Positions 1 to 64,000 of a stretch of 64,000 bases of DNA are shown piece after piece. This stretch comes from Halorubrum salsamenti (lineage in GTDB: Archaea; Halobacteriota; Halobacteria; Halobacteriales; Haloferacaceae): NCBI RefSeq assembly GCF_007671685.1, contig NZ_VCNL01000004.1:1-64000 (forward strand), in the 5' to 3' direction. The translations under genes were made by a program, and so were the position numbers. A model generated the notes under the pieces. The model searched no databases. It was not told the DNA's origin and saw only the letters and a program-made list of their open reading frames with translations. Numbering within the stretch: position 1 is the first letter of the stretch; each line of letters opens with the position of its first letter.

Positions 1-338
1 CTTGCAGGGTTGCGCTGGTGTTGGACACACTTTTCGCACCCTGCTGCTTCGTACGTGACGCTTTCTATGACACGCTCCGTAAACACACGAGATGGATAGG
101 TAGTGCCCAGCCGAACCGTCTGATACTGCGATCGGTCGGTACTCCCGGCTTGCAGGATTCCCGCCCTGAGGTCAACGAGATCGTTCCGGACTTCCTCGAA
201 GTGCTGGAACTCCACCTGTGCGTTCTCCTGCGGAACGACCTGCACCTGATACAGCGACAGCGCGAGGATCAGGAACCCGAACAGGATCACCGTTCCGATC
301 ACGACCGACTGGCCTCGACGGTCGCGACTGAAGCGCAT
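1..338 (-). CDS. Pilin-like membrane-anchored surface protein, 3' part outside window
   Basis: The N-terminus is a short basic stretch (MRFSRDRRGQS) followed by about 20 hydrophobic residues, the layout of haloarchaeal pilin-like or DUF7289-type surface proteins. A conserved-looking region with EVRNDLVDL and GTTYPSR follows. The protein is probably anchored in the membrane and exposed to the outside. The ATG at 338 directly precedes the basic and hydrophobic start. The reading frame runs off the window edge. After residue ~85 the sequence stops resembling the expected pattern (Pro-rich, then GTLRT-like), while a neighbouring frame encodes VSNTSATLQ, so the copy may be frameshifted. The family name rests on recall of similar haloarchaeal proteins. 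Confidence 0.6.
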   Translation of the reverse strand, partial: MRFSRDRRGQSVVIGTVILFGFLILALSLYQVQVVPQENAQVEFQHFEEVRNDLVDLRAGILQAGSTDRSQYQTVRLGTTYPSRVFTERVIESVTYEAAGCEKCVQHQRNPA

Positions 339-425
339 TACGAGATGTCGACGTCGGACGGGTATAAAAGCCTCCGTCCGGTCTCTCAGTCGCGATAACC
401 GCCCGTCGGTCGATAGAGGCGTCAG

Positions 426-632
426 TCATCCAGTTCGGTCACCGCCCATCCGCCGCGCCGTCAGCCACGCCGACGCGACGGCGACGGAGCCGGCGAACCC
501 GCCGAACAACACGGCCTGGGTCCAGTTGAACCCGAGCAGCGTCCCCGCGATCGGCGTGACAAGAAGGAACGTGATCACGAGCGCGCCGATCGATGAGGCG
601 AGTGAGCTAGCGGCGTCGCCGGAGTCGCTCAT
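426..632 (-). CDS. Small two-helix membrane protein
   Basis: This 68-residue protein has a short Ser/Asp-rich N-terminus and then two hydrophobic helices at about residues 16-34 and 40-58, ending in a basic ARRMGGDRTG tail. It reads divergently from the nucleoside phosphorylase gene. No enzymatic motif is visible and the function is unknown. The ATG at 632 was chosen because the acidic N-terminus begins there; a longer frame upstream looks like antisense shadow of the neighbouring genes. Confidence 0.6.
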   Translation of the reverse strand: MSDSGDAASSLASSIGALVITFLLVTPIAGTLLGFNWTQAVLFGGFAGSVAVASAWLTARRMGGDRTG

Positions 633-818
633 GCCAGGATCAGCCACTCCCGGGCGATAAACCGGCCGATCGACCGGCGTCGGAGAGGCTGCCGAGAGAG
701 GCGAGGCAGTTGCACTGGTTCCACTATAAATCCCATTCCGCGATATCAAATCGGCTTCACGGGCGCGCCCCGGCGCCCGACCGGTCCGTTTTTGCGCGCG
801 GCGAGTGTGTCCGCGCGT

Positions 819-1544
819 ATGGCGAAACAGCCGCACCTGCTGGTCGAGGAGGGCGACGTCCACGAGATCGCGATCATCCCTGGCGACCCGGGGCGCGTCG
901 ATCGGATCGCGGACCTGTGTGACGACAGCGAGCTCGTCGCGCAGAACCGCGAGTACAAGGTCGTGAACGCGAGTTACGAGGGGACCGACCTCACGATCTG
1001 CTCGACCGGAATCGGCTGTCCGTCGGCCGCGATCGCGGTCGAGGAGCTCTCGCGTGTCGGCGTCGAGACGTTCCTCCGCTGTGGCACCTGCGGCGCCCTG
1101 CAGGCCGACATGGAGGTCGGTGACATGGTGGTCGCGACCGGCGCGGCCAAAGAGGAGGGGACGAGCAAGCGCTACGAGTCGGTCGAGTATCCCGCGGTTC
1201 CCGACTACGACGCGCTCACCGAACTCGTCGGCGCCGCCGAGGACAACGACGAGGAGATCCACGTCGGGCCGATCGTCTCCGACGACGCGTTCTACAACGA
1301 GGACGACGAGTACGTCGAGGACTGGAACGACGCGAACCTGCTCGCGGTCGAGATGGAGGCGGCGACGGTCTTCTCGCTGGCGCGTCGCAAGGGGCTGCGG
1401 GCGGGCGCGATCTGCACCGTCGACGGCAACCTCGTCGCGGGCAGCCAGAAGGGCGCGGACTCGGACGACGAGCTGCCGGAGAAGGCCAAGGACAACGTCG
1501 AGCGCGCGATCCGGATCACGCTGAACGCGGTCACCTCGCTGTAA
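819..1544 (+). CDS. udp: Nucleoside phosphorylase (uridine phosphorylase family)
   Basis: The protein is 241 residues long and belongs to the PNP/UDP phosphorylase family, which splits nucleosides with phosphate into base and ribose-1-phosphate in cytoplasmic salvage. The phosphate-binding motif IPGDPGRVDRIA lies at about residues 21-32. The substrate and ribose region VEMEAATVF is followed by AICTVDGNL. The length fits the family. The start at 819 is the ATG before AKQPHLL; an upstream in-frame ATG at 792 would add a non-conserved extension. Similarity is greatest to uridine phosphorylases, but purine specificity cannot be excluded from sequence alone. Confidence 0.85.
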   Translation: MAKQPHLLVEEGDVHEIAIIPGDPGRVDRIADLCDDSELVAQNREYKVVNASYEGTDLTICSTGIGCPSAAIAVEELSRVGVETFLRCGTCGALQADMEVGDMVVATGAAKEEGTSKRYESVEYPAVPDYDALTELVGAAEDNDEEIHVGPIVSDDAFYNEDDEYVEDWNDANLLAVEMEAATVFSLARRKGLRAGAICTVDGNLVAGSQKGADSDDELPEKAKDNVERAIRITLNAVTSL

Positions 1545-1567
1545 GCGTCGATTCCGAGAATCGGTCG

Positions 1568-2017
1568 TTACCCGTCTTCCGCCCGGAACTCCACCAGCGT
1601 CAGGTCCCGGTCGAGCGCGCAGGTGTCGTGCGGCGGCTCGCCGAGCACCTGGTCGATCACCCGTTCGTCGTCGAAGTCGGCGCCGTCGGGGACGCAGTAG
1701 CCGTGGCTCGGGCACTCGGTGTGCGGACACGGGCCGGCGAGCGAGACGCGCCCGCCGGCGTACGCCTGCTTGGACGGGACGTTCGCGGGGACGGGCGCGG
1801 GCTCGACTTCGACCGCGCGGACCCCGGCGTCGTGGACGGCGCAGTCGAGCGTCTGGGCGTTCTCGCGGATCCCGGTCACGCGGTACCGGGTTCCCTCCGA
1901 GAGATTGAGACACTGGCTCCGGTAGGGACACCCCTCGCAGTCGGGCGACTCCCCCTGATAGACGAACTCGCGACCCGTGTCCGCGAGCCGCGTGCCGATG
2001 AGCGTGACCGTGGTCAT
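1568..2017 (-). CDS. UPF0179 family protein
   Basis: This 149-residue protein matches the archaeal UPF0179 family. It begins MTTVTLIGTRLADTGREF and carries two cysteine clusters: CEGCPYRSQC near residue 27, and paired cysteines around residue 110 (CPHTECPSHGYC). The cysteines suggest binding of a metal or Fe-S cluster. The cellular role is not known. It is convergent with the phosphorylase gene and divergent from tmcA. The ATG at 2017 gives the usual family N-terminus; further upstream the frame has no family-like residues. Confidence 0.85.
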   Translation of the reverse strand: MTTVTLIGTRLADTGREFVYQGESPDCEGCPYRSQCLNLSEGTRYRVTGIRENAQTLDCAVHDAGVRAVEVEPAPVPANVPSKQAYAGGRVSLAGPCPHTECPSHGYCVPDGADFDDERVIDQVLGEPPHDTCALDRDLTLVEFRAEDG

Positions 2018-2145
2018 GCCCGGAGAAACGCGCCGGGAGTCCGTAAGCGTCCCGCCTCGGGCGGCGGGGGAGAGGGCGACCGGGAGAGGGTGGCGGGACC
2101 GGAGGGCAAGACACATCCGCTCCCCCCGGCAACGACGACCGAACG

Positions 2146-4479
2146 ATGATCGCGGCGCTGGCGCGGGACGCGAAGCGGGAGGCCGAGGCGGCGAACGAGC
2201 GGCGCGTCCTCGTGTTCGCCGGCGACCGCGACCGCGGGTTCGACGCGGCCTACGACGCGATCGAGGGGGTCAATCCCACGTCGACCGCTATCGTCTCCAC
2301 GCGCGACGGGTTCCGGTTCGAGGAGCATCGCCCGCGAAGCGCAGACGAACTGCTCGGCCGCACCCGCGAGGTCGTCGTCCTCGACTGTCACGAGCAGTTC
2401 GTCCCGAACGCGCTCGGTCGATGCGTCGGTGCGGTCGACGGCGGCGGCCTCCTCGTTCTCCTGACTCCCGACCTCGACGCGTGGCCGGCGATTCGCGACC
2501 GCTTCGACGACTCGCTCGCGGTCCCGCCGTACGAGGTCGACGACGTGACGGGGCGGTTCCGCGAGCGCTTCGTCGAAACGCTTCGATCGCACCCGGGGAT
2601 AGCGATCGTCTCGCTCGGAGAAGCCGGATCGGAGGGCGACGCTGTCGAACGCGACGGACTCACCGGCCTGCGGGACGGCCCGACCGCGGAATCGACGGCG
2701 CAGGCGACCGCGGAGAGACCGACCGCCCCGCCGAACGCGACGTTTCCGGCCGCCGCCTACGAGGCCTGTCTCACCGGCGATCAGGTCCGGGCGGTGAGGG
2801 CGTTCGAGTCGCTCGCGACGCCGGGGAACGCGGTCGTCGCCGAGGCGGACCGCGGGCGCGGGAAGTCGAGCGCGGCGGGGATCGCGGCGGGGGCGCTCGC
2901 GCTCGCGGGCGCCGACGTGCTCGTCACGGCGCCGGCGTTCCGCAACGCGACGGAGGTGTTCGCGCGGGCGGGAGAACTGATCGAGGGGAACAGTGATAAC
3001 GGCGAGACAGAGGACAACGCCCACCGACTCGACGCGCCGGGAGGTGGGCGGGTCCGTTTCCTCGCGCCCGCCGAGGCGGCCGATCTCCCCGACGACCCGG
3101 ACGCGGTGATCGTCGACGAGGCGGCCGCGCTCCCGGTGCGGCTGCTCGAACGGTTTCTCGACGCGCCGGCGGTCGCGTTCTGCACGACGGTCCACGGCTA
3201 CGAGGGGGCCGGTCGCGGGTTCTCGATCCGGTTCAAAGAGCGCCTGCGAGCGAGCCGGTTCGCGGTGCGGGACGTGCGGCTCGACGAGCCGATCCGATAC
3301 GCGCGGAACGACCCGGTGGAGGCGTGGGCGTCGCGGGCGCTCCTGTTAGACGCGCGTCCGGCGGTCGACGAGGCGGTCGCGGGAAGCACGGTCGAGGACG
3401 CGACGTACCGAAGGCCGTCCCCTGAGGAACTGCTCGCGGACGAGGCCCTGCTCCGGGAGGCGTTCGGGCTGCTCGTCGCGGCGCACTACCGCACGGAGCC
3501 GAACGACCTCGCCCGGCTGCTCGACGCGCCGAATCTCACCGCGCGAGCGCTCGTCGCCGAGGGGCGGGTGGTCGCGGTCGCGCTGCTCGCGCGCGAGGGC
3601 GGACTCGACGCCGAGACCCGCCGGGGAATGTACGAGGGCGAGCGCGTCCGCGGCAACATGGTGCCGGACGTACTCACGAGCCAGCTCCGCGACGAGAGCG
3701 CCGCCGCGCCGAAGGGCGTGCGGACGGTCCGGATCGCGACCCATCACGCACTCAGGGGCGAGGGGTTCGGCACTCGCCTGCTCGACGAGGTACACGCGGA
3801 GTTCGGCGGGGAGCGCGGTGGGACCGGCGGGGACCGCGACGGCGACGCCGTCGACTACTTCTCGGTCGGCTACGGCGCGACGCCGCGCCTGCTCCGCTTC
3901 TGGCGGCGCGCGGGCTACCGGACGGTTCACCTCTCGACCTCCCGCAACGACGCCTCCGGCGAGTACTCCGCGATCATGCTTCGGCCGACCGACGATGCGG
4001 GGCCGGGGGGCGCCCTCCTCGACCGCAACGCGACCGCTTTCCGCGACCGCGAGCGCGACGGGCTCTCGGACGCCCACCGCGACGTGGACCCCGACGTGGT
4101 CGTCGGGGCGCTCCGCGCCTGCCCGGCGTCGGTGTCGATCGACCTGACCGAGGTCGAGTGGCGCTCCGTGGTCGGCGCGTCGTTCGGTCCGGGGATGTAC
4201 GACAGCGCGCCCGGCGCGTTCCGAGACCTCGCGCTCGCGGCGTTGATCGGCGGGGACGAGGGGAACGAGACGGGCGCCGACGCCCTCGACGACCGCGAAC
4301 AGCGCCTGCTCGTCCGGAAGGTCTTACAGGGTCGCCCGAGCGAGTCGGTCGCCGACGAGCTCGGGTACGTCTCGACCGCCGCCTGTATGCGCGCGCTCGG
4401 CGACGCCTACGAACCCCTCGTCGAGCGATATGGGACCGACTTCGCGCTCGAAGAGCGAGACAGGTTTATAAGCGACTGA
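2146..4479 (+). CDS. tmcA: tRNA(Met) cytidine acetyltransferase TmcA
   Basis: This 777-residue enzyme makes N4-acetylcytidine in RNA from acetyl-CoA and ATP. The N-terminal DUF1726-like domain covers about residues 1-190. A RecD-like ATPase follows, with a Walker A motif (GRGKSS) near residue 240 and a Walker B motif (VIVDEAAAL) near residue 322. A GNAT acetyltransferase domain sits around residue 530 with HHALRGEGFGTRLL, and a helical tail follows. In haloarchaea the family may act on several RNAs. The stop codon lies inside a TTTATAAG motif that begins the repeat element downstream, so the last residues (RFISD) may be shaped by that element. Confidence 0.95.
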   Translation: MIAALARDAKREAEAANERRVLVFAGDRDRGFDAAYDAIEGVNPTSTAIVSTRDGFRFEEHRPRSADELLGRTREVVVLDCHEQFVPNALGRCVGAVDGGGLLVLLTPDLDAWPAIRDRFDDSLAVPPYEVDDVTGRFRERFVETLRSHPGIAIVSLGEAGSEGDAVERDGLTGLRDGPTAESTAQATAERPTAPPNATFPAAAYEACLTGDQVRAVRAFESLATPGNAVVAEADRGRGKSSAAGIAAGALALAGADVLVTAPAFRNATEVFARAGELIEGNSDNGETEDNAHRLDAPGGGRVRFLAPAEAADLPDDPDAVIVDEAAALPVRLLERFLDAPAVAFCTTVHGYEGAGRGFSIRFKERLRASRFAVRDVRLDEPIRYARNDPVEAWASRALLLDARPAVDEAVAGSTVEDATYRRPSPEELLADEALLREAFGLLVAAHYRTEPNDLARLLDAPNLTARALVAEGRVVAVALLAREGGLDAETRRGMYEGERVRGNMVPDVLTSQLRDESAAAPKGVRTVRIATHHALRGEGFGTRLLDEVHAEFGGERGGTGGDRDGDAVDYFSVGYGATPRLLRFWRRAGYRTVHLSTSRNDASGEYSAIMLRPTDDAGPGGALLDRNATAFRDRERDGLSDAHRDVDPDVVVGALRACPASVSIDLTEVEWRSVVGASFGPGMYDSAPGAFRDLALAALIGGDEGNETGADALDDREQRLLVRKVLQGRPSESVADELGYVSTAACMRALGDAYEPLVERYGTDFALEERDRFISD

Positions 4480-4900
4480 GCAAGAGGATTGAGTCAGTAC
4501 TTAAATACCGCTTGCGGTGGCGCGTGCCGACGAACGCCCGGAGGGCGTGAGTCGCACGCGCGAGGTCGCCGGCGCTGCGCGCCGGCCGCCAGAGGGACTT
4601 CGGTCCCTCGCTGGAGTCGGTCGCCCGGAGCACCGCGGAGGGCGACCGACGAGGCTGGGGAGGCGTGAGGCTGCTGCCGTGCGGGGGGACTCAGAGGTGC
4701 AGCCGGCGAGGCGGACGCAGGCGTTCACGAGAGCAAAGCCCTCGTGAGCCAGTCAGAACGCTTCGCGTTCTGATGACGACGCAAACACTGGAAGGAGCGA
4801 GCAACGCGAGCGACTGAAGCGCGCAGCGAGCGTGCGTCCGCCTCGCCGGTTGGGGCTTTGGAGGTGTTCACCACCGATCCATCGGTGGCCATTTATAAAC
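4465..4900. repeat. ~436-bp structured intergenic repeat, copy 1
   Basis: This gene-free stretch starts with TTTATAAGC over the end of tmcA and closes with CCATTTATAAAC. Inside are several short hairpins with three-base loops, for example CAGAACGC-TTC-GCGTTCTG at about 4765-4783, and a GC-rich stem around GAGGGAC-TTC-GGTCCCT. The region near the right end, read in reverse, contains GGTGAACACCTCC followed by AAGCCCCA. The second copy has GGTGACCGCCTCC followed by GAGCCCCAGCCG at its left end. TATA-like outer ends plus hairpins suggest either a mobile non-coding element or a structured RNA with outward promoters. Confidence 0.6.
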
Positions 4901-4966
4901 AAGCGACGGAGATCGTAAAGAAGCTCACCATCCGACCAGCGCCAACATCAGCCCAAGAACGCCGAT

Positions 4967-5323
<357 letters not shown>

Positions 5324-5550
5324 TTAACCCCCGCGGCAGGCGGTTGCGAGAACCGCGCGCGAGACACGCGGCGGTTCCAAAGAGGCCGGTTACCTGAATT
5401 GAGGCGCTAAGGCCCCTTCCTCAACGAACGAGCGAAGCGAGTGAGTAGGGAGGGGATACAGCGCTGCACAGTTCTCAAACACGTTCATTGCTCGGCCCAC
5501 AGACCCACGCAATCGCAATTCTTATTTGTGTATTTTGTGTATTATGTGGT

Positions 5551-5673
5551 GTGGCAACGCGCAAGAACATCTCTATCCGAGACGACCAAGCCGAGTGGGT
5601 TGAGGAGAACCACCTCAATCTCTCGTCGTTCGTCCAAGAGAAACTTGACGAACTCATCGAAGAACGCTCGTAG
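5551..5673 (+). CDS. Small RHH-like protein coupled to tnpB
   Basis: From a GTG at 5551 this frame gives 40 residues beginning VATRKNISIRDDQ and ending LDELIEERS. The first half looks like a ribbon-helix-helix strand and turn, and the second half is an amphipathic helix. The stop codon at 5671-5673 directly precedes the tnpB ATG at 5674. A longer version from a TTG at 5488 would add a hydrophobic leader that I think is not translated. Similar short frames precede tnpB in other haloarchaeal elements; a role as DNA-binding regulator of the element is inference. Confidence 0.6.
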   Translation: MATRKNISIRDDQAEWVEENHLNLSSFVQEKLDELIEERS

Positions 5674-6906
5674 ATGAACTACAACAACAGGTATCGACTC
5701 CGACCGTCCGACGCTCTCGCAGAACAGTTAGCGTGGACTGTCGATACCTGTAGGCAGGTCTACAACCACTTCCTTCACCGACTCAACCGCACCGACAACA
5801 CCTCGGCATACAGCGAACAGAAACTCCTGCCGAGTCTCAAGAAGTGGTGGAACGACCTGAAACAAGTTCACTCGAAAGTTCTTCAGAAGGTCGTACAACG
5901 GCTGTACGATAACCTCTCGACGCTCCGAGGGCGAAAAGATAACGGCTACCGTGTCGGGACGCTCAACTGGAAAGCACCGGGCGAGTACCGCAGTTTCACC
6001 TACAGTCAATCCGGCTTCAAGCTCAAGAACACGAGCGGTCGGACTCGACTGTGGCTCTCGAAACTCGGTGAAATCCCTATCACCCTCCACCGCGACATCC
6101 CCGACGACGCCGAAATCAAGACCGTCACGGTCAAACAAGAACCGACCGGTAAGTGGTACGCTATCTTCGGTGTCGAAACTCCGGACGACCCGCCCGCGAA
6201 GCCGGAGAATCCCGAGAAGTGCGTTGGCATCGACGTGGGGATTCTCAAGTACGCCCACGACACGGACGGAACCGCCGTCGAATCTCTCGACCTGTCCGAC
6301 GAGCGCGAACGCTTGGAACGCGCCCAACGCAACCTCTCGCGGAAACAGCACGGGTCTGCGAATTGGGAGAAACAGCGCCGAGTTGTGGCCGAACGCCACG
6401 CCGAGTTGAAGAACAAGCGCCGCGACTTCCTCCACAAGTTGTCGAACTACTACGCCCGAGAATACGACCTCGTGGCCGTAGAGGATTTGGACGCAAAGGG
6501 GTTGGTCGAGCTACCGGGCAACTCTCGGAACCGCGCAGGAGCGGCGTGGGGGATGTTCCTACGGATGCTCGAATACAAATGCGAGCGCGAAGGCACGCAC
6601 TTCGTCGCCGTAGACCCGGCAGGAACGACCAAGGAATGCGCGTCCTGCGGTGTTTCGACGGACAAGCCGCTGTGGGTGCGCGAACACTCGTGTCCGGCGT
6701 GTGGGTTTGAGGCGGATAGAGACGCGAACGCAGCGTGGAACATTCTTTCTCGCGGTATCACGAAGCGGTTAGGAGCGGGACGCTCCGAATCAACGCCTGT
6801 GGAGACTGCGCTCCCTACGGACACCGATTCGGTGTCTGCAAAGCGCGTCGTGGAAGCAGGAAGCCCCACCCTCAAGGAGCGAACCGCGTCAGCGGTGAGC
6901 GAGTAG
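5674..6906 (+). CDS. tnpB: TnpB RNA-guided endonuclease, IS1341 type
   Basis: This 410-residue TnpB appears complete. The RuvC-like catalytic residues are visible: Asp in GIDVGILKYA (about residue 190), Glu in AVEDLDAKGL (about residue 270) and Asp in FEADRDANAAWN (about residue 350). The zinc-ribbon cysteines are CASCG and CPACG around residues 322-343. The C-terminal tail (RVVEAGSPTLKE) is typical of haloarchaeal TnpB and overlaps the right-end sequence that should encode the guide RNA. TnpB proteins cut DNA next to a transposon-associated motif and help retain the element. No inactivating changes are obvious. Confidence 0.9.
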   Translation: MNYNNRYRLRPSDALAEQLAWTVDTCRQVYNHFLHRLNRTDNTSAYSEQKLLPSLKKWWNDLKQVHSKVLQKVVQRLYDNLSTLRGRKDNGYRVGTLNWKAPGEYRSFTYSQSGFKLKNTSGRTRLWLSKLGEIPITLHRDIPDDAEIKTVTVKQEPTGKWYAIFGVETPDDPPAKPENPEKCVGIDVGILKYAHDTDGTAVESLDLSDERERLERAQRNLSRKQHGSANWEKQRRVVAERHAELKNKRRDFLHKLSNYYAREYDLVAVEDLDAKGLVELPGNSRNRAGAAWGMFLRMLEYKCEREGTHFVAVDPAGTTKECASCGVSTDKPLWVREHSCPACGFEADRDANAAWNILSRGITKRLGAGRSESTPVETALPTDTDSVSAKRVVEAGSPTLKERTASAVSE

Positions 6907-6917
6907 GGTGGGGTAGT

Positions 6918-8690
6918 TCACGGGTGCGCGTAGTACGCGAGCAGGTCCTCCTCGCCGTTCGGCCCGTCCGGCTCGTCGGTCGCCTCGGGATCGAGCGCGT
7001 CGATCCGGGCGAAGCCGACGCGCACGAACTGGACGACCGTGTCGGGCTCGACCTCGGCGAGCGCGGGCTCCGCGATTCCCCGCACATCGCCGGTAACGGT
7101 GCGGAGGAGGGTGTCGAGCCCCTCCTCCGCGGGCGCCCAGTGGATCACGTCCACGTCGCCCTCGCGGACCACGTCGATGTCGGCGTCGACGAAGACCAGT
7201 TCGTCGCCCTCGTGCCGGACGCAGCCGTACCCCTTGAGCCAGACGCGCTCGCCCTCGCTCGGGAGGTCCGGGGACTCGACGGCGATCCGGCCGGCGGGCA
7301 CCTCGCGGTCGCCGCGGTCGGCGTGGTCGGGGTGGAGCGGCGGGTGGCCCGCCTCGGGCGCGGGCGCGTCGCCGTCGACGACCGGCAGCTCCACGGCGGG
7401 CGCGTCGTCGCGGTCGCGCACGAGGAAGTACCGGTTCGCCTCGTCGTCGACCAGGTCGCGGTTGTTCGCGTACACAGACGACATCGCCAGATCGACGTCG
7501 GAGGTGGACATCCCGAGTTCGGTCATCGAGTCGACGAGGGCCTGCCCCTGAATGCCGCGGCGTCGCATCGACCGAATGGTCGGGGCCCGCGGGTCGTCCC
7601 AGCCGGTCAGCTCGCCGGTTTCGATGAGTTCCTTGATCGTCGAGGTGGAGAGTTTCACGTCGTACTCGTCGACCTGCACGTGGCCCCAGTGGAGCACCTC
7701 GGGGTACTCCCAGTCGAAGTAGTCGTAGACGAACCGCTGGCGCTTCGCGGAGTCCTGCAGGTCGATGCCGCGGATGATGTGCGTGACGCCCGTGAGGTGG
7801 TCGTCGACGCCGGACTGGAAGTCGAGCATGGGCCAGCAACGGTAGTCGGCCGCCTCCTCGCGCGGGTGGGGCGTGTCGATCATCCGGAAGGCGACCCAGT
7901 CGCGCAGCGCGGGGTTCTTGTGCTCGATATCGGTCCGGACGCGGAGCACCATCTCGCCGGCGGAGTACTCGCCGTCGATCATGGCGTCGAACTCCTCGTG
8001 GACCGTCTCGCTGTCCTTCTCGCGGTGCGGACACGCCTCGCCCGCGTTCTTCAGTTCGGAGAAGTCGTCGCCGGAACACGAGCAGGTGTACGCGCCGCCG
8101 GCGTCGATCAGGTCGCGGGCGTGGTCGTAGTAGGTCTCCAGCCGGTCGGACGCCCGGAGCACGCGGTCGGGCTCGAAGCCGAGGTACTCGATGTCTTCGA
8201 GGATGGCGTCGTACGCGTCCAGGTCGGGCCGCTTCGTCTCCGGATCGGTGTCGTCGAACCGGCAGATGAACTCGCCGTCGTAGCGCTCCTTGTACGTCCC
8301 GATGACGGCGGGCATCCGGGCGTGGCCGACGTGCCACGGGCCGTTGGGGTTCGGCGCGGCGCGCATCACGACCTCGCCCGCCTCGGCGTTCGGGAGGTCG
8401 GGGAGGACGTGCTCGTCCGCCTCGTCGTCCGCCTCCAGCTCCGCGAGCTTGTCGGGCGCGAGTTCGCCGAGCCGCTCGCGGCGCTCGGCCTCGTCCATAC
8501 CGGCGACCCGGTTCACGACCGGCGCGACGACGCCGGGAATCTCGTCGCCGTGCGGTCGAAATTCGGGGTTCTCGCCCATCAGCGGACCCATAATGGCGCC
8601 CACGTCCGGATCGTTGCCGTGTTTGAGCGCGTTGAACAGCGCGGCGGCCTCGCCGGCCGCCTCGACGCGCTCGCGGAGTTCGTCGTCCAT
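6918..8690 (-). CDS. gltX: Glutamyl-tRNA synthetase, archaeal type
   Basis: The 590-residue enzyme charges tRNA(Glu) with glutamate; in archaea it usually also charges tRNA(Gln), and the product is then amidated by GatDE. The N-terminal extension typical of archaea covers residues 1-100. The HIGH signature appears as WHVGH near residue 120, and the KMSKS-like loop appears as KLSTS near residue 345. A four-cysteine or histidine knuckle (YTCSCSG...ACPHREK) lies around residue 200. The C-terminal beta-barrel anticodon domain is complete. The stop codon coincides with the right end of the TnpB element, so the last few residues could differ from relatives. Confidence 0.95.
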   Translation of the reverse strand: MDDELRERVEAAGEAAALFNALKHGNDPDVGAIMGPLMGENPEFRPHGDEIPGVVAPVVNRVAGMDEAERRERLGELAPDKLAELEADDEADEHVLPDLPNAEAGEVVMRAAPNPNGPWHVGHARMPAVIGTYKERYDGEFICRFDDTDPETKRPDLDAYDAILEDIEYLGFEPDRVLRASDRLETYYDHARDLIDAGGAYTCSCSGDDFSELKNAGEACPHREKDSETVHEEFDAMIDGEYSAGEMVLRVRTDIEHKNPALRDWVAFRMIDTPHPREEAADYRCWPMLDFQSGVDDHLTGVTHIIRGIDLQDSAKRQRFVYDYFDWEYPEVLHWGHVQVDEYDVKLSTSTIKELIETGELTGWDDPRAPTIRSMRRRGIQGQALVDSMTELGMSTSDVDLAMSSVYANNRDLVDDEANRYFLVRDRDDAPAVELPVVDGDAPAPEAGHPPLHPDHADRGDREVPAGRIAVESPDLPSEGERVWLKGYGCVRHEGDELVFVDADIDVVREGDVDVIHWAPAEEGLDTLLRTVTGDVRGIAEPALAEVEPDTVVQFVRVGFARIDALDPEATDEPDGPNGEEDLLAYYAHP

Positions 8691-8891
8691 GCCCTTCGGT
8701 TATCGGGGTCGGCTCAAAAGCGCCGCGGAACGGCGGCCGAGGAGGCGACTCGGCGAGATGCGGTCAGGCGCGGCCCGGTCCGGTTCGAGCGGGCCGAGCC
8801 GGATCGATACCCCGGCGAAGCGGGGCCGCGGCGGAGGGGTCCGCGGGTAGGGGCACGTGTCACCTGCGCGCGAACTGACTTAAACGGCCGA

Positions 8892-8933
8892 GACCGTTCA
8901 CGCGGTAGCTCGCCGTTACCGGCGTGAACGGTC
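8892..8933. other. Long hairpin upstream of gltX
   Basis: GACCGTTCACGCGGTA (8892-8907) pairs with TACC-G-GCGTGAACGGTC (8917-8933) around a nine-base loop, with one bulged G. The 16-bp stem is in the ~300-bp gap before the small membrane gene at 9125. It could be the outer stem of a decayed mobile element whose other palindrome lies 30 bp downstream, or a transcription terminator. Confidence 0.55.
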
Positions 8934-8959
8934 GAGAGATTTATGAAGAATGCGAGGCG

Positions 8960-8992
8960 AACACCCACGGCTGTAGCCGTGGGAGGGTGTTA
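8960..8992. mobile_element. Orphan IS200/IS605-like terminal palindrome
   Basis: The palindrome CCCACGGC-TGTA-GCCGTGGG (8964-8983), extended by ACAC and GTGT flanks, looks like the subterminal hairpins recognised by Y1 transposases in haloarchaeal IS200/IS605 and PATE elements. No transposase or tnpB gene lies within 2 kb, so it is either a solo end or part of a small palindrome-associated element reaching back toward 8700. Identification is by resemblance only. Confidence 0.45.
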
Positions 8993-9124
8993 ATAGGGAG
9001 CTATCGACCGGACGCTGGTCCGGCTCCGCCGGGTTGATATCGGGGCGAGCCGTGGGTGGCCCATGGACACGGGAGCGATCGGACGGCGAGCGCGGACCGC
9101 GGGGGGGTCGGCGTGGTAGGACCC

Positions 9125-9352
9125 ATGTCGGAGGCGGAGCGAAACGCCGGGAACCGGCGCATAAAGGCCGTTATCCTTCTCATCGTGGCGGTGTCACCGC
9201 CGCTCATCGCGCTCCAGTTCGGCCCTTCGCCGATCGAGCTGCTCGCCGCGCTCGGCGTCGGCGTCGCACTGGGACTAATCGTCGTGTGGTACCTCGGACG
9301 ATTGGGGAAGGAGTTCACCGGGGGATCGCGTCGGCCGGGGCGGCGACGCTGA
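9125..9352 (+). CDS. Small two-helix membrane protein
   Basis: This 75-residue protein starts MSEAERNAGNRRIKA and has two hydrophobic helices at about residues 13-30 and 35-56, then a basic Arg/Gly-rich tail. It is probably an integral membrane protein of unknown function. The ATG at 9125 was preferred to an earlier in-frame ATG at 9056, because the extension is low-complexity Gly/Arg sequence. It is convergent with surE and stands alone. Confidence 0.6.
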   Translation: MSEAERNAGNRRIKAVILLIVAVSPPLIALQFGPSPIELLAALGVGVALGLIVVWYLGRLGKEFTGGSRRPGRRR

Positions 9353-9392
9353 GACGACGACGCTGAGACGGCGGCAGAGAGAGTATCGCCGG

Positions 9393-10322
9393 TCAGTCCT
9401 GCTCGATCCGCGAGGCCGCCGACTCGGGCGTCGCCGGCCCTCCGACGACCTCGCCGGCGCGGTCGCCAGCGATCGACCGCGACGACGACAGCGGCGAGAT
9501 ACTCACCTCGCCCTCGACGGCCGCGAGCCGGTCAGAGCCGGGGTCGTCGGGGACGTCGCCGCGGAGGAACTCCCGCCAGAAGCGGTCGCGGAGCTCCATC
9601 CCCATCTCCCCGCGTCGCTCGTTGAACTTCCAGTCTTCGGGGACGTTCTCCTCTTCCGGGGCGTTCCCGCCCTCCGTACCCTCCTCTCCCGGGCGAAACT
9701 CGATCACGTCGAAGCCGCGCGCGGGCTCGGTCAGCCGGTAGGTCGGGTCTTCGGCCGCCTCGTCGTCGGCAGCGGGGACGTTGACGTTCAACACGTCGGC
9801 GCCGAACGGGAGGGCGAGGTCGACGTCGCCCTCTCCGTCGCCGGTGCCGCGTTCCGCGCGGTCGATCAGGTCGGCGACGGCCTCGCCGGCGACCGCGAAG
9901 TCGCTGCTGTCGAGGGTCGGCGGAACGGGGAGGTTACCGCGATCGTACAGCGACACCGCGATCGCCGGGGTGCCGAGGAACGACGCCTCCATCGCGGCGC
10001 CGACCGTGCCGGACTGCCCCAAGATATGTGCGCCGATGTTCGGTCCGTGGTTACAGCCGGAGACGACTACGTCGGGGTCGAGCCCGAGCGCCACGTCCGC
10101 GACGGCGACGCAGTCGGCGGGAGTGCCTTCGACCGCATAGCCCGCGTCGGTCTCCGTGTACTCCACTGTCGTGTCCCACCACGAACGCGCGCCGCCGACG
10201 CCGGATTGGTTGCTCTCGGGCGCAACGACGGTCACGTCGTGCTTGCGCGAGAGCGCGTCGGCCAGCGCCCGGATCCCGACGGCGTCGATGCCGTCGTCGT
10301 TGGTGAGGAGGATGTCCGTCAT
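9393..10322 (-). CDS. surE: 5'/3'-nucleotidase SurE
   Basis: The protein is about 309 residues and opens with the SurE signature ILLTNDDGID, whose paired Asp residues bind the metal. VVSGCNHGPNIG follows near residue 85, with the catalytic Asn-His-Gly region, then GTVGAAMEASFLG. SurE removes phosphate from nucleoside monophosphates in the cytoplasm. The C-terminal third is an acidic haloarchaeal extension (about residues 195-309) with little family conservation. The ATG at 10322 starts right at MTDILLTNDDG; an alternative ATG lies nine bases upstream. Confidence 0.93.
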   Translation of the reverse strand: MTDILLTNDDGIDAVGIRALADALSRKHDVTVVAPESNQSGVGGARSWWDTTVEYTETDAGYAVEGTPADCVAVADVALGLDPDVVVSGCNHGPNIGAHILGQSGTVGAAMEASFLGTPAIAVSLYDRGNLPVPPTLDSSDFAVAGEAVADLIDRAERGTGDGEGDVDLALPFGADVLNVNVPAADDEAAEDPTYRLTEPARGFDVIEFRPGEEGTEGGNAPEEENVPEDWKFNERRGEMGMELRDRFWREFLRGDVPDDPGSDRLAAVEGEVSISPLSSSRSIAGDRAGEVVGGPATPESAASRIEQD

Positions 10323-10434
10323 GGCAGTCACTGCGAGGAGACGGGGGAAAACGTCGCCGGTCGCAGTCGGACGGAAACCGACTGCCGAGCGTGGGAAGGG
10401 AAACCGCGGGCGTCGGCTCTGTGGTACTCGGGGT

Positions 10435-10485
10435 GGTCAGCGAGAGGGCGCGATCAGCGAGATGGCGCGGTCAGCGATGAGTCGC
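10435..10485. repeat. Three 17-bp imperfect tandem repeats
   Basis: In the gap between surE and the carA stop, the units GGTCAGCGAGAGGGCGC, GATCAGCGAGATGGCGC and GGTCAGCGATGAGTCGC follow one another without spacing. Each starts with G(G/A)TCAGCGA. This could be a replication-slippage product or a binding site for the upstream region of surE. No protein is encoded here. Confidence 0.6.
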
Positions 10486-10517
10486 GAAGCGCGGGGAAGA
10501 TAGTGCGTGGGTCCGGG

Positions 10518-11579
10518 TCAGTCGGCCGCGACGGACGGCGTCGATCGCGCCAGCTCCAGCACCTCGTCGAAGAAGCCGAGTGAGTCGTGCGGGCCGGGGT
10601 TCGCCTCGGGGTGATACTGGCGGGTGATGACGTCGAGTTCCTCGCTGTCGAGCCCCTCGACGGTGTCGTCGTTGACGTTCACCTGCGTCACCTCCAGCGG
10701 GCCGGTGTCGTCGACCGTGTAGCCGTGGTTCTGGGTGGTCATCACGACCTTCTCGCTCCGGAGGTCCCTGACGGGCTGGTTGACGCCGCGGTGACCGAAC
10801 GCCATCTTCTCGGTCGAGCCGCCGAGCGCGCTCGTGATCACCTGCTGGCCGAGACAGATGCCGGCCATCGGGAGGTCACCGGCGACGGCGTCGACGACCT
10901 CCTGGGCGGCGACGAAGTTCTCCGGGTCGCCCGGGCCGTTCGAGACGAACAGCACGTCGGGGTCCACGTCGGCCACGTCCTCGGGAGTCGCGTCGTACGG
11001 GAGGACGTGGACGTCCGCGCCGCGCTCGGTGAGCGAGGAGATGATCGAGCCCTTCGCGCCGCAGTCGAGCAGGGCCACGTCGGCGTCGCCGTCGCCCTCG
11101 TAGAACGTCGGCTCGGTCACCGACACCTGCGCGCCGATGTCGACGTGGTCGCTCATCGGCTTGCACGCCTCCATCTCGTCGACCGCGTCCTCGGGAGTCG
11201 CGTCCGGGCCGGCTGCGATCCCGCAGGCCATCGCGCCCTCCTCGCGGACGGTGGTGACGATCTCGCGGGTGTCGACGTGGTCGACGGCGGGCACGTCCTC
11301 GTCGGCGAGCCACTCGGCGACGTCGTCGGTCAGCTCGCGGGCGATCGCCGCGCGCGGCTGGACCGAGTCGGACTCGAATCGCTCGGATCGGACGCCGTAG
11401 TTCCCGATCAGGGGGTACGAGAAGGTGAGGATCTGTTCGGCGTAGGAGGGGTCGGTGAGCGACTCCTCATAGCCTGTGTACGCGGTCGTGAACACCAGTT
11501 CGCCGCGGGTGCGCCCCGGCGCACGAGCGCGCGCTTCGAGCACGCGACCGTCGGCCAGCGCGATGTAGGCGTCCGACAT
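10518..11579 (-). CDS. carA: Carbamoyl-phosphate synthase small (glutaminase) subunit
   Basis: The 353-residue CarA hydrolyses glutamine and passes ammonia to CarB for carbamoyl phosphate, the entry to arginine and pyrimidine synthesis. The N-terminal CPSase_sm domain (TTAYTGYEESLTDPSY) covers residues 1-140, and a class I glutamine amidotransferase domain follows. The nucleophile cysteine is in GICLGQQV, and the His/Glu pair is in YHPEANPGP near the end. carB is not in this window next to it. It is divergent from an Lrp-family gene, with a shared regulatory palindrome between them. Confidence 0.95.
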   Translation of the reverse strand: MSDAYIALADGRVLEARARAPGRTRGELVFTTAYTGYEESLTDPSYAEQILTFSYPLIGNYGVRSERFESDSVQPRAAIARELTDDVAEWLADEDVPAVDHVDTREIVTTVREEGAMACGIAAGPDATPEDAVDEMEACKPMSDHVDIGAQVSVTEPTFYEGDGDADVALLDCGAKGSIISSLTERGADVHVLPYDATPEDVADVDPDVLFVSNGPGDPENFVAAQEVVDAVAGDLPMAGICLGQQVITSALGGSTEKMAFGHRGVNQPVRDLRSEKVVMTTQNHGYTVDDTGPLEVTQVNVNDDTVEGLDSEELDVITRQYHPEANPGPHDSLGFFDEVLELARSTPSVAAD

Positions 11580-11627
11580 TACGAGATACGTACGTGCAAA
11601 GGGTAATAAATGCGTCGTTCGTAGCTT

Positions 11628-11646
11628 CGTTACGATATTCGTAACG
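11628..11646. promoter_or_regulatory. Putative Lrp operator between carA and the Lrp gene
   Basis: CGTTACGA-TAT-TCGTAACG is a perfect inverted repeat with 8-bp arms. It sits 30 bp before the Lrp gene start and 48 bp before carA, so bound regulator could control both. Lrp proteins bind palindromes of this size, and autoregulation from a divergent promoter is common in the family. The assignment is inference from position. Confidence 0.55.
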
Positions 11647-11675
11647 AGTAAGTCGCCGGGACGAGAGAGGCGAGT

Positions 11676-12089
11676 ATGGACGACCTCGATCGCCGGATCC
11701 TCTCGATACTGCGGCGAGACGCGCGAACCCCCTACACGGAGATCGCGGACCGAGTCGGCACCTCGGAGGGGACGGTGCGAAACCGCGTCGACCGAATGAC
11801 CGAGGAGGGAATTATCGAGCGGTTCACCGTCACGACTCGCACCGGCAACGTGAAGGCGATGATCGAGATCTCGGTGGAGATGAACGTCGACACCGCCGCC
11901 GTCGGCGAGCGGATGGTCGACTGGGAGGAGGTGGACTTCGTCTGGCAGGTCTCCGGCGAGGACGACGTGGTCCTCGTCGTCGACGCCGTCGACACGCGCG
12001 CGGTCAACGAGCTCATCTCGCAGGCCCGCGAGATGGACGAGGTCAAGTCGACGAAGACGCGACTCATTCTGGACGAACGGCTGGGATAG
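11676..12089 (+). CDS. Lrp/AsnC family transcriptional regulator
   Basis: The protein is 137 residues. Residues 1-60 form the AsnC-type winged helix-turn-helix (DLDRRILSILRRDARTPYTE, then the recognition helix SEGTVRNRV). Residues 65-137 form the RAM/ACT-like ligand-binding domain, which usually binds amino acids and mediates octamer formation. Its divergent arrangement with carA suggests that it senses an amino acid of the carbamoyl-phosphate pathway, such as arginine or glutamine, but the ligand cannot be read from sequence. The ATG at 11676 gives the standard N-terminus. Confidence 0.9.
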   Translation: MDDLDRRILSILRRDARTPYTEIADRVGTSEGTVRNRVDRMTEEGIIERFTVTTRTGNVKAMIEISVEMNVDTAAVGERMVDWEEVDFVWQVSGEDDVVLVVDAVDTRAVNELISQAREMDEVKSTKTRLILDERLG

Positions 12090-12217
12090 ACGCAGCGGAG
12101 AAGTCGCTCCCCGGTTCTGTACGCCGTAGACACACTGACGGTGACGACTCGTCGGCGTCGGGAGACAGATCAATCCGAGCTGGCGATCGAAAGTTCCGCC
12201 CGAACCGCGAGCGCCGA

Positions 12218-15073
12218 TCAGGTCGACTCGGAGCCGGCGGCTTCGACCGATCCCGTCGTCGCGTCGGTTCCCGTCGCTCCGCCGCCCTCGCCGTCGAACG
12301 TCCGCCGGTTCCGGACCGTGAACAGCACGAACAGAGCGAGCCCGACACCGCGCAGAGTCACGTCAAGCAGGAGCGCGTTGACGGAGACGGTCACGCCGAC
12401 GAGCCCGAGTACGTCGAAGACGGACGTAGAGAGCAGCCCCGGCGCCATCAGCAGGAGAGAGCTGAGCGCGAACCCGATCCGACCGACTCGGCCGACGCGG
12501 GTGTACAGCGTTCCGATGATGGTCGCACCGAGCGCGATCACGCCGAGGAAGACCCCGACGACGGGGATGATGATCTCGGGCACCGAGTACGACAGCTCGG
12601 CGAGGTCCTCGAACCCGATCACGCGGTACCGCTCGCGGAGGGGCAGTTCGGCGGCGTTCGACTTCTCGCGCAACAGGACGATCCCCGGCGCGAGCACGAA
12701 CGCGAAGGGGACGATCGCCTTGTTCAGCGACAGCGAGAACGCCTTGACGCCGGTCTCGAAGGGATCGGACTTGGCGACCCCGCTCGCGGCGTACGCCGCC
12801 ACGGCCACCGGCGGCGTGATGTCGGCGACCACGCCGAAGTAGAGGATGAACAGGTGGGCGGCCAAAAGCGGGATGCCGAACTCCACGAGCGGCGTCGCGA
12901 GCATCGAGATGAGGATGATGTAGGTGACCGTCGTGGGCATCCCCATCCCGAGGATGATGCTCGAGACGGCCGTCACGAGCAGCATGACCACGATCGACCC
13001 GCCCGAGAGCGCCAACAGCAGCGAGGTCAGGTTGGGGCCGAGCCCCGAGACGCTGATGACGCCGGGGATGATCCCCGCGGCCGCGACCGCGACCACGACC
13101 GGGACCGCGGTGCGCGCGCCCTGCTCCATCGACGTGACCACGAAGGTGCCGAGCTTGAACGGCTGGCTGTCCTCTAGGTCCCGGTCGGTTCGGTCGCCGA
13201 TCGTCTCGGCGGTGTCTCGGACCGAGGGGTTGAGTTCGAGCAGCGACGCGTCGAGGTCGGGCTTCGACAGCAGCGTGATCACCCCGGCGAGCATCGCGTA
13301 CCACTCGATCCCCGCGAGGATGGCGCTGAACGACTCGGCGGGCGGAAGCCCCTGACCGCCGGCCCCGGTGAGGAGACCGACGACGTTCACGCCGGCCACC
13401 GCGTGGCTCGCCAGTTCGACGCCGACGATCGCCGTGAAGACCGCGAGGAGGCGCAGCCGCGTCTCCTCGCTGTACGCCGAGACGAGCGCGATCAGCGCCA
13501 CGAGCGCCACGAGCGTGAACCACGCCGACCGGGAGACCGAGAGCCGCTCGATGATGAGGTAGTACAGGAGCAGCCCGATCGGGACCAGGTAGAACCACCC
13601 GCGCTTGAGGTGGTGCCAGAGGTCCACGGTGTCCTCGCCGGAGACGCCGCCGATCCCCTCCTCGACCGCCTTGAGGTGGACCATCACCCAGACGCCGAAG
13701 AAGAAGACGATCGCCGGAATCGTCGAGACGATGATGATGTCGGCGAACGGCGTCGCGGTGTACTGGACCATGAGGAAGGCGGCCGCGCCCATCACGGGCG
13801 GGAGGATCTGCCCGCCGGAGGACGCGGACGCCTCGACGGCGCCGGAGAACTCGGGCGAGTAGCCCGACCGCTTCATCAGCGGGATCGTGAACGCGCCGGT
13901 GGTGACCGTGTTGGCGATCGACGACCCCGAGATCGTCCCCATGAACCCGCTGGCGAGGATGCTCGCCTTCGCCGGGCCGCCCTTCCGGTTCCCGGTGAGC
14001 GCGTACGCGAGGTCGATGAACCACTGACCGGCCCCGCTCATCTCGAGGAACGAGCCGAACAGGATGAAGATGTAGATGAAGCTCACCGACACCGTCACCG
14101 GAATGCCGAACACCCCGTTCTCGGTGTTGTACCAGAGGTTCTGGACGATGTCCGGCCAGGTGAGTTCCGGGATCGCGAGCAGCCCGAGGAAAGGCGTACT
14201 CGAACTGATGAGGTACCCCCAGCGGGCGTAGACGATGAACGTGGCGACGATGATCATCAGCGGGAGACCGAGCGTCCGGCGGGTGGCCTCCAGGACCAGC
14301 AGGACGCCGGTCACGCCCAGGATCATCGCGTAGGAGTACTCGCTCACGAACGGGACGCCGCCGAGCAGGGGTTGGAGGAACGCGTACACCTCGGTGACCG
14401 GTCGCCCCGAATCCACCCCGAAGACGCGCATGTTCTGGATCTCAGCGAACTCCGTCAGGAAGTAGAACGCCGACAGGAACGCCGCGGCGATGAACACCAG
14501 ATCGATAGGCGCCACGCGGTCGAGGTCGGGGTCGAGGAACGCCCAGCGGAAGCCCGCCCGCCCCCGTTCGAGCCCCCGTGTGACGGGATTCTCTTCGCCG
14601 AGACGCCGGGACGCCGCCGGCACGATTCGAGCGAAGTTCCGCGAGACGATCCCGTCGCCGGTGCTCACCGGAAACAGCAGGAAGGTGAGCACGAGCGCGA
14701 AGGCGACGTGGATCGCGTTCGCCTGCAGGAGCTGGAGCGAGATCTGCCAGGGGGCGAGCGAGATCCCCGCGATCTCGACGGTCGGGAGCCAGACCGTGAA
14801 CGTGAAGCTCCGGGCGGCGAGGAACAGCTGGAAGACCGAAAACGCGATTCCGATGAGCGCGACCGCCACCGCGGCGGGCCCCCGCAGCGAGCGCCGGCGC
14901 TCGATCTCCTGTATCAGCTCGTCCGCCTCCTCGCGGGAGATCTCCTCGTCCGTCCCGTCGTCCGGGGGCGTGTCGGAGTCAGAGGCCTCCGGACCATCGC
15001 CGGGGCCTGGGTCTCGCGAGCCGCCGTCGTTCGGATCGTCGGTGCCACCGTCCGTTCGGTGAGTCGTGGTCAT
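12218..15073 (-). CDS. TRAP transporter permease, fused 4TM/12TM subunits
   Basis: The 951-residue integral membrane protein matches the fused TRAP permeases that work with TAXI-type binding proteins (DctQ-like and DctM-like parts in one chain). An acidic, disordered cytoplasmic N-terminus (about 65 residues) precedes many hydrophobic helices. The conserved DctM motif region ASGFMGTISGSSIANTVTTG lies near residue 385, and PVMGAAAFLM follows. It would use an ion gradient to import small carboxylates or similar solutes; the substrate is unknown. Its start overlaps the stop of the DUF1850 gene by 4 bp (ATGA), so the two are translationally coupled. Confidence 0.93.
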   Translation of the reverse strand: MTTTHRTDGGTDDPNDGGSRDPGPGDGPEASDSDTPPDDGTDEEISREEADELIQEIERRRSLRGPAAVAVALIGIAFSVFQLFLAARSFTFTVWLPTVEIAGISLAPWQISLQLLQANAIHVAFALVLTFLLFPVSTGDGIVSRNFARIVPAASRRLGEENPVTRGLERGRAGFRWAFLDPDLDRVAPIDLVFIAAAFLSAFYFLTEFAEIQNMRVFGVDSGRPVTEVYAFLQPLLGGVPFVSEYSYAMILGVTGVLLVLEATRRTLGLPLMIIVATFIVYARWGYLISSSTPFLGLLAIPELTWPDIVQNLWYNTENGVFGIPVTVSVSFIYIFILFGSFLEMSGAGQWFIDLAYALTGNRKGGPAKASILASGFMGTISGSSIANTVTTGAFTIPLMKRSGYSPEFSGAVEASASSGGQILPPVMGAAAFLMVQYTATPFADIIIVSTIPAIVFFFGVWVMVHLKAVEEGIGGVSGEDTVDLWHHLKRGWFYLVPIGLLLYYLIIERLSVSRSAWFTLVALVALIALVSAYSEETRLRLLAVFTAIVGVELASHAVAGVNVVGLLTGAGGQGLPPAESFSAILAGIEWYAMLAGVITLLSKPDLDASLLELNPSVRDTAETIGDRTDRDLEDSQPFKLGTFVVTSMEQGARTAVPVVVAVAAAGIIPGVISVSGLGPNLTSLLLALSGGSIVVMLLVTAVSSIILGMGMPTTVTYIILISMLATPLVEFGIPLLAAHLFILYFGVVADITPPVAVAAYAASGVAKSDPFETGVKAFSLSLNKAIVPFAFVLAPGIVLLREKSNAAELPLRERYRVIGFEDLAELSYSVPEIIIPVVGVFLGVIALGATIIGTLYTRVGRVGRIGFALSSLLLMAPGLLSTSVFDVLGLVGVTVSVNALLLDVTLRGVGLALFVLFTVRNRRTFDGEGGGATGTDATTGSVEAAGSEST

Positions 15074-15567
15074 AGAATCATCTCAAGGAACGACCGTTGT
15101 TCAATGTAGAGCGTGACGTCGTTACCATCGGTCACCGCGACGAGGTCGTGTTCTCGCCCGTCGACGATCAACGTGTGACCGGCGATTCGACCCGGAGAGA
15201 CCGAGAGGCGCTCGAGTTCCGTGATCGGTTCCGCGGGTTCGTACACGAGGGTCCCGTTCACGTTCGTGACGTTGACGCGCGCGGGGAGCCCCCACCCGTA
15301 CGACTCGAACTCCATCCGCGTGTTCACGAGCGTCTCGCCGTCGACACGGTACTCGTCGTACACGCGGGACTTCTCGACGCTATGGGTGTACTCCAACGCC
15401 ACGGTGCTCCCGGAGTCGACCGGCTCCGAGAGGTAGTGTTCACCCGTCTCGATGTCCTCGACGACGAGCACGGCCCCGACCGGGGCCGTCGCCGCGACGC
15501 CGACGAGAACGAGCACCGCGATCCCGAGGATCGCGGCGCCCGCGGTCGAGTGAGAAAGGTGACCCAT
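15070..15567 (-). CDS. DUF1850 family protein of a TAXI-TRAP operon
   Basis: The protein is 165 residues with an N-terminal hydrophobic segment (about residues 10-33), then a soluble domain containing EYTHSVEKSRVYDEYRV, the hallmark of DUF1850. Such proteins are commonly encoded between TAXI-type binding proteins and fused TRAP permeases. It is probably anchored in the membrane with its domain outside, and its exact job is unknown. The order here (TAXI, DUF1850, permease on the minus strand) is the usual one, and the ATGA overlap with the permease supports an operon. Confidence 0.88.
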   Translation of the reverse strand: MGHLSHSTAGAAILGIAVLVLVGVAATAPVGAVLVVEDIETGEHYLSEPVDSGSTVALEYTHSVEKSRVYDEYRVDGETLVNTRMEFESYGWGLPARVNVTNVNGTLVYEPAEPITELERLSVSPGRIAGHTLIVDGREHDLVAVTDGNDVTLYIEQRSFLEMIL

Positions 15568-15672
15568 ATGGTTTCGGGTGATTGTCGTGGACCGAGTTTG
15601 AAACGGTTGTGAAACGGTCCGCGGACGAGTCGGGGCGGGCGGACCGATCGAGGCTGTTCGCAGCGAAGCGAG

Positions 15673-16731
15673 TTAGGCGTCGAAGTACGTCGCCGCGCCC
15701 TCGTGGAGCTCGATGGACATCCCGTCCTGCGCGCTGTCGACGGTGATGAAGTCGGTCTTGATCGTGAGCTCGTCGAGGTTATCGAAGATGGCCGCGGTGA
15801 CCGTCTCGACGGTGTCGGCCGGAACCTCGGCGTTCGTGGCGATCATCGCCTGCACGGCGACGGTGTCGACGTCTTCCTCGACGCCGCTGTAGGTGCCGCC
15901 CGGGATGGTGTCGTCCGCGAACCAGGAGGCGTCCTCCTTGACGGCTTCGCGGTTCTCGCCCGCGATCGGGACGATCTCGATGTCGTTCGTGTTCGCGAGG
16001 TCCTCGATCGCACCGACCGGCCAGCCGCCGACGACGAAGGCGGCGTCGATGTCGCCGTTGGCGAGCTGTTCGGACGCCTGCGAGAAGCCGGCGTTCTGCT
16101 CGTTGTAGTCGCTGACTCCGAGCGATTCCAGGATCTGTACCGCGTTGACCTGCGTCCCCGACCCGAGGTCGCCGGTGTTGATCGTCGCGCCGCTGAGGTC
16201 GTCGACCGTGGAGATGTCGTTCTCCGCCAGCGTGACGAGCGTGATCGTCTCCGGATACAGCGTCGCGACGCCCTGGAGGTTCTCGATCGCGTTGTCCTGG
16301 AAGGCGTCGATACCCGTTCCGTTCTTCGCGAACGAGGCGATGTCGTTCTGGATCAGCGCGAAGTCGGCCGATCCGTCGGCGAGACTGCCGACGTTCTCGA
16401 CGCTCGCTCCCGTCGACTGGACGTTCAGCGAGAAGTCGGTGTTCGCTTCGACGATGGTCTTGATCTCGTTCGAGAGCGGGAAGTAGGTCCCGCCGGTTCC
16501 GCCCGCGTGCCAGCTCAGTCGGCTTTCGGCGTCGCCGCCGTCGGACCCGTCGCTTCCGTCGTCACCATCGCTTCCGTCGCTTCCGTCGCTTCCGTCGCTT
16601 CCGTCGCTTCCGTCGCTTCCGTCACTACCGTCGCCGCCGTCGCCGCCGTTTCCGCTACAGCCGGCGAGTGCGGCAACGCCAGCGACACCGGTTACTTCGA
16701 GGAATTTACGTCGTGTTCTGTGTGAAGACAT
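15673..16731 (-). CDS. TAXI family TRAP transporter solute-binding lipoprotein
   Basis: This 352-residue extracellular binding protein starts with a Tat signal (RTRRKFLEVTG) and a lipobox LAGC, so it is exported folded and lipid-anchored. An unusual acidic linker of Asp-Gly-Ser repeats covers about residues 28-68. The binding domain contains the TAXI signature as GGTGGTYFPLSNEI and the later GDLGSGTQVNAV. It delivers its ligand to the permease encoded downstream. The gene is preceded by an AT-rich promoter region (about 16735-16860). Related proteins bind glutamate-like or other small acids; the ligand here is not determinable. Confidence 0.93.
   Translation of the reverse strand: MSSHRTRRKFLEVTGVAGVAALAGCSGNGGDGGDGSDGSDGSDGSDGSDGSDGSDGDDGSDGSDGGDAESRLSWHAGGTGGTYFPLSNEIKTIVEANTDFSLNVQSTGASVENVGSLADGSADFALIQNDIASFAKNGTGIDAFQDNAIENLQGVATLYPETITLVTLAENDISTVDDLSGATINTGDLGSGTQVNAVQILESLGVSDYNEQNAGFSQASEQLANGDIDAAFVVGGWPVGAIEDLANTNDIEIVPIAGENREAVKEDASWFADDTIPGGTYSGVEEDVDTVAVQAMIATNAEVPADTVETVTAAIFDNLDELTIKTDFITVDSAQDGMSIELHEGAATYFDA
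16571..16624. repeat. Six 9-bp tandem repeats coding the Asp-Gly-Ser linker
   Basis: CTTCCGTCG is repeated six times in a row on the + strand, the last copy with one change, inside the TAXI binding-protein gene. The copies encode Gly-Ser-Asp units of the surface linker. Nine-base units keep the frame, so the number could change by slippage without loss of function. Confidence 0.85.
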
Positions 16732-16959
16732 ACGTTAACCGAATACGAAGGCGAGTATATATATCTGAGGATGTAGTAAGCGAATATTCACAGATACGCA
16801 TATGGCTAGCTATAATTTATTATTATCTCTATTTGTAATATATATCTATTAACGATCTCCTATTTTCGACGATAACGCAGTCGGTCGAGACTGGAGCAGC
16901 GCTCGGCGGGATCGCCTCGATACCGGGAAAACGAAGATGAGCGCGGTTCGAAACCTCGC

Positions 16960-18222
16960 CTAGGCCAGCTCGTCGATCTTGTCGACGACGGCCTCGGCGA
17001 ACTCGCTCGTCGCGAGCTTCTCGCCGCCCTCGATCTGCCGGTGGAGGTCGTAGGTGACCTGTCCGGACGAAATGGTCTCCTCGACGGCGTCGCGCACGAG
17101 TTCGGCGGCGTCGGACCAGCCGAGGTAATCGAGCATCTCGCGGCCGGAGAGGATCATCGCGGTGGGGTTCACCTTGTCCTCGCCGGCGTACTTGGGCGCG
17201 GAGCCGTGGACGGGCTCGGCGAGACAGCGACCGTGGCCGAAGTTGGCGCCGGGCGCGATGCCGAGGCCGCCGATCTGCGCGCCGGCGGCGTCGGACATAT
17301 AGTCGCCGTTGAGGTTCATCGTCGCGATGACCTCGTACTCGTCCGTCCGGGTCAGGAGCTGCTGGAGCATGTTGTCCGCGATGCGGTCCTTGACGACGAC
17401 GGTGCCCTCGGGCCGTTCGCCGTCGTGGTCCTCCCAGAGGTCGTCCTCGGTGATGACGTCCTCGCCGTACTCCTCCTCGGCGACCTCGTAGCCCCAGTCG
17501 CGGAACGCGCCCTCGGTGAACTTCATGATGTTCCCCTTGTGGACGAGGGTGACCGAGTCGCGGTCGTTGGCGAGCGCGTAGTCGATCGCCTCGCGGATGA
17601 GCCGCTTCGAGCCGAACTCGGAGATGGGCTTGATGCCGATGCCGACGGGGCCGTCGTGGATCACGTCGGCGACCTCCATCTCGTCTTCGAGGAAGTCGCG
17701 TACCTGTTCGACGTCGTCGGTGCCGGCCTCCCACTCGATGCCGGCGTACACGTCCTCCGTGTTCTCACGGAAGGTGATCATGTCCATCGCCTCGGGGTTC
17801 TTGACGGGCGACGGCACGCCGTCGAGGTGGTAGGTCGGCCGGACGTTCGCGTACATGTCGAGCGTCTGGCGGAGCGCGACGTTCAGCGAGCGGAAGCCGG
17901 CGCCGACGGGCGTCGTCAGCGGGCCCTTGATCGCGACGCGGTGGTTGCGGATCGCCGAGACGGTGTCCTCGGGGAGGTTCTCGTCGTACTTCTCGCGCGC
18001 GCTCTCGCCGGCGTAGACGCGCATCCACGCGATGGAGCGGCCCGTCGCCTCCGCGGCCGCGTCCAGTACCTTCTGGGCGGCCGGTCCGACGTCGGTGCCG
18101 ATCCCGTCGCCGTGAATGATCGGGATGATCGGGTTCTCGGGGACGTTCAGCTCGCCGGTTTCCTCGTCGGCGAGCGTGATCGCCTCGCCGTCGTCGGGGA
18201 CGTCGACCTTATCGTAGCTCAT
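16960..18222 (-). CDS. icd: Isocitrate dehydrogenase (NADP-type)
   Basis: The 420-residue enzyme converts isocitrate to 2-oxoglutarate and CO2 in the citric acid cycle. The substrate region KGPLTTPVGAGFRSLNVALR includes the phosphorylatable-serine-like position of bacterial ICD. TLVHKGNIMKFTEGAF carries a catalytic Lys, and MNLNGDYMSDAAGAQIGG carries metal-binding Asp residues. The length fits the prokaryotic NADP-type dehydrogenase. The ATG at 18222 is conserved-looking (MSYDKVDVP). It is transcribed alone on the minus strand; the ~230-bp AT-rich gap before the TAXI gene argues against co-transcription with the transporter. Confidence 0.95.
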   Translation of the reverse strand: MSYDKVDVPDDGEAITLADEETGELNVPENPIIPIIHGDGIGTDVGPAAQKVLDAAAEATGRSIAWMRVYAGESAREKYDENLPEDTVSAIRNHRVAIKGPLTTPVGAGFRSLNVALRQTLDMYANVRPTYHLDGVPSPVKNPEAMDMITFRENTEDVYAGIEWEAGTDDVEQVRDFLEDEMEVADVIHDGPVGIGIKPISEFGSKRLIREAIDYALANDRDSVTLVHKGNIMKFTEGAFRDWGYEVAEEEYGEDVITEDDLWEDHDGERPEGTVVVKDRIADNMLQQLLTRTDEYEVIATMNLNGDYMSDAAGAQIGGLGIAPGANFGHGRCLAEPVHGSAPKYAGEDKVNPTAMILSGREMLDYLGWSDAAELVRDAVEETISSGQVTYDLHRQIEGGEKLATSEFAEAVVDKIDELA

Positions 18223-18329
18223 GAACGTCCGTGCGTTGTCGGACCCGCGTAAAGTGCCTGCCGCTTTGCCGCTGGGCGCCAGAGACCCCGGAATCGGGCG
18301 TTTTTGCCGGCCTCACGAGGGAGCCGGTC

Positions 18330-19295
18330 TCACGCGGGAAGCACCTCCACGTCGAACAGCGACCGCCACCGGTAGCGCCGGCCGCCCCAGACGAACGTCC
18401 GGCGCGCAAGCGCGTACGCGAGGAACAGCGGCGCAACGAGGACCGACGGACCGGCGAGCAGGAACGTCGCCCGGCGGATCCCGAACCGGGCGTACACCGC
18501 GGCCGAGATCGCGGTGACGAGCGTCACGCCGACCACCGGCGCGAACAGACACAGCGCGGCGAACGCGGCCGCGAAGGCGACGTCGAACGCGGCCGCGCGG
18601 GGAGCGTGGAACCGCACGATCCGGAAGAACCGGACGAACCGCTCCACCGATCCGCGGAGGGAGCCGCCGCACGGGACGGTCCGCGTCCGGTTCGCGGCCG
18701 TCACGTCGATGTGCTCGGTGAGCGTTCCGTCGTCGCTGACGGTCCGGCGGAGGTCCGCGAGGAACGCGTCCTGCCCGTCTCGGAGGTCGCCGCGCTCGAA
18801 GACGACCGCGCCGCCCCAGGCGATCCCGCCCGCGAACACCGCGGCGGTCCCGCCGATCGCATAGGCGGGCTCGAACAGCCGAGCGAGGGGGTCCCTCCCG
18901 ACGAAGACGGGGATCTCCGTCGTGGGTCCCCGTCGCTCGTAGTCGGCGTTGAGCGTCGCGAGCCAGTCGTCCGGATGCGCGAAGTCGTCGTCGGTCCAGA
19001 CGATCCGATCGTGTGCGGCCGCCTCCATCCCCGCGGCGATTGCGTTCGCCTTCCCGGAGCAGCCCTCGGGCTCGCCGGCGAGGACGATCCGGACGCCGTC
19101 CGGCGTCGTCCCTCGGCGATCGGCGACCGGGTCGTCGTCGGTGTCGCAGATCACGAGCAGCTCGTCGCGCTCGCCGAGCTGTCCGGCCACCTCGTCGCAG
19201 GCGTCGGCCCAGCGCACGGTGGGGAGGAGGACGGAGGTCGGCTGGCGGTCTCGATCCGTGCTGGTCACGTCGCCCGCTTCGGGCGGGGGACTCAT
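18330..19295 (-). CDS. Family 2 glycosyltransferase, membrane-associated
   Basis: The 321-residue protein has a GT-A fold: a nucleotide-binding start (SVLLPTVRWADACDEV), DTDDDP near residue 52, the probable metal-binding TDDDF near residue 97, and GGAVVFERGDL as acceptor-side loop. Two hydrophobic helices at about residues 233-275 anchor it in the membrane. The build resembles ceramide-glucosyltransferase-like or dolichol-sugar transferases. Donor and acceptor are unknown. The start is uncertain, since ATGs occur at 19295 and 19305 in different frames; the 19295 frame carries the motifs. The upstream 14-bp repeats separate it from the HTTM gene. Confidence 0.8.
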   Translation of the reverse strand: MSPPPEAGDVTSTDRDRQPTSVLLPTVRWADACDEVAGQLGERDELLVICDTDDDPVADRRGTTPDGVRIVLAGEPEGCSGKANAIAAGMEAAAHDRIVWTDDDFAHPDDWLATLNADYERRGPTTEIPVFVGRDPLARLFEPAYAIGGTAAVFAGGIAWGGAVVFERGDLRDGQDAFLADLRRTVSDDGTLTEHIDVTAANRTRTVPCGGSLRGSVERFVRFFRIVRFHAPRAAAFDVAFAAAFAALCLFAPVVGVTLVTAISAAVYARFGIRRATFLLAGPSVLVAPLFLAYALARRTFVWGGRRYRWRSLFDVEVLPA

Positions 19296-19337
19296 AAGTG
19301 GTCACTCGGAAGTGGTCACTCGGAAGTGGTCACTCGG
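19296..19337. repeat. Three perfect 14-bp tandem repeats
   Basis: AAGTGGTCACTCGG occurs three times without gaps, starting one base upstream of the glycosyltransferase ATG. The repeats therefore occupy the region where its promoter or leader should lie. Each unit contains GTGGTCAC, a partial palindrome that could be a protein-binding site. Confidence 0.85.
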
Positions 19338-19356
19338 CCTCCCGGTCGCCCTCACC

Positions 19357-20877
19357 TCACCGACACTTGCGCGTGCCGATCTCCCGAACCCGCACCTCGT
19401 CGCTCCCCGAGACGTCGACCGCGACCGACGAGACCGTCACCGATTCCGTCTCCGCACCGGAGAACCCCGCCGCGCGGTCGCAGAGGTGCGCGAGCGTCGC
19501 GTCGACGCGATCCGGGTCGTCGACCGGCAGCAGCGAGAAGTGCTTCCGCCACCGGGCGGTGGGGTAGCCTCGGGCGTCCGATGGGGGACGGTCGACCGCG
19601 ACCGGATCGCCGTACAGCGCGTCGATCCGGTCGCCGTCGGCGGTCGTCGCCGTCGCGAGCACGAGCGAATCGGTCGACGGCGGCCTCGGCGCGAACATGT
19701 CCCAGTCGCTCTCGGCCGGGTCGGACACCGCCGCGACGGGCTCCGGCGCGCCGACGACCCCGAGTCCCATGGCGGTCCACGCGAGCAGCGAGACGAGGAG
19801 GAGCGCGGCGACGGCGGCGAGGATGCGGTTTCGGATCGCTCGGTCGGGAGCGATCCCGGAGAGCGGGTCGGCGGCGGTCGATATCCGGCCCAGCGACTCG
19901 AAGAGCCCCTCGACCGCCGATCGAGATCGTCCGATCGCCGGAGCGGCCGACAACTCGATCCGGTCCCAGACGAACGGCGGCAAGAAGGGCAACAGCGCGG
20001 TCGCCGACGCCACGGAGAAGACGCCGATCTGCAGCGCGAGCGCCATCGAGAGGTGGGCGACGACGAGGATTCCGGCGAGCGCCGCCCGGACCCGCCCGGC
20101 GGCCGCGACGAGCAGCGGCGAGGCGACGAGCAGCGCGAGCCAGCCGTAGGTGGCGGCCGCGAGCAGGGCCGAGTTCTCGGGCATCAGTCCCCCGAGCGGG
20201 CCGTGGAGGTACGTGAGCCGGAAGACGGTCTCGACCGCCTCGCCCGCGGGCCACGCCTCGCCGCGGAGCTTCACGACCGCGTTCGAGACGTAGACCGCGA
20301 GGACGACGGCCAGCAGGAGGGCCGAGGCGGGACCGACGAACCGGCCGTTTTCGGGCGGAGGTCGTTCTCGCACTCCTGCCCGCCCCCGGACCGCGTCCAC
20401 CGACCAGCGCGCGCCGAGGGGACACAGCAGACCGGCCCCGAGCACCTGCCAGAGCAGCGTGTCGCCGGCGTTGAGGACGAACGGGTTCCGCGCCTGCAGC
20501 GACGCGAGCAGGAGCAGCGAGACCGCGGCCGCGGCCCGAGTCCGGTAGCCGACCGCGAGCGCGACGGCGGCGAGTCCGGCGGCGAGAAACAGCAGGCCGA
20601 CGGCCCGCGCGTCGCCGGAGAGCGCGTACAGCGAGAAGCGCGCGAGGGGGTACGACTCCGCGAGCAGCGGTCGGGGGAGCACGCCGGCGTCGGTGTAGAA
20701 GGCCGTCAGGTTCCGGGCGCGCAGCGCGAGGTCGACGAGGAGGACGACGCCGAGCGCGATCCGGAACGCCGCGAGCGCGCGCACGTCGATCCCGATACGG
20801 CGCCGGAGCCCGGCGCGGAGACGGTCGGGGACCAGGGAGTCGAGCGTGTCGCCTGCGGCGTCTCGGCGTTCGGCCAC
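19357..20877 (-). CDS. HTTM domain membrane protein (gamma-carboxylase-like)
   Basis: From a GTG at 20877 the protein is about 506 residues. Residues 25-300 form a multi-helix membrane region with the HTTM-like start ALAAFRIALGVVLLVDL, YTDAGVLPRPL and FVLNAGDTLLWQ, as in the family that includes vitamin-K-dependent gamma-carboxylase. A further helix near residue 375 is followed by an extracytoplasmic domain of about 130 residues. The function in haloarchaea is unknown. No ATG fits, and alternative GTG or upstream starts are possible because the frame stays open for 700 bases. The glycosyltransferase gene lies downstream on the same strand. Confidence 0.75.
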   Translation of the reverse strand: MAERRDAAGDTLDSLVPDRLRAGLRRRIGIDVRALAAFRIALGVVLLVDLALRARNLTAFYTDAGVLPRPLLAESYPLARFSLYALSGDARAVGLLFLAAGLAAVALAVGYRTRAAAAVSLLLLASLQARNPFVLNAGDTLLWQVLGAGLLCPLGARWSVDAVRGRAGVRERPPPENGRFVGPASALLLAVVLAVYVSNAVVKLRGEAWPAGEAVETVFRLTYLHGPLGGLMPENSALLAAATYGWLALLVASPLLVAAAGRVRAALAGILVVAHLSMALALQIGVFSVASATALLPFLPPFVWDRIELSAAPAIGRSRSAVEGLFESLGRISTAADPLSGIAPDRAIRNRILAAVAALLLVSLLAWTAMGLGVVGAPEPVAAVSDPAESDWDMFAPRPPSTDSLVLATATTADGDRIDALYGDPVAVDRPPSDARGYPTARWRKHFSLLPVDDPDRVDATLAHLCDRAAGFSGAETESVTVSSVAVDVSGSDEVRVREIGTRKCR

Positions 20878-21006
20878 GATAGTGACGACTCCCCCAGCAG
20901 CGTGGATAGGTCTTGCGGCGGCGAGAGGGAGAGAGGTGAGACGCGGGGGCGGATGGACCCCACCCGCTTTCCGGGCGCTTATCCGGACGCCGCGAGACCC
21001 CAGCGT

Positions 21007-21936
21007 ATGCGCGTCATCGCTCACGGCGGCGCCGGGGGGAGCCCGGACGAGCCGGCTCCCAGACAGGCGACGCTCGACGAGGCGACTCGCCGCGGCGTCG
21101 ACGGTGACACTCCCCTCGGCGCGGTCGAGGCGGCGCTCGGCGTCCTCGAGTCGGACCCGCGGTTCAACGCCGGCGTCGGCGGCGCGGTCCAGTCCGACGG
21201 CGTCGCCCGCACCGACGCGGGCGTGATGACCTCGGACCGCGAGATCGGCGCCGCCTGCTCGATGCCCGGCGTCGAGCGCGCGGCGAGCGTCGCCCGCGTC
21301 GTCCACACTGAGACGCCGCACGTCTTCGTCTCGGGCGAGCACGCGGTCGACCTCGCCGACGGGTTCGGGATCGAGACGGGCGTCGACCTGCTCACCGACG
21401 AGACGCGCGAGCGGTACGAGGACGAGGACCCGCCGCGGGGCGGGCCCCGAGAGCACCTCGACTGGCTCGCGACGCGGTTCGGCTCCGGCGACGATCGGGC
21501 GGGAGGGGGTTCGGCGGACGGCGGGGAGGGACGCGAGGGCGACGACGGGAAGCGCGACGCCCCCGACCACGACACCGTCGGCGCGGTCGCGACCGACGGC
21601 GGGACGTTCGCCGCGGCGACCTCCACGGGCGGCCGGTCGTTCGCGCTCGCGGGACGCGTCGGCGACGTGCCGCAGGTCGGCTCGGGCTTCTTCTGTACCG
21701 CGGCCGGCGGCGCGAGCGCGACGGGCGCCGGCGAGGATATCGCGCGCGTGACGCTCTCGCGGCGGGCCGCGGGGTATCTCGACGACGGGCTCGGCGCGCA
21801 GGCGGCGGCCGACAGGGCGATCGACGAGTTCGAGGAGATTACGGGGTCCGGTGCCGGCGTGATCGTTCTCGGGGAGGACGGGGCCGGAAGCGCGTTCAAC
21901 ACGGACGGGATGCAGACGAGCATCGCTTATAAGTAG
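21007..21936 (+). CDS. Isoaspartyl peptidase / L-asparaginase (Ntn hydrolase)
   Basis: This 309-residue protein is the precursor of a type 2 asparaginase or isoaspartyl aminopeptidase, which cleaves itself to expose an N-terminal threonine. The catalytic Thr is in HDTVGAVATDG near residue 196. FNAGVGGAVQSDG and GSGFFCTAAGGASATGAGED are family motifs; the latter binds the substrate carboxylate. An acidic, Gly-rich loop (about residues 160-192) just before the cleavage site is a haloarchaeal insertion. The final residues SIAYK and the stop codon lie inside the TTATAAG that starts the repeat element downstream. Confidence 0.9.
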   Translation: MRVIAHGGAGGSPDEPAPRQATLDEATRRGVDGDTPLGAVEAALGVLESDPRFNAGVGGAVQSDGVARTDAGVMTSDREIGAACSMPGVERAASVARVVHTETPHVFVSGEHAVDLADGFGIETGVDLLTDETRERYEDEDPPRGGPREHLDWLATRFGSGDDRAGGGSADGGEGREGDDGKRDAPDHDTVGAVATDGGTFAAATSTGGRSFALAGRVGDVPQVGSGFFCTAAGGASATGAGEDIARVTLSRRAAGYLDDGLGAQAAADRAIDEFEEITGSGAGVIVLGEDGAGSAFNTDGMQTSIAYK

Positions 21937-22352
21937 TCAGTGGTGTGCCAGTCGGTCGCTTATAAACGGTCAACACCGCGGTGACCGCCTCCCGAGCCCC
22001 AGCCGCGACGACTCGCGCGGCTTGCTGTCGTTCGAGACGCCGAAGGCGTCTCGTGATGACGAGAGAGCGAAGCTCTCTCGAACCACGCTCCTCGTTCAGT
22101 CGCTCACGCTCCTTCGCTGCGGTGTCGCCGGCGGCGGAGCCGCCGGCTTGCCGTGACGCCTCGCGCCACGCTGCTTACAGCGCCGTGCTTCGTCCTTCCG
22201 GAAGACTCCGTCTCCCGTCTTGTCGCTCTCACCCTGTCGCTGGCGCCGTCGACGCCAGCGACTCCCTCGCGCGTGCTGACTCGCGTCCTCCGGGCGCTCG
22301 CAGACACGCGCCGACCGTAAAATCGGTTGAGCATCGCCGACCATTTATAAAC
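21927..22352. repeat. ~426-bp structured intergenic repeat, copy 2
   Basis: Like the copy at 4465-4900, this element begins with TTATAAG over the end of the upstream gene, has a second TTATAAAC near 21959, and ends CCATTTATAAAC (22341-22352). Two adjacent perfect hairpins have 9-bp arms and GAA loops: CGAGACGCC/GGCGTCTCG (22033-22053) and CGAGAGAGC/GCTCTCTCG (22060-22080). Further on are GCCGGCGGC/GCCGCCGGC and GCTGGCG/CGCCAGC. There is no convincing reading frame. A structured RNA or a non-autonomous mobile element are both possible. Confidence 0.6.
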
Positions 22353-22431
22353 GAATCCACTGCGTCCCCTCCGATCCGCCTCGTCGCCCGCGGAGGCGAG
22401 GATACAAATCCGCCCGCCGCCTTGCGCCGGT

Positions 22432-23460
22432 ATGGTCACGTTCCTCGCCGGCGGCACGGGGACGCCGAAACTCCTCGACGGGGCGACCCGCGTGTGGGAC
22501 CCCGCGGAGATCGCGGTCGTCGCCAACACCGGCGACGACGTCGAGCTCGGCGGCCACCTCGTCTGCCCCGACGTCGACACCGTGCTGTTCGCCGGCGGCG
22601 ACGTCCTCGACCGCGAGACGTGGTGGGGGATCGCGGACGACACGACGGCGACCCACGAGGAACTCCGCCGGCTCGCGGAGGCGGCCGGACTCGAAACCGG
22701 CCCCCGCTACCTCGACGACGCGGCGCAGACGGCCGGCCGCGAGATCGCCCGCTGGCGGCGCTTCTCGGGCGTCGGCGAGTTCATGGAGATCGGCGACCGC
22801 GACCGCGCGGTCCACGTCACGCGCACGAGCCTGCTCGACGAGGGGAAGTCCCTCACGGAGGCGATCCGGACCCTCGCGGACGCCTTCGGCCTCGACGTCG
22901 ACCTCCTCCCGATGTCCGACGACCCGGTCGCGACGCTGATCCACACCGAGGCGGGCGAACCGATCCACTTCCAGGAGTACTGGGTCGCGCGCCGGGGCGA
23001 GCCCGCCGTCGCCGACGTGGAGTTCCGGGGCGCGGCGGACGCGGAGCCGACCCCTGCGGTCCGTGAGGCGCTCGACGACCCCGTCGTCATCGGCCCCTCC
23101 AACCCCGTGACGAGCGTCGGCCCGATGCTCGCGCTCCCGGGCGTCGAGGCGGCGCTGTCGGAGACCCCCGTGGTCGCCGTCTCGCCGTTCGTCGGCGACG
23201 AGGTGTTCTCCGGGCCCGCCGCCGACCTGATGGAAGGCGTCGGCCGCGAGCCCTCGACCGCGGGCGTCGCCGACGCGTACCCGTTCGCCGACGCGTTCGT
23301 CCTCGACGACGGCGATCCGACCGATCTTCCCGATCGGCACGTCGAGCGCACCGACACCCGAATCGACGGCGCGGACGACGCCGAGCGCGTCGCTCGGGCG
23401 TGCGATCGGGCGCTGGCGGCGGTGGCGGATACGGACGCGGAGCCGGAGGTGGCGGAGTGA
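22432..23460 (+). CDS. cofD: 2-phospho-L-lactate transferase CofD (F420 biosynthesis)
   Basis: The 342-residue enzyme joins the phospholactyl (or related) group from its GDP-activated donor to the deazaflavin FO, giving F420-0. The N-terminal motif [15 protein letters not shown] forms the nucleotide-binding loop, VVANTGDD binds metal and FO, and [13 protein letters not shown] near residue 225 is the second signature. The length is typical. The start ATG is about 26 bases after a TATA-like GATACAAAT, so the transcript is probably leaderless. It is the first of four overlapping genes; its TGA overlaps the next GTG. Confidence 0.95.
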
Positions 23461-24293
23461 CGGCGACCGACGAGGAGGTCCCATCCCCGCCCCCGTTCCT
23501 CGTCGCGGCCAGCCTCAGCGGCGCGGCCGACGCCGAGTGGGCGCGGACCGCAGCCCCGCACGTCGACGCCGCGGTTCTCGGGGGGATCGCGCTCGACCCG
23601 GCGAGTCGGGCCGCCGCGCGCGACCTCGTCGCCCGCGACCGCTCGGAGTTCCTCCCCGGGAACCCGCTCGCGTGGATCGACCGCCAGCTCGACCGGCTCG
23701 CAGACGTCCCGCTCCGTCCCGGCGTCAACGTCCGGAGCACGACCGTCGACCCGGTCCGGGAGGCGGCGGAGCGCTGCGCCGAGCGCGGCGCGGTCTGCGA
23801 GGTGAACGCGCACTGCCGACAGCCGGAACTGCGCGCGGTCGGCTGCGGCGAGTCGCTCCTCCGGGAAACCGACCGACTGGCCGCGTACGTGGCCGCAGCC
23901 GCCGAGACCGGCGCGACGACGAGCGTGAAGGTCCGCGCCGAGGTCCCCGGCGCCGACCTCGTCGCCGTCGCGGACGCGGTCGCCGACGCGGGCGCCGACT
24001 GGCTCCACGTCGACGCGATGGACTCGGAGGCGGTCGTCGACGAACTGACCGCCGGCAGGGAGAGGGACGGGACCGACCGTCCCCGCGACGACCTCACGGT
24101 GATCGCCAACAACGGCGTCCGGGGCCGGGAGACCGTCGCGGAGTACGCCGCGTACGGCGCGGACGCCGTGAGCGTCGGCCGGCCGAGCGAGCGACCGGAA
24201 GCCCTCTCGCGGATCGCCGACGCGGTGGCGGCGTGGCGAGAGGGAAAGCTGCTCGCGGAGAGCGAGGCATCCCGGCCGGAGGCGTCGTCGTGA
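23457..24293 (+). CDS. Dihydrouridine-synthase-like TIM-barrel protein
   Basis: From a GTG overlapping the cofD stop (GTGA), the protein is 278 residues. It has features of FMN-binding TIM barrels of the Dus/DHOD type: [43 protein letters not shown], and [13 protein letters not shown] followed by GADAVSVGR, the usual phosphate-binding end of such barrels. Genes like this are often annotated tRNA-dihydrouridine synthase beside cofD in haloarchaea. It is shorter than bona fide Dus proteins and lacks an obvious tRNA-binding domain, so the substrate may differ. Confidence 0.7.
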
Positions 24294-25240
24294 CATCGCA
24301 GCCCGTCGACGACGCGACGCTCGCGCTCCTGCTGGAAGTGGCCGGGACCCCCAAGCCCGGCAACGTCGACCGGCACCGCGACCTCGACGACCTCCGGTTC
24401 GAGGCGTTCCTCGGCGGGGCGGTCGGCGCCCGCGAGGGGCTCGAACTGGCCGCAGACGAGGAGACCGGAGTCGGCCGCGCCTTCGAGCGCGGCGTCGAAG
24501 GGATGGCGGCGCGAGCGGGGACGAACACCCAGTTCGGCTGTCTCCTCCTGCTCCTCCCGTTGGTTCGGGCGGGCGTCGAGGGCGAAGGATCCGGCAGCGA
24601 TCTCTCCCCCGTAGTCGTCGACCGAGTCACCCGAGAGACGACCGTCGACGACGCGGTCGCGTTCTACCGCGCGTTCGAACACGTCGACGTCGCGGTCGCG
24701 GACCCGCCCGCGGACGCCGACGACCTCGACGTGCGCCGCGGGGGGGACGCGGCCCCCGCGCTCCGGGAACGGGACGTGACCCTGCGGGACGTGATGGCGC
24801 TCTCCGCGGACCCTCCCGATCCCGACAGGGTCCCCGACCGCAACGCGCAGGAGTGGGTCGAGGGGTTCCCGCGGACGTTCCGCGCGGCCGAGTGGATCCG
24901 GAGCGACGAGGGGCCCCTGACCGACCGGGCGGCCCGAGCGTTCCTCGGCCTGCTCGCGGCCGGTCCCGACACGCTGATCGCGGCGAACCACGGCCCGGAG
25001 GCGGCCCGCGAGGCCAGCGATCGGGCGGCCGCGATGCTCGGTGGAGCGGACGCGGATCCCGACGCGCTCGTCGGTGTCGACGAGGTCGACGCCGCCGCGG
25101 TCCACGGCGCCGACCTCGACGCCGCGGAGGAGCTGGCGGCCGCGTTCGTCGGCGAGGGGATCAACCCCGGGACGACCGCCGACATCACCTGTGCGGCGCT
25201 GTACGTCGCCCTCCGGCGCGGGGCGGAGGTGGCGCCGTGA
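24290..25240 (+). CDS. Triphosphoribosyl-dephospho-CoA synthase-like (CitG family)
   Basis: The 316-residue protein starts at a GTG overlapping the previous stop. It carries CitG-family motifs: TPKPGNVDRHRD near residue 20, FLGGAVGAREGLELA, and GTNTQFGCLLLLLPL near residue 75. In bacteria CitG makes the prosthetic-group precursor of citrate or malonate lyase from ATP and dephospho-CoA. No lyase genes are in this window, and the gene sits in an F420 operon, so a different nucleotide-transfer reaction is plausible. The next gene overlaps its stop by 4 bp. Confidence 0.8.
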   Translation: MTSQPVDDATLALLLEVAGTPKPGNVDRHRDLDDLRFEAFLGGAVGAREGLELAADEETGVGRAFERGVEGMAARAGTNTQFGCLLLLLPLVRAGVEGEGSGSDLSPVVVDRVTRETTVDDAVAFYRAFEHVDVAVADPPADADDLDVRRGGDAAPALRERDVTLRDVMALSADPPDPDRVPDRNAQEWVEGFPRTFRAAEWIRSDEGPLTDRAARAFLGLLAAGPDTLIAANHGPEAAREASDRAAAMLGGADADPDALVGVDEVDAAAVHGADLDAAEELAAAFVGEGINPGTTADITCAALYVALRRGAEVAP

Positions 25241-25899
25241 GCGACGACCGCGCCGATTCCGCGCTCCCCGGCTGGCCCGTCGCCCTCCGGGGCGTCACCG
25301 AGTCGGTCGTGACGACGCTCGGGCCGAACGACCGCTGGAACGTCGCGGCGCTCGGGCTCCACGCGCCGGACGACCCGAGCGACCCCGTCACCGCGCGGAC
25401 GTACGGGCGCACCCGGACGTGGCGGAACTTCGCGGAGCGCGGCGGCGGCGTCGTCCAGTTCACGACCGATCCGCGGACGTTCGTCGACGCCGCGCTGACG
25501 GTCCGCGAGGTCGACGAACCGGTACTCCCGACCGCCGACGCGTGGGTCGAGGTGACGGTCGAGGAGATCGGGAGCGAGACCGAGGGCGACGCGACGGTCC
25601 GGACGTGGGCGCTCGATCCGGTCGAGCGCGCGGTCGTGAGAGAGCGCGTTCCCACGGTCAACCGCGGGTTCGGCGCGGTCGTCGACGCGACGGTGGCCGC
25701 CTCGCGGTTGGACGTGCCCGGATTCGACGCGGCGGAGCTCTTGGACCGGCTGCGGTACTTCGCGGACGTGGTCGAGCGGTGCGGCGGGCCGGCCGAGCGC
25801 GAGGCGTTCGCACGGATCGACGAGGCGACCGGGTGGCGGGAGCGGGCGGGGGAAAGAGCGGGGGCGGGGGGAGGAGCGGGAGACGACGAGGAGCGATGA
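25237..25899 (+). CDS. DUF447 family flavin-reductase-like protein
   Basis: This 220-residue protein belongs to DUF447, a family with the split-barrel FMN-binding fold (structures of the archaeal MTH863 type). Motifs seen are ESVVTTLGPNDRWNVAALGL at the N-terminus, ARTYGRTRTWRNF, and NRGFGAVVDATVAASRLD near residue 145. It ends in a low-complexity Gly/Glu tail. The GTG start overlaps the CitG-like stop, making it the fourth gene of the cofD operon. A role in flavin or F420 handling is inferred from fold and context only. Confidence 0.82.
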   Translation: MSDDRADSALPGWPVALRGVTESVVTTLGPNDRWNVAALGLHAPDDPSDPVTARTYGRTRTWRNFAERGGGVVQFTTDPRTFVDAALTVREVDEPVLPTADAWVEVTVEEIGSETEGDATVRTWALDPVERAVVRERVPTVNRGFGAVVDATVAASRLDVPGFDAAELLDRLRYFADVVERCGGPAEREAFARIDEATGWRERAGERAGAGGGAGDDEER

Positions 25900-25985
25900 T
25901 CGAGAAGGCGATCAGCGCGAGCGCGCCTGCGGCCCGCTCGCGGCGTAACGAACCCTTTTAGTTCGGGCCGGCGGTATCGCTCGGT

Positions 25986-26180
25986 ATGGCCATCAAACCC
26001 AAGTACATCAAGCAGCTCGGGAACGTCCTGCTTGAGCGGTACCCCGACTCGTTCAACACGGACTTCGAGACGAACAAGGAGAGCGTCACCGCGCTGACGA
26101 CCGTCGAGTCGAAGGGCGTCCGCAACCGGATCGCCGGCTACGTCACCCAGAAGAAGGCGCAGGCGGCCCAGAAGGCGTAA
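25986..26180 (+). CDS. rps17e: 30S ribosomal protein S17e
   Basis: The 64-residue protein is a complete archaeal S17e, a small-subunit ribosomal protein found in archaea and eukaryotes but not bacteria. It starts MAIKPKYIKQLGNVLLERYP and includes FNTDFETNKESV and VRNRIAGYVT. A TATA-like TTTTAG about 30 bases upstream of the ATG suggests a leaderless transcript. It stands alone between the cofD operon and a permease gene. Confidence 0.95.
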   Translation: MAIKPKYIKQLGNVLLERYPDSFNTDFETNKESVTALTTVESKGVRNRIAGYVTQKKAQAAQKA

Positions 26181-26308
26181 GCGGGTTCGAGTTCTCGCCG
26201 AGTCGTTCCGTTTCCGTCGAGCCGCCGCTTCGTCGTGATCGTCCCCTGACGACGGTGAGCCGTTACCCTCCCCACGTTTATCCCCGAAGCCGCGGCCACC
26301 TCGTCGGG

Positions 26309-27544
26309 ATGGACGCACTCGTGCGACCCGTCGTCGATCCGGGGTTCGCGGCGATGGCGCTGGCGTTCCTGTCTGGGGGCGTCGCGCTCGGGACCGCGAG
26401 CGGGCTCGTGCCGGGCCTCCACGCCAACAACTTCGCGCTGCTTCTGGCCGGGCTCGCCCCCTCGGTCTCGGCCGACCCGCTGCTCGTCGGCGTCGCGATG
26501 CTCGGAGCGGGCGTGGTCCACTCCTTCCTCGACATCGTGCCCGCGCTCGCGCTCGGCGTCCCGGACGCGGCCACGGCCGTCGCGGCGCTACCGGGCCACC
26601 GACTCGTGGTTGCCGGACGCGGTCGAGAGGCGGTCCGGCTCTCGGCGGTGGGGTCGGGGCTGGCCGTCGCCCTCGCGGTCCCGCTGGCCGTTCCGATCAC
26701 GTGGATCATGATGCGCGGTTACCCCGTCGTCAGGGAGTATCTCCCGCTGCTTTTGGGCGTCGTCGTCGCCTTTCTCGTGCTCACCGAGTCGTCGAAGCGG
26801 GCAGCGCTCGGCGGCCTCGCCGCGTTCCTCGCGAGCGCGGCGCTCGGCCTCGCGACGCTCGACGCCGACCCCGCGGCGCCGCTCGACGCCGGCGGGGTCC
26901 TCGCGCCGCTGTTCGCCGGGCTGTTCGGCGCCCCGGTGCTCGTCGACGCCGTGGGCGGCGGGGGCGTTCCGCCGCAGGCCGACGCCCGGATCGCGATGAG
27001 TCGCCGCGGGCTCGGCGTCAGCGCGGGCGGCGGGTCGCTCGCGGGCGCGGTCGTCGGCTACGTGCCGGGCGTCTCCGCGGCCATCGCGGCGGTCGCGGCG
27101 CTGCCGGCGGTCCCGCGCGACGAGTCGGACCGCGGGTTCGTCGTCGCCACGAGCGGCGCGAACACGGCGAACACGATATTCGCGCTGTTCGCGCTCGTCG
27201 CGCTCGGGACGCCGCGGACGGGGGTCACCGTCGCGATCGACCGCGCCGAGGTCCCCTTCGCGCTCCCGATCCTGCTCGTCGCGGCCGCGACCGCCGCGGC
27301 GTGCGGGTTCGCGCTCGTGTTGCTGGTCGGCGACGCGTACCTCCGCGTCGTCGGGAACGCGGACTACACGCGGCTCTCCGTCGGCGTGTTGGGGCTGCTC
27401 GCGGGCATCTCGTACGCGTTCGCGGGCGCCTTCGGAGTCGGCGTGTTCGCCCTTGCTGGGGCGCTCGGGCTCGTCCCGCCGCGGGTCGGCGCGCGGCGAG
27501 TCCACCTGATGGGGGTGTTGATCGGACCGCTCATGCTTGGGTGA
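26309..27544 (+). CDS. Tripartite tricarboxylate transporter permease (TctA / DUF112)
   Basis: This 411-residue membrane protein has about ten hydrophobic segments. It carries the TctA-like repeats: GTASGLVPGLHANNFALLL near residue 32 and GAVVGYVPGVSAAIAAVAAL near residue 245, each containing the G-x-x-x-G-x-x-P-G motif. FVVATSGANTANTIFALFAL follows. Such proteins are the large membrane subunit of carboxylate uptake systems, but no TctB or TctC partners are present here. The archaeal single-gene form may act alone or in another transport role. The start at 26309 is the ATG before DALVRPVVDP. Confidence 0.85.
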   Translation: MDALVRPVVDPGFAAMALAFLSGGVALGTASGLVPGLHANNFALLLAGLAPSVSADPLLVGVAMLGAGVVHSFLDIVPALALGVPDAATAVAALPGHRLVVAGRGREAVRLSAVGSGLAVALAVPLAVPITWIMMRGYPVVREYLPLLLGVVVAFLVLTESSKRAALGGLAAFLASAALGLATLDADPAAPLDAGGVLAPLFAGLFGAPVLVDAVGGGGVPPQADARIAMSRRGLGVSAGGGSLAGAVVGYVPGVSAAIAAVAALPAVPRDESDRGFVVATSGANTANTIFALFALVALGTPRTGVTVAIDRAEVPFALPILLVAAATAAACGFALVLLVGDAYLRVVGNADYTRLSVGVLGLLAGISYAFAGAFGVGVFALAGALGLVPPRVGARRVHLMGVLIGPLMLG

Positions 27545-27628
27545 ACCACGGTATCCCGTCTCAGTCGGCCGCACGGAGTGCGGGGGCAAAGAACAACGGT
27601 TAAAAGTCGCGCGGTGGTGGTTTACTGT

Positions 27629-27808
27629 ATGAGCGAGAGTGAAACGCAGGGCACCCGGCAGTGTGTCTCCTGTGGCATTCAGGTGGCCGGGATGAACGCC
27701 GCGCGATTCTCCTGTCCCGACTGCGGGGAGACGATCCACCGGTGCGCCAAGTGCCGGAAGCAGAGCAACCTCTACGAGTGTCCCGACTGCGGCTTCCGAG
27801 GGCCCTGA
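27629..27808 (+). CDS. HVO_2753-type zinc-finger microprotein
   Basis: This 59-residue protein has four CxxC(G) knuckles: CVSCGI, CPDCGE, CAKCRK and CPDCGF, enough to bind two zinc ions. It matches the Haloferax HVO_2753 family, for which a two-zinc structure and effects on swarming and biofilm formation have been reported (from memory). The ATG at 27629 is about 28 bases after a TTAAAAG box. The aEF-1beta gene begins two bases after its stop, so the two are co-transcribed, suggesting a link to translation. Confidence 0.92.
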
Positions 27809-27810
27809 CC

Positions 27811-28077
27811 ATGGGAGACGTCGCTGCCAAAATCAAGGTCATGCCGAACAGCCCCGACGTGGACCTCGACGGCCTGCAGGACCGACTGGAGGAGTCGCTC
27901 CCGCAGGGCGCGAAGATCCGCGGCTTCCAGCGCGACGACGTCGCGTTCGGGCTCGTCGCCCTCCTGCCGACCGTTATCGTCCCCGACGGCGCGGGCGGCA
28001 CCGAGGCCGTCGAAGAAGCGTTCAACGAGGTCGACGGCGTCGAGTCCGTCGCCGTCGAGAACGTCGGTCGCCTCTAG
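27811..28077 (+). CDS. ef1b: Translation elongation factor aEF-1beta
   Basis: The 88-residue protein is the archaeal guanine-nucleotide exchange factor for EF-1alpha, reloading it with GTP during elongation. It starts [19 protein letters not shown] and contains [14 protein letters not shown] and a ferredoxin-like fold pattern ending [10 protein letters not shown]. It lies two bases downstream of the zinc-finger gene, an arrangement conserved in haloarchaea. Length and motifs are standard. Confidence 0.95.
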
Positions 28078-28173
28078 GCGACTTCGGTCTCGTCGTCAAC
28101 GACGCGAAAATGGCATTTCTGCGTCCGACCGTTCCCCGACCGGAGAGCGGCGGCCGTGCGCTCCGATCAGTCG

Positions 28174-28554
28174 TTACGCGACGTGCTCTGAGATCCACGC
28201 GGTGAGGTCGTCGCCCGGGATGAACCCCTCCGCGCGTCGCGCGACGGGCTCGCCGTCGACGAACAGCACGAACAGCGGGACGCTCCGCACGTCGAACCGC
28301 TCGACGAGGGGCGGATCGTCGCGGGGATTCACCGCGGCGACGGCGATATCCAGCTCGCGAGCGACGTTGCCGAGGACGGGCTCCATGCTCGCGCAGATGC
28401 CGCAGCCGTCCGTGTAGAACTCGACCACGGCGGCGTCCGCGTCGGCGACGAACGCGTCGAGCGCGTCTTCGTCGGTGAGAGATACCGGCCGGCGAACCGC
28501 TTCGGAGGCGCCGTCGGCGGACCCGGAGTTCTTCGATTCGGTCTTGGGCTCCAT
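28174..28554 (-). CDS. Thioredoxin family protein
   Basis: The 126-residue protein has a 28-residue polar N-terminal extension and then a thioredoxin fold with the active site YTDGCGICASMEP, a CGIC instead of the usual CGPC. The cis-Pro loop is VRSVPLFVLFVDGE. It should act as a cytoplasmic disulfide reductase or isomerase. The ATG at 28554 was chosen; another ATG is six bases upstream. A TTTATC box about 25 bases upstream suggests its own leaderless promoter. Confidence 0.9.
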   Translation of the reverse strand: MEPKTESKNSGSADGASEAVRRPVSLTDEDALDAFVADADAAVVEFYTDGCGICASMEPVLGNVARELDIAVAAVNPRDDPPLVERFDVRSVPLFVLFVDGEPVARRAEGFIPGDDLTAWISEHVA

Positions 28555-28614
28555 ACACACTATTGTCGCCGAGCGGTGATAAAGCCTCGTGTCGGGGTCG
28601 CGACGGTGTCGCCC

Positions 28615-31600
28615 TCACCGGTCGAGGAGTCGTCGGAGCCGTCGGTGGACGATGTCGGGCGGCCACGAAGCCGCGGTCGTCTCGGTCGCGACCCCGAACG
28701 TCTCGACGGTCCGGCGGACGGTGGCGTCCGACGCACCGCTCTGTTCCGCGAGGAACGCGTACGCCGCGATCTGAAGCTCGTACCGCCGGCGCGTCTCGGG
28801 GGTCGGCTCGGCCAGAGCGATCTTCGCGTCGGTCACGAACCGCTCCCCGGTCGGATACTCGACGACGAAGTCCGCCCGCCCGTGGATCTCGACTTCGAGA
28901 TCGCCGACCTCGGCCAGCCCGTCCAGCTGGCGTTCGACGGTGACCTCGGTCGCCGGATCCGCGATCCGGTCCCACAAGTCGGAGTCGAGGAAGTCGTCGA
29001 GGACGGTCTCGAAGAAGGCGAACATCCCCTCCCGTTCGGCCTCGTCGACCGGTCCCGGGAGCGCGTTCACGGCCTCGTCGAAGGAGGCACGCACCGCGGG
29101 CCCCGCGGTCCGGATCGCCCGTTCGTCGACGCCGCTGGCGACCAGTTCCGTGAGCGCGTCGTGGAGACACGTCCCCACCTCCCCGGGACCGAGCCGATCG
29201 AATCGCAGGGGGAGATCGTCGGACACCTCGTTCGTCGTCGTGTGCAGCGGCTCGCCCAACAGGTGGGCGAGCGCGTACCGATCGGCGTCCTCCGTCAGCG
29301 GGTACATCGTACTGGGGCTCAGGAACCGGGGAACCCACGGGTCGAGCCGATCGCGGCGCGGCGGAGATCCGGCGACGTGATCGCGCCCGGTCCGCGGAGC
29401 CGGGGCGTCGCGTCCGGCGAACAGGTCCGCGTCGTTGACGCCGACTGCGATCGCGTCCCGGTTCGGGTCCGCGTCGAGCCGCAGCTCGTAGGAGTCGGTG
29501 CCGCCGCGCGGGAACGCTAGCCCGTCGCGGAGCGTGTCGAGCCACCGGTCCCGAGCCTGGTCCGTCTCCGCGTCAGAGCGGGGGAGCGGAACGACGAGGT
29601 GGTCCCGAGCCCGGGTGAGCGCCACGTACAGCAGCCGCCACGCCTCGGCGCGCTCGTTTTCCGCCACCCTTCGGAGCCGGTCCGGGCCGACGAGCGCGTC
29701 GCGATCCGCGGAGTCAGACGCAGAATCCCGCCAGCGGGCGGTCGCCCAGCGGAGCCCGGCGTCGCGTCCCCAGCCGTCCCCGGCGCCGTACAGCCCGCCG
29801 TCGAACGGGGGGAGGACGATGTCTTCGGGCACGTCCGTGTTCGTCGGCGGGGCGAGCCCCGCGATCGGTCCCTGCGTGATGAACCGCCGGGCGTGAGGGC
29901 CGCGTGACCAGACGTCAAACCCGGGGTCGGCGACGACGACGACGTCGTCCTGGTCCCCTTTCGCCCGGTGAACCGTGCGGAACTCGACGTCGTAGGCGGC
30001 GCCGGCCGCGCTCGGCTGCGTCGGGCCGACGCCGGGCTCCTCGCGGAACGGTTCCGCGAGGTCGATCAGCTCCGCGGGCGGGTAGCGGCCGTCCCCCTCC
30101 CACTCGGAGAGCGTCTCGACGAGCGCGTCGAGGTTCGCGACCCGCTGGTCGGGATCGGTCTCGGCGACGCGTTCGTTCGAATCGGGACCGGTCTCGGCGA
30201 CGCATCCGTTCGGGTCGGCTCGCAGCGCGAGCGCCTCGATGACTTCTTCGACGTAGACGCTCGCCGGGAGCCGCTGAAATACGTCGCTACGGTCGCGGAG
30301 CCGGACGAGTCCGCGGAGGGTCTCTCGCTGCGCCTCTCCGACGGCGCCCGGTCCGTCGTCGAGCACTCGATCGAGGTCCCACGAGCGGGCCTCGAAGGGG
30401 GCCGCATCGAACGCGGCGTTCAGCGGGGACTCGGTGAGGAGCTCGGCGGTGCGCTCCGGGGAGCCGGGCGCGATCAGCCACTGGCAGACGGCGAGCACCA
30501 CCTCGACGGCGGGAGAGTCGAACAGCGCGTCGGTCGCGGTGCGGACCCGAAGTCCCTCCGCGGTGAAGGCCGCCTCGTACTCGGGCATCCGCGTCCCGCG
30601 GCGGAACAGCACCGTGACGCCGAGCGGGTCGCCGTCGTCGTCGCAGAACGTCCCGTCGGCGAACCCCCGCGAGACGTGAGTCGCGAGCATGTTCGCTTCC
30701 CCGACCGCTCCGTCGGGGTTCGCCCACATCGCGGAGCCGGGACGGCCGACGCCGGCGAACGAGGAGACGTGTACCGCCGCCCCGTCGTCGCCGTCGCGAG
30801 CCGCGTCCAATCGCGGGTACGAGGCGTCGAGATCGCCGAGATCCCCGCGGGCCGGGTCGTCGAACACCGGCTCGGCGATGGCGTTGATCCCCGCGGCGAT
30901 GTCGGGGACGCACCGGTAGGTGGTGGTCGCCGTCCGGTTCTCGTGGGTGTCCCAGTCCACGCCGAGGTACGTCCCCTCGGTCGTCGCGGCGCCGAACCAC
31001 CGCGGGTCGGCGTGTCGCCACAGGTAGATCCCCTGGAGAACGTCGCCGCAGGCGAACACGCGAGACCCGTCGGTCACGGCGTGCGAGAGCGCGGCGTGCT
31101 GGACGGCCGAGACGTCCTGCGCCTCGTCGAGGACCAGGCTCCGGATCCGCGACCGATACGTCCGGAGGACCCGGTCGCGGTGCGAGTCGTCGATCGATCG
31201 GAGCGGCTCCGGGAAGCTCGATCGGTCGCCCGGCCCGTCGAAGTACGCGTCCACGAGGTACGCGACGTCCGTGTGCGAGACCGCACCGTACTCCCGAACC
31301 GCGGTCCGGTAGCGGGCGCGGTACGCCGAGAGGACGGCGCAGAAGTCGTCGATCCGCGCGTCCCACGCGTCGTACAGCTCGCGGTCGGCGTCGAGGAGGC
31401 GCGCTCGGTCCGGGGCGGTCACGGCCTCGCGGACTCGGTCGCCGGCTTCTCCGTCACCCGTGTTCCCACCGCCCGTTCCGTCGCCATCGACGAACCGCTC
31501 GACGGACCGCACGATGTCGTCGAACGAGTCGGGTCTCCCGTCGGGATACGTCGAGTCGCGCGTCCGCGCCAGCTCCGATCGGAACGCCTCGGTCGAGAGG

Positions 31601-32226
31601 CGCCGATCGCGACAGTACGTCAGCGCGTCCGCCAGCATCTCGTCGACGCCGGCGTCGTACTCGCCCTCCGGATACGCGGCCTCGAGGTTGCGGAGCCGCC
31701 GGCCGTGCTCCGGGTCGTCGCGGAGCGACCCGTAGCAGTCGCGGTGGACCCGCTTCAGGAGCGCGTCGTTCCCGACCGACGGCGTCTCCTCGAAGCCGAT
31801 GTCGCCGGCGAACTCCCGGAAGATCCCGCGCAGAAACCCGTCGATTGTGCCCGCGTAGGGGGCCTGTCGCGTGCGCTCCCGGAGGTATCGCAGCTCCGCC
31901 TCGGAGACGTCGGCCGCCGCGGGGACGAGTTCGTGTTCGACGATCTCCCGCAACCGGTCGCATATCGCCGGCACGATCTCCGCCGCCTCGTCGCGGTTGA
32001 ACGAGACGACCGCGACGTGCTGCTCCGGGGTCGGGTCCCCCGCCACGTATCGGCGGAGAATGTCCTCGGCGGCGACGTGGTGAGCGACGACCGATTTGCC
32101 CGCCCCGGGAACGCAGTCGAGGGTGAACAGCCCGGCGTCGGACTCGAAGTACGCCTCCTTGATCTCCCGCTGTGCGCCCCGCAGCCTGAGGGGGTCGCCG
32201 TCGTCGGCGTCGCGGTCGTTACTCAC
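28615..32226 (-). CDS. AddA/UvrD-like helicase-nuclease
   Basis: This ~1203-residue protein combines a superfamily 1 helicase with a RecB-type nuclease. Walker A is GAGKS near residue 44; LDEAQDVSAVQ is motif II; FRTVHRAKGDQ is motif V and LLYVALTRARDH is motif VI. The C-terminal nuclease has GRADFVVE, VTDAKIA and ELQIAAYAF, giving the Asp, Asp-x-Lys and Gln-x-x-x-Tyr residues of PD-(D/E)XK enzymes. It should process double-strand DNA ends. A GTG at 32226 overlaps the upstream stop by 8 bp; an ATG at 32250 is an alternative. It is the last of three overlapping genes. Confidence 0.85.
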   Translation of the reverse strand: MSNDRDADDGDPLRLRGAQREIKEAYFESDAGLFTLDCVPGAGKSVVAHHVAAEDILRRYVAGDPTPEQHVAVVSFNRDEAAEIVPAICDRLREIVEHELVPAAADVSEAELRYLRERTRQAPYAGTIDGFLRGIFREFAGDIGFEETPSVGNDALLKRVHRDCYGSLRDDPEHGRRLRNLEAAYPEGEYDAGVDEMLADALTYCRDRRLSTEAFRSELARTRDSTYPDGRPDSFDDIVRSVERFVDGDGTGGGNTGDGEAGDRVREAVTAPDRARLLDADRELYDAWDARIDDFCAVLSAYRARYRTAVREYGAVSHTDVAYLVDAYFDGPGDRSSFPEPLRSIDDSHRDRVLRTYRSRIRSLVLDEAQDVSAVQHAALSHAVTDGSRVFACGDVLQGIYLWRHADPRWFGAATTEGTYLGVDWDTHENRTATTTYRCVPDIAAGINAIAEPVFDDPARGDLGDLDASYPRLDAARDGDDGAAVHVSSFAGVGRPGSAMWANPDGAVGEANMLATHVSRGFADGTFCDDDGDPLGVTVLFRRGTRMPEYEAAFTAEGLRVRTATDALFDSPAVEVVLAVCQWLIAPGSPERTAELLTESPLNAAFDAAPFEARSWDLDRVLDDGPGAVGEAQRETLRGLVRLRDRSDVFQRLPASVYVEEVIEALALRADPNGCVAETGPDSNERVAETDPDQRVANLDALVETLSEWEGDGRYPPAELIDLAEPFREEPGVGPTQPSAAGAAYDVEFRTVHRAKGDQDDVVVVADPGFDVWSRGPHARRFITQGPIAGLAPPTNTDVPEDIVLPPFDGGLYGAGDGWGRDAGLRWATARWRDSASDSADRDALVGPDRLRRVAENERAEAWRLLYVALTRARDHLVVPLPRSDAETDQARDRWLDTLRDGLAFPRGGTDSYELRLDADPNRDAIAVGVNDADLFAGRDAPAPRTGRDHVAGSPPRRDRLDPWVPRFLSPSTMYPLTEDADRYALAHLLGEPLHTTTNEVSDDLPLRFDRLGPGEVGTCLHDALTELVASGVDERAIRTAGPAVRASFDEAVNALPGPVDEAEREGMFAFFETVLDDFLDSDLWDRIADPATEVTVERQLDGLAEVGDLEVEIHGRADFVVEYPTGERFVTDAKIALAEPTPETRRRYELQIAAYAFLAEQSGASDATVRRTVETFGVATETTAASWPPDIVHRRLRRLLDR

Positions 32227-33523
32227 GATCGCCCTCCGTCCCGTCGTCATCACCGTTCGGCCCGCCGACGACGATATCCCGCAGTGCCGGCGGAAGCTCC
32301 CGGTCCGCCCCGACCAACCGCCGCCTGGACTCCTCTGAGACCCGCCGCGTCTCGACGTGGTCGAGCAACGGGGAGCGGGCCACCTCGTCGCCGCCGGGGG
32401 ACCGGGTGTGGCGGGTGACGACGACACAGTCCCCCGCCGCCCGGAGCGCGTCGACGAACTGGTCGCGGTCGCGGCCGCCGACCCACGCCGGCTGCGGCGC
32501 CAGCGCTCCGGTCGCGCCCTCGCCCCGGAGGACCGCCTCTCGGAACTCCGGCGGCAACGCGGACTGCGACGGCCGCGGCCACTCCTCGGCCGTCAGTCCG
32601 ACGGCGATTACGTACGGGACTTCGAGTGCCCAGAGGTCGTTCGCCTCGAAGACGTCGAGGGCGCGGGCGTTCGAGTGTTCCCGGCGACCGGGGCGCTGCG
32701 TGGCGATCACGCCGGCGAGATCGGCGACCGCGCTCCACGAACGCTCCAGCGTCCCCGCTTCCAGACGGTCGGCGAACTTGTGCCGCAGCTGCCGAACGAG
32801 GGTGCGAACGCGGACGATCGCACGCGCGTCGGTCTCGGTATCGAGTAGCGCCGGCGAGTCCGCACTCTTCGTCTCCGGGACCGCGCGTTCGGCGTATCCC
32901 TCGATCGCCTCGCCGAGCAGCGAGGTGACCGACGCCGGCTCCGGGGACGGGGCGGCGTCGATCCACTCGGCGAACCGTCGGAGCCGATCGTCGGCGCCGT
33001 CGACCGAGTCGAACAGTTCGATCCACTCGGGGATCGGTCGTGAACCGTCCGGGAGCACGTCCCTGGCTCGGTGTACCGCCTCGGCCTCCATCGGCCACTC
33101 CGCCGACAGGGAGGGCGATCCGTCCGGGAGCGGCGGGTCAAGTGGATCACCCGAGGTCGGCGGCGACCACCGGAGTTCGAGCGGCCGCAGCAGCGCGTCT
33201 CGGTCCACGGCGTCACCGGCCAGCACCTCGCACACCGACTCGACGAGGGCGTACGGGCGGGTCTGCGTCACGCGGAGCTGCGTCCAGAACACCGGTGCGA
33301 TCGCGTACTGGAGCGCCGCCCGGAACAGCGGCTCCTCATACGGGTCGAGGTCGCGGACAGCGACGGCAACGTCCCGTATCGGAACGCCGCGGTCCCGGAG
33401 CGAGGCCGCTACCGCCATCGCGCTACGCGCCTCGTCCCGGCGCGTCGGAGAGGCGATCTCGATCATCGGCACGTCGGGCGCGTCGATCGGCCCCGAGAGC
33501 GCGAGCCGGTCGGATCGAGTCAT
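32219..33523 (-). CDS. AddB-like protein, C-terminal half as separate gene
   Basis: The 434-residue protein has helicase-like features of an AddB subunit second domain: MIEIASPTRRDEARSAM and SLRDRGVPIRDVAVAVRDLD, with LRVTQTRPYALVESV downstream, then YVIAVGLTAEEWPRP and DQFVDALRAAGDCVVVTRHT near the end. No Walker A and no cysteine-rich nuclease domain are seen, so it is probably a scaffold or DNA-recognition subunit. It overlaps its upstream neighbour by ATGA and its downstream helicase partner by 8 bp, implying a three-protein complex. Confidence 0.65.
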   Translation of the reverse strand: MTRSDRLALSGPIDAPDVPMIEIASPTRRDEARSAMAVAASLRDRGVPIRDVAVAVRDLDPYEEPLFRAALQYAIAPVFWTQLRVTQTRPYALVESVCEVLAGDAVDRDALLRPLELRWSPPTSGDPLDPPLPDGSPSLSAEWPMEAEAVHRARDVLPDGSRPIPEWIELFDSVDGADDRLRRFAEWIDAAPSPEPASVTSLLGEAIEGYAERAVPETKSADSPALLDTETDARAIVRVRTLVRQLRHKFADRLEAGTLERSWSAVADLAGVIATQRPGRREHSNARALDVFEANDLWALEVPYVIAVGLTAEEWPRPSQSALPPEFREAVLRGEGATGALAPQPAWVGGRDRDQFVDALRAAGDCVVVTRHTRSPGGDEVARSPLLDHVETRRVSEESRRRLVGADRELPPALRDIVVGGPNGDDDGTEGDRE

Positions 33524-34338
33524 TCGAACGCCTCCGTTCCGGGCTCGGCGATGGAAAGGAGGTCGGGGACCCGGCGCCGGAGGTACTCCCCTGTCCCCTC
33601 CCGGAAGTGGATGTGGATCTCGACGGGCGTGGCGACCAACAGTCCGTGGACGAGGTCGGTGTGCGGCGCCGACAGGCCGCTGAGACCGAGGAGCGTGAGG
33701 CGGTCGATAGCCGGGTACGCTTCGTTCCACACCGAGCCGCTCGTCGCTGTGATCGACCGGGTCGCGCGACGCAGAAGAGCCGTCTCGGAGACCGCCTTCG
33801 CGGTCCGGCCCCGGAGCTCACGTTCGATATCGAGTCCGGCGTGGAGGAGTTCGTCCGCTTCGTCGTCGATCGGCTCGTCGATCTCGGCGGCGGTGTCCGC
33901 CCAAGCCGCGATCCGCTCCGGGTGGAAGTTGGTGACCGTTTCAACGTCGGTTCGGACCTGTTCGACCCGCTGCGGGTCCCTCGAAGCGGCCCCGGTCGGA
34001 AGAGAGACTCCGAGCGGCCCGTCAGGCCCCACGGATTCGAGGATCGACCGGATCATCGAGAGGCGGTCGATGCGGTCGACGGCCGCGGTCGGACGGCCCG
34101 CCGCCTCCAAGACGCGGATACAGATCCCGACCGGGTCCGCGAAGCGAAAGGCGTCCTTCGGCAGCCGCGCCTCGCGGAGCCGACGCTGGACGTTCCGCTG
34201 GTGAAGTTCGACCGGGGACACGACGAGTTCGTTCGGGTGTGAACGGGGTCGAGCCCGCTCGAACAGCCGCCCTTCATCGCCGACGTGAAGACTCAGTCGG
34301 TCCGGAGTCTCGTCGTCGAGTGCGCGCGTTCCTTCCAT
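33520..34338 (-). CDS. AddB-like protein, N-terminal half as separate gene
   Basis: The 272-residue protein is first in the AddAB-like operon. It has RSHPNELVVSPVELHQRNV, RLPKDAFRFADPVGICIRVL and DRIDRLSMIRSIL, which resemble the early region of archaeal AddB-like or inactivated UvrD-like proteins. VLSETALLRR-type and YPAIDRLTLLGLSGLSAPH patterns follow. No ATP-binding motif is visible. The ATG at 34338 follows a clear upstream gap, while the frame continues open through GC-rich shadow. The functional call depends on the overlapping neighbours. Confidence 0.6.
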   Translation of the reverse strand: MEGTRALDDETPDRLSLHVGDEGRLFERARPRSHPNELVVSPVELHQRNVQRRLREARLPKDAFRFADPVGICIRVLEAAGRPTAAVDRIDRLSMIRSILESVGPDGPLGVSLPTGAASRDPQRVEQVRTDVETVTNFHPERIAAWADTAAEIDEPIDDEADELLHAGLDIERELRGRTAKAVSETALLRRATRSITATSGSVWNEAYPAIDRLTLLGLSGLSAPHTDLVHGLLVATPVEIHIHFREGTGEYLRRRVPDLLSIAEPGTEAFE

Positions 34339-34457
34339 TGTCGATACCGACGGTTCGTCGGTCCCGACCTTACAGCGTCCTCCCCCGAACCGTTGTCGGT
34401 CGCGGGTGTCCCGGTTGCAGATCGGTCCGACGAGAGCGACCGGCAGGCCGCTCCCAG

Positions 34458-34886
34458 CTACTCCTCTCGGTCGGCCGCGTCCAGAAGCATGACGGCTCCG
34501 CCGAGCAGCGCGACGTTCTTCAGGAAGTTGATCTTGTTGTCGTGGCGTGCCTTCCCCTCCATCGTCCAGAAGTCGTGGATCGAGGGGGTCGTCCCGAGGA
34601 AGAACACGATCAGCGCCCCGGCTGACGCGCGGGGGAACCGCCAGAGGACGACGCCGAGGTTGGCGACGAACAGCATCCCGGTGACGAGCGGCACGAGCAC
34701 GTCGGGCATCGGGACGCCCTTCTCCTCGGCGACCGCGACGCGCTTCTCGTTGTTCTTGAACCCGTCGACGGCCATGTACGCGAGGACGCCGCCGTAGAGG
34801 GCGCGTCCGATCGCGGACGGCGGGCCGGCGGTCGATTTCGGGTCGGCGGCCGACTCCGGACCGCCGGCCGACTCGCCGTCGCTCAC
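34458..34886 (-). CDS. DoxX-like membrane protein
   Basis: The 142-residue protein has an acidic N-terminus (about 25 residues) and four hydrophobic helices, with the DoxX-like pattern GRALYGGVLAYMAVDGF, PLVTGMLFVANLGVVLWRF and HDFWTMEG. DoxX-family proteins are small quinone-associated or detoxification-linked membrane proteins, but the role is unknown here. The ATG overlaps the stop of the BNR-propeller gene upstream by 4 bp, so the two are co-expressed under the shared operator at 35967. Confidence 0.8.
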   Translation of the reverse strand: MSDGESAGGPESAADPKSTAGPPSAIGRALYGGVLAYMAVDGFKNNEKRVAVAEEKGVPMPDVLVPLVTGMLFVANLGVVLWRFPRASAGALIVFFLGTTPSIHDFWTMEGKARHDNKINFLKNVALLGGAVMLLDAADREE

Positions 34887-35935
34887 GCCGACACCACCTC
34901 GATGCGGCTGACGTTCGCGTCGACGCGACCGACCGTCTCGTACGCGCCGCCGTCGGTCCGACGCATGATCCGGCCCTCGACGTCATCCCGCTGGTCCGGC
35001 ACGTCGAACAGGCCGGAGCCGCAGATCACGTCGCCGTCGCACACGGCCCACGTCTCGACGATCTCGTGGGGCTCGCCCGGGAACGGGACCCGCTCGAAGT
35101 CGCGACCGAAGTTCGTCGACTCGAACAGCGCGACCTCGTGGTCGTCGTTCACCCACGCCGGCGGCGCCTCCTCGCCCCCGCAGAAGAAGAGGGTGCCGTC
35201 GTGGACGAACACGCGCCGGACGTACGAGAACTCGTTCCCCGTGTCGATCCGCGTCCACGACTCGCCGGCGTCGGTGGTACGCCAGAGGCCGCCCTCGCCG
35301 ACCGCGTGGCCCAGTCCCAGGTTCTCCAAGTCGTGGTCGAGGTACCCGGTCGCCGCGAGCCAGACGTCCTCCGAGATCGGCAGGATCTGGTGAACGTCGT
35401 CGACGATTGTGTCGCGTCGATCGGTCCACGTCTGTCCGGCGTCCGCACTCAGGTGGATCCCCCCCGCCTCGACGCCCGCGATCAGCCGGTCCGGGCGTCC
35501 GGGAACCGCTTCGAGCGCACGCAACCGGGCGTAGTGCGGGTCGATCGGCGACTCCCAGTGCCCGCGCGACGAGAGGTCGCGGAACCCCTTCAGCTCCGTC
35601 CACGTCTCGCCGCCGTCGACGGAGCGGAAGACGTACGGATCGTTCGTCCCGGCGTAGAGCGATCCGTCCGCCGTCGCGAGGACCGACCAGACCTCGCTTT
35701 GCCCCGCGTGCCAGAAGCGGTCCCCGAGGGGAACGCCGAGGTCTGCCCACGTCTCGCCGCCGTCCAGCGAGCGGTACGCCCCCGTCGAGGACGCGACGAA
35801 GACGCCTTCGGTGTGGTCCCAGGACGTCACGGCGGTGACGACCCCGCAGTCGAGCACCCGTTCCGGATCCCCCCGATCGAACGGCACGGCCTCGGTGCGG
35901 TAGAGTCCGTCATCTGTCCCGATCAAAAGTGTCAT
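34883..35935 (-). CDS. BNR/Asp-box beta-propeller protein
   Basis: The 350-residue protein has repeated Asp-box motifs: SLDGGETW, SVDGGETW, SADAGQTW, TTDAGESW and STNFGRDF. This spacing makes a six- or seven-bladed propeller like sialidases and photosystem assembly factor YCF48. No signal peptide is seen, so it is probably cytoplasmic. The catalytic Arg triad of sialidases is not evident, so a sugar or ligand sensor is as likely as an enzyme. It is divergent from a TatD-like hydrolase and lies beside a 20-bp operator matching that of the TetR gene. Confidence 0.8.
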   Translation of the reverse strand: MTLLIGTDDGLYRTEAVPFDRGDPERVLDCGVVTAVTSWDHTEGVFVASSTGAYRSLDGGETWADLGVPLGDRFWHAGQSEVWSVLATADGSLYAGTNDPYVFRSVDGGETWTELKGFRDLSSRGHWESPIDPHYARLRALEAVPGRPDRLIAGVEAGGIHLSADAGQTWTDRRDTIVDDVHQILPISEDVWLAATGYLDHDLENLGLGHAVGEGGLWRTTDAGESWTRIDTGNEFSYVRRVFVHDGTLFFCGGEEAPPAWVNDDHEVALFESTNFGRDFERVPFPGEPHEIVETWAVCDGDVICGSGLFDVPDQRDDVEGRIMRRTDGGAYETVGRVDANVSRIEVVSA

Positions 35936-35966
35936 ACACACGTACGTGAGTCGAACACGTACTAAA

Positions 35967-35986
35967 GTTTTACCAAGCCGTAAAAC
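35967..35986. promoter_or_regulatory. Putative TetR operator, copy 1
   Basis: GTTTTAC-CAAGCC-GTAAAAC is a perfect inverted repeat with 7-bp arms and a 6-bp spacer, between the divergent propeller and TatD-like genes. It shares the core TTTAC-N6-GTAAA with the repeat at 39459-39478 upstream of the TetR gene. A separate 10-bp palindrome CACGTACGTG lies at 35939-35948. Confidence 0.65.
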
Positions 35987-36058
35987 GCTAAGTAGCAGCG
36001 GTCTCAACCGGTAGTCGACGCCAGTCGCCGCCCCTATCCGGCGGCGACGACCCCACTC

Positions 36059-37081
36059 ATGACAACGCCTCACCCGACGAAACGACCGACCGACGCGACG
36101 TACCTCGCCGACCGGGACACGGCGGAGGAACCGCCAGATCTCCCGCGAGAGTTGTTGAACCTCCCGTGGATCGACATCCACAATCACGCGCACACGCTCT
36201 CGTGGGACGACCGGGAGCGGTACGCCCTGTCCGGCTGTCGCTCGATGATGATGGTCGCGTCGGGGTACCACTGGACGCCGTACAAGCCGGTCGAGGCCGA
36301 CGACATCCGCTTTCTCTGGGACGACGCGATCAACCGGCGGGAAGCGATCGAGCGCAACCACTTCTTCGAGGCGAAGCTGGGACTCGGCGTGCACACCGGC
36401 GTCCGCATCGAGGACCCCGACGAGCTGTTAGCGGCGATGGACGCGTACTGCGCGCTCGACGAGGTCGTCGCCGTCGGCGAGACGGGCGTGGTGCCGTCGC
36501 AACACGTCGAGCGGTGGGGCGTCGACGAACAGCAGGCGGTCGTGCAGGCGCAGATGGAGCTCGCCGACGACCACGGTCTCCCCGTGCTCCTCCACACCCC
36601 GAACACGTCGACCGAGTCGAAGCGGTCGTACCGCGACGGGCTCGGCGTCACCCCCGGCTACGAGAAGAACGCCGGTCTCGGCGCCGACCCCGTCCTCGAC
36701 GGCGACAACCCCGCGCTGGAGTCCGTGAAACGCGACGTGGCGGCCGCGCGCGACGCCGGCCTTCCCGAGGGGCGCGTCGTCGCCTCCCACGCCGACCGCA
36801 ACAACACGGAATACCTGATGGAGGAGACCGACTGCTACCTGAGCTACACCATCGGCCACTCGTGGCTGGTCGGCGTCGACGCCGCCGACGTGGCGAACGC
36901 CATCGACGAGTACGGTCCCGGGCGGATCATGGTCGACACCGACTGCGCGAACGTGCTCCGGACCGACCCGTACGCGCTGAAACGCGCGATCTTCGAGCTG
37001 TACCGGTACGGGATCGACGTCGACGAGATCCGGCAAGTGGTACTGGAGAACCCCCGCGAGGTCTTCGACTTCGAGCAGTAG
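36059..37081 (+). CDS. TatD-like metal-dependent hydrolase
   Basis: The 340-residue protein has the amidohydrolase-fold metal ligands in order: IDIHNHAH near residue 38, VAVGETG near residue 138, VLLHTPN near residue 176, VVASHAD near residue 238 and MVDTDCAN near residue 290. These resemble the TatD family, but this group is longer than TatD DNases and probably acts on a small substrate. Its ATG lies 72 bases from the putative operator. Neighbouring FAH and amidohydrolase genes suggest a catabolic pathway. Confidence 0.85.
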   Translation: MTTPHPTKRPTDATYLADRDTAEEPPDLPRELLNLPWIDIHNHAHTLSWDDRERYALSGCRSMMMVASGYHWTPYKPVEADDIRFLWDDAINRREAIERNHFFEAKLGLGVHTGVRIEDPDELLAAMDAYCALDEVVAVGETGVVPSQHVERWGVDEQQAVVQAQMELADDHGLPVLLHTPNTSTESKRSYRDGLGVTPGYEKNAGLGADPVLDGDNPALESVKRDVAAARDAGLPEGRVVASHADRNNTEYLMEETDCYLSYTIGHSWLVGVDAADVANAIDEYGPGRIMVDTDCANVLRTDPYALKRAIFELYRYGIDVDEIRQVVLENPREVFDFEQ

Positions 37082-37147
37082 TCCGCGATTCCAGCCCGTA
37101 CGATCCCGACGACACCATTCGGTCAGTATAAAGAGCCGACGTCGTCG

Positions 37148-38041
37148 CTACGCGCCGTCGAACGCGAACTCGTTGGTCAGCTCCCCGATCCCCTCGACGC
37201 CGATCGTGACGGTGTCGCCGTCCTCCAGCAACACCGGCGGCTCGCGGTAGACGCCGACGCCCGGCGGCGTGCCGGTGAAGAGCAGATCGCCGGGCTTCAG
37301 CGTGAACGCCTGACTGCAGAAGGAGACGAGGTCGTCGATCCCGAAGATGAGGTTCGCGGTCGTCGACTCCTGGAGGCGCTCGCCGTTCACGTCCGCCCAG
37401 ATCGCGAGGTCGTGCGGGTCGGCCACCTCGTCCGTCGTCACGATCTCCGGGCCGATCGGGGCGAAGGAGTCGAGGCTCTTGCCGCGGACCCACTGTCCGT
37501 CGCCGTGCTGGAGGTCGCGCGCCGAGACGTCGTTACCCACGAGGAACCCGGCGACGTGGTCCATCGCCTCCTCGGGGTCGACGCGGCGGGCCTCCTCGCC
37601 GATGACGGCGACGAGTTCGGCCTCGTAATCGACTTGTTCGGTGAGATCCGGGTCCCACGAGACCGCGTCCTCCGGCCCCGTCACCGAGGTGGGGAACTTC
37701 GAGAAGAGCACGGGCTCGTCGGGGATCGGGTTGTCACCCTCCTCCGCGTGGTCGCGGTAGTTGAGCCCGACGCAGACCACTTTCCCCGGGGCCGTCACCG
37801 GAGCCGCCCGCGAGACGGCGTCGGCGTCGTGGACGCCGACCCCCGTCTCCTCGGCGTACTCGACCGCTAGCTCCGCCTTCCGTCGCCACTCCCAGTCGGA
37901 GAGCAGTCCGGTCGTTTCGTCGTCGATGTGGACCCCGGCGGCCGCGCCCGCCGCTGGGAGGTTGACGATCGTCTCGTCGCCCGTCGCGACGCCGCACCAC
38001 GGCGATTCCGCGTCCGTCGTTCGGTATTGTCCGATTCGCAT
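37148..38041 (-). CDS. Fumarylacetoacetate hydrolase family protein
   Basis: The 297-residue protein belongs to the FAH superfamily, which hydrolyses or decarboxylates beta-diketo acids using Mg or Mn. Family motifs are VCVGLNYRDHAEE near residue 90, PVLFSKFPTSVTG, DYEAELVAVIGEEARRV with metal-binding Glu, GNDVSARDLQ, and the C-terminal FTGTPPGVGVYR. It probably acts on an acylpyruvate-like product of ring or pyrimidine breakdown. The amidohydrolase gene lies 29 bp upstream on the same strand, implying an operon. Confidence 0.9.
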   Translation of the reverse strand: MRIGQYRTTDAESPWCGVATGDETIVNLPAAGAAAGVHIDDETTGLLSDWEWRRKAELAVEYAEETGVGVHDADAVSRAAPVTAPGKVVCVGLNYRDHAEEGDNPIPDEPVLFSKFPTSVTGPEDAVSWDPDLTEQVDYEAELVAVIGEEARRVDPEEAMDHVAGFLVGNDVSARDLQHGDGQWVRGKSLDSFAPIGPEIVTTDEVADPHDLAIWADVNGERLQESTTANLIFGIDDLVSFCSQAFTLKPGDLLFTGTPPGVGVYREPPVLLEDGDTVTIGVEGIGELTNEFAFDGA

Positions 38042-38070
38042 TGAGATGTGTGAGATTCGTACTCTGTAGT

Positions 38071-39426
38071 TTATAAGTCGATGCCGGCCTCGTCGATCAG
38101 CCGCTCGCCGGAGGCGACGAACCGGTCGAACTCCTCGCGGACCTTCGTGTTCGTCAGCTCGCCGTCGCGCTTGACGGCCTCGCCGTCAACGAGGACCGTG
38201 TCGATGTGCGAGGGGTCCGACTGGAAGACGACGGTCTGGACCGGAGAGTGGCAGGGGGCGGTCATGAAGTCGTTCGTGTCGAAGAGAACGAGGTCGGCGC
38301 GCTTGCCGGGCGTGATCGTCCCGATCTCGTCGTCTAACCCGAGCGCCTTCGCGCCTTCGATCGTCGCCATTTCGAGGGTGTCGCGCGCGGAGACGCTCAC
38401 CTCGGTGACCTCCTCGTCGCCCTCTAGGACCGCCTGGTTGTCGAACATCCGCTGGAGCTGCATCCCGATCCGCATCTGGCTGCCCATGTCGCCGCTGACG
38501 TTCGAGCAGACGTCGACTCCCCACGCCGGGCGCCCGCCCGCTTCCAGCACCTTCCCGGTGACGGGGATGCCGTGGCCCATCTGCATCTCGACCTCCGGCG
38601 TCGACGAGAAGGAGACGCCCTGCTCGACGGCGTGGTCGACGTCCTCCTGCGAGAAGTGGTTCCCGTGGGCGACGTTGACGTCGGGGCCGAGCATGTCCTC
38701 GATGGCCCCGAACCCCTGGTAGTCGTCGCCGTACACCGACGACGGCCACAGCGCGGCGCCCATGTGGACCGTCGAGAGCACGCCCAGATCCCGCGCCAGT
38801 TCCAGGTCCGCCCGGGCGGTCTCGTCGGTACAGAAGTCGGGGCCGCGGAGCCCGAGCGCGAGGGTGAGTAGGTCGTCATCACGGATCTTCTCCTCGCGGA
38901 GCTCGCGGACGTTCTCCTCGGGGAGGCCCACGTCGCTCTCGTACCACCACTTCGCCGCGTCGTCGCCCGGCGGCCCGTAGGTGTACACCGCGCGCAGACC
39001 GGCGTCCTTCAGGGCGTCGACGGCCCGTTCGCCGTGTTCGAGCGTGTTGGGGTACGACCAGTCGAGGGCGGTGGTCGTCCCGGTGTGGAGCTTCTCGAAC
39101 GCCCCGTAGAGGCCGCCGAGGTACATGTCCTCGGGCCGGTAGAGCCCGGTGATGTTGCCGAGCATGTGATCGAAGTACTCTCCCATGAGCGACCAGTCCC
39201 CGGCGATGCCCCGGACCTGGGTCTGCGCGAGGTGGATGTGCGAGTCGACGAACCCGGGGACGACGATCTGGTCGGAGGCGTCGATGACCTCGGCGTTCTC
39301 CGCCGAGAGCCCGCGGCCGACGTCGGCGATCTCACCGTCCTCGATCAGCACGTCCGCCCCCTCGAGGTCTCCGATGTCCGGATCGAGAGAGACGACCGTC
39401 CCGTTCCGGATGATCTTTCGTGTCAT
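38071..39426 (-). CDS. Amidohydrolase (ATZ/TRZ/cytosine-deaminase-like)
   Basis: The 451-residue enzyme belongs to the amidohydrolase superfamily group that includes SsnA, atrazine chlorohydrolases and cyclic deaminases. Metal ligands appear as VPGFVDSHIHLAQ near residue 60, VHMGA near residue 220 and VAHGNHFS near residue 252; the Asp is in WGVDVCSN near residue 300. The C-terminal composite barrel (GKRADLVLFDTND, VLVDGEAV) is complete. Likely substrates are purine- or triazine-like ring amines. It is divergent from the TetR gene with a palindromic operator between them. Confidence 0.9.
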   Translation of the reverse strand: MTRKIIRNGTVVSLDPDIGDLEGADVLIEDGEIADVGRGLSAENAEVIDASDQIVVPGFVDSHIHLAQTQVRGIAGDWSLMGEYFDHMLGNITGLYRPEDMYLGGLYGAFEKLHTGTTTALDWSYPNTLEHGERAVDALKDAGLRAVYTYGPPGDDAAKWWYESDVGLPEENVRELREEKIRDDDLLTLALGLRGPDFCTDETARADLELARDLGVLSTVHMGAALWPSSVYGDDYQGFGAIEDMLGPDVNVAHGNHFSQEDVDHAVEQGVSFSSTPEVEMQMGHGIPVTGKVLEAGGRPAWGVDVCSNVSGDMGSQMRIGMQLQRMFDNQAVLEGDEEVTEVSVSARDTLEMATIEGAKALGLDDEIGTITPGKRADLVLFDTNDFMTAPCHSPVQTVVFQSDPSHIDTVLVDGEAVKRDGELTNTKVREEFDRFVASGERLIDEAGIDL

Positions 39427-39458
39427 GTGTGAGTGTACCGTTCGACCATGAGGTTAAA

Positions 39459-39478
39459 AATTTACTGTATGGTAAATT
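39459..39478. promoter_or_regulatory. Putative TetR operator, copy 2
   Basis: AATTTAC-TGTATG-GTAAATT is a perfect 7-bp inverted repeat with a 6-bp spacer in the divergent region between the amidohydrolase and the TetR gene. It overlaps an AT-rich stretch (GTTAAAAATTTAC) that could be the amidohydrolase TATA region, as expected for repression. Its core matches the site at 35967-35986. Confidence 0.7.
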
Positions 39479-39552
39479 CATGGTGGCTGGGAGCGGGAAC
39501 GTCGGCCTATCGGGTGGGATCGCTTATATGTCTCACCGGCGGAGAGGCTCGT

Positions 39553-40167
39553 ATGAGCGACTCCCGCGAGACGGTCTCCTCCAAGGACACCGAGGAGGTG
39601 ATCATGGAGGCCACGTTCCGTGCGCTGAGCAAGCACGGGTACAAAGACCTGCGGATGCGCGACATCGGCGAGGAGATGGACCTGACGCGGCAGGTGATCC
39701 ACTATCACTTCGACGGCAAGTACGACCTGCTGTCCGCGTTCCTGGAGTACGTCATCGATCAGTACGAGGGGAGCGTGGAGGTAGACGGGAACGACGACCC
39801 ACGCTCGGAACTCGACGCGCGGATCGACCAGTGCCTCTTCGGCCCCGAGTTCGAGGAGTTCAGCCACTGGGAGCGGATGAAGGTGTACCACGAGCTGTAC
39901 ACCCACGCGCAAAACGACGGCGACCACCGAGAGATATTCGACGAACACTACGACCGCATCCGCGGGAGCATCGTCGAGGTCGTCGAAGACGGGATCGAAC
40001 AGGGCGAGTTCGCCCCCGTCGACGCCGAGCGGATGGGACAGCTCATCACCGACGTAATCCACGCCGCCCGTGGACGACGGATGGCGCTGGGTCACACCGA
40101 CGCGCCCGAAGAGGCCCGCAAGGCGATCGACGACTTCATTCTGGGCTCGCTGTACGCCGACGACTGA
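39553..40167 (+). CDS. TetR/AcrR family transcriptional regulator
   Basis: The 204-residue protein has an N-terminal helix-turn-helix (IMEATFRALSKHGYKDLRMR, then DIGEEMDLTRQVIHYHFDGK) typical of TetR repressors, with the conserved YHF-GK end. The helical C-terminal domain (residues 70-200) should bind a small ligand and dimerise. The ATG at 39553 was chosen; earlier in-frame starts lie upstream of the operator and are unlikely. It probably represses its own gene, the amidohydrolase-FAH operon and the propeller/TatD genes through the shared TTTAC-N6-GTAAA sites. Confidence 0.9.
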   Translation: MSDSRETVSSKDTEEVIMEATFRALSKHGYKDLRMRDIGEEMDLTRQVIHYHFDGKYDLLSAFLEYVIDQYEGSVEVDGNDDPRSELDARIDQCLFGPEFEEFSHWERMKVYHELYTHAQNDGDHREIFDEHYDRIRGSIVEVVEDGIEQGEFAPVDAERMGQLITDVIHAARGRRMALGHTDAPEEARKAIDDFILGSLYADD

Positions 40168-40231
40168 CCGACGGTGGCTGACCGACGACAACTGACCGCC
40201 GACTCGGTCAGGCCCGGACCGACGACACGCA

Positions 40232-41326
40232 TCACTCCTCGGAGCGGGGTGTCGACCGCGGCGTCGAGGACCGCGACGGCGCCGGTAGGACGATCCGCAC
40301 GACGGTCCCCTCCGGGTCGATCTCGCCGAACTCGATCGTCCCGTCGGAGGCCTGGATGGTCCAGTAGAGGATCCACAGTCCGAGGCCCTGCGTGTGCGCG
40401 AGGGGAGTCTCCTCGGGGAGCCCGATCGCCTCCCGATCGGAAGCGGGTATCCCCGTCCCCGTATCGCTGATCTCGAGTTTCACCGTCTCGTCGGGTTGCA
40501 GTTCGGCGCTCACGTCGACCGACACGTCGGCGGCGTTGTGCTCGACGGCGTTCGTTAGCGCCTCTCGGATCGCGAGCGGCAGCGCGGAGTGAGCGATCAC
40601 CCGGCAGTCCGCCGGGAGCGTCGAGCTGAACGTCGCAGTCGGGTACTCCCGACGCAGCCGGCGTATCTGGTCGTCGACGACCGACGCCAGATCGTGTTCG
40701 GTCTCGTCGGCGGTGTCCCAGATCGACACGATCTTTCTGGTCCGGTCGGTGGTTTCGAGGAGCGCCTCAAGGTGGTCTCGGATCATCCTGAGGTCGTCGT
40801 CCACATGTCCCCCGTCGGTCGCGTCTTCGATGTTCTCGAGGTGTCCGAGCACGACCGACAGCTCGTTGCGGAGGTTGTGCCGCAGGACGCGCTGGTTGAT
40901 CTTGAGGAGCTTGGTGAGCTCCCGCGTCTCGGTGAGCCGCTCGTTGGACTCCACCGCGTAGAGACTGCCGCGGGCGCCGACCGCCGCCCCGAGCGAGGCG
41001 GCGAAGGTGAGCAGAAAGGACAGCTCTCGGTGGAGCCCGTCGATCGACCACGTCAGCCAGACCAGAAACGCGAGCGCCGCGAACGCGAGCGCCACGAGGA
41101 CCGTCAACAGCAGCGCTTTCCACCGCCCGCCCGTGGATATCGATCGCTCCGGGAGTTCGTACCCCGTGTACAGGACGATGGTGGACACTCCCGCGATCAT
41201 GAGGAGCTCGAGGGCGGTCTCCAGCCCTCGCGCTTCCAGTTGGTAATGGACGCTCCCGATCCCGAAACAGGTACACCCGAGGGCGTAGAAGCCGTGTCCC
41301 GGGCGGATCGTTTCGGTAGACGACAT
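40232..41326 (-). CDS. Membrane sensor histidine kinase
   Basis: The 364-residue kinase has four hydrophobic helices in residues 10-125, then a short linker. The phospho-acceptor region is INQRVLRHNLRNELSVVLGH, with the His near residue 150, a haloarchaeal H-box type. The ATPase domain has the N box REALTNAVEHN near residue 272 and the G1 box DTGTGIPASD near residue 305, then GLGLWILYW. There is no PAS domain and no partner response regulator nearby. The signal is unknown. Confidence 0.9.
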   Translation of the reverse strand: MSSTETIRPGHGFYALGCTCFGIGSVHYQLEARGLETALELLMIAGVSTIVLYTGYELPERSISTGGRWKALLLTVLVALAFAALAFLVWLTWSIDGLHRELSFLLTFAASLGAAVGARGSLYAVESNERLTETRELTKLLKINQRVLRHNLRNELSVVLGHLENIEDATDGGHVDDDLRMIRDHLEALLETTDRTRKIVSIWDTADETEHDLASVVDDQIRRLRREYPTATFSSTLPADCRVIAHSALPLAIREALTNAVEHNAADVSVDVSAELQPDETVKLEISDTGTGIPASDREAIGLPEETPLAHTQGLGLWILYWTIQASDGTIEFGEIDPEGTVVRIVLPAPSRSSTPRSTPRSEE

Positions 41327-41478
41327 GTGCGTCCGTACGACCTCACTGTTAAACCCTTTTGTTGTTCGCGATCTGCGCTCGAGGAGGGTTTAAAACCACA
41401 AGGGACCGGAAACAGTGACAGTTCGGTCGGTTCGGGCGGAGAGTTCGGGCGGTTCATAGACGTTTGATCGGCGACGTG

Positions 41479-41487
41479 TTTTTATAC
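41479..41487 (+). promoter_or_regulatory. TATA box of phoU
   Basis: TTTTTATAC is centred about 31 bases upstream of the phoU ATG, with a purine-rich stretch before it. This spacing predicts transcription starting at or just before the ATG, that is, a leaderless message. Confidence 0.55.
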
Positions 41488-41514
41488 GTCCGGTGAGCGT
41501 GATACGCTAACACC

Positions 41515-42189
41515 ATGCCACGCGAACAGTACCAAACGAAACTGGAGGGGCTTCGCGACGATGTCCTCTACATGAGCGAAATCGTCGCCGAGCGGCTTCG
41601 CATGGGTCTCGACGCCCTGGAGCGACAGGACGGCGAACTCGGCGAGGAGGTCATCACCGGCGACGCCGAGATTAACGACCTGTACCTCGAACTGGAAGGG
41701 CAGTGTACGGACCTCATCGCACTCCAGCAGCCGGTGGCCGGCGACCTGCGGTTCATCGCGGCCTCGTTCAAGATCATCACCGACCTCGAACGGATCGCCG
41801 ACCTCGCGACGAACCTCGGCGAGTACGCCAAGCAGGCCGACCAAGAGGTGTTCCCCGACGTCGACGTGCAGCGCATCGGCGACGACACGCTGGCGATGCT
41901 CGACGACGCGATGGCCGCCTACGCCGAGTCGGACCCCGAGCGCTGTTTCGCGGTCGCCGAGGCCGACGACGAGGTCGACGCCGCCTGCGAGGCCGCGAGC
42001 GAGCTCGTCGTGCGCGACCTGATCGAGCGCGACGAGCTCCGCGAGGAGGCGGACGTGGAGGGGACGATGCGGAACGTCTCCCGGCTCCTGCTCACGATCC
42101 GGGACCTCGAACGCGTCGGCGACCACGCGGTCAACATCGCGGCGCGCTCCCTCTACATGATCGAGAACGACGACGAGCTGCTGTACTGA
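41515..42189 (+). CDS. phoU: Phosphate signalling protein PhoU
   Basis: The 224-residue protein is an all-helical PhoU with two repeats. The metal-binding motifs E-x-x-x-D are visible as LGEEVITGDAEINDLYLELE near residue 45 and EADDEVDAACEAASEL near residue 145. ITDLERIADLATNLGEYA and IRDLERVGDHAVNIAARS are the matching second helices. PhoU restrains phosphate uptake by the Pst system. No pst genes are in this window. The downstream thioesterase gene begins five bases after its stop. Confidence 0.93.
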   Translation: MPREQYQTKLEGLRDDVLYMSEIVAERLRMGLDALERQDGELGEEVITGDAEINDLYLELEGQCTDLIALQQPVAGDLRFIAASFKIITDLERIADLATNLGEYAKQADQEVFPDVDVQRIGDDTLAMLDDAMAAYAESDPERCFAVAEADDEVDAACEAASELVVRDLIERDELREEADVEGTMRNVSRLLLTIRDLERVGDHAVNIAARSLYMIENDDELLY

Positions 42190-42194
42190 CCGCC

Positions 42195-42593
42195 GTGAAC
42201 AGCTACACCACCGAGATCGACGTTCGTTTTCGCGACATCGACGCGATGGGCCACGTCAACAACGCCGTGTACGCGACGTACATCGAGCAGGCGCGGACCA
42301 CCTACTTCCGCGACGTGCTCGACGCCGACATCTCCTCGCTGGCGACGGTGTTGGCGTCGCTGTCGATCGACTTCCGATATCCGGTTGAACTGACTGACGA
42401 GACCGTCACCGTCGAGATCGAAATCGCCAATCTCGGTAGCTCCAGCGTGACGATGACCCACGAGGTCCGTACCGGCGGCGAGGTCGTCGCCGAGGCGGAG
42501 GCGACGCTCGTGAGCCTCGATCCGGACTCCGGCGAGCCCGCCCCGATCCCGGACGAGTACCGGTCGACCATCGAGTCGTTCCACGGAATCTGA
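42195..42593 (+). CDS. Acyl-CoA thioesterase (4HBT hot-dog fold)
   Basis: The 132-residue protein starts at a GTG and shows the 4-hydroxybenzoyl-CoA thioesterase pattern: VRFRDIDAMGHVNNAVYATYIEQAR-like sequence with the catalytic Asp in RFRDIDAMGH. Family hot-dog strands follow (VTVEIEIANLGSSS). It hydrolyses acyl-CoA esters in the cytoplasm; the substrate is unknown. It probably shares the phoU transcript, only five bases apart. Confidence 0.9.
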   Translation: MNSYTTEIDVRFRDIDAMGHVNNAVYATYIEQARTTYFRDVLDADISSLATVLASLSIDFRYPVELTDETVTVEIEIANLGSSSVTMTHEVRTGGEVVAEAEATLVSLDPDSGEPAPIPDEYRSTIESFHGI

Positions 42594-42620
42594 CGGGCGG
42601 GGATCGGCCCTCTCTCGCGG

Positions 42621-42704
42621 CCGCCGCCCGTCACGCACCGCCCTCCCGCCGCCGCCCGCCACGCACCGCCCTCCCGCCGCCGCCCGTCACGCACCGCCCT
42701 CCCG
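42621..42704. repeat. Three 28-bp tandem repeats
   Basis: The unit starts CCGCCGCCCG and ends GCCCTCCCG. It occurs three times at 42621-42648, 42649-42676 and 42677-42704, with a single T/C difference in the middle copy. It fills the gap between the thioesterase and glutaredoxin genes. No frame through it looks like protein. Confidence 0.85.
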
Positions 42705-42750
42705 CCGCCGACACCCTACCTTCTTGCCGCCGCGCGCCGATCGGTCGGGC

Positions 42751-42990
42751 ATGTCCGTCCGACTGTACGCCCTCGACGGGTGTCCCTACTGTGAGGCGGT
42801 GTCCGACGCGCTCGACGACGCCGGCGTCGCGTACGAGACCGAGTGGGTCGACGCGCTTCACTCCGACCGCGACGAGGTGAAGCGGGTCAGCGGCCAGCGC
42901 GCCGTCCCGGTCCTGATCGACGAGGACCGGGGCGTGACGATGTCGGAGAGCGCGAACATCGTGGAGTACGTCGAACGGAGCCTCGCATGA
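42751..42990 (+). CDS. Glutaredoxin-like protein
   Basis: The 79-residue protein has a thioredoxin-fold start with active site LDGCPYCEAV (CPYC), the cis-Pro loop RAVPVLIDE, and a C-terminal helix SESANIVEYV as in glutaredoxins and GST N-domains. Haloarchaea use gamma-glutamylcysteine, so it may use that thiol. Its stop overlaps the next ATG (ATGA), coupling it to the cobalamin adenosyltransferase. Confidence 0.88.
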   Translation: MSVRLYALDGCPYCEAVSDALDDAGVAYETEWVDALHSDRDEVKRVSGQRAVPVLIDEDRGVTMSESANIVEYVERSLA

Positions 42991-43520
42991 CCATCTACAC
43001 CGGACGCGGCGACGAGGGCGACACCGACCTCCGGGACATGAGCCGGGTGTCGAAGGCCAGCCCCCGAATCGAGGCGTACGGGACCGTCGACGAGGCGAAC
43101 GCGCTGATCGGGACGGTGCGCCCGACCGGCCACGACGACCTCGACGACCTGCTCGAGACGGTGCAGAACCACCTCCACGTCGTGCAGGCGGACCTGGCGA
43201 ACCCGGACCCCGACCCCGACGACCCCGCGGTCGAGCCCGCGCACGTCGAGACGCTCGAAGAACAGATCGACGCGCTCGACGAGGAGCTGGAGCCGCTGCG
43301 CTCGTTCATTCTCCCCGGCGGCGGCGAGGCGGGCGCCCGACTCCACCACGCCCGCACGGTGACCCGCCGAGCGGAGCGTCGAGTCGTCGAACTGGCGCGG
43401 TCGGAGCCGATCAACGAGGCGGTCGTCACCTATCTCAACCGCCTCTCGGACCTGCTGTTCACGCTCGGTCGCGTCGCGAACGCGCGCGACGGCGAGGCCG
43501 AGGAGTCGCCCTCGTACTGA
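42987..43520 (+). CDS. Cob(I)yrinic acid a,c-diamide adenosyltransferase, PduO type
   Basis: The 177-residue protein adenosylates cob(I)alamin or its precursor with ATP. PduO-type motifs are IYTGRGDEGDTDL at the N-terminus (ATP loop), RIEAYGTVDEANALIG near residue 28, FILPGGGEAGARLHHARTV near residue 110, and YLNRLSDLLFTLGR near the end. All catalytic Arg and Asp positions look intact. The gene overlaps the glutaredoxin stop by 4 bp. Confidence 0.92.
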   Translation: MTIYTGRGDEGDTDLRDMSRVSKASPRIEAYGTVDEANALIGTVRPTGHDDLDDLLETVQNHLHVVQADLANPDPDPDDPAVEPAHVETLEEQIDALDEELEPLRSFILPGGGEAGARLHHARTVTRRAERRVVELARSEPINEAVVTYLNRLSDLLFTLGRVANARDGEAEESPSY

Positions 43521-43652
43521 CGCTCCCGCGCAGTTCTCCCCGATTCGCCCTCGAAGCCGATCGGAGAGCGACGGCGATCGAGTGGTGGCCCCCAATCCTG
43601 TTGTCTCGAAGCAGCCACAAAGAATATATCCGTCGCCTTCCAAAGAACAGAT

Positions 43653-43931
43653 ATGAGCAAGCACTTCGAAGACGCACGGTACTACCTCGGTCGCGCGGCG
43701 GAACACGCGAAAGCGGGCGTGAAAGAGGAGTTGGAGCCGGTCGAAGCGCGGGTGAAGGACCTCGTCGGCATTGAGGCCGATGAGGAACCGGAATCCTCGC
43801 GGCTCGACCGGCTACAGGCCGACTTGAAGAAGCTGGAGGAGCGCGCGGAGGGCGAGGCCCGCGAGGCGGTGGCGTCGGCGCGCGAGCGCGTCGCCGAGTA
43901 CCGGGGCCACGACGCCGCGAAGGAGGAGTAG
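43653..43931 (+). CDS. Small helical protein (DUF7553-like)
   Basis: The 92-residue acidic protein is mostly helical and probably coiled-coil from residue 50 (LDRLQADLKKLEERAEGEAR). It begins MSKHFEDARYYLGRAAEHA, a pattern seen in haloarchaeal proteins of the DUF7553 group, as far as I recall. A TATA-like AATATATC stands about 30 bases before the ATG. No motif suggests enzymatic function. Confidence 0.75.
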   Translation: MSKHFEDARYYLGRAAEHAKAGVKEELEPVEARVKDLVGIEADEEPESSRLDRLQADLKKLEERAEGEAREAVASARERVAEYRGHDAAKEE

Positions 43932-43945
43932 GGAATCGGCCGCGA

Positions 43946-44482
43946 TCACCCGCCGCTCTCGTCTGACCCTTTTTCGAACTCCCCGCCCTCCGGAGCGAGC
44001 CGCTCCGCCGCCGGCACCACGGCGTACTCGACGCCGGCGCGCTCGAACAGCGCCCTCACCCGTTCGATCCCGATTTCGGCGTCGACGTCGGTCGCGCGGT
44101 AGTGCTTTATCGGGTGGCGGATCCACGAGGGCTCCCAGTGGGCGTACACGTCGGTCGTCTCGCGGTCCTGGCCGACGAACAGGGCGAGGTGGAGCTGGCT
44201 GTCGCTCGCGAGCGCCCCCTCGGGGTATCGGACCCAGCTCGCGACTGACGTTTCCGGCGGTGCGGCGTAGTCGCGGAACTTGAGCGACGAGACGAGGTTG
44301 CGGACGAACCCGAGCCGGTGGAGCCGCGCCTCGACGATCGGGTACGGCTCACGGAGGGTGAGCGCGTACTGGTCGCGGGGCGTCTCCCGCTCCGCGTAGA
44401 GACCGATCGCCGACAGCGGAAGGTGGAGCAGGCCCGTCGCGTGTTGGCGGAGGCGTTCGAGGAACCGGAGCTCGTGAGTCAT
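43946..44482 (-). CDS. Conserved haloarchaeal protein of unknown function
   Basis: The 178-residue soluble protein has no signal or membrane segment. Visible features include ALTLREPYPIVEARLHRLGF, VASWVRYPEGALA, HLALFVGQDRETTDVYAHWE and RATDVDAEIGIERV. It lies between the DUF7553-like gene (convergent) and the tRNA-Val gene (divergent). I do not recognise a family with certainty. GC and codon use look like core genes. Confidence 0.7.
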   Translation of the reverse strand: MTHELRFLERLRQHATGLLHLPLSAIGLYAERETPRDQYALTLREPYPIVEARLHRLGFVRNLVSSLKFRDYAAPPETSVASWVRYPEGALASDSQLHLALFVGQDRETTDVYAHWEPSWIRHPIKHYRATDVDAEIGIERVRALFERAGVEYAVVPAAERLAPEGGEFEKGSDESGG

Positions 44483-44566
44483 GGCGAGTCGGTTCGCACG
44501 CTCGGCCGATGAATCTTCGCCGTAAGGTAACTCTTAAGTCCGGAGGTCGGATACTTCGACATGAGC

Positions 44567-44641
44567 GGGTTGGTGGTCTAGCCAGGTTATGACGGCTCCT
44601 TCACACGGAGCAGGTCGGCGGTTCGAATCCGCCCCAACCCA
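44567..44641 (+). tRNA. tRNA-Val (anticodon CAC)
   Basis: The 75-nt sequence folds into a cloverleaf. The acceptor arm is GGGTTGG with CCAACCC, plus discriminator A. The anticodon stem GCTCC/GGAGC closes loop TTCACAC, giving anticodon CAC. The T arm is GGCGG-TTCGAAT-CCGCC. The CCA end is not encoded. There is no intron. It sits at the border between core chromosome and the mosaic region downstream. Confidence 0.96.
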
Positions 44642-44650
44642 TACGTAGTA

Positions 44651-44685
44651 CGCACGGACTGTAACCGTGCGATTTCTTCTTTCTC
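44651..44685 (+). terminator. Terminator after tRNA-Val
   Basis: CGCACGG-ACTGTAA-CCGTGCG is a perfect hairpin with 7-bp arms, followed by the T-rich ATTTCTTCTTTCTC. A second 7-bp hairpin GCCCGAA/TTCGGGC lies at 44698-44718. Archaea terminate mainly at T-tracts, so this fits the 3' end of the tRNA transcript. Confidence 0.7.
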
Positions 44686-45121
44686 AGACTTTCTAGCGCC
44701 CGAATCGTGATTTCGGGCCGCGTTTTCGGGGGGTCGGAAACTTCCTAACTCAACCGGTTGCCGTATGCTGGTCGCCTCCGTCCGGGAATCCGGTTATATG
44801 ACTCGGATCGATGCATAAGTATCTGGTGGCGTCGCGGACCTCCGCGCGCGCCGGTCAGAGCGTTCACCCGGAAGTGATCCTGCTGACCGGTACTGGCCTC
44901 GAAAGCGAACGCGGCAGGGGAATCCGTCAGCGACTGTCGATACTAAGGAGTACTGTCGAGAGAATCGGAGTTGGGGCCTTGGCAGAGAGACTGAGGGCCG
45001 AAATCTCCGAGTGGACCGATCCAACTCATCGACAAGGGAGAGCGGGGCAATAGCGTTTCCATGGATTGTGACCCCAGTGTGGTCATCAGCTTCAACAGAG
45101 CAGTTCGTTCCGATTCCGTAT
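44686..45121. other. Gene-free junction after tRNA-Val
   Basis: No convincing coding frame is present in these ~430 bases. The stretch contains a 7-bp hairpin (44698-44718) and, at 45091-45102, TTCAACAGAGCA, which is nearly the reverse complement of the GGCTCTGTTGAA ends found elsewhere in the island. It looks like decayed mobile DNA between the tRNA and the ATPase gene. Confidence 0.5.
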
Positions 45122-46504
45122 TCACGAGTCGCTATTGGGCGTGATCAGATCGGACAGCTCGAAGAGCAGGACGTCGTCGCGCGTGTCAGCGGTCCGTTCG
45201 ACGTCGTCGGTGTACCCGGACCGACTGAACAACACGTACAGGGTCTCTCCGTCTGCGGGTCCTTCTGCCCACCGTACTTCTGACGCTGTGCGTTCGAGAT
45301 CGGTAAGCACGCCTTCGCTCACGGGTTGAGACGTGAACTTACACTCGCCGGCGACGAGCCCCTCGTCGCTGAGGCCGAGGACGTCCAGCTCGTGTTCTTT
45401 GAACCACCATTGACCGACATCGCGGAACCGGCGGTCTACGAGATCCCAGAGTGCCTGCTGACAGAGGCGTTCGAACAACGGGCTCACGTAATCAGCTAGG
45501 TCGGGGGCGACGAGTTCGTCGTACGCGTCGTCGCCGAGCATTCGAAGCTGGTCCTGATTCCCGTACACGAACCGGAACCAGAACCGGAACAGGGGTGCGG
45601 CGATGCGGTACCGACCGCGCTTCGAGGCCGTCGATGATTCCGTCACGGGGATGTGACGCTCGACGAGCCGGAGCCGACGGAGTTTCTGAAGATACGTGCT
45701 GAGCGACCCGGACTCCACGCCGGCCATGCCTGCGATCTCGTTCGGGGTGCGACGACCGTGAGCGAGCGCGCGAAGGATACTGAAGTACGTGTTCGGTTGC
45801 CGGAGTTCGGTTCGAAGCAGGAACTCCGGCTCGGAGTACAGGAGCCCGCGCTCTGACAGGATCGCCTGCTGGACGTTCGCTCCTAACGGCCGGTCGGGGT
45901 CGATGGTCTGGAGGTAGTACGGTGTCCCGCCGTAGATCGACCACGCGGTGATGGCTGTCTCGGGGTCGTACTCCGAGAAGAACTGACGCGTGTCGGCCAC
46001 GTCGAGGGGTTTCAGATCGATCGTCGCCGTCCGGCGACCGTAAAGCGGTGCGCTTCCGGAGAGGACCTTGTCCTCCATGACGCTGATCGACGAACCGACG
46101 AGCACGAGCGTCATTCCCGTCTCCTGTAGTTCCATGTCCCACACTCGCTGGATCCGTGACGGGAGGGATTCGTCCTCCTCGATGAGGAACGGGAACTCGT
46201 CGATGACGACGACGGCGTCTTGCTCACCGAGTGTTTCGAGGAGTACCTCCCAGTCGCGGCGGACGTTCCGTAGTGAAGGGAACTGTGCGGTGGCGGTGTC
46301 GACGAACTGTTCGAGTTGGTTCGGTGCCGTGGACTCGACCGCCTGATAGTACACCGCGTCGTCCCGATCGGCGATCGACTGACGGACGAGCTCGCTTTTT
46401 CCGAGACGACGACGCCCGTAGATCACGACGAAGTCCGCCGTCTCGGATTCGTAACAGCTCGTAAGTTGATCGAGTTCGACGTCCCGATCAACGAATCGTT
46501 CCAT
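45122..46504 (-). CDS. Archaeal-type ATPase with DUF234 nuclease-like domain
   Basis: The 460-residue protein starts MERFVDRDVELDQL and has Walker A (GRRRLGKSEL) near residue 34, Walker B (VVVIDEFPFLI) near residue 100 and sensor LVLVGSSISVM near residue 138. A winged helix follows (residues 270-320), then a DUF234 domain with PD-(D/E)XK-like ELDVLGLSDEGLVAGECKF near residue 385. Such ATPases are common in archaeal mobile or defence regions; targets are unknown. The ATG at 46504 gives the standard family N-terminus. Upstream 15-bp repeats are outside the gene. Confidence 0.85.
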   Translation of the reverse strand: MERFVDRDVELDQLTSCYESETADFVVIYGRRRLGKSELVRQSIADRDDAVYYQAVESTAPNQLEQFVDTATAQFPSLRNVRRDWEVLLETLGEQDAVVVIDEFPFLIEEDESLPSRIQRVWDMELQETGMTLVLVGSSISVMEDKVLSGSAPLYGRRTATIDLKPLDVADTRQFFSEYDPETAITAWSIYGGTPYYLQTIDPDRPLGANVQQAILSERGLLYSEPEFLLRTELRQPNTYFSILRALAHGRRTPNEIAGMAGVESGSLSTYLQKLRRLRLVERHIPVTESSTASKRGRYRIAAPLFRFWFRFVYGNQDQLRMLGDDAYDELVAPDLADYVSPLFERLCQQALWDLVDRRFRDVGQWWFKEHELDVLGLSDEGLVAGECKFTSQPVSEGVLTDLERTASEVRWAEGPADGETLYVLFSRSGYTDDVERTADTRDDVLLFELSDLITPNSDS

Positions 46505-46538
46505 ACCCCAAGTCCTCGGTCCAAATAGATAGAACTCT

Positions 46539-46581
46539 CGATTTCGGAAATTTCGATTTCGGAAATTGCGATTTCTAAGAT
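46539..46581. repeat. 15-bp tandem repeats upstream of the ATPase
   Basis: Units starting at 46539, 46554 and 46569 read CGATTTCGGAAATT, CGATTTCGGAAATT and CGATTTCTAAGAT. TTTCGGAAA is itself a palindrome with centre CGG. The repeats lie 35-77 bases before the ATPase start, where a promoter and operator would be expected. Confidence 0.65.
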
Positions 46582-46620
46582 CAGTTCCAGAGAACAAAGC
46601 GGTCGTGTCGGGAAGACCAG

Positions 46621-47985
46621 TCAGAGACCGCCGATACTGAGGAGCACTCCGAGCAAGACGAGGACGCCGACGGCGACCGCGCCGACGGCGAGCGGTGTGT
46701 TCTCCATCGCCTTCTCGTAGAACGGCATCGCTTCGTACTCCTCACGGAACGCGTCTCGGTTCTCGTCGTCGTAGAAGTACTTCGTTTTGAACGCGAACCG
46801 CTCGGTCACCGCGCACCCAGTACAGACCGGCGTTCCCTCTAGGCGCTCTGTTTTGATGTGCGAGTCGCAGTTAATGCTCCCGCAGTTCGCACAGTACGTG
46901 TAGTCCTCGTCAGTCCCGGCCATGTCGCAGTGGACACACCGGTGAACCCCGTCCTCGCTCGTCACGCGCGACGGCCCCGCCGCGAAGTACTCGTACGGAT
47001 ACGTGTACTCCCCTAATTCAGTCGTGTGCCGAACTTGCGGCACGTACACTGGTTCGATCGATCGGACCGAGACGTCGGAGCGCTTCGGCTCGCACGTCTT
47101 CGTGTACGTGACGTTGTTGTCTCCCGTGTAGGAGACCGTCGTCGTGTGGCGTTCTCTGAGTCGGTCGACGGCCCATTCTTTGTACTCGGTCTGCGTCTGC
47201 CCGAACCGTCGCTCCTCGGCCGCGTCGAACTGATCTTCGAACCGGTCCGCGTCGAGTTCGACGGTCGCGTGGAGGTTCTCTGTCACGAGGTTCGAGACGT
47301 CACCGGTCGCGGCCTCCGGGCGGCCGCGTTCGGCGTGGACGACGAACCGAGACCGGTCGTTGACCCGGTGAATCACGCCGACCGACGTCTCGAACACCGC
47401 GTTCGTGTCCGCCGTCACGTCGACGACCGGGCGGAACGTGACGCGAGAGTGCGGCGCGGGAAGGTCCGCCGACTCGATGTTGTCGATGTCTTGGAACGCT
47501 TCCTCGACGGGTGCGGCAACCGACGTCGCCGGGTCGAACGGTCGAAGCGTCTCGTCGCACAGGATCTCGATCCGACCGTTGTACAGGTCCAGCCCGATCT
47601 CGTCCGCGATCTCGCGCAGGCCCTCGCCGTCGATCAACTCGATCGGGTACGGGTCGTCGTTCCGCCGGAGCCGCTCGGCGTACTCGACGGCCGGGCCGGT
47701 GAACCGACCGGTCGTCGCCACCATCCCGCGTTTCGGCCCGTTGAAATCGAACGTCGCAATCGCCGAGTGGAGCTTCTGTACGACCGGCCGCCCGACCGTC
47801 CCCGTGTGCTTACACTCGACGACGACGCCGCGCCGCGTCCCGTCGACGACCTCTTCCATCAGTACGTCGCGTCCCTCGTCGGCCGTCCGTTCCGCCTGCC
47901 GGACGTTCTCGTATCCGAGGTTCCGGAACACGTCCTCCATCACGTCCTCGAACTCGAATCCGGAGAGGTCATCCAGGACGGGCAT
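46621..47985 (-). CDS. Mrr-like restriction endonuclease with zinc ribbon and C-terminal membrane helix
   Basis: The ~454-residue protein has an N-terminal Mrr_cat-like PD-(D/E)XK domain: LSGFEFEDVMEDVFRNLGY, ADEGRDVLMEE with the Asp, and GVVVECKHTGTVGRPVVQKL with the E-x-K. A central unknown domain with TSVGVIHRV follows. Cysteine pairs CVHCDM, CANCGS and CTGC (about residues 355-395) bind zinc. A hydrophobic helix at the C-terminus (residues 432-452) anchors it. It may cut modified or foreign DNA near the membrane. The ATG at 47985 (MPVLDDL) is preferred to 47994. Confidence 0.8.
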   Translation of the reverse strand: MPVLDDLSGFEFEDVMEDVFRNLGYENVRQAERTADEGRDVLMEEVVDGTRRGVVVECKHTGTVGRPVVQKLHSAIATFDFNGPKRGMVATTGRFTGPAVEYAERLRRNDDPYPIELIDGEGLREIADEIGLDLYNGRIEILCDETLRPFDPATSVAAPVEEAFQDIDNIESADLPAPHSRVTFRPVVDVTADTNAVFETSVGVIHRVNDRSRFVVHAERGRPEAATGDVSNLVTENLHATVELDADRFEDQFDAAEERRFGQTQTEYKEWAVDRLRERHTTTVSYTGDNNVTYTKTCEPKRSDVSVRSIEPVYVPQVRHTTELGEYTYPYEYFAAGPSRVTSEDGVHRCVHCDMAGTDEDYTYCANCGSINCDSHIKTERLEGTPVCTGCAVTERFAFKTKYFYDDENRDAFREEYEAMPFYEKAMENTPLAVGAVAVGVLVLLGVLLSIGGL

Positions 47986-48020
47986 CGGACGCACGCCAAT
48001 TGTGTCAGTCGCGTAATAAA

Positions 48021-48262
48021 GGCTCTATTGAAACTTCCAAAGCAATCTGTCCACGCGAATGGGACTCCCGGATACGGAAACGACCCTTTCTGTTGTAGTG
48101 TTCGGGTACAGTACGAAGTACCTCTGAATCCCATGCCGGGATAGGAGTAACGGCTGATTGGCACAGCCAGTAGCCGTCACCGAGACAGCTACAAACCGTA
48201 AACACCCCAAACCAGCGGTTCGGAGCCGTGGGAATCTTCGCTCTTCAGGGCAGAGAGGATGT
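48021..48262 (+). mobile_element. Remnant right end of a TnpB (IS1341) element
   Basis: The segment lacks a reading frame but resembles the 3' end of haloarchaeal tnpB elements: CCTCTGAATCCCATGCC near 48120, GGATAGGAGTAACGGC near 48140, and a closing hairpin AGCGGTTCGGAGCCGTGGG followed by CGCTCTTCAGGGCAGAGAGGATGTCA (split here for clarity). It ends on the stop codon of the methyltransferase gene. At its left, GGCTCTATTGAAAC (48021-48034) resembles an IS5-type end. Identification is by remembered resemblance to other elements. Confidence 0.55.
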
Positions 48263-50541
48263 CAATCCGGCCGCATTTCTTCGATAGCGTGGTGGACGAG
48301 CGTGTCGATGGTGGTGATGATCTCGTCGTGCGAGTTGCTGTCTCGGTCGGTGTCGCGGAGTGTGTCGAATGCGGCGGCGAGGTCGTGGACGGTTGCGTCG
48401 GGCAGGGCTGCAGGGTCGATGACGGGGAGTTGTTCGAGTTTCGTCAGGCTGATTTTCCACAGCGTGCCGCTGCGCATGTACCCGTACTCGCGGGAGATAT
48501 CCCGCATGACGGTGCTGTTCAGGTACGCGAGCACAGCTTTCCGCGCAGCGCCAGTCACCGCGAGTTCGACCCCGTAGAAGCTGTTCGCGGTTCGGGCGGC
48601 AGCGTCGTTCACGGTGAACCGGTGTTTATTCTGCGTGGCGTTATTAACGAGGATCGGAGCAGGGTTGTGTCCGGTCCGGCGGTACCAACACCGGTCGTCC
48701 GATTGCGTCTCAGTTCCTTGTAGGTCGCCGTCGCGGATGCGATCACGCAAGTACCTGAACAACCCCGAATGCTCGTTTCCAGCATCGCTCCCGGTGAGGG
48801 TCCCGGCGTCGTACTGCTTGACGAACGCATCGGGCGTGTCCGGGATCTCGATGCTCGGAACCGGGTCAACTATCCACCCGTCACCATCGCCATCACGCGT
48901 CACTCCCTGGTCTCTATCACGTACCACGTACCCGAGCACGTCCGATGGGCGTCGCACGAATCGAGTCAGGTGTTGCCGGCTAATCTCGTACGCTGCGACG
49001 TCCGCGTCAATCACGTGGAACGGGTCGTCCTCACCGACCGGGGGAATAGACCAAGCCGTTCCGAGGTCCGACAGCTCCAATAAGTGATCCGTGTCTACCT
49101 CGACCGGGTCGAACTGCGCTTGCCAGTTCCGGTTCGGGTCAAGGGATGACTGCGGGACCGTGTTGGTACGACCCCAGTCTCTGTCGTCAGACCCGGTACT
49201 ATCCATTACAGCTCGGACTGCGGTGAACGTCGGGTCGGTGACGGTGATGAACTGCGTGGCACTCTCCTTGTCCGGGGTGCTGTCGAACTCGACGACGGTG
49301 ATGACGGCGGTCGTGTCCGCTGCCGGGAACACTGACGCGCCGTCCGGGTCTAATCGGATGAACGATTTAATATCGGCTCGTTCGTTGAGGAATCGCTTGA
49401 CTGCAGTGCCGTACTCCGTGCCGAAGAAGCTTTCAGGCGTCAGGAATGCTGCCCGGCCACCATCTGGGAGCAGCGTCTCCGCGTGGAACATCACGTACGC
49501 GTACAGCGGCGAGAATTTGCTGATGTCGTACCCGGTTTGCTGTTCCGCTAGCTGATTCCACTGGGTTTTCTCGGGTTCTGGTATCCGGGAGTGCCCCGCG
49601 TACGGCGGGTTGCACACCACGACGTCAGGCTCGCCTGGCAGTTTCTCGCGCGTCAACTCTCGCACATCCGTGACAACCGTGGTGTGCGCTTGGTTGGTGA
49701 GCGTTAATGCTGTCTCTCCGAGGAGTGCGGCGAGCGGGCTTCGATCGACGCCGATGACTTCGCGCGGTTCGTCGAACTGGTGCCACGTTGATTGGATCGG
49801 TGTCGACAACGCGCCGGGCCCGATACCCATGTCAAGCATCGTGTCACCGTTACCAGCCGCCCACGTCTGTATCGCCCGGCCAACCCACTGCGGTGTCCTG
49901 AATTGACTGAGTACTTGCCGGGCATCGCTCGGCATGATGGCAGCGTACAGTTCACCGAGATCCGCTGATGGGGCCGTTGACACGGTGAGTTTGTGCCGCG
50001 CTGCAAGCACCGGTTCGAGCTCCGCAGCGTCAGCGAGCCACGCAATATCATCGAGTACGCACCACGCCACCGACTCACCGGCCGCCGCCGCCGCACGGAA
50101 CGCGTTCTCCGCGGTCTCCCGCGTCAACATCTCGTCCGTCTGCGCGTCGAATATCACGGCGCGCAGCAGCACAGCAAGCGCCGCCTGCCGCGCAACGAGC
50201 GTCTGCGCGGACACGCAATCCACTTCGTCAAGCCCACGCGCAGCAACCCAGTCAGCTGCGCGGCCGCACAGCGCCGCCGACGCCTTCAGCGAGAACGCAT
50301 CCTCGATTGACTCCCCAGCCGCTATGAGTTTCTCTTTCAGCTCCTCGATATCCGCACGGACACTAAGAGGCAGTGTCGGGTCGGCCGAACTGTCCTTGCT
50401 GGCCTCTGGCAGGGTGATGCTGATCGGCACGCGCGGACCAGTAACTCCGACCGGTGAATCGACCTGAGCCGGTGTTGGAGACGGGTACTGCGTTGATACA
50501 TCGGTTCTTCTGATCGCCGTCGTAGAAATGCGGTCCAGCAT
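48262..50541 (-). CDS. N6-adenine DNA methyltransferase, Eco57I-like, orphan
   Basis: The 759-residue protein has an N-terminal helical region of about 240 residues and then a methyltransferase fold: motif I LDMGIGPGALSTP near residue 238, motif IV VVCNPPYAGHSR near residue 310, and later FLTPESFFGTEYG. A target-recognition-like C-terminal half has AVLAYLNSTVMRDI. The NPPY motif predicts adenine-N6 methylation using SAM. The family includes restriction-modification fusions, but no nuclease residues are evident and no partner is adjacent. Its stop lies in an IS remnant. Confidence 0.85.
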   Translation of the reverse strand: MLDRISTTAIRRTDVSTQYPSPTPAQVDSPVGVTGPRVPISITLPEASKDSSADPTLPLSVRADIEELKEKLIAAGESIEDAFSLKASAALCGRAADWVAARGLDEVDCVSAQTLVARQAALAVLLRAVIFDAQTDEMLTRETAENAFRAAAAAGESVAWCVLDDIAWLADAAELEPVLAARHKLTVSTAPSADLGELYAAIMPSDARQVLSQFRTPQWVGRAIQTWAAGNGDTMLDMGIGPGALSTPIQSTWHQFDEPREVIGVDRSPLAALLGETALTLTNQAHTTVVTDVRELTREKLPGEPDVVVCNPPYAGHSRIPEPEKTQWNQLAEQQTGYDISKFSPLYAYVMFHAETLLPDGGRAAFLTPESFFGTEYGTAVKRFLNERADIKSFIRLDPDGASVFPAADTTAVITVVEFDSTPDKESATQFITVTDPTFTAVRAVMDSTGSDDRDWGRTNTVPQSSLDPNRNWQAQFDPVEVDTDHLLELSDLGTAWSIPPVGEDDPFHVIDADVAAYEISRQHLTRFVRRPSDVLGYVVRDRDQGVTRDGDGDGWIVDPVPSIEIPDTPDAFVKQYDAGTLTGSDAGNEHSGLFRYLRDRIRDGDLQGTETQSDDRCWYRRTGHNPAPILVNNATQNKHRFTVNDAAARTANSFYGVELAVTGAARKAVLAYLNSTVMRDISREYGYMRSGTLWKISLTKLEQLPVIDPAALPDATVHDLAAAFDTLRDTDRDSNSHDEIITTIDTLVHHAIEEMRPD

Positions 50542-51056
50542 TCGCCTAACTATGTAGATTGAACCTCACGCTTTTGAATACTTGCGTTGAGATTCTCACC
50601 GAGACACCGGAGAAACCCCGGTACAGCGGCGGCCCGACAGTAAACACGCGGTTCCGATGCGAGGACTGGGCAGCCCGGCGCAACCGAACCACACCGCGAA
50701 AAATTGTGTTCCGCAGCTCCAGTCCTAGTAGATTCTGCTGTCACCCGCGCACTTGATGATACGGATCGGCGGCCCGTCACCGGGTTCTGGAGGTTTCATA
50801 ATCCTACACTCAGGACCCGACATCCACTGCGCCCCCCGGCTGACACTCCCATTTCAATCAATGAATTCTGAATAACCTCAGTACCCCGTGAGGGTGGAAT
50901 AGTAGAGGAACGACTACAGTTAGCACGTAACGTTGTGTGTTATTTATTGACAGTATCTACTTCACTAGCCGATCACCTCTCGTGTCCTAACAGATCTTTC
51001 GCTAACATTTTCCCAGTCACCTGTAAGAATCACCCCAAGGGCACTCGTTTGTCGTA
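50542..51056. other. Gene-free gap, ~515 bp
   Basis: The only frames are short and of non-haloarchaeal composition; I see no gene. The region is richer in A+T toward 50,860-51,056. A small imperfect palindrome ACCCCGTGAGGGT lies near 50,892. It lies between the divergent-facing methyltransferase start and the PIN gene end, and may hold the methyltransferase promoter. Confidence 0.4.
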
Positions 51057-51596
51057 TCAAGACTCCATATGCTCTATCGCATCCCAGATGCTAATTATCC
51101 GAACTCGACCGTCATAGAACGTATTATGAATCACACCGGAAATTGCTCGTTCGGCGTTTCGGTCGTCAATCAAAATCCCGACAGACTCATGCGGGGTTGA
51201 CCCAAGAAGCATTACCGCCGCTGCTGGGAGCTCCGAATCTGTTTTCCGTAATTCATCTGGGGGCGTCTGCTCGAACTCTGCCAGTCGCTCGTGGACACGA
51301 TCCATCACCTCCCCAGCACGCGGCCCGTCATGAACCCGGACTCCCGGCTGTACACCATCAAGGAGAGTGATCCACTCCGTCGTATCTGCCCGGTCCACCC
51401 AGTCAATACTGATGTATCCACGTTGCTCCGAAACCTCCTCCACGACCCCGGGAGTCAGATACAACTGAACGTCCTCCGCTTTGACGTACTGAATGAAGAT
51501 CTGATAGGCGTCACTCTCAGTGCCACCGATGGTTCTGAGAAAGCTCGTATCCAGGAGAAACGCTGTTGGGAACGGCGACGGGTGTTCCTCACTCAT
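51057..51596 (-). CDS. PIN-domain protein, putative toxin
   Basis: From the ATG at 51596 this is 179 residues. PIN nuclease features are the first Asp in AFLLDTSFLRTI near residue 14, Glu in GVVEEVSEQ near residue 49, and the later acidic pair in GILIDDRNAERA near residue 145 with FYDGRVRII. PIN proteins are usually RNases of VapBC type. It overlaps by 8 bp the upstream winged-helix gene, whose product would be the antitoxin or regulator. A longer start at 51641 would overlap more deeply and lacks conserved residues. Confidence 0.75.
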   Translation of the reverse strand: MSEEHPSPFPTAFLLDTSFLRTIGGTESDAYQIFIQYVKAEDVQLYLTPGVVEEVSEQRGYISIDWVDRADTTEWITLLDGVQPGVRVHDGPRAGEVMDRVHERLAEFEQTPPDELRKTDSELPAAAVMLLGSTPHESVGILIDDRNAERAISGVIHNTFYDGRVRIISIWDAIEHMES

Positions 51597-52218
51597 CGGC
51601 GCGCTCGTACGGACCCTGCTCAATCGCTCGCTCGTGGACATCTACCTCGAACGTAACGTCGCTGAGTGTCGGGTCGAAGTCCTTCACGACGACAAGGACT
51701 CGCTCAATTGCTTGCGTGACCGCAATGGCTTCGACAGCGGGAACACCAAGGTCGTCGGCAACACCGCGACGGGTCGTCTCGCCCTGCAGGTAGTTGATCG
51801 TGCCCATCACCGCCGGTGCTAGCGCCGCCTTCCCGTGACGGTCAACGTAGAGTTCGAGGTCGTCGTCAACGCTTGTTGCGCCGTAGACGGCGATGATGGC
51901 GGGGCCGAATTCAAGAGTGATCTCATCGGTCCAGTCGCCACTCACGGGTTCGGCACGCCAGAGTGCTGAGCCGTCCTGGTGTTCGTCCAGCTCCTCAGCG
52001 ACGCCCAACTCCTCCAGCATATTGGCGTACTTGTACGCGGTACTCTTGGAGAACTCCTGACGCTCACGGGCTGCCGTGATTGTCGTTGGGGTGTTGATCA
52101 GTAGGTCCGTGTAGAACCGCGCGAGTTCTGGGGTGCCCAGTAGCTCCTGAATGGCGAAGAACCGGTGGGCAGTGTGTCCTGCGTCCGGTGGCTGAACGGA
52201 GGCGGGGGCGTTCGACAT
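51589..52218 (-). CDS. Winged-helix regulator paired with PIN gene
   Basis: The 209-residue protein has a winged helix near residues 35-75 (FYTDLLINTPTTITAARERQ, then FSKSTAYKYANMLEELGV), followed by a C-terminal domain with SVDDDLELYVDRHGKAALAP. Haloarchaeal HTH-PIN pairs of this type are common on plasmids and islands. It is probably the antitoxin and autorepressor. The start ATG overlaps the left arm of a palindrome around 52215-52241, fitting autoregulation. Confidence 0.8.
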   Translation of the reverse strand: MSNAPASVQPPDAGHTAHRFFAIQELLGTPELARFYTDLLINTPTTITAARERQEFSKSTAYKYANMLEELGVAEELDEHQDGSALWRAEPVSGDWTDEITLEFGPAIIAVYGATSVDDDLELYVDRHGKAALAPAVMGTINYLQGETTRRGVADDLGVPAVEAIAVTQAIERVLVVVKDFDPTLSDVTFEVDVHERAIEQGPYERADE

Positions 52219-52241
52219 AGTCCATAGTACACGAACTATGT
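52215..52241. promoter_or_regulatory. Operator of the HTH-PIN pair
   Basis: CATAGT-ACACGA-ACTATG (52223-52240) is a perfect inverted repeat. A wider one, ACATAGT (52215-52221) with ACTATGT (52235-52241), overlaps it and the start codon. AGTAC and ACTA steps recur (TACTATGTACT-like). The layout predicts that the winged-helix protein blocks its own leaderless transcript. Confidence 0.6.
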
Positions 52242-52581
52242 ACTAAGTGTTTTGGGTCGCTCAGACAGAACTACGACCCACAAATAAGTCTCCAAACCGA
52301 AATTATTCTCAAGGGGTATATTTTGAGTTTGCCCGATACTAGAGTCCGGAATCCAACGAAGATCGTGTTCCAATAGCAAATTCGACTAGACACAGACATT
52401 GCTCGGCCGACAACCGAAGAGGGTTATCTCTCGAATCGACAGATCCCTATACTACGACGTGTGATGTCCTGGTGGGATATTATGGGTCTCAAAACACGAC
52501 CCGTTCTCACATCCTAATACCTACTCGACTAACTGAGGGCAATCGCTTATGACTCACCACAGAATTGATTAAACCACGAAT
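52242..52581. other. Gene-free gap before transposase
   Basis: About 340 bases of mixed, fairly A+T-rich sequence without a plausible gene. It may contain the left end of the transposase element, but I could not find an inverted repeat matching the sequence downstream of 54669. Confidence 0.4.
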
Positions 52582-54669
52582 ATGGGTAAGACCCCCACGA
52601 GCAATCATACTGACGCTAGTCCTCCCGAGAACGCGCCAGAGGATGGGAAATATCGAACCCCGATGGAACACGCTCCGTTCCCGCAGAAAGACGGGTACGA
52701 CCCAGGGGAACGCAAGTACGGAGCGGTGGAAAAACGAGGATTCGATATTCACGTCTCCTCACCCGTTGACGATGTGGAAGAGTTGTCGCGGCGCACTCAC
52801 CTCGCCGCTCAATTTCACGTGAATAACCGTCCGTACTGGGAGGAGAATTCTCGGTTCATTAATGACGGTGGAATGCTCTATGACAGGGCCGTCTTGGACC
52901 TATTCGAGGAGAAACTGAACTGCGAAGGCATCAACCTGTCCGATCCAGACATCGAGATTCCGTTGCCTCGGCTGAAAGCACTCTTCTTGCGGAAAGCACG
53001 CGAACAGTCCGGCACCGACTTCCATGAGTACTTGACGGATACACAGGCCGCCGGGTTGCCAACTCTTCAGAAAACCGGGTACGAGACGCGAAGTGAGGTC
53101 CCGAGCTACCAGACATTTCAGCGCACGTACAACACGCTCCACGGCGAAGATACAGACACGATTGACGGGGATGCGTTCGAGGCTGCCGTAACCCGGGCCG
53201 TCTACGCTGTTTACCGGGCAGGAATCGTGCCTCCGGATGCTGTCAAACAGGAATACGGCTTCGACGCGCTCGAACCGCCCCTCAACGAGAAATACGTCTC
53301 TCGGGACACTGAGAAAGCGGAGCTTCGGGAGTTCGTCGAACTCCTGTTCGATCTCACGACCGAGCCGCTCACTTTCGGCCGGGATTCAGAACAGAGCAAA
53401 CACGACATGCAGGCGTTTATCGGAGCGCTCGCCGCCTCTGCCCTCACCGGCGCAGGTCTGGAAGGGCTGAAAGACGTCTGTGACTGGAATCACCCGCGTG
53501 ACCGAATTCCTGGCGGTGCCTGGTTGGACAACTACGTTTCTGGGCTCCCGATCCACGCCGAGGAGATGTCCGAGTCCCAGTTCGACGGAGCCGCGGACTC
53601 GATTTCGACGATCGATGAGCAGTTCAATGCTGTCCATCGCTTGACCCTACAGTTTGCGAAAGCGCTCGGGTTCTGGTCGAAATCAGACCCGTTCAAGGTC
53701 GGTATCGATATGTTCCGCGTCGATTGGGCTGGCGAATCGTTGGACGTGACCATCGGCAGGCCTCCCAAAGCCGACAATGACGCCGTTACTGAACAGTGGA
53801 CGTTCGTTATCGCCGGCGGTGCGGAACCCGAAAATCGATTCATACTCGGTGGCCGCTGGCTGCAGACCCTACGTGACTATCCCACCGCAGTCCGAGATAT
53901 CCTGTCGAACGCTGTCCCGCCTGCTGCCATCGACACAGTCCTCATCGATTCCGAAATCGTCAGCGGGGAACTCATCGATACGCTCTGGGAGTTCGTCGGG
54001 GAGGACTGGATCATCAGTGCGCCGGATAGTGCAGTCGTGACGGGGCTGAAACGTCTCACGCCTGCGAATCACGTCGGGTACGCCCCAGAAATACGGTGGA
54101 ACACCGACTCAAAGCCGAACCTCGTGACGTATCCGACAGAGGGAAACAACCCGGATCCAGTGTTAGTTGACCCACGGGATATTGCGTTGGAAGCAATACA
54201 GGAGGAGGGAGACGACGACAAGATAGCGATCCCACTCAAACACCGTCTTGAGGATGATACCCCTCGGCCAACCTCTTTGGAACCGGATCCGGACGTTCCA
54301 CTTCTTATCGACGCAGTAGACGACTTGGAGGCAGCCCCTGGCATCGGTAGTGAAGACGGACTTGCTGCGTATTTCACTGGCCGCTCCCTCCAGAATCGTT
54401 CTGGCTCCGGGATTCGTTTTCAATACGTGCAACGGTGGAGTATCGAGAAAACTGTCGATCAATTAAAAAATGATTTTATGCCGACGATTAATAGCCGGGA
54501 CCCGAAGAAGCGCCTCTACGCGATGCACGTGGCTATCCTACTGTACAACTGGCACACGCTGATCAACCGATGCCTGTCTCCGAACGGAATTCGGCTGGAC
54601 ATCACTCACCAGGAACTCCTACAGGCGATTCAACACGTCGCATTCAACGACTCCTCAAGCGAGGAGTAA
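52582..54669 (+). CDS. Large DDE-type transposase (IS4-like)
   Basis: The 695-residue protein has the three acidic residues of a DDE transposase: Asp in VGIDMFRVDW near residue 375, Asp in TVLIDSEIVSG near residue 455 and Glu in RWSIEKTVDQLKND near residue 618. The last has the R-W-x-I-E form typical of IS4-like enzymes. The first 350 residues are an N-terminal region not seen in ordinary IS4 transposases. NDFMPTINSRDPKKRLYAMH follows the Glu. The gene appears intact. Terminal repeats were not identified. Confidence 0.75.
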   Translation: MGKTPTSNHTDASPPENAPEDGKYRTPMEHAPFPQKDGYDPGERKYGAVEKRGFDIHVSSPVDDVEELSRRTHLAAQFHVNNRPYWEENSRFINDGGMLYDRAVLDLFEEKLNCEGINLSDPDIEIPLPRLKALFLRKAREQSGTDFHEYLTDTQAAGLPTLQKTGYETRSEVPSYQTFQRTYNTLHGEDTDTIDGDAFEAAVTRAVYAVYRAGIVPPDAVKQEYGFDALEPPLNEKYVSRDTEKAELREFVELLFDLTTEPLTFGRDSEQSKHDMQAFIGALAASALTGAGLEGLKDVCDWNHPRDRIPGGAWLDNYVSGLPIHAEEMSESQFDGAADSISTIDEQFNAVHRLTLQFAKALGFWSKSDPFKVGIDMFRVDWAGESLDVTIGRPPKADNDAVTEQWTFVIAGGAEPENRFILGGRWLQTLRDYPTAVRDILSNAVPPAAIDTVLIDSEIVSGELIDTLWEFVGEDWIISAPDSAVVTGLKRLTPANHVGYAPEIRWNTDSKPNLVTYPTEGNNPDPVLVDPRDIALEAIQEEGDDDKIAIPLKHRLEDDTPRPTSLEPDPDVPLLIDAVDDLEAAPGIGSEDGLAAYFTGRSLQNRSGSGIRFQYVQRWSIEKTVDQLKNDFMPTINSRDPKKRLYAMHVAILLYNWHTLINRCLSPNGIRLDITHQELLQAIQHVAFNDSSSEE

Positions 54670-54753
54670 GTGAGGATCACCGGCTACGGTACCGTCTCAT
54701 TCGCGGTCAGACGGCGATACTGACCATCTGTCTCGGTCCCGGCATCAGTAATC

Positions 54754-54937
54754 GGCTCTGTTGAACCCCTTTCTTCAGACATTTCTGAAGATTCCACCAC
54801 CCCTATCTGGCTTTATCACGGATTGGGTGCGCTATTTTTTATTCACCGGCGTAACAGGATTTCTCTAAGAGGTAAGTCACCAGTGCTGACCGGAACCGGG
54901 GTAGAACGTATCTCTTTCTGAAGATTTCAACAGAGCC
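54754..54937. mobile_element. 184-bp MITE-like element with GGCTCTGTTGAA ends
   Basis: GGCTCTGTTGAA at 54754-54765 and its exact reverse complement at 54926-54937 flank 160 bases without coding potential. Just inside each end lies a CTTCAGA/TCTGAAG motif. The ends resemble those of IS5-type haloarchaeal insertion sequences, so this looks like a non-autonomous deletion derivative. No target duplication is obvious. Its right end lies two bases from the stop codon of the next gene. Confidence 0.65.
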
Positions 54938-54939
54938 GT

Positions 54940-55404
54940 TTATTCTTCTTTTTGCGAATCAGATTCTTCCGAAAGCGGGGTTCCGAGTGACCGCTGTTTA
55001 TCCTCCTGAACGTCTGGTTCTTGCACTAATTCGTACATGCTTTTGTTACCATATCTTTGAGCGACTCTCTTGACTCGCCCCTGCGTACTCTGAAACGAAT
55101 CATCGAGATATGATTTTGTGCGCTCAAATCCACTCACATACCGCTTCCCTTTCTCCGTTTCTTCGACGTCTCGGGACTGTCCCTCCTCATCCGTTTCAAC
55201 GATTCCCATGTCGATGTACCGTTTGATACTTCGTGAGAGACCTTCGTTGAACGGCCCTCGCTCTTTGAGGACGGAATCTACATCAGTATCACCCGGTTCA
55301 CGACGGTAGCGATCGAGCAGTTTATGATACTTTCCGCGGCCTTCGATCTCTCCACCCGTCTCGTGTAAGAGGAGTAACTCTGGATGGTGGTCCTCGTCAC
55401 TCAT
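54940..55404 (-). CDS. Putative winged-helix small protein
   Basis: The 154-residue acidic protein is A+T-richer than its neighbours. Residues 10-90 look like a winged helix (HHPELLLLHETGGEIEGRGK, then FNEGLSRSIKRYIDMGIVET and GKRYVSGFERTKSYL). The tail is charged. Proteins of this look occur beside haloarchaeal mobile genes. It runs divergently from the nuclease-RAMP operon, whose 5' end is lost right at its start, so it may have arrived with the event that cut the operon. Confidence 0.6.
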   Translation of the reverse strand: MSDEDHHPELLLLHETGGEIEGRGKYHKLLDRYRREPGDTDVDSVLKERGPFNEGLSRSIKRYIDMGIVETDEEGQSRDVEETEKGKRYVSGFERTKSYLDDSFQSTQGRVKRVAQRYGNKSMYELVQEPDVQEDKQRSLGTPLSEESDSQKEE

Positions 55405-55406
55405 AG

Positions 55407-55535
55407 GTACTCATCAAGAGTTGTCGCTTCAGTGTGGATACGGTACAGGAGACGCCGTTGAGTGTGCGGGAGCGCCGTGGTGGGGAGACGTCGGGTGAGG
55501 ACGAGGGCGAGTCGGGTGCGGGTGATGGGGCGTGA
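55407..55535 (+). pseudogene. C-terminal remnant of a lost upstream gene of the RAMP operon
   Basis: An open frame of 42 codons without a start runs into the next gene. It ends with VQETPLSVRERRGGETSGED and an acidic Gly/Ser tail, the usual look of a haloarchaeal protein end. Its TGA (55533-55535) overlaps the GTG start at 55532 in the GTGA pattern used throughout this operon. Upstream is a stop and the divergent winged-helix gene. I infer that the body of a gene, possibly the main Cas7-like subunit, was removed. Confidence 0.5.
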
Positions 55536-56398
55536 CGGGGTCGGAGTCCGGTCTGGAGCCCGGTGGTGATGGTGAACCAGGCGCGTTGGTGGCGGCGTTC
55601 CGGCACGACGTACACAAGCTTCGGGGGAAGCAGCACGCGTCGGCTGATCAGGAGGTGTGCGGGGTGCGGGTGAATCAGTCGGTGCCGTGCGGTGCGGATG
55701 GGGATGCGGCGGTGTTGAGTCGCCCGTCGGGTGAGCCGGAGGAAACGGTGGCGAATCACGTGTCGCCGGCACGGCTCTCACTCGTGACGGGGGCGACGGT
55801 CGCGGATCCCGTGGACGTGCCGGCCTCAGTGGCGGCTGTGCGTGGGCTGGTCAGGCCGGGGTGTTCGGACCCGGCGCGACTCCACGCTGAGTGGTTGACG
55901 AGTGATGTGGCGGCGCGGTTCAACGAGTCGGTGTACGTCCCGTACACGTCGTTGAAGTTCCACGTGTTGCTGGTGGCGGCGCTGCTCGATAATTACCGAT
56001 CCGGGTACGCGTTCGAGGATCTTTGTCTTGTGGCGGAGTGCCCGGCGCGCGGCCCGCCGACTGGCGACGGCGATGATGGTCGTGTGGCGGCGGCGCTTGA
56101 CGCTGAAGTGGTGGTGCCGTGCCGGACGGTGTTGTGGACGTCTGAACTGGCGGTCCGCGTGACGGGTGACGCGCCTTCGACGGGGGCGGTGGCGTCGCTT
56201 GGGGCGGGGCCGGCGCGGTCGTTTGCGGATACGTGGTCGCGGTTGTCGGCGCAGCCGCTGGATGTGGAGCGGAAGTGGCTGCGCGTGGTGGATGCGCAGT
56301 TGCGTCGCATCCGGTCGTTTTCGACGGCGCTGCAGTACGTGGAGGATGTCGTGGAGAGGGATGTGGGTGCTGCGGTGCGTGGCGGGGTGGGGAGGTGA
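55532..56398 (+). CDS. Uncharacterised protein of HRAMP-like operon
   Basis: The 288-residue protein is Gly/Val/Arg-rich and not of a family I can name. Possible secondary structure: a variable N-terminus, a strand-rich middle (ARLSLVTGATVADPVDVPAS), a helix FHVLLVAALLDNYRSGYAFE near residue 150, strands EVVVPCRTVLWTSELAVRVT, and a helical end with FSTALQYVEDVVERDVG. It may be the conserved unknown subunit reported with diverged Cas5 and Cas7 proteins. The GTG start overlaps the previous stop. Codon third positions are strongly G/C, supporting translation. Confidence 0.6.
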   Translation: MTGSESGLEPGGDGEPGALVAAFRHDVHKLRGKQHASADQEVCGVRVNQSVPCGADGDAAVLSRPSGEPEETVANHVSPARLSLVTGATVADPVDVPASVAAVRGLVRPGCSDPARLHAEWLTSDVAARFNESVYVPYTSLKFHVLLVAALLDNYRSGYAFEDLCLVAECPARGPPTGDGDDGRVAAALDAEVVVPCRTVLWTSELAVRVTGDAPSTGAVASLGAGPARSFADTWSRLSAQPLDVERKWLRVVDAQLRRIRSFSTALQYVEDVVERDVGAAVRGGVGR

Positions 56399-56434
56399 TC
56401 CGGGTGGGCGGGCGGGGTCGGCGCGGCGGACCGG

Positions 56435-56665
56435 TTGTGGGGAGGCGACGTGGTCGTGGGTCGGGGCTGCGGGTTGTGGTGGGCTCGCAGCCGCGACGGG
56501 TGCGTGCCGCGGGTCGCGGGCTTGGTGCCGGGTTGTTCGTGGTGGGACGACGCGGGACCGGTTCGCGCCTCGGAAATCGGTGGTGCGGGTCGCAGCTGGG
56601 AGTGCCGTTTCGACCCTGCCACCGAGACGTGGGAACACTGGAGGCGAGGTGTGCGGATCGCGTGA
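56435..56665 (+). CDS. Small Trp/Cys-rich protein, possibly gene fragment
   Basis: This frame (from TTG 56435, GTG 56450 or 56456) gives up to 76 residues ending FDPATETWEHWRRGVRIA. It has three cysteines and many Trp. It is in the same frame as the upstream gene after one stop codon, and codon third positions are mostly G/C, so it could be a separate small gene or the far end of the upstream protein cut by a stop. An alternative frame (56395-56820) is coupled to both neighbours by GTGA overlaps but has the composition of a shadow. Confidence 0.35.
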   Translation: MWGGDVVVGRGCGLWWARSRDGCVPRVAGLVPGCSWWDDAGPVRASEIGGAGRSWECRFDPATETWEHWRRGVRIA

Positions 56666-56751
56666 CGGGTCGGCGAAGAACACTGGAAACAGGGTGTGTG
56701 GATCACGGGGAGAGTACGTCGTGGAGAACACTGGAAACGGGGTGTGCGGTA
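56633..56751 (+). repeat. Three ~27-bp direct repeats inside the operon
   Basis: Copies starting at 56633, 56678 and 56726 read GAACACTGGA, then five variable bases, then GGTGTG(C/T)GG. They are 45 and 48 bases apart. Each translates in one shared frame as EHW(K/R)(R/Q)GV, the first being the C-terminal end of the small frame above. They may be tandem duplications of a gene end, or short repeat-spacer-like units. Confidence 0.7.
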
Positions 56752-56816
56752 CGGGGTGCTGATAGTGTGGCGTGTGAACGTGTGATGGCCACCAGTGGAA
56801 GCGCGGGGGTGGGAGC

Positions 56817-57758
56817 GTGACGCGCATCCAGCAGGTGTTGTTCGAGTTGGAAGCGCCGTACACGGGGCACCCGTACTTCGTAAGCGGTAACGCGTTGTTC
56901 AACGCGGTCGCGCCGCACGTCGATGACGAGACGCGGCGGGAGTTGCGAGTGAGTCACGGGGTGTTCGTGCCGGAAGAGTACGGTGAGTACCCAGCCGCGC
57001 ATTCGATGCCCGGGTACGCGGGGAAGCTCGGCGGGTCGCTCCCCGACGTGGACGCGTACGAGGATCTGTTCCTGTACCGTGACGCGGCGCAGCGATGGTT
57101 GCTGGACTCCAGGCCACGAGACGCGCATAACACGCACGACGTCCAGACGCACGGTGGGCGCGTCGCGTACGCTGACACGTCCTGGTTCGGGCGGCCCGAG
57201 ACGATGCGGAACACCCGGCGGGCCGTGTCGTGGTACCTCCACTGCTACGTGTCCGTGGACGGCGTCGACGACACGATCCCGCTATCAGAGGACGTCCTCG
57301 ACGGGATCCAAGTCGGTGCCGCGCGGAACTACGGGTTCGGTGAAGTGTCGGTCGCTGATACGCGAGTCGTGGAGGTAGCGGAACTCGATTACTCTCGCCT
57401 CGAAGCAGCCAAGCAGGACGGGGAGCCATGCCAGGTTGAGTTACTGACGCCGTTCGTCACGGCTTCGGAGTACCCGGGCGCGGATGACCAGGACGTTCCG
57501 TGGTGGTGGGGCGTTACAGATGCCGAGGTGCGGCGGCGAGAAACCCGTGTCGTGGACGACGGTCACGTGTACGTGGTGAACACGATCGACCACGGGCAGG
57601 TCGTCCCGTACACCAGCTCGGACCCGGTGCGAACGGCGATGAACGGTGTGCTCAGGGTTGGGACGCATTCGAAGTACGGGTTCGGTGAGTTCCGCGTCAG
57701 ACCGGCTGGTGAGGGGCGCGTCCCGGGGCGGGCAGAAACGCGGGGTGGTGAGGCGTGA
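56817..57758 (+). CDS. RAMP-superfamily protein (Cas5/Cas7-like)
   Basis: The 313-residue protein shows two glycine-rich loops typical of RAMP proteins: GIQVGAARNYGFGEVSV near residues 163-179 and GVLRVGTHSKYGFGEFRV near 277-294. Each follows a strand-helix pattern consistent with two ferredoxin-like folds. The N-terminus (MTRIQQVLFELEAPYTGHPY, then FVSGNALFNAV) is also RAMP-like. Such proteins bind guide RNA in class 1 CRISPR effectors. It is coupled on both sides by GTGA overlaps, the downstream partner being an exonuclease. Whether it is nearer Cas5, Cas6 or Cas7 needs profile comparison. Confidence 0.7.
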   Translation: MTRIQQVLFELEAPYTGHPYFVSGNALFNAVAPHVDDETRRELRVSHGVFVPEEYGEYPAAHSMPGYAGKLGGSLPDVDAYEDLFLYRDAAQRWLLDSRPRDAHNTHDVQTHGGRVAYADTSWFGRPETMRNTRRAVSWYLHCYVSVDGVDDTIPLSEDVLDGIQVGAARNYGFGEVSVADTRVVEVAELDYSRLEAAKQDGEPCQVELLTPFVTASEYPGADDQDVPWWWGVTDAEVRRRETRVVDDGHVYVVNTIDHGQVVPYTSSDPVRTAMNGVLRVGTHSKYGFGEFRVRPAGEGRVPGRAETRGGEA

Positions 57759-58411
57759 CGTTGCGGCAAGTAGCGTTCGACATCGAGACGACCGGGTTCA
57801 ACGCGGATGACGTCGTCACAGTAGTCGGGTTCGCGGTGCCGCTCGGAGTCCGCGTGTTCGTGAACACAGGCGGCCGCGCTGCTCCTGACATCGGTGAAGT
57901 CGGCGGGGACGTGGTCGTGAAGGTGACGACGCACTCCTCGGAACCCGGGTTGCTGACGGCCGTCGCCGGGTTCGTTGAGGAGCGGTTCCGGGACGCGGAC
58001 GTGTTGCTCGTGGCGTACAACGGGGAGCGGTGGCGCGGCGGGTTCGACCTTCCGTTCCTCCGCACGCGGTTCGCGCGCCTCGACATCGCGTGGCCGTTCA
58101 CCGACGTGCCGTACGCGGACGTCATGCCGCTCGTCACGAAGCGGTTCAACACGACCGTTGACGGTGACGAGCACGGCGACCTCGACACCGCGTACGACGT
58201 GCTGTGCGACGGGACGTACGGTGAGCTCGACCCGTTCACGGAGAGTGCGGAAGCAGTGACAGCGTTCGAGAACGAGGAGTTCGCGGCGCTCGCCGCGCAC
58301 AACGTCGCGGACGTGCTGCGAACACGTGAGCTCGGGCGGCTCGCGGAACAGTACTGCTCGAAATCAGAGTTCAACGTGAAATCGCTAACACCGACACGGA
58401 GCACCCAATGA
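57755..58411 (+). CDS. DEDD-type 3'-5' exonuclease (DnaQ/RNase H-like fold)
   Basis: The 218-residue protein has the exonuclease motifs: Exo I VAFDIETTGF (Asp9 and Glu11), Exo II around YNGERWRGGFDLPFLRTRF near residue 90, and Exo III AHNVADVLRTRELGRL near residue 188. His-x3-Asp stands where the final catalytic pair should be, as in RNase-H-like YprB-type nucleases. It should trim single-stranded DNA or RNA. Its GTG start overlaps the RAMP gene stop, suggesting that it supplies cleavage for the complex. Confidence 0.8.
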   Translation: MTLRQVAFDIETTGFNADDVVTVVGFAVPLGVRVFVNTGGRAAPDIGEVGGDVVVKVTTHSSEPGLLTAVAGFVEERFRDADVLLVAYNGERWRGGFDLPFLRTRFARLDIAWPFTDVPYADVMPLVTKRFNTTVDGDEHGDLDTAYDVLCDGTYGELDPFTESAEAVTAFENEEFAALAAHNVADVLRTRELGRLAEQYCSKSEFNVKSLTPTRSTQ

Positions 58412-58452
58412 CACGACAATCGACGCGACGCTCGGCAGGTGATGGACAGTGA
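58408..58452 (+). CDS. 14-codon coupling mini-frame
   Basis: A tiny frame (MTRQSTRRSAGDGQ) starts with an ATG that overlaps the exonuclease stop (ATGA), and ends with a TGA that overlaps the GTG of the nuclease gene (GTGA). The overlaps at both ends suggest it lets ribosomes reinitiate across the gap; a functional peptide is less likely. It is basic. Confidence 0.35.
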   Translation: MTRQSTRRSAGDGQ

Positions 58453-59168
58453 GTACTGACGACTTCCCCGATGACGTTGATGGGTTCCGAACGGCGGGGA
58501 AAGAGTCGTGGGAGCACTTGTGGCCGAAATTAGAGTTGGAGCGGCGTCGCCGCACACAAACCGAGCCGTTCTTCCACGGTGAGTATCGGTTCGAGAGGAA
58601 GGTCGCTGACCGCGTCCCGGACTGTGCGGTCATCGGAGGTGACGTGAACCGGTGGATTGAGTTTGTCGCCGGGTCCGACCAACCGTACCGGAAGAAGACA
58701 CGGGAAGCGCTGCGCTTGGGGTTCGTCATCCACTGGGTGTTTCACACTGACCACGCCGAGCAGAAAGGGACGGCGCGTGACGCGTTAACCCCGGAGCTCC
58801 ACGGCCCGTTCTCATTCGGAGAGTACAACCCGGACACAGGCACGTTGGATGTCGGTGACCCGGTGACGTTCAAGAATTTCAGGTTCCCGGTTGAATCAAT
58901 GGAAGAGTTCGAACCGCGGGAACTCCTCGGGTATCGACGCGGCATGGCCCGGATCGACCGGGTTGACTACGGGTACGATCTCGGCATGTTCGCCGTTGCC
59001 GGCGTCCAGCGTCGCATATTGGCGAACGCGTACGGGACGGAGTTCTGCGCAGTGGCACCAGGTCAATCAATTGCCGATGCGACGTGGGGGTTTCCGACGC
59101 GAGACGGGCTTGAACGACTCATCGAAACGAACAACCTCACACGACTCGGACCGGTACGGCGAGACTGA
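58449..59168 (+). CDS. CoiA-like PD-(D/E)XK nuclease
   Basis: The 239-residue protein has a nuclease-like core near residues 40-105: EYRFERKVADRVPDCAVIG with the Pro-Asp, RWIEFVAGSDQPYRKKT with Glu and Lys, and ALRLGFVIHWVFHTDHAEQ. The order P-D, E-x-V, S-x-x-P-Y-R-x-K and W-V-F-H resembles competence-type CoiA nucleases. The C-terminal half (PRELLGYRRGMARIDRVDYG) is unfamiliar. As last gene of the operon it gives a second, distinct nuclease. GC remains high up to its stop, after which IS-remnant sequence begins. Confidence 0.65.
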   Translation: MSTDDFPDDVDGFRTAGKESWEHLWPKLELERRRRTQTEPFFHGEYRFERKVADRVPDCAVIGGDVNRWIEFVAGSDQPYRKKTREALRLGFVIHWVFHTDHAEQKGTARDALTPELHGPFSFGEYNPDTGTLDVGDPVTFKNFRFPVESMEEFEPRELLGYRRGMARIDRVDYGYDLGMFAVAGVQRRILANAYGTEFCAVAPGQSIADATWGFPTRDGLERLIETNNLTRLGPVRRD

Positions 59169-59284
59169 GCAGGCAATCGGGGAGCCGGTTCGACAACAAG
59201 GGTTTGAGAGCCTATCGAGAGTCCAGGAAATCACAGCAAAAGCTCGAAGTCCCAGTCAGCGATTACTGCCTGACCCGATAGTCC

Positions 59285-59345
59285 GGCTCTGTTGAAATCC
59301 GTAGTCGGTGAGATGTTCTTGCTGTCATGCTGAATACGAGGCGCG
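59285..59345 (+). mobile_element. Solo IS5-type end remnant
   Basis: GGCTCTGTTGAAATCC (59285-59300) followed by GTAGTCGGTGAGATG and ATGCTGAATACG resembles the left end of haloarchaeal IS5-group sequences. There is no transposase gene and no right end nearby. The 120 bases before it (59169-59284) have no coding frame and look like decayed sequence. Confidence 0.5.
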
Positions 59346-59351
59346 AGTTGG

Positions 59352-59561
59352 TCAGTTCGAATTCGCGCTCAGCAGCAGCGCGACTCCTGTAACTGATACT
59401 GACACTCCGAGGAGGATGAGACCGAGGTACCCCACAGCTATCGACCCGATATCCTGAATTGCTGAATGGTACTTGTTAGTCGTGTGTAGCAGCAGCAGCA
59501 GGGTGCCTACGATGCTGATGAGGAGTCCTACCGCGTTTGCCCACAGTCCTAACTTCGCCAT
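59352..59561 (-). CDS. Small two-helix membrane protein
   Basis: The 69-residue protein has two hydrophobic helices at about residues 5-26 and 38-65 with a short polar turn. A GAGGTGAT ribosome-binding site is placed 6-13 bases before the ATG, which is unusual here and supports translation. The function is unknown. The ~220 bases upstream (59562-59784) show no gene. Confidence 0.6.
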   Translation of the reverse strand: MAKLGLWANAVGLLISIVGTLLLLLHTTNKYHSAIQDIGSIAVGYLGLILLGVSVSVTGVALLLSANSN

Positions 59562-59784
59562 GTAATCACCTCATGTAGGTGAATTTAAAATACGTGTGTG
59601 CTAGATGTATTAGTTATCTTTTGTTCTACAACGTATCAGCCCCTGGTCTAGGCGACAGAGATTGTGGGGGAATCCGCTCTGCTGTAGGTACGCTCTGAGT
59701 CGGCCACAACGTTTCTGTCGGATCCAGCGGAGCTCTCGATGATATTGCTAGATACAGAGCCCGGTTCTCGGACGGAGGTCCATC

Positions 59785-60381
59785 TCAGTATCCGTTATAA
59801 TCCGATCCGAGATCAAATCGGCTAATATCAACAGTGGTCGGTGGGTCAGTAGGAGGGTCGGTTTCTATCGGGCGGACATACCTGACACGGAGATCATCAG
59901 TGGCCTCTACCCAAAACTTCTCAACAGACACGTGTCCGGCAAGCGGGAGTTCATTGAAAACAGCTCTCCGGGCCTGGGCGTGTAAGTGGTCGTCAGCATC
60001 GTTCACCGGCCCCATTTTGATTTTGTAATTTACTCCCCCAAACTCATTCATCAACGTGTCATGTAAGTCGGCCGATATTGCGACCGAAGCGCCGTCAACG
60101 GTTCCATCAACGTACTCTGGATCAAACATCCCGAAGACCTCGTCTCGGTCGCGGTCAAATTGTACCCGGAGGAGATCGGCTAAGACGGATGAATCTGGCC
60201 GGGTGAGTTTGACCTGTACTTTCTTTTGCCATACTAACCCGTCTGTAGACTGAGTGTTCCCTGACGTCGGCGTACTCTCTGTATCGTTCGGCCAAACCGG
60301 ACTTGAACAGCCAGTGAATGAGGCAATACTGCCTGTCCCACAGAGCGACAGGAACCGTCGGCGTGAGAGAGGAGGGCACAT
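59785..60381 (-). CDS. Tat-exported lipoprotein of unknown function
   Basis: From the ATG at 60381 the protein is 198 residues. The signal has RRRFLSLCGTG and lipobox FTGC, then a Thr/Ser-rich linker, so it is exported and lipid-anchored. The domain includes LADLLRVQFDRDRDEVFGMFDP and KMGPVNDADDHLHAQARRAVF. I do not recognise the family. An upstream frame start at 60426 would hide the signal. Codon use is less GC-rich than core genes, as expected in the island. Confidence 0.7.
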   Translation of the reverse strand: MCPPLSRRRFLSLCGTGSIASFTGCSSPVWPNDTESTPTSGNTQSTDGLVWQKKVQVKLTRPDSSVLADLLRVQFDRDRDEVFGMFDPEYVDGTVDGASVAISADLHDTLMNEFGGVNYKIKMGPVNDADDHLHAQARRAVFNELPLAGHVSVEKFWVEATDDLRVRYVRPIETDPPTDPPTTVDISRFDLGSDYNGY

Positions 60382-60619
60382 ACCGACACGGAATGTTTTG
60401 TATCGTGTATAGTTTGCCATACACAATGCTTATAGAGGCAATTGTTCGCTACGTCAGTGCCGGTTTCGAACTGTTTCCCGCCAGTAATCGACAGTACAAT
60501 AGAGGACATAGAGGAGGGCGTTAAGAAAATCCACTATTGCCAGTAGTTCACCGAGTCGCGTAGAATGATCGCTCAGTACACAGCGTGTATTGGCCGTGTC
60601 AAAGATTAATCAACACTCA

Positions 60620-60652
60620 GTTATAAGGCACAGCAATCAGGGATTTAGGAGG
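60620..60652 (+). promoter_or_regulatory. TATA box and ribosome-binding site of the Hvo_1808-like gene
   Basis: GTTATAAGG (60620-60628) is about 35 bases before the GTG start, and AGGAGG (60647-60652) lies 8 bases before it. A strong Shine-Dalgarno is rare in this window and decides for the GTG at 60661. Confidence 0.6.
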
Positions 60653-60660
60653 ATAAACCA

Positions 60661-61968
60661 GTGAACAGGCCAACGAACAGGGTTATTCTCGTAACATTGG
60701 TCGTGGTTTTTGCGACGGTGTTGGCCGGCTGTGGCGCGCTTGGCGGAGGTTCCGCGCCGGCCGCAGAGCCGGAAACGACATCGTCACCGTCACCAGGAAC
60801 ATCTACGGGCGTTCATACCCCCGAGAGTCGTGTACCAGTCTACGGGAACCTGTCGGTGAATGCGACGCAGGTTTGGGAGCGCGTTGAGTCGCTGCTCGGC
60901 GGAAAGTACGACGCACCCGAAGTAACCGTATTGAATCGGACTGGGGGAACGTCCCAGACCGGTCAGTTCGCGGTTCGTCTCGGTCTCGACGAGGGGGCGG
61001 CGACGTTTCAGGACGGTGGCGTCGACGGGAGTTATTCCCATCGAACTGGACGCGTACAGATCAGCCCGCGGAACGGGTCGCCCGCGCAGGTAGCCCGGCT
61101 CCTCGCTCACGAGTACGTTCACGCCGTCCAGTTCCGGGCGGATAACGGGAATCAGACAAGGTTCATCGACCGGCTCTCGGCACGTGAAGGGATCTGGGTC
61201 CAGCGCGCGATAATTGAGGGCAGCGCCGTCTACGTAGAGGACGTCTACACGAAGCGATTCCTCGGCTTTTCCGCCCTTGACCAGCGGTGTGCCGAGTACG
61301 TCGAAGGGACACCGTACGAGCGCTACCAAGCCCAGCCGTACTGTTTCGGCGGCCGGTACTTTGCGGCGCAGGTGGACTCGCCAAGCGATCTCTTCTCACC
61401 GACTACCGCGCTCCCGAACACGACCGAGCAAGTGCTCCATCCTGGGACGGCTGAGCCACCGGCGAATCTCACTGTCATCGACGAAACGAGTACGGACTGG
61501 TCCACGCCAGCGTCATTCCGGCGTCAAGGCGAATTGTACGTCCGGACCGTCCTCGGCGTCGAACTCTCCGAAGAGCAAGCCATCGAAGCGGCGGCTGGTT
61601 GGGGCAACGACAAACTGGTTCACGTCACTAACACCACTGGTGATACGAAGGGTTTCGTCTGGGTCTTGCGTTGGGACACCGAGAGCGATGCGGGAGAGTT
61701 CGAGTCCGCGTTCGAGCAGTACCTCGATGCCAGAGGTACACGGACCCCTGACGACTGGCACGTCGGTGACGACCGGTTCCGGGTTTCAATGGTCGATAAT
61801 CGAACGGTTGCAGTCATCACTGGGAATGAGACGTTCGTGAATGCCGTCACGGTCACTGTACAGAATCGCAATGTAACTGTGTTGACTGATGAAAATCAAT
61901 CGGCAAGTGTACAATTCCGGGATGAATTTGGCTCAGTGCTATATTCGCAGACACATTCTATCGGGTGA
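60661..61968 (+). CDS. Hvo_1808-like surface lipoprotein with HEXXH motif
   Basis: The 435-residue protein has a Sec-type lipoprotein signal (VFATVLAGCG) and a Ser/Thr/Pro linker. LLAHEYVHAVQF near residue 148 is a zinc-metalloprotease HExxH motif, followed by EGSAVYVEDVY near residue 182, which may give the third ligand. The C-terminal 150 residues are strand-rich with Asn-x-Thr sites. It is likely anchored outside the cell and may be a peptidase. The family name is recalled from haloarchaeal annotation. Confidence 0.8.
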   Translation: MNRPTNRVILVTLVVVFATVLAGCGALGGGSAPAAEPETTSSPSPGTSTGVHTPESRVPVYGNLSVNATQVWERVESLLGGKYDAPEVTVLNRTGGTSQTGQFAVRLGLDEGAATFQDGGVDGSYSHRTGRVQISPRNGSPAQVARLLAHEYVHAVQFRADNGNQTRFIDRLSAREGIWVQRAIIEGSAVYVEDVYTKRFLGFSALDQRCAEYVEGTPYERYQAQPYCFGGRYFAAQVDSPSDLFSPTTALPNTTEQVLHPGTAEPPANLTVIDETSTDWSTPASFRRQGELYVRTVLGVELSEEQAIEAAAGWGNDKLVHVTNTTGDTKGFVWVLRWDTESDAGEFESAFEQYLDARGTRTPDDWHVGDDRFRVSMVDNRTVAVITGNETFVNAVTVTVQNRNVTVLTDENQSASVQFRDEFGSVLYSQTHSIG

Positions 61969-62263
61969 TTCAGAACCGGTTTGGAGAAGATAATATACTC
62001 TCCGTGCTGACTACAACCGCTGTATCGGACACGCTCTCACCGGTAGGAATTGAATAGTTGGGCAAGACGCTGCCGTATACAGGGCGTTCACTCAGTACCG
62101 GACCACAGCTAGACTGAAGGTGAACCATCGGTTGGGCAGGGTCAACTGGCAGAAAACATTTACTTCAGTATAGACGACAGCTTACGCGTTGTGGATGTAC
62201 ACGCGAAAGGTGTGTAGTGTAGAAGTATGATACGTTCACAGAGAGGCAGGAGGGGTGTGCCTC
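61969..62263. other. Gene-free gap, ~295 bp
   Basis: No coding frame or clear repeat is seen. An AGGAGG at 62248-62253 near the end serves the next gene. Confidence 0.4.
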
Positions 62264-62737
62264 GTGACAGGTGACGAGAGTACGATACTGAGTCGTCGAG
62301 GCATTGGTGTTGGAGTAGTCGCAGTGGCATCGACTGGGTGTCTCGGTTCTCTCCGGAGTGAACAGGAGTCGGAGTTCGAAGTAGTCTCAGTTTCCGACGA
62401 AGGACCGGTTGCTTCTGCGAGTGTCTACGTTGATCCAGGCATCCTTCCGGGATTAGGGTCACTGGTGTTTGCGATACAACTCAGGCAACACGAGTCCGAA
62501 TGGCAGGGGTCTAGAATTACGCTAACGCCGCCAGAAGGAAATGATAACTCCAAGACAGGAAGTGGTGAGTCTAAAGAGTACACACCGGATATGAGGGAGG
62601 TATCACTAGAAAACGAATTACAAGTACCGGGGAGGTATACGGTCGGCATTGTAACACCGAATCCGATAGAGGGTGGAACTGTATATACACAGTCAGAAAT
62701 CGTTGTGAACCGAAAGACAAGTGACGCGGACGCATGA
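62264..62737 (+). CDS. Small lipoprotein of unknown function
   Basis: From the GTG at 62264 the protein has 157 residues, with a signal LSRRGIGVGVVAVASTGC where TGC is a probable lipobox and RR a Tat-like pair. The remainder is a strand-rich domain (VSVSDEGPVASASVYVDPG, then LQVPGRYTVGIVTPNPIEGG). AGGAGG 11 bases upstream supports this start over the GTG at 62255. No family is recognised. Confidence 0.6.
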   Translation: MTGDESTILSRRGIGVGVVAVASTGCLGSLRSEQESEFEVVSVSDEGPVASASVYVDPGILPGLGSLVFAIQLRQHESEWQGSRITLTPPEGNDNSKTGSGESKEYTPDMREVSLENELQVPGRYTVGIVTPNPIEGGTVYTQSEIVVNRKTSDADA

Positions 62738-62813
62738 ACTGAATTTGTAGTCGATCTCGTGCTGAACACACCCTCTGTGTTCAGTAAGGCGATTTCATCA
62801 AGTCCTGAGTACC

Positions 62814-63176
62814 TCACTGAGTCCTGGTTCCTGCGGTGTTACTGTACCGCGGGTGGATCCACACCAGCCCGCTGCCATGCGCCTCAACCCATGCTGTTGG
62901 GTCGTCGAGCCCGCGTTGTAGTAGTTCTCGCTCGCCGGCGTACACGCCGTGTTTGTCGAATTGAACAGCGACGAGCGACCGGGACGCGGTTTCGTAGTAG
63001 ATTGCTCGCTGAGCCTCGTCATCAATACCGACGAGGTCCCGGCCCTCTTCGTATCTGAATAGGTTCTCTGCCATTTTCGCACTGTGAACTCCTGAGCGTT
63101 GGATTTGTAGCTCCTCAGCTAAATTCACAAATACGTCGTGGCGTCGAATCTGCTCTTCGGAATCTGTCGTCGCCAT
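62814..63176 (-). CDS. Small protein of unknown function
   Basis: The 120-residue acidic protein begins MATTDSEEQIRRHDVFVNLA and includes AKMAENLFRYEEGRDLVGID, YYETASRSLVAVQFDKHG and WVEAHGSGLVWIHPRYSN. It looks soluble and cytoplasmic with no known motif. It lies between two accessory genes and is likely part of the mobile region. Confidence 0.55.
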   Translation of the reverse strand: MATTDSEEQIRRHDVFVNLAEELQIQRSGVHSAKMAENLFRYEEGRDLVGIDDEAQRAIYYETASRSLVAVQFDKHGVYAGERELLQRGLDDPTAWVEAHGSGLVWIHPRYSNTAGTRTQ

Positions 63177-63623
63177 ACCGAATCGAATAGTGACTAGGGT
63201 AAAGGGAGTGAGCCAAGAGGACAGGGTGAAACTGGAAGTATACCAGTTGATGAAGGTTCTGCTGAAATCCCCCCGTCGCTGATAGCTTGGAAATGTTATG
63301 TTGAATTAGGATGCGTATTCCTTACACGTTCGATTAGTCCGTTAGTTCATCCGATCTATTGGGTCTCACCAGCTGATTTATGATAGGAATAGATGCCGCT
63401 GACTACTGGGCAACCGCTCGTCCAGGCAGTGAATCCGTCGTTTATCCGGGATTGGGTTATCAGCCTCGGTGAGTACGTCAAAGAATCTGAGTTAAGTAAC
63501 GCATTTCACACAGAGATGCCGTCGACGAACGGGAACAGCGAGTCCTCAGTCATCACGCTTGACGGGAGTGATCAGTGCTATGTATTACCGAATTTTTATT
63601 GACAGTAGTTTGTGAGTAGTGGT
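63177..63623. other. Gap with IS-end remnant and a doubtful short frame
   Basis: GGTTCTGCTGAAATCC at 63255-63270 is a diverged copy of the GGCTCTGTTGAAATCC end, followed by TGTTGAATTAGGATGCG. A 69-codon frame at 63393-63602 ending TDGSDQCYV-like residues has no recognisable features and may be a remnant. Confidence 0.45.
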
Positions 63624-64000
63624 ATGGTAGCACTCACCGATAGTGATCGACAGCAGCTTCGAGCTGAGTTTGACCGGCACCTCGATGTTGGTCTACATCA
63701 TGGCGCGCAACTCGCGGTCTACGTTGACGGGGATCTCGTCGTGGATTTCGCCGGCGGGACGACTGGCCCGGATGGCGATGAAACCACCGTAGAAACGCGT
63801 CATCTCGTCTTTTCATGTACGAAACCGTATGCGGGCGTCGGCCTCCATCAACTCATTGAGCAGGGCGAAGCCGCGTACGACGACCCGGTGGTCGATCATT
63901 GGCCCGGGTTCGCCGACAACGGGACACAGAAAGCCGAGATCACCATTCGACAGGTGCTGAGCCACACTGCCGGGATTCCGTACGGTGACTTCGACGACCA
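63624..64000 (+). CDS. Serine hydrolase, beta-lactamase/esterase (EstB-like) family, partial
   Basis: The frame is open to the window edge (125 codons seen). It begins MVALTDSDRQQLRAEFDRHL and contains the AQLAVYVDGDLVVDFAGG strand pair, then FSCTKPYAG with the S-x-x-K nucleophile motif at about residue 66, and VLSHTAGIPYGD further on. This is the start of a class C beta-lactamase-fold serine hydrolase, probably a cytoplasmic esterase or peptidase because no signal peptide is present. The Tyr-x-Asn and C-terminal motifs lie beyond the window. Confidence 0.85.
   Translation, partial: MVALTDSDRQQLRAEFDRHLDVGLHHGAQLAVYVDGDLVVDFAGGTTGPDGDETTVETRHLVFSCTKPYAGVGLHQLIEQGEAAYDDPVVDHWPGFADNGTQKAEITIRQVLSHTAGIPYGDFDD

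What the first reader, a model, noticed from the sequence alone, without database searches (positions are those of the whole stretch)
56633..56751. Three in-frame ~27-bp direct repeats within an operon thought to lack a CRISPR array
GAACACTGGA...GGTGTGYGG recurs with 45- and 48-base periods. All copies lie in one frame and encode EHW(K/R)xGV, which points to duplicated gene ends; but the repeat and intervening lengths also recall a very short repeat-spacer array in exactly the operon that lacks one.
Basis: partly seen in the sequence, partly recalled or inferred. Interest (0 to 1): 0.6.

Follow-up and report, generated by a model that had tools for sequence, protein, structure and literature searches.

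The report
Repeated RNA hairpins inside HRAMP operon
In salt-loving archaea, an operon derived from CRISPR and thought to lack any repeat array carries, between two of its genes, a run of short repeated RNA hairpins wrapped in a bridging reading frame; it is not a CRISPR array, but it is a good candidate for the RNA that this puzzling defence-like system binds.

Summary
The EHW frame contains stop codons, so these are not duplicated gene ends. It is not a CRISPR mini-array either: the genome has no detectable cas1 or cas6, the 'spacers' range from about 6 to over 100 nt, they are conserved between species, and no virus or plasmid match was found. The core, RRCACTKGAAACRGGGTGTGTG, recurs in 65 copies in 22 related loci from many haloarchaeal genera, always in the gap upstream of the Cas5/Cmr3-like gene. 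Exact matches (23, in 116 genomes) all lie in such loci. The gap carries an ORF ('X', 56395-56820) overlapping its neighbours by 4 nt at both ends. X has no stops in 3,209 codons from 24 loci, but shows no protein-level selection: substitutions fall equally on the three codon positions. The same repeat is read in three different frames, so the nucleotides are what is conserved. X also holds hairpins with a GUGGUG hexaloop and variable, paired stems (21 of 90 GTGGTG sites, against 2 of 330 outside X). I conclude that a multi-hairpin RNA segment sits in the HRAMP mRNA, kept translatable by a bridging ORF. Binding by HRAMP proteins, for autoregulation or as their RNA partner, is inferred.

The parts
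55532..56398 (+). gene 1 (g1), 288 aa, conserved first gene of the operon; no recognised family (position fits the Cas7-like gene of HRAMP, not shown)
   Evidence: ORF; conserved upstream of the Cas5-like gene in nearly all related loci; no Pfam, NCBIfam or PADLOC match for the window protein; AF2 model pLDDT 56, not usable
56395..56820 (+). bridge ORF X, 141 codons: GTG start overlaps the g1 stop, TGA stop overlaps the cas5-like GTG start; carries the hairpins
   Evidence: 0 stops in X frame vs 82 and 142 in the other two frames over 24 loci; substitutions flat over codon positions
56465..56492 (+). type B hairpin 1: GGCUGCGGGUU-GUGGUG-GGCUCGCAGCC, 11 bp stem
56532..56551 (+). type B hairpin 2: GUUGUUC-GUGGUG-GGACGAC, 7 bp stem; relatives keep pairing with changed bases (GUCGUUC/GAACGAC, GUUGUCC/GGACGAC)
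56633..56656 (+). type A repeat, copy 1
56678..56701 (+). type A repeat, copy 2
56726..56749 (+). type A repeat, copy 3
56790..56816 (+). degenerate repeat just upstream of the cas5-like start (CACCAGTGGAAGCGCGGGGGTGGGAGC); a counterpart is also present in many loci that lack X
56817..57758 (+). Cas5-like RAMP protein, 313 aa (Cmr3-like)
   Evidence: PADLOC Cmr3 E=2.1e-5; 18 of 19 family members match Cmr3
57755..58411 (+). DEDDh-type exonuclease / RNase H-like protein
   Evidence: Pfam PF13482 E=1.7e-5; PADLOC DEDDh E=4.6e-4
58449..59168 (+). gene 4, 239 aa; PD-(D/E)xK-nuclease-like by eye (IEF...SDQPYRxK), unproven
   Evidence: ORF; found in several related operons

Best explanation
SHOWN: the repeats are copies of a nucleotide-level motif (type A, able to form the hairpin ACACU-KGAAACRG-GGUGU). 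In the window they belong to a multi-hairpin segment that also holds hairpins with a conserved GUGGUG loop. The segment lies in the sense strand of a probable HRAMP operon, between g1 and the Cas5/Cmr3-like gene. A reading frame (X) spans it and overlaps both neighbours, and is kept free of stops although its amino-acid sequence is not constrained. INFERRED: X is a translational bridge. In haloarchaea, reinitiation needs overlapping genes, so an RNA element can sit between co-translated genes only if a frame runs through it. INFERRED: the hairpins are binding sites for an RNA-binding protein of the operon itself, most likely the Cas5/Cmr3-like RAMP protein. The copy next to the cas5 start, plus the upstream copies, would act as a multi-site operator that adjusts cas5 translation when the protein or its complex is free. 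The mode of action resembles CsrA/RsmE multi-hairpin leaders.
For: Same 18-nt core in 65 copies in 22 loci with the information confined to about 22 nt. The motif is read in three frames: LETGC in Halorubrum and Halovenus, TGNGVC elsewhere, and HWKQGV for the last copy in L075/L076/L087, inside the same ORF as TGNGVC copies. The nucleotides, not a peptide, are therefore conserved. X substitutions by codon position sum to 116/131/121 over six pairs, against 111/68/373 in cas5; in most pairs X differs less than the dS of neighbouring genes. X frame: 0 stops in 3,209 codons. The TTGAAAC variant, which would create a TGA in the TGNGVC frame, occurs only in the LETGC frame (12 of 24 vs 0 of 35 copies). 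GUGGUG hairpins with stems of at least 7 bp: 21 of 90 in X; shuffles give a mean of 0.16 and a maximum of 4; outside X, 2 of 330 reach 6 bp. Few of these stems survive without G-U pairs, so they work only in sense-strand RNA. Consensus folding beats column-shuffled alignments, z about -5 for Halorubrum and -3.4 to -6 for Halovenus. HRAMP-only occurrence. A counterpart next to the cas5 start persists where X is absent. A gap of about 20 nt nearly abolishes coupling in Haloferax (PMC10666635).
Against: No expression, binding or probing data. The type A stem is nearly invariant, and six copies break one pair without compensation, so its hairpin has no covariation support. Type B hairpins were found only in the Halorubrum and Halovenus/Salinibaculum-like lineages. 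Several loci of the same clade and the whole second clade lack X, so the element is not essential to every HRAMP. Reverse-strand folding is also better than the column-shuffled control. Cas5-like binding is inferred from position and family only.
Confidence: 0.5

Rival explanations
1. The segment is the RNA partner of the HRAMP complex: the operon mRNA is processed in cis into hairpin RNAs (handle-like UKGAAAC followed by GGGUGUG) that assemble with the Cas5-like protein and other HRAMP proteins, taking the place of crRNA.
For: RAMP proteins bind RNA; Cmr3/Cas5 binds the crRNA 5' handle (established knowledge), and the CUUGAAAC and GUUGAAAC variants resemble the common AUUGAAAC handle; HRAMP-only occurrence; the same motif is in both HRAMP operons of this genome; multi-hairpin RNA.
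Against: Many HRAMP operons lack the segment; intervening lengths are not guide-like; no viral or plasmid targets found; no Cas6 detected in the genome.
Confidence: 0.28
2. X is an ordinary, fast-evolving small protein encoded in the operon and the repeats are its internal repeats.
For: Open frame with start/stop overlaps in the loci examined with a gap over 100 nt; indels are mostly multiples of 3.
Against: Substitutions flat over codon positions and dN/dS about 0.5-1.2 in well-resolved pairs; the same DNA repeat is read in three frames; no protein family match.
Confidence: 0.1
3. The repeats are double-stranded DNA sites for a transcription regulator or internal promoter of cas5.
For: A sequence motif with little structural variation; partly palindromic ends (CAC...GTG).
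Against: Always sense orientation in the gap; neighbouring hairpins that depend on G-U pairing; embedded in a coupled ORF.
Confidence: 0.08
4. A minimal CRISPR (repeat-spacer) array with acquired spacers.
For: Repeat plus variable intervals inside a CRISPR-derived operon.
Against: Spacing 24-144 nt and 39 of 43 spacings divisible by 3; intervals conserved between species and duplicated within loci; no Cas1 detected in the genome; no targets found.
Confidence: 0.03

Closest known systems
HRAMP (haloarchaeal RAMP, array-less CRISPR derivative)
   Same: Haloarchaeal operon with a diverged Cas5-like RAMP protein, nucleases, and no cas1 or CRISPR array; the reviews read describe it as array-less (PMC8730458, PMC12669027)
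   Different: The passages read in those reviews mention no repeats or structured RNA; here a repeated hairpin segment lies inside the operon.
CRISPR array / crRNA handle of class 1 systems
   Same: Short repeats with variable intervals next to a Cas5/Cmr3-like gene; UUGAAAC-like stretch
   Different: Irregular interval length, intervals inherited and locally duplicated, overlapped by an ORF, no adaptation genes, no targets found
CsrA/RsmE multi-hairpin leaders and decoy RNAs (own knowledge)
   Same: Several small hairpins with a shared loop motif, one over the ribosome-binding region of a gene
   Different: Different organisms and motif; located inside an operon and inside a translated bridge ORF; no CsrA-type protein implied
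Termination-reinitiation gene overlaps in haloarchaea (PMC6728339, PMC10666635)
   Same: 4-nt stop/start overlaps at both ends of X
   Different: The bridging frame appears to exist to carry RNA rather than to encode a constrained protein

Membership tests
HRAMP operon | diverged Cas5-type RAMP protein | tested here: met
   18 of 19 family members match PADLOC Cmr3, best 1.1e-6; window protein 2.1e-5
HRAMP operon | diverged Cas7 homologue | tested here: inconclusive
   g1 has no informative family match and a poor model
HRAMP operon | associated nucleases | tested here: met
   DEDDh / RNase_H_2 matches for the third protein; gene 4 nuclease assignment only by eye
HRAMP operon | haloarchaeal host, no CRISPR array or adaptation genes with it | tested here: met
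   named relatives all haloarchaea; no Cas1 or Cas6 match in the genome
CRISPR array | uniform repeat and spacer length | tested here: not met
   start-to-start spacing 24-144 nt
CRISPR array | spacers unique, acquired from mobile elements | tested here: not met
   intervals homologous between species; no matches in phages, plasmids or viral contigs for the stretches tested
CRISPR array | transcribed and processed into small RNAs | not testable with these tools
   needs RNA-seq
Protein-coding gene (X) | open frame maintained | tested here: met
   0 stops in 3,209 codons
Protein-coding gene (X) | purifying selection on amino acids | tested here: not met
   flat codon-position substitutions in twelve pairs
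Structured RNA | conserved pairing with changed sequence | tested here: met
   GUGGUG hairpins with different paired stems; type A stem alone lacks covariation
Known Rfam family | covariance-model match | tested here: not met
   no match up to E=5
CsrA-type operator | binding by a regulator that represses translation | not testable with these tools
   analogy only

The most novel reading that the evidence does not exclude
HRAMP is not RNA-less: its own operon mRNA carries a previously unrecognised multi-hairpin RNA, made compatible with coupled translation by an ORF that has no protein function, and this RNA is the ligand (guide, scaffold or regulator) of the diverged Cas5-like protein.
Probability: 0.4. 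Interest if true: 0.88.

Novelty: new variant of a known kind. Interest (0 to 1): 0.72.

Why it matters
HRAMP systems keep RNA-binding Cas proteins but have no known RNA, so their mechanism is a long-standing puzzle. A conserved hairpin segment found only in these operons gives a concrete, testable candidate for that RNA. It also shows how an RNA element can be hidden in an operon whose genes must stay translationally coupled: inside an 'empty' reading frame that annotation would either miss or call a protein.

Tried and rejected
(1) EHW-frame 'duplicated gene ends': stops in frame. (2) CRISPR mini-array: see rivals. (3) Dispersed or mobile repeat: absent elsewhere in 116 genomes. (4) Known RNA family: none. 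(5) Type A hairpin covariation: not supported. (6) Viral homologues of the Cas5-like protein: none. The motif occurs in 5 viral contigs, which I take as chance and did not study further. (7) Fold search of the Cas5-like model: weak Cas6 and III-B hits, E at best 0.007, TM about 0.3, inconclusive. (8) g1 fold: model too poor. (9) MFE of single X segments: only weakly better than shuffles, z 0.7 to -2.1; the signal is in conserved loops and pairing. (10) Alternative hairpin families in the second Halorubrum group (L081, L085, L088...): no single shared loop found.

Full report
OBSERVATION. They lie in the 418-nt gap between ORF 55532-56398 (g1) and ORF 56817-57758. In the EHW frame the sequence has a stop (TGA, 56663-56665) between copies 1 and 2 and another after copy 3, so that frame is not coding.

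OPERON. The protein downstream of the gap matches Cmr3, the Cas5 subunit of type III-B (PADLOC, 2.1e-5; 18 of 19 relatives match). It is followed by a DEDDh/RNase-H-like exonuclease and a fourth gene. Relatives occur in 106 of 392 genomes sampled from the order; the 37 named loci are all haloarchaea. The genome has no Cas1 or Cas6 match. This fits HRAMP, described as an array-less CRISPR derivative (PMC8730458, PMC12669027). The Cas7-like component is not shown, because g1 could not be assigned. The primary HRAMP paper was not available, so I cannot exclude that it mentions something of this.

THE REPEAT IS WIDESPREAD AND HRAMP-SPECIFIC. In the gap upstream of the Cas5-like gene, 22 of the 71 de-duplicated loci examined hold 2-5 copies each (65 copies). 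The conserved part is about 22 nt, RRCACTKGAAACRGGGTGTGTG, and the flanks are random. Hits within 400 nt of the gene are all in sense orientation; the few distant hits, each at 3 mismatches, are as frequent as in shuffled sequence. An exact-pattern search of 116 genomes gave 23 matches in 8 genomes, all next to a HRAMP Cas5-like gene, and none for the reversed control pattern. The same genome carries a second HRAMP operon with two copies in the same gap. Two relatives keep the repeat in decayed operons that have lost the Cas5-like gene.

NOT A CRISPR ARRAY. Of 43 start-to-start spacings, ranging from 24 to 144 nt, 39 are multiples of three; the four exceptions are one homologous interval of 142 nt. 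The window's two intervals are nearly identical in its closest relative, and in L058 one interval recurs within the array, as expected from a 93-nt duplication. BLAST of the segment found nothing in phages and only weak, unrelated hits in plasmids. Four 21-nt interval stretches had no exact match in the viral contigs.

A BRIDGING READING FRAME. In the loci examined with a gap over 100 nt, one frame (X) is open from the end of g1 to a stop that overlaps or abuts the Cas5-like start. In the window X is 56395-56820, with GTGA overlaps at both ends. In 24 non-redundant loci the X frame has 0 stops in 3,209 codons, while the other two frames have 82 and 142. Yet X does not evolve as a protein. In twelve pairs of relatives substitutions fall evenly on the three codon positions; six pairs sum to 116/131/121, against 111/68/373 in the Cas5-like gene. 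In most pairs X differs less than the synonymous sites of neighbouring genes. Because all six frames share the same three-base grid, flat positions argue against protein-level constraint in any frame on either strand.

NUCLEOTIDES, NOT PEPTIDE, ARE CONSERVED. The same core is read as LETGC (Halorubrum, Halovenus and relatives), as TGNGVC (most others), and as HWKQGV for the last copy in L075/L076/L087, in one ORF together with TGNGVC copies. The frame also shapes which variants are allowed. The TTGAAAC variant, which would put a TGA into the TGNGVC frame, occurs in 12 of 24 copies in the LETGC frame and 0 of 35 in the TGNGVC frame (copies are not independent). The segment therefore satisfies two constraints at once: a nucleotide motif and an open frame.

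HAIRPINS. Within X, hairpins with a GUGGUG loop and stems of 7-13 bp are strongly enriched: 21 of 90 GTGGTG sites, a mean of 0.16 in shuffles, and 2 of 330 (at 6 bp or more) outside X. Their stems differ in sequence between positions and species but stay paired, mostly with G-U pairs, so they function only in the sense RNA. Nearly all lie in the gap, and no GTGGTG-loop hairpin was found on the reverse strand in 1.2 Mb. The type A repeat can itself form ACACU-KGAAACRG-GGUGU. GAAACR was the next most frequent loop, but the stem is nearly invariant and shows no compensation. Consensus folding of X is better than column-shuffled alignments (z -5.3 Halorubrum, -3.4 to -6.1 Halovenus), with a weaker effect on the reverse strand and in other groups. 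Type B hairpins were not found in several lineages that carry only type A.

MODEL. Haloferax gene pairs lose translational coupling once the gap reaches about 20 nt (PMC10666635). An RNA element hundreds of nucleotides long can therefore sit between two coupled genes only if a reading frame bridges it. This explains X without a protein function (inference). The hairpins are probably binding sites for an RNA-binding protein. The Cas5/Cmr3-like RAMP protein is the natural candidate (inference), because the element is restricted to its operon and because a degenerate copy sits just upstream of its start codon in many loci, including ones that have lost X. I favour translational autoregulation over a guide or scaffold role because many HRAMP operons do without X, but the two are not separated by the present data and are not exclusive.

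LIMITS. No expression or binding data; covariation was assessed with my own shuffles rather than R-scape; related loci are not independent; HRAMP membership of the operon is probable rather than proven.

Noticed in passing
L003 (own genome, contig 12, about 315.8-319 kb; also L002): A second, diverged HRAMP operon in the same genome, with the same gap, bridge ORF, GUGGUG hairpins and two repeat copies.
   Followed up: yes
L081, L085, L086, L088, L093, L082, L101 (gap upstream of the cas5-like gene): A second group of Halorubrum loci has a bridge ORF of 105-200 codons without the GAAAC repeat but with another larger repeated unit (IWSCGES...GRT...). It too shows flat codon-position substitution.
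   Followed up: partly
L089, gap upstream of the cas5-like gene: In Halohasta litorea the bridge ORF is AT-richer and encodes a long Asp/Ser-rich repeat, unlike all others.
   Followed up: no
L043 and L044: Decayed HRAMP operons that lost the Cas5-like gene but keep the repeat segment and the fourth gene.
   Followed up: partly
L115-L130: A second clade of the Cas5-like protein (about 51% identical) directly follows g1 with no gap and no repeat.
   Followed up: partly
window 48262-52218, - strand: Divergent neighbourhood with a putative N6-adenine DNA methylase (NPPY motif, by eye), a small protein and an HTH-like protein; looks like a further defence locus.
   Followed up: no
window 52582-54669: 695-aa protein whose C-terminus weakly matches ISH3-family transposase (NCBIfam, 22 bits, below cut-off).
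   Followed up: no
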